Of a stretch of DNA of 35,716 bases, positions 1 through 35,716 are shown piece after piece. The stretch lies in NCBI GenBank assembly GCA_016795285.1, contig JAEUIC010000004.1, positions 1 to 35,716 of the forward strand. The letters run 5' to 3'. The DNA is from Planctomycetota bacterium (GTDB lineage: Bacteria; Planctomycetota; B15-G4; SIAN01). Each line of letters opens with the position of its first letter. Position 1 is the stretch's first letter. The position numbers and the translations under genes were made by a program. Under the pieces are notes generated by a model, which was not told where the DNA came from, searched no databases, and saw only the letters and a program-made list of their open reading frames with translations.

Positions 1-356
1 GCCTGCTGCACGGTCGCCGCCAGCTCGGAGATGCCGGTCAACAGCGCGGTGCGCGCCGCCGGGTTGGGACCCGCTGACTCGAAGCCTTGGGCGCGCGCCT
101 CCTCGCCGGCCGCAGCCAAGCGGGCGATCCCGTCGGCGAGCCCAGCGGTGAGTCGCGCGAGGCGGACGAGCTCCTTCTCCTGCTCGGCGACCTGCTTCTC
201 GAGCGCCTCGAGCCGTTCCTCGGACGTCGCGGGGGCGGCCGGCGGCGGGGTCGGCGCCGGCGCCTGCTGGAGCGGATGGGTGAACGCGAGCAGCGTCCCG
301 CCGGTGGCGGCGAGCGCGACGAAGGTGAAGGCGCGGCGCAGCGGCGTTGCGGTCAC
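1..356 (-). CDS. Partial exported coiled-coil protein (N-terminal 118 aa, runs off the window)
   Basis: The minus strand is open from a GTG at 356 to the window edge, and its first ~118 codons translate without a stop. A purine-rich ribosome binding site (AGGAG, about 366-362) sits 7 nt before the GTG, which supports this start. The N-terminus is basic, then hydrophobic (about residues 10-27), reading as a signal peptide or membrane anchor. A Pro/Ala-rich linker follows, then a Glu/Lys/Leu-rich stretch with heptad-like spacing (around SEERLEALEKQVAEQEKEL) suggesting a coiled coil. The gene is divergent from the lipoprotein at 406, with only 49 bp between starts. No family is recognised; the C-terminal part lies outside the window. 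Confidence 0.6.
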   Translation of the reverse strand, partial: MTATPLRRAFTFVALAATGGTLLAFTHPLQQAPAPTPPPAAPATSEERLEALEKQVAEQEKELVRLARLTAGLADGIARLAAAGEEARAQGFESAGPNPAARTALLTGISELAATVQQ

Positions 357-392
357 GGCAGCTCTCCTCTTCCGGCCGGGTGTCGCCGGCCG

Positions 393-398
393 ATACTC
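393..398 (+). promoter_or_regulatory. Candidate -10 element (GATACT) just upstream of a start codon
   Basis: GATACT lies 7 nt before the ATG at 406, and no ribosome binding site is visible between them. Transcription started by this box would begin at or next to the ATG, giving a leaderless message. No convincing -35 is seen 16-18 nt upstream, so the assignment rests on the -10 match and on the same arrangement at 18774 and 26244. Confidence 0.3.
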
Positions 399-405
399 TG
401 CGGGC

Positions 406-1191
406 ATGCATCGACCAATTCTCGCCGCAGCTTGCGGCTTGCTCGCCGCCCTCGGAACGACGGTCTGCGCCTGCGGCCCGGAAGCCGCCTCGCAAGGGAC
501 GCCGCCCCCGGTCCCCGCCGTACCCGCCGCTCTCCCGAAGCTGCGCTTCGTCCCGGAGAAGAGCGAGCACCTCGACCTCTCGGTCGGCGAGCGGCGCCGC
601 TTCGACCTCGAGCTGGTCGCCGACGGCGAGGTCGACTGGAGCGCGCTGCGGGTCAGCACGACCTGCGAGTGCCTCTCGGCCGAGTTCGCCGGCAAGGCGG
701 TCGATGGCAAGGCGCCGATCCGCGTCACCCTGCACGGCCTCGAGCCGGAGGACATCGACGGCGGCGTCGTGATCGAGGGGCCGGGCCACGTGCGGATCGT
801 CGAGCACATCGCGCGCGTCGCCATCCGGCGCGGCCCGTTCACCGATCCGCGCGAGGTCGCGATCGCGCCGACGCCCGAGGGGCGCTTCGAGCTCTCGGTC
901 GGCCAGTCGTTCCCGCTCGACGCGAAGCTGCCCGACTCGATCCTGGTCGACCTCTCCACCGACCAGCTCGACACCACCAAGATCGACCTGATCGACATGG
1001 AGGACGGCAAGGAGCACTGGCCGAAGCACGAGCCGAAGAGCGTCGTGCTGACCACCAAGCTCACCTTCGTCGTGGTCGCCGAGGACAAGAGCCTGCCGTT
1101 CGAGACGACCATCCCGGTCGAGTTCGGCGAGCCCGCCGTGAAGCGCGCCGTGAAGGTGCGCTGGCCGGGCCTCCCGAAGGCCGGCCATTGA
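406..1191 (+). CDS. Putative lipoprotein with a DUF1573-like region
   Basis: This is a 261-residue protein. The longer open frame upstream is antisense to the minus-strand partial gene, so the ATG at 406 is preferred. Residues 4-22 form a hydrophobic signal sequence ending in VCAC, a possible lipobox with Cys23 as the lipidated residue. The mature part begins with a Pro/Ala linker. A beta-rich region follows in which a CxC motif (TTCECLSAEF, about residues 83-92) resembles the conserved cysteine region of DUF1573 proteins. DUF1573 proteins are common exported proteins of Planctomycetota and Bacteroidota and are mostly of unknown function. The signal peptide is clear, the family assignment is tentative and no function can be given. 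No terminator is obvious before the helicase leader. Confidence 0.65.
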   Translation: MHRPILAAACGLLAALGTTVCACGPEAASQGTPPPVPAVPAALPKLRFVPEKSEHLDLSVGERRRFDLELVADGEVDWSALRVSTTCECLSAEFAGKAVDGKAPIRVTLHGLEPEDIDGGVVIEGPGHVRIVEHIARVAIRRGPFTDPREVAIAPTPEGRFELSVGQSFPLDAKLPDSILVDLSTDQLDTTKIDLIDMEDGKEHWPKHEPKSVVLTTKLTFVVVAEDKSLPFETTIPVEFGEPAVKRAVKVRWPGLPKAGH

Positions 1192-1510
1192 TTCGCTGTC
1201 CGGTGGGCGTACCCTTGCGCCGTCTTGATTCCGTTCGCATCGGGTCGAGCGCGCTGCTTCCGCGGTGCGCCTCTTCGCTGGTTCGCGCGCCCTCGCCGGT
1301 TCACGTCTCTTCGCGGTTCTCCCTCGCTGGCGCCCCTTCGCCGGCTGGCAGCGCGAGTCGGTCGTGGATGAGCCGCGCCGCGCCACCAACGCTCTGGCGC
1401 CACCGTGTCCGCGGGCGCCGGCGACACGCCGCGTGCGCGTCCTCGTGCACGCTTCCTGGCATCCGTCGGACCGCTCCCGATGCGGGCCGTCTTGTTGAGG
1501 TTCTCCCTGC
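1192..1510. other. 319-bp intergenic leader upstream of the RNA helicase, with degenerate repeats
   Basis: No supported gene lies here. Short frames are interrupted or are shadows. The stretch is pyrimidine-rich on the plus strand and contains five degenerate copies of a CYTCGCYGG-type unit between about 1271 and 1351. It ends with GAGG at 1497-1500, a possible ribosome binding site for the TTG start at 1511. A long 5' leader is common for cold-inducible DEAD-box helicase messages, but that role is inference here. Confidence 0.5.
1271..1351 (+). repeat. Degenerate short tandem repeat (about 5 units of 15-17 nt)
   Basis: The units read roughly CTTCGCTGGTTCGCG, CCTCGCCGGTTCACG, CTTCGCGGTTCTCC, CCTCGCTGGCGCC and CTTCGCCGGCTGGC. 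The shared core is CYTCGC followed by GG. The units vary in length and in the second half, so this may be old tandem duplication or biased composition. Confidence 0.4.
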
Positions 1511-3199
1511 TTGAACGACACTCCTGAATCCCCGGCTCCCGCTTCCGTTCCCGCCCCCGTCCCCGCGGTCGAGCCCGCCGCCTCCGCGGCACCGGCCACC
1601 GACTTCCCGTCGCTCGGCCTCTCGGCGCCGATCCTCGCCGACCTCGCCGAACTCAAGTTCGTCACGCCGACGCCGATCCAGGCCGCGGCGATCCCGGTCG
1701 CGCTCTCCGGCAAGGACGTGATCGGCATCGCGCAGACCGGCACCGGCAAGACCGCCGCCTTCTGCCTGCCGATCATCGAGCGGCTGCCGGCCGACGGCGG
1801 CCTGCGCGCGCTGGTCCTCTCGCCGACCCGCGAGCTCACGCTGCAGACCTTCCAGTGCGTGCAGCAGATGGGCAAGAGCAAGGGGTTCCGCGCCGCCGCG
1901 ATCATCGGCGGCGAAGGGTTCGCCGAGCAGAACCGCGCGCTCGCCAGCAGCCCGGCGATGGTGGTCGGCACGCCCGGCCGCGTGCTCGACCAGATGGAGC
2001 GCGGCAACCTCGACCCGCGCCACGTCGAGGTGCTGGTGCTCGACGAGGCCGACCGGCTGCTCGACATGGGCTTCGCCGAGCAGATCGAGGCGATCATCCG
2101 CCGCATCCCGAACGACCGGCAGACGCTCGTCTTCACCGCGACGATGCCGGCCGGCATCCAGGCGATCGCGCGCATCTACATGCGCGAGCCGGTCGAGGTC
2201 TCGGTCGGCGCACGCATGACGGTCGTCGACCGCTGCAAGCAGGAGCTCTACTCCTGCACGCCGCGCGAGAAGGTGCAGCTCTGCAAGTGGCTGCTGCGCG
2301 ACGAGGACGGGCAGGTCATCATCTTCTGCCGCACGAAGCGCGGCGCCGACCAGCTCGAGCGCGAGCTGAAGCGCGGCACGCGCAAGGTCGCGGCGCTCCA
2401 CGCCGATCGCTCGCAGGAGGAGCGCACCACCGCGATGCGCCGCTTCCGCGAGGGCGACGTGCAGATCCTGGTCGCCACCGACCTCGCCTCGCGCGGGCTC
2501 GACGTCGACGGCATCGCGCGCGTGGTCAACTTCGACGTGCCGCCCACCGGCGAGGACTACCTGCATCGCATCGGCCGCACCGCGCGCGCCCATCGCGAGG
2601 GGGTCGCCTCGACCTTCGCCACCATCGAGGACCTGCAGTCGCTGCGCTCGATCGAGGCGGTCATCAAGCAGCGCATCCCGTCGGTCTACGTGAAGCGCGA
2701 GGAGCTGACTGCGTTCATGGCCGAGGAGTCGGCCCGCGAGGCGGAGCTGGCGAAGAGCCGGCCGGCGCCGCGCTCCGACGAGGGGCGGCGCGAGTTCGGT
2801 GGCGGCCGCGGCGGCGATCGGCACGGTCGCGGCGGCGGTGGGGGCGGTGGCGGCTACCGCGGCGGCGGTGGCCGGGGCGGTGGTGGTGGTGGCTACGGCG
2901 GGGGCGGTGGCGGCTACGGCGGCGGTGGCCCGCGCGGGCCGGCGCGCGGCGACGAGCGCTCCTACGACGCGCCGCCGCAGGAAGCTCCGCAGCACGACGC
3001 TCCGCAGTACGACCGTGCGCCGCGCCCGAGCGCGCCGCAGCGCGACGAGGCACCGCGCCGCGAGCCGCAGCGCGAGGCGCCGCGCGCTCCGGCGGCCAGC
3101 CGTCCGCCCGCGCCGCGCGCACCGGCGCCCGCGGCGCCGCGCGACTCGATGGAAGAGCTGATCAAGCGGCGGCGCGAGCAGCGGCGGCGGCGCCCCTGA
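1511..3199 (+). CDS. DEAD-box ATP-dependent RNA helicase (RhlE/DeaD type) with Gly/Arg-rich tail
   Basis: This 562-aa protein has the full DEAD-box helicase core: a Q-motif region (TPTPIQAAAIP), Walker A AQTGTGKT at residues 74-81, DEAD at 178-181, TAT in place of the usual SAT, IIFCRTKRGAD, TDLASRGLDVDG, and HRIGRTAR from about residue 352. It should unwind RNA duplexes in ribosome assembly, RNA decay or cold adaptation. After about residue 420 comes a glycine/arginine-rich segment with RGG-like repeats, then a Pro/Ala/Arg/Gln-rich tail ending in a basic stretch, as in RhlE- and DeaD-like enzymes that bind RNA nonspecifically. An in-frame TGA at 1496-1498 forces the start to be TTG 1511 or later. 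No nearby ATG is in frame, and a GAGG precedes by 10 nt. The N-terminal ~35 residues are Pro/Ala-rich and poorly conserved in the family, so the exact start is uncertain. Confidence 0.93.
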   Translation: MNDTPESPAPASVPAPVPAVEPAASAAPATDFPSLGLSAPILADLAELKFVTPTPIQAAAIPVALSGKDVIGIAQTGTGKTAAFCLPIIERLPADGGLRALVLSPTRELTLQTFQCVQQMGKSKGFRAAAIIGGEGFAEQNRALASSPAMVVGTPGRVLDQMERGNLDPRHVEVLVLDEADRLLDMGFAEQIEAIIRRIPNDRQTLVFTATMPAGIQAIARIYMREPVEVSVGARMTVVDRCKQELYSCTPREKVQLCKWLLRDEDGQVIIFCRTKRGADQLERELKRGTRKVAALHADRSQEERTTAMRRFREGDVQILVATDLASRGLDVDGIARVVNFDVPPTGEDYLHRIGRTARAHREGVASTFATIEDLQSLRSIEAVIKQRIPSVYVKREELTAFMAEESAREAELAKSRPAPRSDEGRREFGGGRGGDRHGRGGGGGGGGYRGGGGRGGGGGGYGGGGGGYGGGGPRGPARGDERSYDAPPQEAPQHDAPQYDRAPRPSAPQRDEAPRREPQREAPRAPAASRPPAPRAPAPAAPRDSMEELIKRRREQRRRRP

Positions 3200-3200
3200 T

Positions 3201-3223
3201 CGCTGCGGCGGATCGCCGCAGCG
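3201..3223. terminator. GC-only hairpin between convergent genes (candidate bidirectional terminator)
   Basis: CGCTGCGGCG and CGCCGCAGCG form a perfect 10-bp stem with a 3-nt loop, starting 2 nt after the helicase stop codon and 29 bp before the end of the convergent gene. No T-run follows on either strand. Confidence 0.5.
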
Positions 3224-3251
3224 GATCAGCGTTGCGGATCGCCGCAGCCGC

Positions 3252-4070
3252 TCAGAAGCGCAGCGTGAGGCCGGCGACGACGCCGCTCAGCGTGACGTCG
3301 CCGTCGAACGCCTGCCCGCTCGCCTCGCCGTCGATCTGCACCAGCAGGTGGCGCCAGCCGGCGAACAGGCCGAACAGGCCGAAGCGCCAGCGCACCAGCG
3401 CCTCGACGTCGAGCAGCGCGCCGTCGATGTCGGCGTAGGAGAGCTTGACGCCCGCCGCCGAGAGCTCGAAGGAGAGCGGCAGCAGGTCGAGCTCGCCGAG
3501 GTCGAAGGTCGCGCGCGCCGCCAGCAGCGGCACCGCCTGCTGCACGTCGATCGACTCGTCGAGCCCGAAGACGATCTCGTGGACGTCGAGCTGCACGTCG
3601 ACCCACTGCGCGGCGAGCCCGACGCCGAGCTGGAACGGGCCGCTGTCGATCACGTCGCCGAGCACGCGCAACTGCACCATCGAGAGCGCGAGGTCGCTCT
3701 CGACGTCGGAGCCGGCGGTGATGTCGCCGAAGTCGGCGGTCGCCGTCCCGCGGCCGCTCGCCTCGGTGGTGAAGCCCCACGCGGCGAGGTCGAGGAAGCC
3801 GAAGTCGAGTTCGGCGCGCGGCAGCGGCGCGACGTCGGCGTCGTCGAGCGAGAGCTCGCTCGAGAGGTCGATCTCGTCGAGGTCGGTGAGCGTCGTGTTG
3901 GAGAGGCCGAGCGACCCGTCGATCGACGGCAGGTGGACGCCGGCGTCGAAGGTGAACGAGGCGTTGCTGCCGAGGCAACCGGTGGCGCCGAGCAGCACCA
4001 TTGCGCTCGCGGCGCGCCGCGCGAGGCAGCGCGTCGCGGGATCGGCGGGAAGCGGGGCGGCGTGGTCCAT
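3252..4070 (-). CDS. Putative exported outer-membrane beta-barrel protein
   Basis: This 272-residue protein starts at an ATG preceded by a clear AGGAG site about 8 nt upstream. The N-terminal ~33 residues look like a signal sequence; it ends in LGATGC, which could be a weak lipobox or simply the end of a signal peptide. The rest is made of alternating polar/hydrophobic stretches typical of transmembrane beta-strands. It ends in the strand GVVAGLTLRF with a terminal Phe, the usual C-terminal signature of Gram-negative outer-membrane barrels. It is convergent with the helicase gene and divergent from the phosphoesterase at 4232. The barrel reading is inferred from sequence pattern; the specific role is unknown. 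Confidence 0.65.
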   Translation of the reverse strand: MDHAAPLPADPATRCLARRAASAMVLLGATGCLGSNASFTFDAGVHLPSIDGSLGLSNTTLTDLDEIDLSSELSLDDADVAPLPRAELDFGFLDLAAWGFTTEASGRGTATADFGDITAGSDVESDLALSMVQLRVLGDVIDSGPFQLGVGLAAQWVDVQLDVHEIVFGLDESIDVQQAVPLLAARATFDLGELDLLPLSFELSAAGVKLSYADIDGALLDVEALVRWRFGLFGLFAGWRHLLVQIDGEASGQAFDGDVTLSGVVAGLTLRF

Positions 4071-4157
4071 CGTGGGAGCTCCTGATGGCCCCTCTTCGGC
4101 CGCCGGGCGGCGGCAGGACGAGCGCCGTCGTGCACGGCGCGGCCGGTGACCGATTGC

Positions 4158-4173
4158 AACGGCCGCGGCCGTT
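4158..4173. promoter_or_regulatory. Perfect 16-bp palindrome in a divergent intergenic region
   Basis: AACGGCCGCGGCCGTT is identical to its reverse complement. It lies in the 161-bp gap between the divergently transcribed barrel gene (start 4070) and phosphoesterase gene (start 4232), a position typical of an operator for a dimeric regulator. No regulator gene is adjacent, and such GC-only cores also arise by chance in high-GC DNA. Confidence 0.3.
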
Positions 4174-4231
4174 CTCTTTCGTGGCGCGCCGCCCCGATCC
4201 CTCCGATCGCCCCGGTGAAGGTCGCCCCCCG

Positions 4232-5848
4232 ATGGTGAAGCTCGTCCGCACCCCTGTCGCGACGGCGGCGCTGGTCGCGCTGCCGGCCGTCCTCGCGCTG
4301 GCGGCGGTGCTGCCCTACGCGCGCGAGCGTCCGCCGCGAGCGCCTGCGCCCACTTGGTCCGACACCACCGTCGTCGCCGGCTTGCTGCACGCGGCGCCGA
4401 TGGCGGGGCGCGCGCGCGGCGACGCGATCGAGCTGCAATTGCTGACGGCGACTCGTCCGGTCGCGCTGCAGCTCTTCGTCGCCGCGGAGCCGAGCGAGCC
4501 GTCCGCCGCCGACGCCGCCGCGCCGCTCGAGCAGCCGGTCGCGTTCGGCGAGCTGCGCACCGCCGATCCGGCGCCGCGCGCTCGCCACCTCGCGAGCGGT
4601 TCGCTGGCGGCGGCGGGCGCGAGCGTCGCGCCGCTCGTGCTGCCGGCGGACGCCGCGATCGAGCTCTCGATCGAGGGGCTCGCGCCGGGCGTCTCGTACC
4701 GCTGGCGCTGCACGCTCGGCGAGGCGGACGCGGGCGAGCGGCACGGCGCCGCGCGCGCCACCGCGATCGCCACCGGCCGCTTCGTCACCGCGCGTCCGCG
4801 CGGCGCGCCGTTCCGCTTCGTCGTCTTCTCCGACACCCACGTCTTCCCCGCCGTGCTCGAGCCGGAGCTGCCGCCCGAAGTCGCGCGCGACGAGTACTTC
4901 CTCGGCATGGTGATGGAGAGCCTCTTCTGGTACCGCACCACGCGCGAGCGGGTCGCCGCCGAGGCGGCCGCCGTGTTCGAGCGGATGGACGGCGAGCGGC
5001 CCGACTTCGCGGTGAGCCTCGGCGACGTCTTCGACCTGCACGGGCGCGGCTTCAACTGGGCCTTCCCGGCGCAGGAGATGGCCGACGCCGCGCACCTCGA
5101 AGCGCGCCGCGCGCTGACCGCGTTGAACGGCGCCGGCTCGCTCTTCCAGGTGCTCGGCAACTGGGAGGGCGAATCGGGTTGCCACCCGGACGAACCGCGC
5201 CGCTTCGCCCGGCTCGCTCGCCAGCGCCACACCGTGAACCCGCGGCCCGCCACGTCACGCGTGCCCGGCAGCCCCGACGAGGACTACTACGCGTTCGAGT
5301 GGGGCGACCTGCTCGGCATCGCCTTGAACGTGCGCGGCTACACGCCGACCGTCCACCACCTCGATCCGGCCGAGCCGGGCGGCGGCAAGCCCGACGACTT
5401 CACGCTCGGCGCCGCGCAGAAGCAGTTCCTCGAGGCGACGCTCGCGCAAGCGGAGCAGCCCTACCGCGCGCTCTTCCTCCACCACGTGGTGGGCGGCAAC
5501 GCCGGCAATCCGGCCGACTCCGCCTACGGGCGCGGGGGCGGGCGCGCGGCCCACGTCGGCGAGCAGGAGTGGGTCCACCAGCTCTGCCGCCGCCACGGCG
5601 TGCAGGTGATCTTCTACGGCCACGACCACGTCTTCACCGACCTCGAGGTCGACGGCATCCACTACACGTTGCCCGGCACCACCAGCGCGCCGTGGCGCTT
5701 CAGCGCGGCGGAGACGGGGTACGACCGCTTCTGGACCGACAGCGGCTACGCGCGCGTCGACGTCGCGCCGGCGCAGATGAGCGTCGAGTTCGTGAACCTC
5801 GCCGGCGAGCTGCTGTTCGGCTACACGGTGGCGCCGAACGCGAAGTGA
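4232..5848 (+). CDS. Secreted or membrane-anchored calcineurin-like metallophosphoesterase
   Basis: This 538-aa protein begins with a hydrophobic segment (about residues 9-28) that serves as signal peptide or anchor. Next comes a beta-rich region of ~170 residues that may correspond to the fibronectin-like domain found ahead of purple acid phosphatase domains. The catalytic domain shows all the dinuclear metal-site motifs: DTH at 201-203, GD at 264-265, GNWE at 309-312 (in place of GNHE/D), HH at 417-418 and GHDH at 463-466. It should hydrolyse phosphomonoesters or diesters outside the cytoplasm; the substrate cannot be predicted. The ATG at 4232 is chosen because a typical signal sequence follows it; upstream codons in the same frame overlap the divergent gene. 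A weak GAAGG lies about 11 nt upstream. Confidence 0.88.
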   Translation: MVKLVRTPVATAALVALPAVLALAAVLPYARERPPRAPAPTWSDTTVVAGLLHAAPMAGRARGDAIELQLLTATRPVALQLFVAAEPSEPSAADAAAPLEQPVAFGELRTADPAPRARHLASGSLAAAGASVAPLVLPADAAIELSIEGLAPGVSYRWRCTLGEADAGERHGAARATAIATGRFVTARPRGAPFRFVVFSDTHVFPAVLEPELPPEVARDEYFLGMVMESLFWYRTTRERVAAEAAAVFERMDGERPDFAVSLGDVFDLHGRGFNWAFPAQEMADAAHLEARRALTALNGAGSLFQVLGNWEGESGCHPDEPRRFARLARQRHTVNPRPATSRVPGSPDEDYYAFEWGDLLGIALNVRGYTPTVHHLDPAEPGGGKPDDFTLGAAQKQFLEATLAQAEQPYRALFLHHVVGGNAGNPADSAYGRGGGRAAHVGEQEWVHQLCRRHGVQVIFYGHDHVFTDLEVDGIHYTLPGTTSAPWRFSAAETGYDRFWTDSGYARVDVAPAQMSVEFVNLAGELLFGYTVAPNAK

Positions 5849-5851
5849 CGA

Positions 5852-5880
5852 CGCGCGGCGACACCGCGCGCCGCCGCGCG
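5852..5880. terminator. GC-rich hairpin between convergent genes
   Basis: CGCGCGGCG (5852-5860) pairs with CGCCGCGCG (5872-5880) across an 11-nt loop. It starts just after the phosphoesterase stop and ends 10 bp before the convergent carboxypeptidase gene. It has no T-run. Confidence 0.45.
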
Positions 5881-5890
5881 GTCAGCGCGG

Positions 5891-6829
5891 TCAGCGCGGC
5901 GGCGCGATCGCGGCACCGATCGGCACCGGATGGGGGAAGTGGAGCGCAGCCAGCAGCGCGGCCAGCGTCGCGTCGCCGGCGGGGCCGACGCGGTCCTTGG
6001 TGGCGAGCTCGAAGGTGATGGTCGGCACGCCGCGATCGGCGCCGAGGTAGCTGCCGAGCGAGCCGGGCGTCGGGTAGCCGATGGTCGACGCGGTCGGCAG
6101 GCCGCACGCTCGGCTCATCGCTTCGGCCAACGCCTCGCCCGGCCCGTCGAAGTTGACGCAGGCGGCGGCTGCGTGGGTCGCGATGACGCGCGTCGGCGCA
6201 TAGATGTTGAGCAGCGCCAGCACGAAGCGCGTCTCGGGCTCGGAGGCGGGGTAAGGGCCCGGGCCGTGGCCGCCGTCCTCGATCAGCCAGTTCTGCGCCG
6301 GGAAGTTGCGGTTCAAGTCGACGCTGCGGGCGTTGCGCCGGGTGAGGTCGACGTTGCCGTCGGGATTCACGTCGGGCGCGACCACCAGCTTGCGACCGCC
6401 GAGCTCGGTCGGATGGTCGCACGCCCACTCGAGCAGGTCGTAGGCCGCCTCGGTCGAGGAGCGCTCGTCGCCGTGCATGCCGCCGAGCACCAGCACGACC
6501 TCGGCGCCGTCGCCGAAGACCCAGTAGCGCAGTGGCCGGCCGGCGACCGACCGCTCGGGGTGGACGATCGGCTCGACGGTGATCGCGTGGTCGAAGTCGG
6601 AGCGGAAGACGACGGGGCGAGGCGGCAGGGCGGTGGTGCGCTCGCTGCGGCGCGGCGCGGGCGCGGGGCCGAACTCGGCGAGGTGTTCGGCGAGGCGGCT
6701 GCCGGGGCGGCGCTCGGGCGGCGGGCCGCCCGGCTCGATCTCGGTCGAACCGCAGGCGGCCAGCGAAAGCGCCAGCGGCGCGAGCAGCGCGACGGAGGCC
6801 GTCGCGCGGTGATTCCAGGAACGACTCAT
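5891..6829 (-). CDS. M14-family zinc carboxypeptidase lipoprotein (MpaA-like)
   Basis: This is a 312-aa protein with a lipoprotein signal (LSLAAC, lipidated Cys26), so it is probably anchored in an envelope membrane. The M14 metallopeptidase site is complete: the HxxE zinc motif GGMHGDE (His119, Glu122), the third zinc ligand His219 in VIATHAA, the substrate-binding region SVDLNRNFP (about 169-177), and the catalytic Glu274 in TITFELA. Its compact size and motif spacing resemble murein tripeptide amidase MpaA and related carboxypeptidases, so cleavage of peptidoglycan-derived peptides is plausible, though the substrate is inference. The frame stays open far upstream of the start, but the ATG at 6829 begins the signal sequence and is preceded by an AAGGGG-type site. 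Confidence 0.88.
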   Translation of the reverse strand: MSRSWNHRATASVALLAPLALSLAACGSTEIEPGGPPPERRPGSRLAEHLAEFGPAPAPRRSERTTALPPRPVVFRSDFDHAITVEPIVHPERSVAGRPLRYWVFGDGAEVVLVLGGMHGDERSSTEAAYDLLEWACDHPTELGGRKLVVAPDVNPDGNVDLTRRNARSVDLNRNFPAQNWLIEDGGHGPGPYPASEPETRFVLALLNIYAPTRVIATHAAAACVNFDGPGEALAEAMSRACGLPTASTIGYPTPGSLGSYLGADRGVPTITFELATKDRVGPAGDATLAALLAALHFPHPVPIGAAIAPPR

Positions 6830-6969
6830 CGGACGGATCCCCTTCCCGACTGCGCCGCGCAGAGGATGGGCGAGCCGCGGTGCGCCGTAAAGAGGGCGCT
6901 CGTCGCCGATTTCGCCGCAGAGCCGCCGCGCCGCCGCGTGGCGCTCCGCTGCCGCCGCGGCTCTTCGGC

Positions 6970-8400
6970 TCAGCGCGCGAACTCGAACTGCGCGAGGAGC
7001 CACTCGATCTCGTCGGCCGCCAGCTGCTGCGCGAGCGGGGCACCGGCCACGGTGATCCGCCAGGTGTCCCCGCGGTGGAGCACGAACAGCTCGCGCAGGC
7101 CGAGCGTCCGCGCGCCGTCGTCGGCGTCGGGCCAGGCGATCTCGTACTCCCACGCGCTCTCGCCGTCGATCGAGCGCCCGCTCCTCTCGAACTCGCGCAC
7201 CAGCTGGCAGCGGGCGTGGAAGTCGTGCTGCTCGTCGGCGCGCGCGCGGCCGAGCGTCGAGCCGCCGCCGCCCGAGCTGTAGACCAGCCGCGGATCGCGC
7301 CCGAACCAGTACTTGAGCTTCTGGTCGTAGCGGTAGACCTCGACGGCCAACTGCGGGTCGGCGCAGCGCAGCAGGAAGACCGGGCCGTCGGTGCGGCGGA
7401 TCGGGAGCGCCTCGCCGCTCCAGGCCGGCCGCAGCGGCAGGACGAGCGTGGCGCTGCCGTCGGCGGCGGCGAGCGTGGCGGCGGCGACCAGCGCGGCGAG
7501 CGGCTCGCGGCTGCGGAGCGCCGGACGGCGCAACGCGACCTTCTGCAGCAGCGCCAGCAGCGGCGCCGGCCACTCGGCCGCCTTCGCCACGCGCTCGCCG
7601 AGCGCCGCGCGCAGCCGCTCGAACGCGGCGGGGGCGTCGTCGCCCTCGAGCAGCTGCGTCGCCTGCTCGATGGCGAGCCGCTCGCTCTCGGAGAGGGCGC
7701 GGACGCCCGCCGCGGAGGGGAGCGCCTCGCGGGTCGGCTCGCGCTCGATCGCGAGTTCGTCGAAGCGCGGCTGCGACTGGAACGAGAGCAGCGCGAGCCC
7801 GTCGAGCGGGAGCGCGCCGGGCCGCGTCAGCGTGAACGGCTCGTCGTCGCCGATGCGCACCGACAGGCGATCGAGTTCCCACGCGACGGCCAGCGCGAGC
7901 GCGGCGCCCGCCGTCGCCTCGTAGGCGCGCGCGGCGAGCGGCGCACCGTCGCACTCGACGGCGACGCGGCTCGCGGCGCGGTCGACCACGATCTGCGTCT
8001 CCTGCTCGCCGGCGCGGAGCAGCAGCGCGACCTTCCCGCCGCCGAGCAGCCGCGCCGTCACCTTGCCGCGCGGCGTCAATGCGCGCCGCCAGCGCAGCTC
8101 CTCGCGCGGCCCCTTGCTGGTGCACCAGAGGCTGCCGGCCGAGATCGACCAGCTGCCCGCGAGCGGCTCGAACTCGACGAGGTCGCGCTCCGCGTCGAAC
8201 TTGTAGAGCAGCACCTCGAAGGGCGCGCGCTGCGAGGGGGACGCTTGCGCGACGGGCGAGGGCGGCGCGAGGGGCGCCGACTGCGCGACGCCCTCGGCGG
8301 CGGCGAGGAGCAGCAGCGCGAACGCCGCGGCGGACGCGAGCCGAGCGCGGCGGCGCGGACGCGACGGCGAGCAGGCAGCGAGTGGGAGGGGGCGCGACAT
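6970..8400 (-). CDS. Secreted protein of unknown function
   Basis: This is a 476-residue protein. A basic N-terminus and a hydrophobic stretch (about residues 20-38, ending EGVAQ) form a signal peptide. The next ~180 residues are beta-rich, with a segment reading like a sugar-binding/concanavalin-like fold (phrases such as LAGSWSISAGSLWC and VALLLRAGEQETQIVV). The middle is helical and Leu/Ala-rich, and the C-terminal part has YRYDQKLKYWFGRDPRLVY followed by a GGGG loop. No family is firmly recognised. The start is supported by GGAG six nt upstream. It is divergent from the scramblase-like gene, and a TATGAT sequence on the minus strand near 8438-8433 could be its -10. The domain interpretation is a guess. 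Confidence 0.7.
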   Translation of the reverse strand: MSRPLPLAACSPSRPRRRARLASAAAFALLLLAAAEGVAQSAPLAPPSPVAQASPSQRAPFEVLLYKFDAERDLVEFEPLAGSWSISAGSLWCTSKGPREELRWRRALTPRGKVTARLLGGGKVALLLRAGEQETQIVVDRAASRVAVECDGAPLAARAYEATAGAALALAVAWELDRLSVRIGDDEPFTLTRPGALPLDGLALLSFQSQPRFDELAIEREPTREALPSAAGVRALSESERLAIEQATQLLEGDDAPAAFERLRAALGERVAKAAEWPAPLLALLQKVALRRPALRSREPLAALVAAATLAAADGSATLVLPLRPAWSGEALPIRRTDGPVFLLRCADPQLAVEVYRYDQKLKYWFGRDPRLVYSSGGGGSTLGRARADEQHDFHARCQLVREFERSGRSIDGESAWEYEIAWPDADDGARTLGLRELFVLHRGDTWRITVAGAPLAQQLAADEIEWLLAQFEFAR

Positions 8401-8491
8401 CGACGGCTCCGCGTACGATCGGCGAGGCGGGGATCATAGGGGCGGTGCCGTGGAGTTGCGGCGGCCGGCGGCGAAGCGGGGGAGGATGGCG

Positions 8492-9145
8492 ATGCTCGAC
8501 TCGTTGCTCGGCGCGCGGCGGCTCTTGATCCAGCAGGTGAAGGAGTGGTCGGAGATCCTGCTCGGCTACGAGGCGAGGAACCGCTACGAGGTGCAGGACG
8601 AGGCGGGCCGCGTGGTGGCGATGGTGGCCGAGGAGGGCTCGGGCTTCGGCCGTTGGCTCGGCCGGCAGTTCCTCGGCAAGTGCCGCAAGGCGACGCTCCA
8701 CGTGATGGAGCCGGGCGGGCGGGAGATCGCGCGGATCGAGAAGCCGTTCCGCTGGTACTTCCACGAGGTCGAGTTGCGCGAGGAGGGGCGGCCGGCGGGC
8801 ACCATCGTGCGCCGCTTCAGCCTCTTCAAGGACCACTTCGCGCTGGTCGCCTCGGATGGGCGCGAGCTGCTCACGATCGAGCGCGGCTTCCTCGACCACT
8901 TCCGCTTCCGCGGCACCTTCCGCGTCACGATGGGCGGCCTCGAGGTGGCGCTGATCCGCAAGGAGTGGCGCGGTCTGCTGGCCGAGATGTTCACCGACGC
9001 CGACCGCTTCGGCATCGAGTTCAGCGAGCACGACTTGGACCCCGCCGTGAAGAAGCTCCTCTTCGCCGCGACCTTCCTGATCGACTTCACCTGCTTCGAG
9101 AACAACCAGAAGAGCGGCGGGCTGATCAGCTTCGGCAGCGACTGA
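8492..9145 (+). CDS. Scramblase / LURP1-related (LOR) family protein
   Basis: This 217-aa protein resembles the phospholipid scramblase/Tubby-like LURP1-related fold found in many bacteria as a stand-alone domain. It has alternating beta-strands with charged turns, the segments YEVQDEAGRVVAMVAEEGSG, GREIARIEKPFRWYFHEVEL and GRELLTIERGF, and a C-terminal hydrophobic helix (LLFAATFLIDFTCFEN, about residues 186-201). The ATG at 8492 is chosen because GGGGGAGG at 8478-8485 lies 6 nt upstream. The in-frame ATG at 8486 would abut it, and the GTG at 8450 would leave that site inside the gene. Bacterial members have no proven biochemical activity, so the name describes the family only. Confidence 0.7.
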   Translation: MLDSLLGARRLLIQQVKEWSEILLGYEARNRYEVQDEAGRVVAMVAEEGSGFGRWLGRQFLGKCRKATLHVMEPGGREIARIEKPFRWYFHEVELREEGRPAGTIVRRFSLFKDHFALVASDGRELLTIERGFLDHFRFRGTFRVTMGGLEVALIRKEWRGLLAEMFTDADRFGIEFSEHDLDPAVKKLLFAATFLIDFTCFENNQKSGGLISFGSD

Positions 9146-9205
9146 GCGGCGCGCCGGCCCCTGCGACGCGCGGCGTCGCGCCCTGCAACTTCGGAGAGGA
9201 CTCCC

Positions 9206-9793
9206 GTGAACGAGCGTTTCCGGCTGACCAAGATCTACACGCGCAGCGGCGACGGCGGCGAGACCGGCCTCGTCACCGGCGAGCGCCTCTCGAAGGCCGA
9301 CCTGCGCATCGCGGCGTACGGCGACGTCGACGAGTTGAACTCCGCGCTCGGCTTGGCGCGCGCCACCAACCGCGCTCGTCCGGCCGGCGCGCCGGCGCGC
9401 GACACGCTCGAAGTGTGGCTGAAGGCGATCCAGAACGAGCTCTTCCTGGTGGGCTCCGACCTCGCCTGCGTGCTGGCCCATCGGCCGGCGCAGATGAAGG
9501 TGGTGAGCGAGGCGGCGGCGACGCGCCTCGAGCAGCAGATCGACGAGATGAACGGGACGCTCGGGCCGCTCACCGAGTTCATCCTGCCGGGCGGCGGGCG
9601 GCTCGGCGCCGAGCTCCACCTCGCGCGCACCATCTGCCGGCGGGCGGAGCGCGGCGCGGTCGCGCTCGCCTCGCGCGAGCCGGTCGACCCGGTCACGATC
9701 CAGTACCTGAACCGCCTCTCCGACTTCCTCTTCGTCGCGGCGCGCTACGCCGCCAAGCAGTGCGGTGAGCCCGAGGAGCTCTGGGAGCGGTAG
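9206..9793 (+). CDS. pduO: Cob(I)yrinic acid a,c-diamide adenosyltransferase, PduO type
   Basis: This 195-aa enzyme transfers the adenosyl group of ATP to cob(I)alamin to form adenosylcobalamin. The PduO/MMAB family signatures are present: the N-terminal ATP-binding motif KIYTRSGDGGETGL (about residues 9-22), GDVDELNSALG (about 39-49), FILPGG near residue 126, and ARTICRRAER. Length and motif spacing match typical bacterial members. The GTG start is supported by GGAGAGG about 6 nt upstream. It stands alone between the scramblase-like gene (60 bp upstream) and a membrane-anchored unknown, so the context does not indicate which B12-dependent enzyme it serves. No cobalamin riboswitch is seen in the short upstream gap. 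Confidence 0.9.
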   Translation: MNERFRLTKIYTRSGDGGETGLVTGERLSKADLRIAAYGDVDELNSALGLARATNRARPAGAPARDTLEVWLKAIQNELFLVGSDLACVLAHRPAQMKVVSEAAATRLEQQIDEMNGTLGPLTEFILPGGGRLGAELHLARTICRRAERGAVALASREPVDPVTIQYLNRLSDFLFVAARYAAKQCGEPEELWER

Positions 9794-9879
9794 AGGGCGG
9801 CCGCGCGGCGCGACGACGGGATTCCAACGGCGCGACACCAACGACGGCGCGCCCCGGCGCGTGCGAAGCGGAGTGCGGC

Positions 9880-10599
9880 ATGAGATGGATCGAGGGGCGG
9901 TGGGTGCGCGTGACGGGCGGCGTGCTGCTCGCGTGGCTGGTCGCGCGCGAGTTCGGCATCGCCGACTTCGCGCTGGCGCGCACGGCGGCGCGGCACGGCT
10001 CGAGCACCTCGGCGGCGTGGAAGCGCGACGGCGTGCGGCGCAACCAGATCCTGCGCGACGACCCGCTCGACGGGATGGAGGGGCTCCAGGCGATGAGCGG
10101 GGCGATCCCGTTCCAGATCGAGACCCCCCTCGGCGGCAGCGACGAGTCGTTCGCGGCGGCTGCGGCGGACGAGCGCGCGACGGCGCGCACCGCCGAACGC
10201 GGAGCGAAGCGGCGCGAGTGGGCGGCGAAGCGGCACGACCCCGCCTACGCCGCGGAGCTGGCGGCGGCGCTGCAGGCGGCGCTCGTGGCGAAGCTCGCCG
10301 GCGAACCGCGCCTCGCCGACGCGACGATCACGGTCGACGTCGTCTATGCCACGCGCCGCGGCTTCGCGTGGGTGCCGCTCTGGAAGGAGGTCGGCGCCGA
10401 CGTGGCGATGAACGTCGCGATCGTGCCGCGCGATCCGGCGCTGCCGACGCTCGACGTGGCAAGCCAGCACTCCGAGTGGCAGTCGATCCACGGCAGCGCG
10501 TCGCGCCGCCACGTGCGCGCCCGCTGCGACGCGATGGTGATCGAGCGGCTCGCTGCTGGCGCCGCCGCCTCGGCGCGCGAACGGCTGGCGGAGAAATAG
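9880..10599 (+). CDS. Membrane-anchored or exported protein of unknown function
   Basis: This is a 239-residue protein. Residues about 10-32 include a hydrophobic stretch (TGGVLLAWLVAREFGIADFAL) that could be an N-terminal anchor. A long Ala/Glu/Arg-rich, probably helical region follows (about residues 95-140), and the C-terminal half has mixed alpha/beta character with the segment TRRGFAWVPLWKEVG. GGAG about 7 nt before the ATG supports the start. No family is recognised. It ends in front of a strong hairpin shared with the convergent korB gene. Confidence 0.6.
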   Translation: MRWIEGRWVRVTGGVLLAWLVAREFGIADFALARTAARHGSSTSAAWKRDGVRRNQILRDDPLDGMEGLQAMSGAIPFQIETPLGGSDESFAAAAADERATARTAERGAKRREWAAKRHDPAYAAELAAALQAALVAKLAGEPRLADATITVDVVYATRRGFAWVPLWKEVGADVAMNVAIVPRDPALPTLDVASQHSEWQSIHGSASRRHVRARCDAMVIERLAAGAAASARERLAEK

Positions 10600-10634
10600 C
10601 GCGAGGAGCCCGCTGCGCGCGCCCCCGCCAACGA

Positions 10635-10671
10635 CCGCGGCCCGGCGCGCACGAGGCGAGCCGGGCCGCGG
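10635..10671. terminator. Perfect 12-bp GC hairpin between convergent genes
   Basis: CCGCGGCCCGGC (10635-10646) pairs exactly with GCCGGGCCGCGG (10660-10671) around a 13-nt loop. It sits 36 bp after the upstream stop and 81 bp before the end of korB. It is very stable but has no T-run. Confidence 0.6.
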
Positions 10672-10751
10672 GGGGTGTCATCGAGGGGCGTCGTCGTTGG
10701 TCTTCGGCGAGGCGCGCGGTCGCGTCATTCCGCGGCCGCGCGGTCGCGCCG

Positions 10752-11789
10752 CTACCGGAAGCCGTTCAGGTACTTCTCGAACGCTTCTTTCGGCGGGCGG
10801 CAGTCGGCCTCGTCCATCTGCGCCATCGTCTTCGGGTTGTTGACGCGCATCGCGGTGTTGAGGTCGCGCTCCTTCTCGGCGATGTAGATCAGGCCGGTGA
10901 GGATCTCGCCCTTCTTGCGCGACTCTTCCAGCAGCTGCAGCGCGGCGAACTTGTCGTGCGGATCGTGGTTGTTGTTGACGCCGCGCACGATCAGGTGGCT
11001 GCCGTCGGGCAGCGGGATCTCGACCGCCTCGCCCGGCTTGATCTCGGCGGTCGGCTGCTCCCAGGGCGACACGAAGCCGAGCTCGTTCAGCTTGATGTCG
11101 TGCTCCATCACGTAGTGGATCGACTTGGTCGACCCCTCGTGGTTGTTGAAGGTGACGCACGGCGAGATCACGTCGAGCATCGCGGTGCCGCGATGGGCGA
11201 CCGACGCCTTGATCAGCGCCAGCATCTGCTTGGCGTCGTTCGAGAAGCCGCGCGCGACGAAGGTGCCGCCGAGCGTGATGGTGAGCGCGCAGAGGTCGAT
11301 GTCGGTGAACTCGTTCACCTCGCCGATCTTGCTCTTCGCGCCGCGCTCGGAGGTGGCCGAGAACTGCCCCTTGGTGAGGCCGTAGACGCCGTTGTTCTCC
11401 ACCACGTAGACCATGTCGACGTTGCGGCGGACGAGGTGGCAGAACTGCCCCATGCCGATCGAGGCGGTGTCGCCGTCGCCCGACACGCCGATCACCTGCA
11501 GGTGGTGGTTGGCGAGCTTGGCGCCGACCGACACCGACGGCATGCGGCCGTGCACCGAGTTGAGCCCGTAGCCGCGGTGCACGAAGTAGGCGGGCGTCTT
11601 GCTGCTGCAGCCGATGCCCGAGGTCTTGACGACGTTGTGCGGCTCGAGCCCGAGCTCGTAGTAGGCCTGCACGATGTTGCGCGTGATGTTGTCGTGGCCG
11701 CAGCCCTTGCAGAGCGTCGAGGGCAGCCCCTGGTAGTCGGAGAGCTTGAAGCCGCCGCGGTTGGTCTTCTCGTTGGTGACCGTGCTCAT
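10752..11789 (-). CDS. korB: 2-oxoacid:ferredoxin oxidoreductase, beta subunit
   Basis: This 345-aa subunit carries the thiamine diphosphate site and one iron-sulfur cluster of a 2-oxoglutarate-type (or other 2-oxoacid) ferredoxin oxidoreductase, which oxidatively decarboxylates a 2-oxoacid to an acyl-CoA while reducing ferredoxin. Visible signatures are the cluster cysteines in LCKGCGH (Cys27, Cys30) and SGIGC (Cys61), the ThDP/Mg motif GDGD at 104-107, and ENNGVYGLTKGQ. Length is normal for KorB. It follows korA by 67 bp on the same strand and should be co-transcribed. A purine-rich AGGAA lies shortly before the ATG. The exact 2-oxoacid cannot be fixed from sequence alone; 2-oxoglutarate is the likeliest. 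Confidence 0.93.
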   Translation of the reverse strand: MSTVTNEKTNRGGFKLSDYQGLPSTLCKGCGHDNITRNIVQAYYELGLEPHNVVKTSGIGCSSKTPAYFVHRGYGLNSVHGRMPSVSVGAKLANHHLQVIGVSGDGDTASIGMGQFCHLVRRNVDMVYVVENNGVYGLTKGQFSATSERGAKSKIGEVNEFTDIDLCALTITLGGTFVARGFSNDAKQMLALIKASVAHRGTAMLDVISPCVTFNNHEGSTKSIHYVMEHDIKLNELGFVSPWEQPTAEIKPGEAVEIPLPDGSHLIVRGVNNNHDPHDKFAALQLLEESRKKGEILTGLIYIAEKERDLNTAMRVNNPKTMAQMDEADCRPPKEAFEKYLNGFR

Positions 11790-11856
11790 GGTTCCTGTTT
11801 CCGTTCCTTCCTGTGGCCGAGGGTTGGGGGGAGGCGCAGCGCGAGCGGCGGGCCGC

Positions 11857-13725
11857 TCAGCGCTTGCCCTCGCCGGCCAACACGCCGTCGCTGATGGTGC
11901 GCGCGTCGATCGGGAAGCCGGTGTAGTGGCGGACCGGGCGGATCTTGTCGACGGCGCCCGGCGTGGTCAGCACCTGCCGGATCATCAGCTCCATCTGCCC
12001 GTCGCGGTTCTGCTCGACGATGTAGACGCGCTCGTGCTCCTTGAAGAACTTCTCGACCGCCGCGGTGGCGAGCGGCGTGGCGCGGATGCGCAGGTAGTCG
12101 CTCTTCACGCCGGCGGCGGCGAGCTGGTCGCGCGCCTCGCGCATCGCGTTGTTGGTCGAGCCGTAGGCGAGGATGCCGACCTTCGCGCCCGGCACCGTCT
12201 CGAGGACCGGCTGCGGCAGCGTCGTGCGGCTGCCCTCGATCTTCTTCCGCAGGCGATCGAGGTTGCGGCGGTAGACCTCGGGGTCCTCGCTGTAGCGGGC
12301 GTACTCGTCGTGGCCCGAGCCGCGCGTGAAGTAGGCGGCGTCGGGGTGCGGGTTGCCCGGCAGCGGGCGCCACGGGATGCCGTCGCCGTCCATGTCGAGG
12401 TAGCGGCCCCACTTCTTGCCGGCCGCCTTGAGCTCGTCGAGCTTCGCCGGCGAGAGCACCTTGCCGCGATCGAACGCTTCGGTCGTGTAGCTCGGCGGCT
12501 CGCACATCCAGAAGTTCATGCCGAGGTCGAGGTCGAGCAGCACGAAGACCGGCGTCTGGTAGCGCTCGGCGTAGTCGAAGGAGATGCGCGCGAACTCGTA
12601 GCACTCCTCCGGGCTGCACGGATGGAGGACGAGGTGCTCGGTGTCGCCGTGCGAGCAGAAGGCGGCGGCCAGCACGTCGCCCTGCGCGGTGCGGGTCGGG
12701 AGTCCGGTCGACGGGCCGACGCGCTGCACGTCGAAGATGACGCCCGGGAGCTCCGCGTAGTAGCCGAGCCCGACGAACTCGCTCATCAGCGAGATGCCGG
12801 GGCCGGCGGTGGTGGTCATCGAGCGGGCGCCCGCCCAGCCGGCGCCGAGCACCAGCCCGATCGACGCGAGCTCGTCCTCGCACTGCACGTCGGCGAAGCG
12901 GATGGTGTGGTTGGCGGCGTCGACGCGGTGCTTCTTCGCCAGCGCGATCAGCGCCTCGGCGAGCGACGAGGACGGCGTGATCGGGTACCAGCCCATCACC
13001 GTGACGCCGCCCATCAAGCAGCCGAGCGCGGCGATCGTGTTGCCCTCGATGAGGATCTTGTTGCCGTTCGCGTCCATCCGCTCGACGCGATAGGGGTCCT
13101 TCTTCGGCAGGCTCGCCTTCGCGTACTCCATGCCGGCGCGCAGGCAGGCGACGTTGATCTCGACCGCCTTCTGCTTGCTCTTGAACTGGTCGGCGATGAC
13201 CTTCAGCACGACCTCCTCCTCGATGCCGAGGAGGTGGGTGACCGCGCCGACGTAGACCATGTTGACCAGCATCTTCTTCAGCTTCGCGTCGGCCGCGACG
13301 CCCTTGATGCAGTCGTTCATCGGGATCGGGTAGGCGATCAGGTCGCCGCGCGCCTTCACCGGCGCGTCGGACAGCTCGTTGCTGTTCCACATCACCACGG
13401 CGCCGGGGCGCAGGTTGGCGACGTCCTTCTCCCAGGTGGTCGGGTTCATCCCGATCAGCCAGTCGAGCTCCTTCTTGCGCGCCGTGTAGCCGTGCTTGCT
13501 GGCCCGGATCGTGAACCAGGTCGGGAGCCCCTGGATGTTCGACGGGAAGAGGTTCTTCGCCGCCATGGGGATGCCCATGCGGAAGAGCGACTTCGCGAGG
13601 ATGTTGTTCGCCGACTGGCTGCCGGTGCCGTTGACGGTGGCGGCCTCGATCGAGAGGTCGTTGACCGTCAGCTGGAGGGGGGTGGAGGGCTGCGACGCGG
13701 TGAGCGTTTCCGGGGGAGGATTCAT
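11857..13725 (-). CDS. korA: 2-oxoacid:ferredoxin oxidoreductase, fused gamma-alpha subunit
   Basis: This 622-aa protein joins the gamma domain (about residues 25-200, starting near TVNGTGSQSANNILAKS) to the alpha-type pyrimidine-binding domain (from about residue 230, with WYPITPSSSLAEALI and TTAGPGISLMSEF) and the transketolase C-like domain (from about residue 510, with VGILAYGSTNNAM). That is the usual layout of KorA in KorAB enzymes. It is the first gene of the korA-korB operon. The start at 13725 is chosen because the 37 upstream in-frame residues look like intergenic sequence and the conserved gamma domain begins soon after this ATG. The ribosome binding site is weak. No ferredoxin gene is next to the operon. 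Confidence 0.93.
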   Translation of the reverse strand: MNPPPETLTASQPSTPLQLTVNDLSIEAATVNGTGSQSANNILAKSLFRMGIPMAAKNLFPSNIQGLPTWFTIRASKHGYTARKKELDWLIGMNPTTWEKDVANLRPGAVVMWNSNELSDAPVKARGDLIAYPIPMNDCIKGVAADAKLKKMLVNMVYVGAVTHLLGIEEEVVLKVIADQFKSKQKAVEINVACLRAGMEYAKASLPKKDPYRVERMDANGNKILIEGNTIAALGCLMGGVTVMGWYPITPSSSLAEALIALAKKHRVDAANHTIRFADVQCEDELASIGLVLGAGWAGARSMTTTAGPGISLMSEFVGLGYYAELPGVIFDVQRVGPSTGLPTRTAQGDVLAAAFCSHGDTEHLVLHPCSPEECYEFARISFDYAERYQTPVFVLLDLDLGMNFWMCEPPSYTTEAFDRGKVLSPAKLDELKAAGKKWGRYLDMDGDGIPWRPLPGNPHPDAAYFTRGSGHDEYARYSEDPEVYRRNLDRLRKKIEGSRTTLPQPVLETVPGAKVGILAYGSTNNAMREARDQLAAAGVKSDYLRIRATPLATAAVEKFFKEHERVYIVEQNRDGQMELMIRQVLTTPGAVDKIRPVRHYTGFPIDARTISDGVLAGEGKR

Positions 13726-13977
13726 GGCCGGCTTCTCTTCGGCTCCGATGCGCACGGGTGCCGCGGTGTGCGGTCCCGAAAGGGCGACGGAGGCTAATGG
13801 ATGGGGCCGCGACGTGCCAGCACGCCCCCTCGCCACCGAGCGCCAGCAGCGCGCGTCGCCGCCGGCGTCATTCTTCGATCATTCTGCGCCGCCGGGCAAC
13901 ACCTCCCGCCGCGAGCGCCGTAGTACCGCTAGCGCCGCGCACGCACCGCCAGCGGCCGGCCGGTGGGAGGAAGGACG

Positions 13978-15471
13978 ATGGGGGAGACGCGTGTCGGTCG
14001 AATCCTGCGTGGCGCCCGGCGGAGCGCCGCGGCGGCGCTCGCCGTCGGCGTGCTGCTGACCGCGCCGGCGCCGGCGGTCGCCCAAACCCCCGACTACACC
14101 GAGCTCGCGACGCGTTTCCGCGCCGCCCACTCGCTCGAAGCGCTCCCCAACGACGCCAGCGCGCTCCCGCAGGCGCTCGACCGCCTCTTCGTCTCCCTCG
14201 ACGTCGGCCTCTTCGAACTGCGCTATCCGGCCGCGTCGCTCGCCGATCCGAAGCGCGGCGACGAGTTCCGCGACATCGCCCTCGCGCTGCTCGACCTGCA
14301 GCTCAAGTGGCGTGGCTGGCTCGACGTGACGCGCGCCGATCCGCCGCCGCCGGCCGATGCCGCCGCGGTGCGCTCCTGGATCAAGGGGTGGCGCGGCGAC
14401 GCGCTGAAGAAGGCGATGGCGGCGCGGGCGGCGGACGCTCCGTTCGCCGTCGCCGCGGGCGCCAACGCGGCGCAGCAAGCGGCGCTCGCGAGTTGCGCGG
14501 AGAGCTTCCGCAAGGGCGGGGCGCTCGACCTGGCGCTCGACGGCGCCTCGACTCGCCTCGTGCTGGCGCCGTCGCGCGAGATGTTCATCGGCCTGGTCGC
14601 CTTCGTCGGCACGCTGCAGGCCGACTGGAAGCCGCTCGCGTGGAGCGCGAACCTCGCGCAGCGCAGCGCCTTCCAGCTGAACGAGCTGCTGCTCCTCGCG
14701 CTCTCCCATCCGGCGCCCGACGGCAGTCCGGCCGGCATCGGCATGAACACCCGCGAGCCGACCGGTCTCTTGCAGCACGTCACGCAGTACGCCGCCGATC
14801 GAGTGGTGAAGCACTCCTGTGGGGCGACGCTCGACCCGGGATTCCACCTGTCGCTGTCGGTGGGGCTGGTGATCGAGCTCTTCGGCGAGAACAACGCCCG
14901 CCTCTTCAACAGCGGCGAGGGCAAGACGATCCCGGCGCGCGAGCGGTTCGTCCCCGGCGGCCGCAGCGAGGGGGGCAAGCTCGCCGCCCGCAGCGCCGAC
15001 CCGCGCTGGCGCTTCGAGAAGGGGCGCGACTGGTTCCTGAAGCAGTTGAAGCTGGCGCAGGCGGAGGGGAACAAGATCGCGATCGACGTCGGCGAGACGG
15101 CTCCCTCGCCGCTCTCCCATTTCGTGCTCGATGCCAACGACAAGCCGAACGTGAAGGACATCGCCACCGCGCCGCTGCTCGGGGCGTACGCCGCGGCGCA
15201 GCAGGTGCCGGCCAACTTCTACGCCGACTACCAGGAGTGCCTGCGCGCCTACCGGACCTGCTTCCTCCACTGGCTGATGGAGGAGGCGAAGCCGCTGGCC
15301 GGCGGGAAGCGCGGGGTGGCGCAACTCCTGAGGGCGCGCCTCACCCGGCCGAGCGAGCCGTTCGACGCCCTCTGCACCGAGCTCTACGGGGTTCCGCTCA
15401 CGGCGCCCGAGCCGGCCAGCAAGGCGCTCGAGTGGCAATTCCTCGCCTGGCTCAATCGGGTACGCGCTTGA
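13978..15471 (+). CDS. Secreted protein of unknown function
   Basis: This 497-aa protein starts at an ATG 3 nt after GGGAGGAAGG, which favours it over the GTG at 13963. An N-terminal basic and hydrophobic stretch ends in APAVAQ (about residue 36), a typical signal peptidase I site. The mature protein is mostly helical and contains a distinctive segment around the sequence CGATLDPGFHLSLSVG, a GEGKTIPARERFVPGG stretch, and several cysteines (for example CLRAYRTC near the C-terminus). No domain family is recognised. It lies 64 bp ahead of the ECF sigma gene on the same strand and 252 bp from the divergent korA start. Confidence 0.65.
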   Translation: MGETRVGRILRGARRSAAAALAVGVLLTAPAPAVAQTPDYTELATRFRAAHSLEALPNDASALPQALDRLFVSLDVGLFELRYPAASLADPKRGDEFRDIALALLDLQLKWRGWLDVTRADPPPPADAAAVRSWIKGWRGDALKKAMAARAADAPFAVAAGANAAQQAALASCAESFRKGGALDLALDGASTRLVLAPSREMFIGLVAFVGTLQADWKPLAWSANLAQRSAFQLNELLLLALSHPAPDGSPAGIGMNTREPTGLLQHVTQYAADRVVKHSCGATLDPGFHLSLSVGLVIELFGENNARLFNSGEGKTIPARERFVPGGRSEGGKLAARSADPRWRFEKGRDWFLKQLKLAQAEGNKIAIDVGETAPSPLSHFVLDANDKPNVKDIATAPLLGAYAAAQQVPANFYADYQECLRAYRTCFLHWLMEEAKPLAGGKRGVAQLLRARLTRPSEPFDALCTELYGVPLTAPEPASKALEWQFLAWLNRVRA

Positions 15472-15535
15472 TCGGGGGGGCGCTACGATCCCGCGTCCGA
15501 CGAGGGCACCCGGGCGGGCGACGGAGGCTGCGTGC

Positions 15536-16123
15536 TTGGACGGTGACGGCGCTGGAGAGATCACCCAGCTCTTGAGGCGCCTCTCGGCGGGCGACGCCGC
15601 GGCCGCGTCGGCGCTCTATCCGCAGGTCTACGACGAGTTGCGCAAGCTCGCGCGCAGCCACCTCCGTTCGCGCGACACCAGCCAGACGCTGCAGCCCACC
15701 GCTCTGGTCCACGAGACCTACCTGCGCCTCTCGGCCCAGGCCGACCCCGGCAGCTTCGCCAACCGCAAGGCGTTCTACGCGCTCTGCGCCAAGGCGATGC
15801 GCAGCATCATCGTCGACCACGCCCGCTCGCGCGGAGCGAAGAAGCGCGGCGCCGGCCAGCAGCGGGTCGAGCTCGAGTCGCTGCGCCTCGCCGCCGACGG
15901 GCCGACGCTCGAGGTCGTGGCGCTCGACGAGGCGCTCGAACGGTTGGCCGCGAAGCAGCCCGACCACGCGCGCGTGGTGGAGCTGCGCTTCTTCGGCGGG
16001 CTGACGGCGGAAGAGGCGGCGCAGGTGATGGACGTCAGCCTCGCGACGGTCGAGCGCCACTGGCGGCTGGCGCGGGCGTGGCTCTTCCGCGAACTGTCGG
16101 GAACTCCCCCGACCGGGGATTGA
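15536..16123 (+). CDS. ECF-subfamily RNA polymerase sigma factor (TIGR02999-like)
   Basis: This 195-aa sigma-70-like protein matches the ECF-like family common in Planctomycetota and Acidobacteriota. Region 2 includes LYPQVYDELRKLARSHL and TALVHETYLRL, and AFYALCAKAMRSIIVDHAR is characteristic of the family. Region 4 holds a helix-turn-helix around VELRFFGGLTAEEAAQVMDVSLATVERHW. It should direct RNA polymerase to a specific promoter set. The TTG start is used because GGAGG at 15523-15527 is 8 nt upstream and no ATG is available. The kinase gene follows by 47 bp. Sigma factors of this family often sit beside a Ser/Thr kinase gene and are thought to be controlled by it rather than by a classical anti-sigma factor; that link is inference here. 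Confidence 0.92.
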   Translation: MDGDGAGEITQLLRRLSAGDAAAASALYPQVYDELRKLARSHLRSRDTSQTLQPTALVHETYLRLSAQADPGSFANRKAFYALCAKAMRSIIVDHARSRGAKKRGAGQQRVELESLRLAADGPTLEVVALDEALERLAAKQPDHARVVELRFFGGLTAEEAAQVMDVSLATVERHWRLARAWLFRELSGTPPTGD

Positions 16124-16170
16124 CCGCGAGGGGTGCCGGGCGCGCTTCGCGTTCGTTCGATCGAGCCACC

Positions 16171-18741
16171 ATGCCACCTGTCGATCCCAAGGTCGTCGAG
16201 TCGCTTTTCGAGGCGCTCCTCGCGCTGGAGAAGCCGCGCCGCGCCGCCGAGTTGCGGCGGCGGGCTGGCGGCGATGCCGCGCTCGAGCGCGAGGTGGCGT
16301 CCTTGCTCGAGGCCGACGAGGCGGCCGGCGACTTCCTCGAGGCGACCACCGCGCTGCGCGAGCTCGCCCGCGAGGTCGAACTCGACCTCGAGCGCGCCGA
16401 GTCGCCCGATCCGCTGGCGCCCGGCTCGGTGGTGGGCGCCTGGCGGCTGATCGAGGTGATCGGCAGCGGCGGCATGGGGCGCGTCTGGCGCGCCTCGCGT
16501 GCGGTCGGCGGCTTCGAGCAGCAGGCGGCGCTGAAGGTGGTGCGCGTCAGCTCCGAGCAGTCCGACATGGTCGCCCGCTTCGCGCAGGAGCGGCAGACGC
16601 TCGCGGGGCTCGAGCACCCGTCGATCGCGCGGCTCCTCGACGGCGGCGCGACGCCCGATGGTCGCCCGTTCCTCGCCATGGAGCTGATCGACGGCGAGCG
16701 GATCGACGAGTACTGCCGCAAGCGCGAGCTGCCGCTCGACGCGCGCCTGCGCCTGTTCGAGAAGGTCTGCCGCGCGGTCGAGCACGCCCACCAGCGGCTC
16801 GTGGTCCACCGCGACCTGAAGCCGGCCAACATCCTGGTGAACGGCGAGGGGGAGCCGAAGCTGCTCGACTTCGGCATCGCGAAGCTCCTCGCGCGCGAAC
16901 CGCGGCAGGGCGAGGTCGACATCACCGACGAGGCGGCGCGCCGCTTCACCGTCGAGTACGCGAGTCCCGAGCAGCTCTCGGGCGCGCCCATCACCACGGC
17001 GAGCGACATCTACTCGCTCGGCCTCATCCTCTACGAGCTGCTCACCGACGCGCGCGCCTTCGAGCTGCGCGGCAAGCAGCTCACCGAGGTGGTGCGGCTG
17101 GTCTGCCACACCGATCCGCTGCCGCCGAGCGCGCGCGAGGCGCTGCCGCCCGCCCGCCGCCGGCGGCTGCGCGGCGACCTCGACGCGATCCTGCTGAAGG
17201 CGCTGCGCAAGGAGCCGGAGCGGCGTTACGCGACGGTCGCCGAGCTGCGCGAGGATCTCGAGCGCCATCGCCAGTCGCTGCCGGTGCGCGCCGCCGGCGA
17301 CACGACGCGCTACCTGGTCGGCCGCTTCGTGCGGCGCCACCGCTTCGAGGTCGGCTTCGCGCTGCTCACCGTCCTCTCCCTGGCGGTGGCGCTGGCGGTC
17401 AGCCTGTTCCAGACGCAGCGCGCCAACCAGCTCGCGACGCGGCTCGGCACCGAGCTCGACCAGCGCGGGCAGGCGCTCCAGTTCTTCGCGCAAGTGCTCG
17501 GCGCCGCCGACCGGATGATCGGCAAGGGGCCGCACACGACGCTCGGCGAGATCCTCGACGCCGCGTCGACCCGCTTGATCGAGAAGCGCAGTTTCGCGCC
17601 CGAGGTGGAGTACTCGCTGCGGGACACGCTCGGCCTCTCCTGGCTCGGCGTCGACGAGGTCGAGCGCGCCGTCGACCAGTTCGAGCGGGCGCTCGCGCGG
17701 CTCGACGCGGCGGCGGTCCCGGCCGACGACACGCGCCGCCTCGAGACCGGCCGGCGCCTCCTCGTCGCGCGCATCACCATCACGCGCGGCGAGGAGCGGC
17801 GCGCGCTGCTGAAGGAGCTCGAGGAGCTGGTCGAGCGCTACGCGGTCGTCTTCGGGCCGACCGATCGCCACACGATCTACGCCCGCTGCGACCTCGCGGT
17901 CACCTTCGCCAACGTCGGCCTCGCCAACAAGGCGCTCCCGCTGGCGCGCGAGGTCGAGGCCTACCTGTCGGGCGACCACGACGTCCCGCTCGACAGCTGG
18001 GTGCGCCTCTCGGCGCCGGTGACGCTCGCCAACGCGCTGTTCGGTTGCGGCGAGGTCGAGGCGGCGCTCCCGATCGTGCGCGCCGGCTACCTCGACCTCG
18101 AGAAGAGCTGCGGCGAGTCGCACGACTACACGCTCGACGCGATGCACACCTACGCGGCGATCGAGTCGCAGCTCGGCCACCACGACGTCGCCGAGCCCCT
18201 CTTCCGCGAGCTCATCGCGCGCCGCGAGCGCTACTTCGGCGCGAACAGCCGCGAAGCGCTGCGCGCGAAGGGCGACCTCGCCATCGTCTACGCGCGCCAG
18301 GGCAAGCATGAGCAGGCCTACGAGCTGTTCGTCCAGGTGCTCGCGGCGCAGCACGACGCGGCGGGCGAACTGACGGGCGACGGCACGGTGACGCTCGGCA
18401 ACACGATCAACTCGCTGCGCTGCCTCGGCCGCTACGACGAGGCGGTCGAGCGGGTCGCGGAGTACGAGGCGGCGTCGCTGCTCCACTTCGAGCGCAATGG
18501 CCTGCCCGACGGCTACCGCTGCCTGATCGCCGGGGTCACCTACCTCGAGGCGCAGCAGCACGAGGAGGCGCTCCCGCGGCTCGAGGAGGCCTACCGCATC
18601 TTCGGCGACATCGAGGGCGCCGACGGCGGGCAGGCGCGCGAGACGGCGGCCTACCTGCGCCGGCTCCACGACGAGCTCGGCGACGCCGCCGAGGCGGAGC
18701 GGTGGGGAAAGCTCTCGCAGGCGCCGGGCGGCGACGGTTGA
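16171..18741 (+). CDS. Transmembrane Ser/Thr protein kinase with TPR-like sensor region
   Basis: This is an 856-aa protein. A helical N-terminal ~85 residues precede a complete Hanks-type kinase domain: glycine loop GSGGMG from residue 98, ATP-anchoring Lys122 (AALKVV), catalytic HRDLKPAN with Asp215, DFG at 233-235, YASPEQLSG, and DIYSLGLILYELL. A single transmembrane helix follows at about 392-414. The long C-terminal part, predicted outside the cytoplasm, is helical with TPR-like repeats (for example AIESQLGHHDVAEPLFREL and LAIVYARQGKHEQAYELF). It is likely co-transcribed with the upstream sigma factor gene and may phosphorylate it or its partners. The ATG at 16171 lacks a strong ribosome binding site, but upstream codons in this frame overlap the sigma gene. 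Confidence 0.92.
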   Translation: MPPVDPKVVESLFEALLALEKPRRAAELRRRAGGDAALEREVASLLEADEAAGDFLEATTALRELAREVELDLERAESPDPLAPGSVVGAWRLIEVIGSGGMGRVWRASRAVGGFEQQAALKVVRVSSEQSDMVARFAQERQTLAGLEHPSIARLLDGGATPDGRPFLAMELIDGERIDEYCRKRELPLDARLRLFEKVCRAVEHAHQRLVVHRDLKPANILVNGEGEPKLLDFGIAKLLAREPRQGEVDITDEAARRFTVEYASPEQLSGAPITTASDIYSLGLILYELLTDARAFELRGKQLTEVVRLVCHTDPLPPSAREALPPARRRRLRGDLDAILLKALRKEPERRYATVAELREDLERHRQSLPVRAAGDTTRYLVGRFVRRHRFEVGFALLTVLSLAVALAVSLFQTQRANQLATRLGTELDQRGQALQFFAQVLGAADRMIGKGPHTTLGEILDAASTRLIEKRSFAPEVEYSLRDTLGLSWLGVDEVERAVDQFERALARLDAAAVPADDTRRLETGRRLLVARITITRGEERRALLKELEELVERYAVVFGPTDRHTIYARCDLAVTFANVGLANKALPLAREVEAYLSGDHDVPLDSWVRLSAPVTLANALFGCGEVEAALPIVRAGYLDLEKSCGESHDYTLDAMHTYAAIESQLGHHDVAEPLFRELIARRERYFGANSREALRAKGDLAIVYARQGKHEQAYELFVQVLAAQHDAAGELTGDGTVTLGNTINSLRCLGRYDEAVERVAEYEAASLLHFERNGLPDGYRCLIAGVTYLEAQQHEEALPRLEEAYRIFGDIEGADGGQARETAAYLRRLHDELGDAAEAERWGKLSQAPGGDG

Positions 18742-18773
18742 TCGCGCCGAGCGGCGGCATGCGCGCGCCGGCG

Positions 18774-18779
18774 TATAAC
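18774..18779 (+). promoter_or_regulatory. Candidate -10 element (TATAAC) just upstream of the Rieske gene
   Basis: TATAAC ends 8 nt before the Rieske ATG at 18788, and no Shine-Dalgarno sequence lies between. This suggests a leaderless transcript. No good -35 match is seen at the usual spacing. Confidence 0.35.
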
Positions 18780-18787
18780 GCTCGCCC

Positions 18788-19252
18788 ATGATTCGACGCG
18801 GATTCCTGGCGACCACGGCGGCGCTGCTCGGCGCCGCGATCGCGGGCGGCTTCGGGCTGCTCGCCACGCTCTTCGCGAAGGCGACCTCGCGCTGGCCGGC
18901 GCGCCACGCCACGCGCTGGACGGCGCTCTGCAAGCTCTCCGACCTGCGCGACGACGCGCCGTTCGAGACGAGCTTCACCTTCGAGCGCTTCGAGGGGTGG
19001 TACCGCGAGAAGGTGGCGCGGCAGGTCTACGTGACGCGCGACGCGCAAGGGGCGCCGGTCGTCTTCTCGCGCACCTGCACCCATCTCGGCTGCCCGGTGA
19101 AGTGGAAGGCGCAGAGCAAGACGTTCCGCTGCGCCTGCCACGGCGGCGTGTTCGACGCCTCGGGGTCGGTGGTCGAAGGGCCGCCGCCGCGCGCGCTCGA
19201 TCGGCTGCCGTGCCGCATCGCCGGCGAGCTGATCGAGGTGGAGGAGGCGTGA
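18788..19252 (+). CDS. Rieske iron-sulfur protein of a cytochrome bc-type complex
   Basis: This 154-aa subunit carries the [2Fe-2S] cluster that accepts electrons from quinol. The cluster ligands are Cys97 and His99 in CTHLGC, and Cys115 and His118 in CACHGG; Cys102 and Cys117 form the expected disulfide pair. The N-terminus RRGFLAT, followed by a hydrophobic helix (about residues 8-30), looks like a twin-arginine signal anchor, as is usual for Rieske proteins that are exported folded. A region of ~40 residues ahead of the cluster contains the FEGWYREK segment. The gene overlaps the cytochrome b gene by 4 nt (GTGA), so the two are translated together. Confidence 0.94.
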   Translation: MIRRGFLATTAALLGAAIAGGFGLLATLFAKATSRWPARHATRWTALCKLSDLRDDAPFETSFTFERFEGWYREKVARQVYVTRDAQGAPVVFSRTCTHLGCPVKWKAQSKTFRCACHGGVFDASGSVVEGPPPRALDRLPCRIAGELIEVEEA

Positions 19253-20775
19253 GCGCTTCCTCGACCGCTCCCGGTGGCGCGCCCGGCCCGGGTGGCCTGC
19301 GCGGGCTCTTGTCGGCGTGGGTCTTCGACAAGCAAGTGCCGGCCGGCGTCGGTTTCCTGCGCGCGCTCGGCACGGCGCTCGGCGTCGTGCTGGTGGCGCA
19401 GGCGCTGACCGGGATGCTGCTCGCGCTCTGCTACGTGCCGTCGCCCGACCACGCCTACGACTCGATCCGCTACCTCGACGAGGAGGTGCGCACGACGCTG
19501 CTCGGCCGCGAGTTCGCGGTCGGACGGTTCCTGCGCGGCTTCCATCATTGGGGGGCGAGCGCGGTGATCGTGCTGGCCGGGCTCCACCTGCTGCGCGTCT
19601 TCGCGACCGGCGCCTACAAGCGGCCGCGCGCGCTCCTGTGGGTGGTCGGTGTCGCCATCCTCGGCGTGCTGCTCGGCTTCGGCTTCACCGGCTACCTGCT
19701 GCCGTGGGACATGAAGGCGTTCTTCGCCACCGATGTCGGCGTCAACATCGTCGCGCAGGTGCCGCGCGTCGGGCCGGCGCTCGCCGACCTATTGCGCGGC
19801 GGGCCGGAGCTCGGTGCGCCGACGCTGACGCGCATGTTCGCGCTCCACGTCCTCTTCCTGCCGGCGCTGCTGCTGCCGTTGGCCGGGCTCCATCTGCTGC
19901 TGGTCCACCAGCTCGGCATCACGCCTCCGGGCGCGCGCGTCGACGAGCCCGAGGTGAAGGGGGCGCCCTTCTTCCCCGACCATGTCGTGCGCGAGCTCCT
20001 GGTGGCGACGCTCGCCCTCGCGGCGATCGCGCTGGTCGCGTGGCGGCTCGGCGCGCCGCTCGAGGCGCCGGCCAATCGCGACGCCCACGGCTACGAGCCG
20101 CGGCCCGAGTGGTACTTCCTTGGCCTCTTCCAGCTGCTGAAGCTCTTCGAGGGGCAGTCGATCGTCATCCCGACGGTGATCGTGCCGGGCGGCGTGGCGA
20201 CGCTGCTGCTGCTCTTGCCGTGGCTCGATCGCGGCAAGGAGAGGAGTCCTGCGAAGCGCCCGTTCGCGATGACGATCGGGATGGCGCTGCTCGCGGCCGT
20301 GGTGGGCCTGACCGCGTGGGGGTGGCGCGAGTCGCAGGTCGAGGAGCCGTCGAAGCCGCCCCCCTACGTGCGGGTCGGCGACTTGAGCTACGTGCCGCCC
20401 TCGAGCCCGCCGTTCGCGCCGCCGCGCGCCGAGGGTGCCGCGGGCGCGACGAGCGGCGGCGACGCTGCCGGCGGCGGCGCGGAGGGCAGCGCGGATGGTG
20501 CTGCGGCGGTGGTCGCGAAGGGCGAGGCGCTCGTCGCGAGCTACGAGTGCACCGCTTGCCACTTGCTGCACGGCGCCGGCGATACGAGCGGCGCGGGGGC
20601 GCCGGAGCTCACCGGCATGAAGGGGGGCCACGATGCCGCGTGGTTCGCGCTCTTCCTGCTCGATCCGGTGAAGGTGCGCCCCGACATCGAGATGCCGAGC
20701 GCCGCCGACCTCGAGATGAACGATGGCGATCGGGCCGCGCTCGCCGCGTGGCTCGCGCAGGTCAGCGCGCGCTGA
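19249..20775 (+). CDS. Cytochrome b fused to a C-terminal cytochrome c domain
   Basis: This 508-aa membrane protein combines the heme b-binding N-terminal half and the C-terminal half of cytochrome b with a periplasmic cytochrome c. Heme ligands in the second helix are His99 (or His100) and His113 (FHHWGASAVIVLAGLH). In the fourth helix the pair in HVLFLPALLLPLAGLH is 15 residues apart, a spacing found in cytochrome b6. The quinol site motif is PEWYF in RPEWYFLGLFQLLK. A Gly/Ala-rich linker (about residues 395-420) leads to the cytochrome c motif CTACH, with a possible Met ligand in DIEMPSA. With the Rieske protein it should form a quinol-oxidising complex that carries its own c-type electron acceptor. 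The GTG start overlaps the Rieske stop and is preceded by the purine-rich GAGGTGGAGGAGG. Confidence 0.93.
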   Translation: MSASSTAPGGAPGPGGLRGLLSAWVFDKQVPAGVGFLRALGTALGVVLVAQALTGMLLALCYVPSPDHAYDSIRYLDEEVRTTLLGREFAVGRFLRGFHHWGASAVIVLAGLHLLRVFATGAYKRPRALLWVVGVAILGVLLGFGFTGYLLPWDMKAFFATDVGVNIVAQVPRVGPALADLLRGGPELGAPTLTRMFALHVLFLPALLLPLAGLHLLLVHQLGITPPGARVDEPEVKGAPFFPDHVVRELLVATLALAAIALVAWRLGAPLEAPANRDAHGYEPRPEWYFLGLFQLLKLFEGQSIVIPTVIVPGGVATLLLLLPWLDRGKERSPAKRPFAMTIGMALLAAVVGLTAWGWRESQVEEPSKPPPYVRVGDLSYVPPSSPPFAPPRAEGAAGATSGGDAAGGGAEGSADGAAAVVAKGEALVASYECTACHLLHGAGDTSGAGAPELTGMKGGHDAAWFALFLLDPVKVRPDIEMPSAADLEMNDGDRAALAAWLAQVSAR

Positions 20776-20776
20776 C
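20761..20776. terminator. Palindrome across the cytochrome b-c stop codon (candidate terminator hairpin)
   Basis: GTCAGCGCGCGCTGAC is a perfect 16-bp inverted repeat that includes the TGA. A second imperfect stem, CGCGTCGCC with GGCGCGCG (20795-20817, one bulged T), lies in the gap before the convergent acetyltransferase gene. Neither has a T-run. Confidence 0.35.
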
Positions 20777-20820
20777 CCGCGTCGTGCGTCGCTTCGCGTC
20801 GCCTGCTGCGGCGCGCGCGA

Positions 20821-21363
20821 TCAGAGCTGGCTGAACTCGCGGACGAAGCGGACCACGCTGCCGCGCGCAGCGGCGAGTTCGCCGGCGTGCAGCTCGACCA
20901 CGCGGAAGTCGTCGGGGACGACGCGCCAGCGGCTGCGCAGGCCGTGCGGCTCCGCCGGCACGAAACCGCAGCGGCCGTAGAAGCCGCCCGGCCCGATCAC
21001 CACGACGAGTCCGGCGTCGCGCCGCCGACACTCCGCGAGTCCCGCCACGACGACGGCGCGACCGATCCCCTCGCGCTGATGCGCCGGCGCCACCGCCATC
21101 AGGCCGAGCGCGAGCGGCGGACGCGTCCCGCGCGGCCCGACCAGCTCGACCGGCACGAAGAGCGCATGCGCGAGGAGCTCGCCCCGCCGCGTCGCCACCT
21201 GCTCGAGCGCGTCGCCGCGCCCGCGCAACAGCTCGACGAGCGCCGCGTCGGAGCGGCGACCGAAGGCGGCCGCGACCACTTCGGCGATCGCCGGATGGTC
21301 GGCGGGGCGCGCGAGGCGCAGCTCGAGGTCGAGCGGCGATGCGGGCACTCGCGCGGCGCTCAC
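20821..21363 (-). CDS. GNAT-family N-acetyltransferase (YhbS-like)
   Basis: This 180-aa protein has the GNAT acetyl-CoA binding core: strand LALGLMAVAPAHQREGIGRAVV, with the pyrophosphate-binding Q/R-x-x-G-x-G/A loop (QREGIG), and the typical later segment GFYGRCGF. It should acetylate a small molecule or protein amine; the substrate is unknown. The GTG start overlaps the TGA of the upstream DinB-family gene (GTGA), so translation is probably coupled. The open frame extends further upstream, but only as a shadow of the DinB gene. Confidence 0.82.
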   Translation of the reverse strand: MSAARVPASPLDLELRLARPADHPAIAEVVAAAFGRRSDAALVELLRGRGDALEQVATRRGELLAHALFVPVELVGPRGTRPPLALGLMAVAPAHQREGIGRAVVVAGLAECRRRDAGLVVVIGPGGFYGRCGFVPAEPHGLRSRWRVVPDDFRVVELHAGELAAARGSVVRFVREFSQL

Positions 21364-21920
21364 CGCGCCCGGAGCGCGCGGGCGTAGCGCTCGTCGAGCA
21401 CGGCGAGGTGGTGGCGCACGTGGCCGCCCATGATCCAGGCGAGCGCGCGGACGCTGATGGGCCGGCCGCTCGCGGTGCCGCGGGCGGCGAAGGCGTCGGC
21501 GTCGAGCCGCCGCAGCATCAGCAGGTTCGCCTCGCGCAGCAGCGCGAACTCGCGGACGTGGTCGGCGAGCGCGACCCGCGGCGACGGCGCGCGCTCGACG
21601 AAGGCGTTCTCGTCGAAGCCGGGGAGCGGCGTCGGATCGCGGCGGCTGATGCAGAGCGCCCGGTAGCCGAAGACGCGCTCGCCATCGACGAGGTGGCCGA
21701 AGAGCTGGCGGAGCGTCCACTTGCCCGGGGCGTAGGCGAACGACTCGTCGGCCGCGGCCACCGTCGCGATCCGCGCGGCGAGCTCGGCCGGCTGGGCCGC
21801 GAGCACGTCGAAGATCGCGGTCTCGGGGACGCGCGCGACGTAGCCGGCGAAGAAGGGGGCGTACTCGTCGGCGGCCGGGCGGTCGTGGCGCGCTGCGGCG
21901 CCGACTGCGGAAGCGTCCAT
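21360..21920 (-). CDS. DinB-family (YfiT-like) putative metal-binding protein
   Basis: This 186-aa protein has the four-helix DinB/YfiT layout with the expected metal-ligand histidines in FGHLVDGER (about residues 74-82) and near the C-terminus in MGGHVRHHLAVL. The family includes thiol-dependent S-transferases and many uncharacterised enzymes. AGGAG lies about 8 nt before the ATG. It is translationally coupled to the downstream GNAT gene, suggesting a two-gene detoxification or modification unit; that joint role is inference. A TATCGT sequence about 40 nt upstream (minus strand) could be its -10. Confidence 0.82.
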   Translation of the reverse strand: MDASAVGAAARHDRPAADEYAPFFAGYVARVPETAIFDVLAAQPAELAARIATVAAADESFAYAPGKWTLRQLFGHLVDGERVFGYRALCISRRDPTPLPGFDENAFVERAPSPRVALADHVREFALLREANLLMLRRLDADAFAARGTASGRPISVRALAWIMGGHVRHHLAVLDERYARALRAR

Positions 21921-21978
21921 CGAAGCGGCTCCTGCGCGCGGGACTGCACGCGGGGCCGACGATAGCGCTGCCCTGCGC

Positions 21979-24900
21979 TCACTCGTCGATGAAGGAGAGG
22001 AGGCGCTCCGCCGGGTAGCGGACGCGATAGCCCCATTCGAGCGAGGCGGTGCCGTCGCGCGGGACCGCGAGCTCGAAGGTGAGGATCCCCGACTCGTCGC
22101 GCCGCCGTTGCGCGGACGCGTCCTTGCGCGGCGCCGGCCGCGACTCCTCGAGCGTCACCTCGATCTGCTCGTCGCGCGCGCGCGGCAGCGTCTCCTCGAC
22201 CTGCACGACGACGAGGCCGCGCGGGTCGCGGGCCGGCGCGCCGTGGTCGCGGATCGCGAGGCGCCAGGCGCGGCGCAGCGTGCCGGCCGACGAGAAGCTC
22301 GACGTCGCGAAGTCGTCGGCGAGCTCGACGCGTTCGACCGCGAGCCACGGATCGCTGCCGAGCGCGAGCGTGAGCGCGCTCCCCTTCGGCGTCAGCGCGA
22401 GCGTGCCGCGTCCGAGGTAGTCGTTGCCGAGGTGGACCGCGGTGGCGCCCGGCAGCAGCGTCCACGCGCTGTCGTTGGTCGCCTTCCCGGTCAGCCACAC
22501 GGTGAGGTCCTGCGCCGGCACGCAGCGGCGCTCGATGGCGAGCGGCAGCTCGGCCGTGCCGATCAGCAGCAGCTGGCCGTCGCGCCCGGGGTCGACCCGT
22601 TGGCGGCCGGGCAGCTCGAAGTGCTCGGAGATCCCCTGGTCGGTGACGGTCGCGATCGGAACGGGGCGAGTCGCGGGAGCGGCGGCGCGTTGCGTCTCGA
22701 TCGCGGCGAGTGCCTCGACGGGGGCGGCGGCATCGCGCCGGAAGAACGAGGCGTCGTGCTGCACCGGATCGCGCAGCGCGAGCGTGCGGCGCTGCGGATC
22801 GGGGCCGGCCGCGCCGCGCTGCGGAGCGGCGGTGGAGAGGGCGAGCGCGACGTCGTCCCAGCGCTCCGCGGTCGCCTGCCAGACGCGCGCGCGGTAGGCG
22901 AGGGCGACGCGGTCGAGGGTCGCGGCGGCGCGCAGCTCGTACTCGGGCTGCCACCCGGCATCGGCGACGAGGTAGGAGATGCGGCACGGCAGCGGGCCGG
23001 CGGCGCGCGCGACCACGTCGACGATCACGTCGCGCACGCGGGCGGCGTTCGCCGAGCCGCCGGCGAGCTCGCGCGCGGCGGCGGCGAGTTCGCGCTGCTT
23101 CGCAGCGAGGGCGGTGGCGAGCGCGCGGCGCGCGGCCTGCTGCGCGGCGATCTCGCGCGCGAGGAAGGCGGCCTCCTCGCTCCAACTGGCGGGGGTCGGG
23201 CGTCCGCTCGCGGTGGCGCTCGGCGTCGCGGGGACCAGGCGCAGTTGCAGGTGGCGGTCGATCTGCTCCAGCGTCGCGCGCTCGTCCTCGAGGGCGGCGA
23301 CTTCGAGTTCGAGCGCGCGGTGGCGCTCGCGCAGCTGCGCCAGCGCCGCGTCGGGGAGGTTCGCCTCGCGCCGCTCGCGCAGTTCCACGGCGACCACTTC
23401 GCCCCCCTCGACGCGCACGCGGATCGAGTCGGGCGCAGCGGAGGCGGGCAGGTCGCGCAGGACGAACGTGCCGCTGCTCGGCAGCGATGCGAGGCGTTCG
23501 ACGAGCGCGCCGCTGCCGTAGACGGTGACGCGGTCGAGGCGGCTCGCGACGCTCTCCTGCGCCGCGGCGGAACGGGTGCCGGCCGCGAGCAGCAGCAGCG
23601 CGAGCGGCGTCGCGAGCCCGGCACCCTGCGGCGTCGTGCGGCGGAGGCGGTGGCAGAGGCGGCGATAGAGGTGGCGCGTCAGCGCGCCGAGCGCCGCGAG
23701 GAGCGCGAGGGCGAGTGTCAGCGCGATCGGCTGCGGCATCGACGGCGCGGAGGCGCGTCGCAGGGCGTGTGCGGCGCCGTGCGTGGGGGGCGTGGCGTCG
23801 CGGCGCGCGGCGAGCAGGCCGCCGCTTTCGAGCAGCTCCGCGTCCTCGGGCCAAGTGACCGTCTGCTTCCACTCGATCTCGGCGGCGGCGCCGCGAGCGA
23901 TCGGCAGCTCCCAGGTGAGGATGCCCTTCTCGGCGCGCGCGCGATCGAAGCGGTCGCTGCGCGCGAGCGGCGGCTTCACGTCGCCGAGCTCGACTTCGAT
24001 GCGGTCGTCCTTCGCGATCGGGAGCGACTCGCGGACCTGCACGAGCACGCGGCCGTCGGGCGCGACGGAGAGGCCGGCGCGGTTCTCGACGCGGATGCGC
24101 CACCGGTCGACCTGCTCGACCTTCGAGCCGAACAGCCCCGCGCTGCCGCGCCGATCGTCGACATGGTGGCGGGTGACCGTGAAGCCGGGGTCGCGTCCGA
24201 GGTGGAGGGTGAACTCCTGGCCGGGGCGCACTCGCTCGAGCGCGGCGGGACCGATGAAATCGTCGCCGAAGAAGACAGCGGCCGGACCAGGCAGCATCAA
24301 GAAGGCGGTGTCGTTGCGCGTGCGGGCGCGGATCCAGACGTCGAGATCGGCGGAAGGCGTGCAGACCCGCTCCCCTTCCACCGCCAGCGTCGCGCGGGTG
24401 ACCAGCACCGTGGTCGCATCGGCGCGCGACTCGATCGTCTCCTTGCGCGGCAGTTGGTAGCGCACCGAGAGTCCTTCCGGCTGCGCCTCCGCATGCCAGT
24501 CGTCGTCGCTCTCGGCGTCGAGGGAGTCGTCGAGCCGCTTGGCGCGTTCGGCGCCCGCGGCGAATCCGGCGGTGAACTCCGTGACCGGTGTCGGCCAGCT
24601 GAAGTCGACCCAGGAGCCGCGCGCGGTGGGGCCGACCACGCCGCGGCGCGGCTCCGCGGTGGAGAGGTGGAGCGTGACGTCGCGCCAATCCTCGCCGCTC
24701 TCCTGCACCACCTCGGCGCGATAGACGAGATCGACGGCTGCCAGCGCGCCGTCGGCGCGCAGGTCGTAGCGCGGCGACCAACGCGCCTGCGTCACCTCGT
24801 ACTCGAGTTCGAGGGCGTGCTCCCCCTCGACTTGCGCGACGACGTCGAAGGCGAGGTCGAAACGGGGCGCGCTCGAGTGCGACGCCAGCGGGCCGAGTTC

Positions 24901-25557
24901 GTCCCGGGCTGCCGTCAGAGCCGCCTCCGCGGCCTCGAACGCGAGTCGCGCGAGGCGCTCGGCGGCGCGAGTGGTGCGCAACTCGGTGGTGAGGTAGCCG
25001 AAGCGGTCGTCGCGCGGGCCGGGATCGGGCCGCCCGTCCGCGGAAGCTTGCGCGTCGGCGGTCGCCTCCTGCGTCAGGAGTCGCTCGATCCGCTGGCGCA
25101 GTGCGCTCTGCAGGGAGAGGGCGTCGGCGGCGACCTGCCGCTGCTCGACGAGCGCGTCGAGTCGGGATTGCGCGGCGGCGAGGCGCTCGGGGGCGACGCG
25201 GTCGGGCTCGGCGGGGCGCACGGTGAGGTTGTTCGCCACGGCGCCGATGAGTCGAAGCCGGATGCTGTCGGGAACGAGCGTCGGCGGCAGATCGCGCACC
25301 AGGTAGCGCCCGTCGCCATCGAGCGTCGCGCGCCGCTTCACGATCGCGCTGGCGCGGTGGATCGAGACTTCGGTGATCGATGTGGCGAGTGGCGTCTCGA
25401 CGCGACCCGGGGCGGAGGCGGCCTGGAAGGTCGCGTCACCCAAGGCGGTCGCGGGGACGGCAGCAAGGGCCGGGCGAGCGAGCCAAGGCGAGCTGAGGAG
25501 CACGAGCGGGATCCACTGCACGACGGGGGAGAGGGAGCGGGGCAGCGAGAGGACCAT
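21979..25557 (-). CDS. Large exported protein made of two tandem DUF4140/DUF4139 copies
   Basis: This 1192-aa protein contains two homologous halves. Each begins with a DUF4140-like region (SITEVSIHRASAIVKRRATL near residue 60; RLDRVTVYGSGALVERLASL near 674) followed by a coiled segment. Each continues with a DUF4139-like beta-rich region (ARWSPRYDLRADG with YRAEVVQESGEDWRDVTLHL; AGWQPEYELRAAA with YRARVWQATAERWDDVALAL). The start has a signal peptide (residues 1-34, ending ALAA) and GGAG 9 nt upstream. Between the halves lie two hydrophobic segments (about 610-626 and 648-662) separated by the basic loop RHLYRRLCHRLRR; the second ends in RSAAAQ, like a signal peptidase site. DUF4139 proteins are usually single-copy, about 500-600 aa, and of unknown mucoidy-related or envelope function. 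The alternative is a second, independently translated protein starting at ATG 23739, but no ribosome binding site is seen there. Confidence 0.8.
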   Translation of the reverse strand: MVLSLPRSLSPVVQWIPLVLLSSPWLARPALAAVPATALGDATFQAASAPGRVETPLATSITEVSIHRASAIVKRRATLDGDGRYLVRDLPPTLVPDSIRLRLIGAVANNLTVRPAEPDRVAPERLAAAQSRLDALVEQRQVAADALSLQSALRQRIERLLTQEATADAQASADGRPDPGPRDDRFGYLTTELRTTRAAERLARLAFEAAEAALTAARDELGPLASHSSAPRFDLAFDVVAQVEGEHALELEYEVTQARWSPRYDLRADGALAAVDLVYRAEVVQESGEDWRDVTLHLSTAEPRRGVVGPTARGSWVDFSWPTPVTEFTAGFAAGAERAKRLDDSLDAESDDDWHAEAQPEGLSVRYQLPRKETIESRADATTVLVTRATLAVEGERVCTPSADLDVWIRARTRNDTAFLMLPGPAAVFFGDDFIGPAALERVRPGQEFTLHLGRDPGFTVTRHHVDDRRGSAGLFGSKVEQVDRWRIRVENRAGLSVAPDGRVLVQVRESLPIAKDDRIEVELGDVKPPLARSDRFDRARAEKGILTWELPIARGAAAEIEWKQTVTWPEDAELLESGGLLAARRDATPPTHGAAHALRRASAPSMPQPIALTLALALLAALGALTRHLYRRLCHRLRRTTPQGAGLATPLALLLLAAGTRSAAAQESVASRLDRVTVYGSGALVERLASLPSSGTFVLRDLPASAAPDSIRVRVEGGEVVAVELRERREANLPDAALAQLRERHRALELEVAALEDERATLEQIDRHLQLRLVPATPSATASGRPTPASWSEEAAFLAREIAAQQAARRALATALAAKQRELAAAARELAGGSANAARVRDVIVDVVARAAGPLPCRISYLVADAGWQPEYELRAAATLDRVALAYRARVWQATAERWDDVALALSTAAPQRGAAGPDPQRRTLALRDPVQHDASFFRRDAAAPVEALAAIETQRAAAPATRPVPIATVTDQGISEHFELPGRQRVDPGRDGQLLLIGTAELPLAIERRCVPAQDLTVWLTGKATNDSAWTLLPGATAVHLGNDYLGRGTLALTPKGSALTLALGSDPWLAVERVELADDFATSSFSSAGTLRRAWRLAIRDHGAPARDPRGLVVVQVEETLPRARDEQIEVTLEESRPAPRKDASAQRRRDESGILTFELAVPRDGTASLEWGYRVRYPAERLLSFIDE

Positions 25558-25742
25558 CGCTAGGACTCCGAGAAACCGTCGAGCGGGCGGCCGGTCTACG
25601 GCGAGCTGCCGGGGGCGCCCCCAAGGAAGTCGATCGTCGGGCCGGCGCCACGACGAGTGCGCGGGGTCGCGCCGTGGGCCGCCAGCGGAGGACCGGGGAG
25701 CGCGCGCTTGCAGGTCGGTCGGCGGCTCGGACCGGTCGGCGG

Positions 25743-26234
25743 TCACGGAGTTCCGGGAGGCGGGGAAGAGCGCGGCCGTGGCGCAGCCGTGGCGCGGGTG
25801 AGGAGGCGATCGAGCGTGGCGGCGAAGGCTTGGAGGTCGCGAACGCCGTAGGGGCGCGGCCCACCGGTCGCCATGCCGGCGCCGCGCAGCTGCTCCATGA
25901 AGTTGCGCACCGAGAGGCGGCTCGCCGCATCATTCTCGGTGTACTCGTCGCCGCGAGGATCGATGACGAACACCTGCTTGGCGACGAGGGCGGCGGCGAG
26001 CGCGAGGTCGGCCGTGATCGCGACGTCGCCGGGCTGCGACTCCGCGACGATGCGGCGATCGGCGGCGTCGGCGCTCTCATCGACGACGATCACGCGGGCG
26101 TTCGGGTAGGCCGCCGGAATCGGGGGGGACCGGTTGGCAACCAGGATGGTCTCGATCGAGAGGCGCTTCCCAGCGCGGAAGATCACGTCCTTCATCTCGC
26201 GTGGCGCAGCGTCGGCGTCGACCCAGAGCTTCAT
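25743..26234 (-). CDS. YaiI/YqxD family protein (UPF0178, DUF188)
   Basis: This 163-aa protein matches the YaiI family: N-terminal [20 protein letters not shown] with conserved aspartates, [33 protein letters not shown], and the RNFMEQLR helix. The family has a PIN-like fold and is of unknown function, possibly nuclease-related. Length is normal apart from a Pro/Arg-rich tail. No Shine-Dalgarno is visible; instead GATAAC lies 9 nt upstream of the ATG. The 185-bp gap to the DUF4139 gene holds no gene. Confidence 0.9.
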
Positions 26235-27191
26235 GCCGGAGAGGTTATCGGCGGAGCGCTCCGTGCACCCTCGGGAGGGTGACCAACGACGTCGCTTCGA
26301 GAGCCGGCTTCAGGAAGCGGTGGGGGCGGGACGTGCTTGCGTCGTCGCGGGAGAGCGCCGTCCTCGACACCTTGGCCGCCGGAGGGAGGCTCCGCGGGGG
26401 CGCGACCGGCTCGTGCCGGGCTCGAACGATCGAAGGACAAGGTGGAACTCGCGTGCCCCCCGCGAACGCCGAAGCTTCGGCTGCGCCGAACGGCGTCAAG
26501 GGCAACGCGGGGGCACCGCCCGCATGAAGAGAGACGCGCGTTCGATCGCGAACGGCATCGCTCGAGTTGGCGAGGCGTCGAGCGGTGCTAAGGGGGGGGC
26601 ACGACGCGACGCCCAAGAAAGCCGCCGCCGGACGGGACGCCGCGCGGCGTGCGGCCACGGATCGCGAAAGGTCCCAGCGTGGGCGGTTCACGACGCGAGT
26701 GCGGATCGAAGCTCGTCCGCCGCGTGCGGGGAGGCCCCTGCAGGCGAGTGGTACCGCCGTCAGGCTGCGATGGGAGGCCGGTCGAGCGATCCGGCGAATC
26801 GTTCAGCGCCGGGCATCGGGATCCTGCCCGCAAAGCGCGGCTCGTCGCGGACCGCTCCCCGGGCGATGCTCGATGCTCGTCAGGAGAAACAGCTCTGCGG
26901 TCACGGTGAGCTAACTCCGCACCAAAGCCAGCCTCAGGGGGCCAGTGCCCCCAAAAAACGAAAAGGTGGGGTGCGACTTGCGCGCGCGGCGGAAGTTAAA
27001 GCGCCCGAAAGAAGCCGTTCACCAGAAGGCTGCACGATGGCCCGATCGCCGGGGCAGGCACCGGGGAAACCTCGATCCGCCCCTCAGCGGCGAGGGGGCA
27101 TGGGCCATGAAGGATGGAGCCACGGGCAGGTGAAGGCCGAGGGTGCGCGGGACGCGAGCGCAGCTGCCGCAAAAAAAATCGGAGCAGGGGC
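26235..27191. other. Long gene-free stretch upstream of the rRNA promoter
   Basis: The open frames here are Arg/Gly/Pro-rich, mutually overlapping, lack ribosome binding sites and resemble no family, so no gene is called. Visible structure includes the GATAAC box facing the YaiI gene (26244-26249 on the minus strand), the perfect palindrome GCCGAAGCTTCGGC at 26468-26481, a GGGGGC-CAGT-GCCCCC hairpin at 26937-26952 followed by six A, and an A8 run at 27171-27178 just ahead of the rRNA promoter that could act as an UP-like element. I cannot recognise RNase P RNA, tmRNA, 6S RNA or a tRNA in it. Confidence 0.5.
26244..26249 (-). promoter_or_regulatory. Candidate -10 element (GATAAC) upstream of the YaiI-family gene
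   Basis: Read on the minus strand, GATAAC ends 9 nt before the ATG at 26234, with CTCTCCGGC in between and no ribosome binding site. It repeats the leaderless arrangement seen at 393 and 18774. Confidence 0.3.
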
Positions 27192-27219
27192 TTGAAATCG
27201 ATTTGCGCGGACGTACAGT
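27192..27219 (+). promoter_or_regulatory. Promoter of the rRNA operon
   Basis: TTGAAA (27192-27197) and TACAGT (27214-27219) are separated by 16 bp, a near-consensus housekeeping-sigma promoter. It is about 270 nt upstream of mature 16S and follows an A-rich tract. Transcription should begin near 27226-27227. Confidence 0.7.
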
Positions 27220-27351
27220 ATCCGCCCCGCTGATGACCGAAGGGGGTGCCTGCAACGGTACCGCGCGACCGAGTCGCGAACCCTTCGACCATCGCAAGCC
27301 GCCCCGGGAAAGGGGTGGCTGAACGACGCGGCAACGATCGGATCTTTGACA

Positions 27352-27368
27352 GACAGGGAAGCCTGACC
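27352..27368 (+). other. 16S processing stem, 5' arm
   Basis: GACAGGGAAGCCTGACC in the leader is complementary to 29103-29120 downstream of 16S, with one bulged T in the downstream arm. The pair would close a long stem around the 16S precursor, the standard RNase III substrate. The preceding GGATCTTTGACA (27340-27351) resembles a boxA-type antitermination signal. Confidence 0.8.
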
Positions 27369-27491
27369 TTTGAGCGCTGAATGCCGCGCGTCGATCGAGC
27401 CTTTGGCTCGCGATGCGCCGCGACCGGGCTGGGGCGTGTCCTTCGGGGCATGCCTCGGCTCATGAACATTTACAGAATCAAATTCGAAAAA

Positions 27492-29038
<1,547 letters not shown>

Positions 29039-29060
29039 CTAAGGATGTAACACCTTGGCT

Positions 29061-29078
29061 GAGCTGCTTCGGTAGCTC
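29061..29078 (+). other. UUCG-capped hairpin in the 16S-tRNA spacer
   Basis: GAGCTGC and GTAGCTC form a 7-bp stem (one G-U pair) around a TTCG tetraloop with a C-G closing pair. It lies between the 16S 3' end and the processing arm at 29103. Confidence 0.7.
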
Positions 29079-29102
29079 AAGCACTGTCGACCAGTGGTCA
29101 TC

Positions 29103-29120
29103 GGTCAGGCTTTCCCTGTC
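29103..29120 (+). other. 16S processing stem, 3' arm
   Basis: GGTCAGGCTTTCCCTGTC is complementary to the leader arm 27352-27368 except for one extra T. Confidence 0.8.
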
Positions 29121-29160
29121 CTTTTCTCGACGATTCTGTCGTCGGGTTTACTGTACGCCC

Positions 29161-29237
29161 GCACCCGTAGCTCAGCTGGTTAGAGCACGCGCCTGATAAG
29201 CGCGAGGTAAGTGGTTCGAATCCACTCGGGTGCACCA
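29161..29237 (+). tRNA. tRNA-Ile (anticodon GAT)
   Basis: The 77-nt cloverleaf includes an encoded CCA. The acceptor arms GCACCCG and CGGGTGC pair, the T-arm has GGTTCGAATCC, and the anticodon GAT is at 29195-29197 in the loop CTGATAA. This is the usual first tRNA of the 16S-23S spacer. Confidence 0.97.
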
Positions 29238-29312
29238 AATCTTGGTGCATTCCGCAGCTATTGGTCTCGGGCGCTGTCAAAATGGCCTCCCGCATTGCGC
29301 TTTCCTCGTTTT

Positions 29313-29388
29313 GGGGGCGTAGCTCAGTTGGTAGAGCACCAGCTTTGCAAGCTGGGGGTCGCGGGTTCGATCCCTGTCGCCTCCACCA
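29313..29388 (+). tRNA. tRNA-Ala (anticodon TGC)
   Basis: This 76-nt tRNA has an encoded CCA. Acceptor strands GGGGGCG and CGCCTCC pair with a G3-U70 wobble, the alanine identity element. The anticodon TGC is at 29346-29348, and the T-arm carries GGGTTCGATCCC. Confidence 0.97.
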
Positions 29389-29392
29389 ATCG

Positions 29393-29413
29393 TTCTTTGA
29401 AAATCTAGTGGCA
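29393..29413 (+). promoter_or_regulatory. BoxA-like element and outer 23S processing arm
   Basis: TTCTTTGAAAA (29393-29403) resembles the boxA antitermination signal commonly found ahead of 23S. The overlapping TGAAAATCTAGTGGCA (29398-29413) is exactly complementary to TGCCACTAGATTTTCA at 32559-32574 beyond 23S, forming a 16-bp outer stem. Confidence 0.75.
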
Positions 29414-29486
29414 TAAGTATCAAATCAAGACTCACAAGTTCTCGTTGGCGTGCAACTGATGTGCGCAACTTGAGCGCCTTAAACAA

Positions 29487-29498
29487 ATAGAAAAGTGT

Positions 29499-29506
<8 letters not shown>
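29487..29506 (+). other. Inner 23S processing stem, 5' arm
   Basis: These 20 nt, ending in the first bases of 23S (GGTCAAGC), pair with 32490-32509 across the whole gene, with one G-U pair. This joins the mature-end helix of 23S to the precursor stem. Confidence 0.8.
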
Positions 29507-32489
<2,983 letters not shown>

Positions 32490-32498
<9 letters not shown>

Positions 32499-32529
32499 CG
32501 CTTTTCTATCGCCCCGCACAGCGGGGCGA
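32490..32529 (+). other. Inner 23S stem 3' arm and adjoining GC hairpin
   Basis: Positions 32490-32509 complement 29487-29506. Immediately after, TCGCCCCGC and GCGGGGCGA (32509-32529) form a perfect 9-bp stem with an ACA loop. A small GACAC/GTGTC hairpin follows at 32534-32547. Confidence 0.75.
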
Positions 32530-32558
32530 TTCAGACACGAATGTGTCGTCGATCCTTG

Positions 32559-32574
32559 TGCCACTAGATTTTCA
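32559..32574 (+). other. Outer 23S processing stem, 3' arm
   Basis: TGCCACTAGATTTTCA is the exact reverse complement of 29398-29413, closing the outer stem around the 23S precursor. Confidence 0.8.
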
Positions 32575-32590
32575 GTTCTGAAATTCAAAA

Positions 32591-32702
32591 TGCCCGGTGA
32601 CCATAGCTGGCTGGATACACCCGTTCCCTTCTCGAACACGGAAGTTAAGCAGCTAGCGCCGATGATATTGGGTCACTCCGAGAAAGTAGGTTGTTGCCGG
32701 GC
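32591..32702 (+). rRNA. rrf: 5S ribosomal RNA
   Basis: This is a short 5S gene of about 112 nt, bounded by complementary ends GCCCGG and CCGGGC. It contains CGAACACGGAAGTTAAGC and the GCGCCGATGATATTGGG arm. E. coli 5S is 120 nt; planctomycetes are known for 5S RNAs of roughly 109-111 nt, which fits. Confidence 0.93.
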
Positions 32703-32717
32703 TTTCTTGTTAATTCG

Positions 32718-32746
32718 AACCCGCGACTACGTCGCGGGTTTTTTTT
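32718..32746 (+). terminator. Intrinsic terminator of the rRNA operon
   Basis: AACCCGCGAC and GTCGCGGGTT form a perfect 10-bp stem with a TAC loop. The stem runs into a tract of eight T (32739-32746). It lies 16 nt after 5S. Confidence 0.95.
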
Positions 32747-33082
32747 GTTTTCGCATCTTCACCCTTGTCGATGGTGATACTTTGAGCCGTATTGCAGTTT
32801 GAAAATTGTGTGCCAACTTGGGATTGAGTTCAAACTTTGTCTCGTTCATTTCGAGTCTGCACTCCAGGGCGCCTTCACCCCCGCCCTGTAATTCGTTGGC
32901 TTAACTCTCAGCTCGACAGTCCGGCGCGGCTGCCCTAGTCGGCGCTGGAGGGGGTTTTTCTCGAACTGGCCGGTGACCCGCGCCCGATCCTTGTACCACA
33001 TCTCATGTTGTAGTCCGGGGCGCGAGTGGTGGCAGGGTAGCCCGGAGGAGCGGATCGACGACGGGCTCTCCTGGCAGCCTGG
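32747..33082. other. Gene-free stretch after the rRNA operon
   Basis: No supported gene is seen. The first ~100 bp are AT-richer than the rest of the chromosome and could hold duplicated flanks of insertions. Toward 33000 the sequence becomes GC-rich and merges with the IS3-type remnant. Its minus-strand reading (around EMWYKDRARVTGQF) is probably the sequence just beyond the end of that transposase. Confidence 0.4.
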
Positions 33083-33198
33083 CAGCTTCTCCGGAGGGGC
33101 TGGTGGGTCGTATGCGATCGCGCTGCGCGCCGGACTTCGTTGTAGTGCCGCCGCTAGGCTTCGATGAGGACCTTCGCATCCTTGAGGGGCTTGAAGGG
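33083..33198 (-). pseudogene. IS3-family transposase (OrfB) C-terminal remnant
   Basis: The minus strand reads PLKDAKVLIEA, a stop (TAG, 33156-33154), then RRHYNEVR and, in another frame, RSAIAYDPPAPPEKL. This matches the C-terminal end of IS3-family integrase-type transposases, which typically reads like EAKVLIEAWRRHYN followed by VRPHSSLGYRPPAP. The stop sits where Trp is expected (TGG to TAG), and a frameshift falls near RPHS. Only about 40 residues remain, directly downstream of the IS256-type pseudogene. The match comes from memory of the family motif. Confidence 0.55.
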
Positions 33199-33287
33199 TT
33201 GTGTACAGAGTCTTGTGCGCATCGCCCTGCTTGAGTGGTGGTCCTGATCGGGTCTGGGTTGGTTTTTGGTCTTGGTCTTCCATGCTC

Positions 33288-33305
33288 CCGCCCCCATGGG
33301 GGCGG
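33288..33305. repeat. 18-bp perfect palindrome downstream of the IS256-type pseudogene
   Basis: CCGCCCCCATGGGGGCGG equals its own reverse complement. It lies 10 bp past the transposase stop (minus strand), where a terminator or element end would be expected. Confidence 0.45.
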
Positions 33306-33314
33306 CGCGCGGCT

Positions 33315-34502
33315 TTAGCTCGCGGTCCTTGCGTGTTGTTCCGCGCGCGGTGGCGTCTGCTGCAGCAGCTCCCTGTCGAGGTATCGACGGGTGCCCCAGC
33401 GCGTGCCGGCGACGTAGCGCCGCTGCGCGCTGACGAGCATCAGCGCCGAGTTGCCGTCCGGGGTTGCCGAAGACGCGCTTACGCCGGCGGATCTCCCGCA
33501 TGAGGCGCTCATGCGGGTTGTTGGCCCGGATGCGGCGCCAGTGCTCCGACTGGAAGCCGTGGTAGACCAGCGCCTCCTTTCCGCCGGTCCGCACCAGCTC
33601 GGCCGCCTTCGGCAGCTTCATGAGCGTGAGCTTCTGCGTGACGTGCTCGAGCTTCGACATCGCTTCTTCGCGGCCTTGCTGCGAATGGACGGCCTTCAGC
33701 ATCAGCGTCATTTCCCTGACCATCTGCTCGGGACCGGCGAGAAGACGTTGCGTTAAAAGTGCACGACGCAGGGCTGCCACTTGGCGTCCGGGAAGAAGTC
33801 GGCGACGGAGTCGACCAGGCCCAATCAGCGATCACTGATCACGAGCTTCACCCCCTTGAGCCCGCGCTCCTTCAGGTAGTGCAGGAAGCTCGCCCAGCTC
33901 TCCTTGTCCTCCTTGGCGGCTTCCGCAACGCCGAGGATCTCCCGGAAGCCGTCCTTGGTCACGTCGACCGCCACCAGCACGGCGAAGTTGCGGATGTCGC
34001 CGCCCCAGCAACGCTTCAGGGAGATGCCATCCAGGTAGTCGTAGGGATACTCGCCCTCGATCGGGCGCCGCCGCCACTCTTCGATGGTGGGGTAGATCTT
34101 CTGATTGAGCTGGCTCACCGGACTCGGGCGCGCTCGCGTGCCCCAGAGCGCTTCCGTGATGTCTTCGACGCTGCGCACGGAGACCCCGGCTAGGTACATT
34201 TCAATCAGCGCCTCTTCGAGCGATGACTCCCGTCGCCGGTAGCGCTCGAGGATCTCCGTCTCAAACGGTGCCGACCGCAGCTTCGGCGCCTTGAGCGCCA
34301 CTTCACCAGGCTGCGTCCAGAGCTTGCGCTCGTAGTGCCCCTCACGCGTGCTGGCGCGCGTCGCCGTCCGCTCGTTGCGCCGCGCCCTGCACAGCTCCGT
34401 CGCCTCGCTCTCGAGCATCGAATTCAGCGTCTGCTCGACAGAGCCGCGCACCATCTCAGCCAGGTGGCCGCGCACTGTTCCCTCGTCGATCTGGATGATC
34501 AT
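33315..34502 (-). pseudogene. IS256-family transposase, inactivated
   Basis: The minus strand encodes an IS256/Mutator-type DDE transposase of about 395 codons. Recognisable segments are RGSVEQTLNSMLESEATELC, TQPGEVALKAPKLR, YDYLDGISLK (first catalytic Asp), LVISD (second), then LGLVDSVADFFPDAKWQPCV, MLKAVHSQQGREEAM, HWRRIRANNPHERLMREIRR, and finally NSALMLVSAQRRYVAGTRWG. The gene is broken four times: TGA at 33827-33825 right after ISDR, TAA at 33755-33753 where Tyr is expected in VVHFYRN, a frameshift near 33740 (after VFSPVP), and a compensating frameshift near 33470. The start is taken as ATG 34502 (MIIQIDEGTVRG); an in-frame ATG at 34565 would add 21 residues. No clear terminal inverted repeats were found. 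Confidence 0.88.
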
Positions 34503-34655
34503 CCCGCCCTTGGTAGCTTCCTCGCGCAAGGTGGTCCTCGTTCGGCGTTGGGTCGGTCTCAGCAACCGAACGTGTACCCGACCCGTTCGGGGCTCACCAA
34601 CTCGCCTTTGGCAAGGTGCGCAACTAACCGTACGTCATTGGCGCCCACGGCTTCT

Positions 34656-34743
34656 ATGTGACCGCGCCAGAGAGATCATGACGTCCGTTCCGCGACGTCG
34701 TTCTTGCGGAAATGGACGTCATGACCTCTCTGGCGGTGACACG
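34656..34743. repeat. Long imperfect inverted repeat (hairpin)
   Basis: CGCCAGAGAGATCATGACGT (from 34665) and its near-exact reverse complement ending at 34735 form a 22-bp stem with one mismatch. It continues inward as TTCCGC/GCGGAA to a loop of about 12 nt and outward, after a 2-nt bulge, as TGTGACC/GGTGACA. The structure lies 163 bp upstream of the transposase start. It could be two abutting element ends, a small non-autonomous element or a transcription-blocking hairpin. No matching repeat was found at the other side of the pseudogene. Confidence 0.8.
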
Positions 34744-34935
34744 AGTGCCGTCGCGCTCTTCGTCAGGACGGTCCCTGGGGCACGACCGCCGACAGACTTG
34801 AGCCGAGCGACGCAGTGAGCGATCGATGGGGCGCCGCGTGGAAAGACCAGGAGACTGAGCTGCACGCCAGACGAGACTTGAGCGCTAGACCCAGCTGTCC
34901 GCTCGACTGAGTTAATGGGGGCGGACCTCCGGTCC
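34744..34935. other. Gene-free stretch before the first attC-like site
   Basis: No gene is supported. AGACTTGAGC occurs twice (about 34793 and 34873). A short hairpin GGCGGACC-TCC-GGTCCGCC (34920-34938) runs into the first attC-like element. If this is an integron array, a first cassette or attI site would be expected here, but none is recognisable. Confidence 0.5.
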
Positions 34936-35034
34936 GCCGAACGTCGTCCTTAACCTGCGAAGGCGCCGGTCAGGAACCGTTCGAACGCCCGCCGCCGTAT
35001 CGGCGACTTCGTCAGGTTCAAGGGCATGTTCGGC
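34936..35034 (+). repeat. attC-like recombination site 1 (integron type)
   Basis: This 99-bp element begins with GCCGAAC (R'' box, RYYYAAC-like) and ends with its exact complement GTTCGGC (R' box, GTTRRRY-like with one deviation). Inside, CCTTAACCTGCGAAG pairs with CTTCGTCAGGTTCAAGG for 15 bp, leaving two unpaired bases on one strand, the extrahelical bases typical of attC. The outer and inner stems are separated by unpaired spacers of 5 and 4 nt, as in the known architecture. The loop-proximal part is variable. Confidence 0.8.
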
Positions 35035-35665
35035 GGCATTCTCCGCCTACGCGACCCGATCCGTCGAATCGAGTTGGTCGCTTGCGATCGATCGAATGCT
35101 CTGTCTCCATTATTTCGTCTTGATTAGGTCAGCTCCATCTCTGGAGAAACCCAATCCCCAAGGCTGAAATTCATCGCTGAATACCAAAAGGTGCGTCTCC
35201 GACCATGATCTCCGTTCAGTGCGACCATCGTACATGCGCTCAACTGGCTCTAGATTAATCCAAGTGCTACCTCGTAACTTGCGCGAGGTCGACCAGAGAC
35301 CTTTCTCCCGAAGTAGTTGGAAAGTCGCTCCGTCGAGGTGATCTTCCTTCTCATAAGTGTATGACATGTCGTCGGATAGAGACAGTCGCATAAGATAGTA
35401 GTCGCCTGGCTTGCCATGCACATACTCACCAACGAACGCGATATTGGGGATTTCGGTTGCGCGCAAATGCCATGCATAAGCGGCGATCGTGCCGCTGAGC
35501 GGCAGCGCGACAAACCAGAGCAATCGCTTACGAGTGAGGAGTGATCGCTCCATGCCGCTACCCCAATGTCCGCCGAACGTCGTCCTTAACCTGCGAAGGC
35601 GCCGGTCAGGAACTACTCAATTCTTCGGTCGGCGTTTCGGCGACTTCGTCAGGTTCAAGGGCTTG
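35029..35665 (+). mobile_element. Integron-type gene cassette (637 bp)
   Basis: The boundaries are set by the expected cleavage between G and TT of each R' box (35028/35029 and 35665/35666). The cassette carries one reverse-oriented gene and the body of attC site 2. Its GC content looks clearly lower than the first 26 kb, consistent with transfer. When circularised, its own end G plus TTCGGC would pair perfectly with its R'' box GCCGAAC. Confidence 0.7.
35110..35553 (-). CDS. Cassette-borne membrane-anchored protein of unknown function
   Basis: This is a 147-residue protein. Residues 9-28 (KRLLWFVALPLSGTIAAYAW) form one hydrophobic anchor or signal segment after a basic N-terminus. The rest is a small soluble domain rich in aromatic and charged residues (EYVHGKPGDYYLMRLSL, LLREKGLWSTSRKLRGSTW), probably beta-rich and outside the cytoplasm. 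No family is recognised. The gene starts 19 bp from attC site 2 and reads away from it, opposite to the usual cassette orientation, so it would need its own promoter. The ribosome binding site is weak (GGGGTAG about 4 nt upstream of the ATG). Codon use is visibly less GC-biased than in the main chromosome genes. Confidence 0.65.
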   Translation of the reverse strand: MERSLLTRKRLLWFVALPLSGTIAAYAWHLRATEIPNIAFVGEYVHGKPGDYYLMRLSLSDDMSYTYEKEDHLDGATFQLLREKGLWSTSRKLRGSTWINLEPVERMYDGRTERRSWSETHLLVFSDEFQPWGLGFSRDGADLIKTK

Positions 35666-35671
35666 TTAGGC
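35572..35671 (+). repeat. attC-like recombination site 2 (integron type)
   Basis: This 100-bp element shares its first 46 nt (GCCGAAC through the GGTCAGGAAC segment) and the inner 3' arm CGGCGACTTCGTCAGGTTCAAGGGC with site 1, while the loop between them differs. The R' box is GTTAGGC, a perfect GTTRRRY match, but it mismatches R'' (GCCGAAC) at one position, as expected when TTAGGC belongs to the next cassette. Confidence 0.8.
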
Positions 35672-35716
35672 CGTTCCTTCGACACGAGCGGGAACTTCTC
35701 TGGTGAGTCCAAGGAC
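35666..35716 (+). other. Start of a further cassette, truncated by the window edge
   Basis: The sequence after the R' cleavage point is unlike cassette 1 and shows no complete gene in the 51 bases available. It implies the array continues to the right. Confidence 0.5.

Follow-up and report, generated by a model that had tools for sequence, protein, structure and literature searches.

Two repeats of 99 and 100 bp lie at the right end of the DNA analysed here, a stretch of 35,716 bp (the window) that is the entire contig C32, ending at position 35716, of a planctomycete genome of 5.77 Mb (47 contigs, 91% complete). They raise the question of whether they are attC sites of an integron and, if so, to which integrase they belong.

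Structure of the two window sites

The initial annotation described the repeats as elements with R''/R' boxes that bound a 637-bp unit. The coordinates proved exact, the spacing being 636 bases from left end to left end and 637 from right to right (Table 1). On the minus strand the R''/R' boxes read GCCGAAC/GTTCGGC in attC1 and GCCTAAC/GTTCGGC in attC2, and the layout was R'' - spacer - CCTT[G]AACCTG[A]CGAAG ... CTTCG CAGGTT AAGG - spacer - R'. The inner stem of both sites (CCTT-AACCTG-CGAAG) paired fully except for two single unpaired bases, both on the 5' arm in this reading, so that pairing confirmed the boxes, the imperfect stems and exactly two unpaired bases on one strand. Both sites have the R and L boxes, one-arm extrahelical bases, unpaired spacers and variable end of attC. 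The bottom (recombining) strand of known attC sites is described by Bouvier et al. (PMC2727003) as carrying the extrahelical bases in the L'' box. Because the extra bases of the window sites lie on one arm, as in this rule, the recombining (bottom) strand is predicted to be the window's plus strand, and its minus strand to be the canonical top strand.

Table 1. Features at the right end of the window, with positions in the window
Feature	Position	Strand	Remarks
attC1	34936..35034	-	99 bp; model R2, 105.1 bits on minus vs 38.8 on plus
attC1, R'' box	35028-35034		minus reading
attC1, R' box	34936-34942		minus reading
attC1, extrahelical bases	T35012, C35019	+	
attC2	35572..35671	-	100 bp; model R2, 88.4 bits on minus vs 32.4 on plus
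attC2, extrahelical bases	T35649, C35656	+	
Complete gene cassette	34942..35577	-	636 bp, between predicted exchange points in R' boxes
Cassette gene	35110..35553	-	147 aa, hydrophobic N-terminus; longest ORF of cassette
Next cassette, 3' end including attC2	35578..35716	-	cut by contig end
IS256-family transposase, two frames	33154..34565	-	frames 34565-33825 and 33780-33154

Two covariance models were used. R1 comprised the eight complete sites of this genome and three sites of the congeneric Baikal genome and, as it contains the own sites, is no test of its own members; R2 was built from only six attC sites, taken from two other genomes of the genus. R2 bore out the attC architecture first proposed for the two elements, finding attC1 at E 6e-27 and attC2 at E 3e-22, and recovered 8/8 complete close attC copies of this genome. 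A simple de novo attC finder scored attC1 at 25 and attC2 at 24. In 40 dinucleotide shuffles of the window, this finder returned one hit at 24 or above and 33 hits at 19 or above, so single weak finder hits elsewhere carry little meaning. Across 11 sites, 97.2% of cells were paired and 5/27 pairs changed on both sides, a number of double-sided changes matched by only 3/500 shuffles. When the structure was slid by 1-3 columns, 19-45% of cells were paired, a control biased in favour of the structure because the structure was derived from the same sequences. At gathering scores, Rfam matched nothing but rRNA and tRNA in the window, and at E 1 it had no match in 34900-35716, so it supplies no attC test.

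The limits of the complete cassette were set at exchange points predicted in the R' boxes from the known G^TT rule. On the strand opposite the cassette gene, contained ORFs reached at most 42 aa. The 147-aa protein had no Pfam or NCBIfam match at E 1, and the single homologue found, P0001, was 93% identical; the contig of P0001 has 873 bases, roughly one cassette in size. The IS256-family transposase lies between the distal end of the array and the rRNA operon, as a neighbour outside the integron, and a 32-nt imperfect inverted repeat (34658-34689/34711-34742) was observed beside it.

The integrase on contig C3 and the one-array question

The window encodes no integrase, as initially stated, but this absence is uninformative, since the window is a whole contig and that contig ends at 35716. 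The search for intI was positive on contig C3, where an IntI (C3:3755-4696, minus; ORF C3:3590-4783) scored 458 bits with TIGR02249, whose cut-off is 265. It was the sole match over the cut-off in the genome; the other tyrosine recombinases reached at most 104.5 bits, and 0/14 control genomes reached the cut-off. The protein aligned to the solved Vibrio integrase 2a3v over 312 residues (E 3.4e-87), and R, H, R, H and Y, presumably the catalytic residues, were all present. The residues that contact the two extrahelical bases are named, with the IntI1 letters, by Larouche and Roy (PMC3053210); the C3 IntI carries the IntI1 residue at each of these positions (K, R, K, Y, W and P, H, H).

Beside intI lies an array with four complete attC sites and a fifth that the contig start truncates. 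The array is downstream of intI and its top strand is the intI strand, so intI is transcribed toward the array, in the cassette direction, which is the arrangement of the inverted group; the divergent transcription of intI and cassettes of standard (class 1-like) integrons was not found on C3. A candidate R box, GTTCGGC, is present at C3:3372-3378 between intI and cassette 1; in the Baikal genome, GACGTTAGCT stands in its alignment column, within surroundings that align poorly. Cassette 1 (L010:2771-3361, minus) gave a Glyoxalase family match of 21.6 bits, with a cut-off of 20.6.

A search of the genome with a 22-base core pattern, allowing up to three mismatches, gave 11 matches, namely five in C3:1-2740, two on C32, three in C43:10841-12455 and one, with three mismatches, on C16, while the reversed pattern gave no match in the genome. 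Genome-wide dispersal of the repeats, which would have spoken against the initial reading, was not observed; 10/11 matches fall in three clusters. These clusters hold eight complete and two cut close attC copies, all on one strand on each contig. The attC-model search also returned weaker places in this genome, at C3:165489 (54 bits) and at C19:89164, C13:6327 and C46:42412 (31-34 bits). The window cassette consists of one gene plus attC, and the longest contained ORF ran in the R''-to-R' direction in 7/8 own cassettes and 2/3 Baikal cassettes, in keeping with a single orientation. In the exception among the own cassettes (C3, L010:719-1242), the longest ORF (101 aa) runs against the array and 61 aa are encoded in the usual direction; this cassette may lack a gene or be reversed. 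The eight own cassettes had no tblastx match to each other.

C3 starts inside an attC site, and C32 runs on for 45 bases beyond its last one; the end of C32 and the start of C3 showed no overlap. A matching integrase in the same genome makes it likely that the attC sites and intI are parts of one integron. Between the two options offered initially, one end of a larger chromosomal integron is better supported than an array without an integrase, because the attC sites next to the C3 IntI match those of the window in sequence and orientation, and because each of the two contigs breaks off within an array. We consider it highly probable that the window attC pair and the C3 intI are parts of one gene-capturing integron of inverted layout, and we infer a single array running from C3 to the window. 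The window pair could instead be a separate CALIN cluster that arose by rearrangement or off-target insertion and is at most served in trans by the C3 IntI. The cluster on C43 demonstrates that attC sites away from intI do exist in this genome, and the window array is flanked by the IS256 element and the rRNA operon. Moreover, the congeneric genome G119 has three attC sites (73-77 bits) and no IntI match at E 1e-60, so attC sites can persist without IntI. However, the right end of C32 and the left end of C3 both break in arrays of matching orientation, as one repeat-broken array would, and the attC sequences are near-identical, which makes a separate cluster unlikely. The genes left of the rRNA operon matched contigs of the congeneric genome G214 other than its intI contig, and the use of these neighbour genes as a marker of the other end of the array in relatives found no support.

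The reading of the repeats as an unrelated hairpin family (REP-like or terminator hairpins) that mimics attC is largely refuted and extremely improbable: a handful of lone hairpins do share the core, lack clear R boxes and sit right after stop codons (C3:165489, C19:89164), yet such hairpins are scarce (seven matches at up to three mismatches, two of these with one, against one in the reversed-pattern control), the ten clustered core-pattern matches lie among cassette-like genes, R boxes, spacers and both bulges are retained while stem pairs covary, and IntI adjoins one of the attC clusters. Lone attC-like hairpins that share the two bulges and have no clear R boxes were recorded at G000:C3:165489-165588, G000:C19:89042-89238 and G214:C47:141807-141881; they are perhaps decayed attC sites. 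As an abundant source family of attC sites they were rejected, their copies being too few.

Relatives and the wider distribution of the inverted layout

The integron reading was further examined in relatives. In G214 (Planctomycetota MAG Baikal-deep-G175, the Baikal genome), intI occupies the same site with 71.6% identity, and the 12.5 kb from intI outward (C3 3.75 to 16.2 kb) align at 72-85%, with gaps. None of the cassette bodies was shared between the eight own and three Baikal cassettes (blastn and tblastx, E 1e-3). The two congeners therefore have intI and its flank in common and no cassettes, which is the cassette variation to be expected if the initial reading holds. The Baikal array contains two attC types, one that differs by double-sided changes in three stem pairs and another nearly identical to that of the window.

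The following mechanism is proposed. As single-stranded DNA, the window's plus strand would fold into hairpins, in which IntI would recognise the bulged T and C with their spacing of six bases, and one strand would be cut within the R' box. The 636-bp cassette could in this way be excised or re-inserted, preferentially at the attI predicted in the interval from intI to the first cassette (R box C3:3372-3378). Over time, cassettes, with genes mostly reading away from attI, would be replaced, while intI and its chromosomal site would be inherited. The different cassettes at the shared site of the two species lend indirect support to excision and insertion by IntI.

Within the order, IntI was detected in 8/14 genomes at nine loci. 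With 150 candidates scored per genome out of thousands, the attC-model search gave matches in at least 7/14 genomes. At a finder score of at least 20, attC sites lay downstream on the intI strand at 6/9 loci and in the standard place at 0/9; the remaining three loci had none. Lowering the score to 19 added a single weak standard-place hit at each of two of the nine loci. A contig of 6023 bases from an order-level relative (L128, G066:C6) gave nine attC-model hits of 61-64 bp, all on one strand, and looks to be mostly cassettes.

Across the phylum, 70/392 sampled genomes had an IntI over the cut-off. We examined 49 of the 93 listed phylum matches, a non-random set picked by score and length of contig, together with a comparison set of 31 named loci of other phyla. 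At a score of at least 21, 27 of the sites at the 49 planctomycete loci stood in the inverted place and 42 in the standard one, with seven in neither. attC sites with a different geometry escape the de novo finder, and many named loci had no site in either expected place. An IntI tree was built from 64 of 82 candidates (18 were dropped as short or containing stops), with layout labels from the de novo finder and without a published inverted reference. It required six layout changes, against a shuffled mean of 12.6. The IntI of this genome and that of Baikal fell in a clade of 24 rows (support 97/97) with 12 inverted, one standard and 11 unlabelled members; the lone standard label (L152) came from one weak hit, with one on the other side. 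Inverted labels also occurred outside this clade, some from single weak hits.

A system of this kind, the inverted integron, is already known, as the less usual of the integron layouts. The inverted layout has been described for Treponema chromosomal integrons, in which, as here, intI is directed toward an array of attC-bounded cassettes (PMC3607928). Treponema belongs to a different phylum, and the likeness is one of described layout; unlike the Treponema inverted integrons, this genome has one further attC cluster inside a tRNA-bounded element. Planctomycetota are listed among the integron-bearing phyla (PMC8618304) and a planctomycete attC model exists (PMC8352920); these integrons share phylum, IntI family and attC sites with the present genome, whose genus is unnamed in the accessible text of both accounts. 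The integron of Gemmatirosa kalamazoonensis plasmid 1 (L180) is also inverted and its IntI falls in the same 24-row clade, but it is plasmid-borne and its array is longer in the stretch read. Class 1 integrons (IntI1) agree in recombinase family, in the six-base spacing of two extrahelical bases and in the pocket residues, whereas their intI has the standard orientation and their aadA2 site is T-N6-G, compared with T-N6-C in the window. With the present finding, the inverted integrons extend to a planctomycete order in which two congeneric species keep intI at one chromosomal site and hold unlike cassettes. The parts that deserve specialist attention are the inverted layout, the outer base C and the tRNA-bounded cluster.

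The outer extrahelical base and the cluster on C43

The outer extrahelical base is numbered first by Bouvier et al. (PMC2727003) and second by Larouche and Roy (PMC3053210), and the former call G almost exclusive at this position. In the naming of Larouche and Roy, the motif of the present genome was T-N6-C in 8/8 complete sites, as it was in 3/3 sites of G214 and 3/3 of G119. Near the 49 planctomycete IntIs (score 21), 51/58 T-N6 sites were T-N6-C, six were T-N6-G and one was T-N6-T; six of the 58 come from this genome and G214, a further 18 sites were of other geometry or place, and, as the finder misses other geometries, the base counts refer to one geometry. The outer C was not tied to inverted IntIs, since at score 21 it was found in 29/34 T-N6 sites in the standard place, compared with 22/24 in the inverted place.

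Among the 31 loci of other phyla, T-N6-C accounted for 8/11 T-N6 sites, and on the Gemmatirosa plasmid for 13/15 sites with a stem score of at least 16. As class 1 yardsticks, dfrA14 (E. coli plasmid, L184) was T-N6-C, with only 5/7 R-box pairs, as against the T-N6-G of aadA2; the dfrA1 site had another spacing, and the de novo finder gave no convincing attC site on the Alteromonas plasmid. With so few class 1 yardsticks, G as the norm elsewhere rests on PMC2727003 and PMC3053210. In the laboratory, T-N6-C was excised as well as T-N6-G by IntI1 and better by three other integrases, a result that Larouche and Roy called unexpected, naming one natural cassette with C (PMC3053210). A literature search for T-N6-C together with attC and integron, with supplements and most subscription journals outside its scope, returned only PMC3053210 by term and none by title; we make no claim that the base count is unpublished. 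Natural arrays dominated by C offer a way to test whether the base tracks efficiency, IntI lineage or neither.

The attC cluster on C43 (L009) lies within about 10 kb between 53-bp direct repeats (8157-8209 and 18185-18237, 98%), of which the right one overlaps a tRNA-Pro gene (L009:18190-18267). The stretch encodes a non-IntI tyrosine recombinase, an AAA_25 protein and a DUF1580 protein. In G214, similarity to this region breaks off at the edge of the tRNA (L009:18189); the left flank was not found beside that match, so no empty site was demonstrated. The stretch probably represents an integrative element that targets the tRNA gene and carries cassettes, and would in that case be a second vehicle for them. 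We judge it an evenly balanced matter that T-N6-C is the rule in the integrons of planctomycetes and several other phyla, the proteobacterial code being a partial one, and that cassettes of this genus also travel in the tRNA-Pro-targeted element. One C43 attC site is truncated at 10828, at the end of a stretch that recurs in G119, probably by an IS insertion. A cassette of the cluster (L009:11556-12335, minus) encodes a DUF4145 protein.
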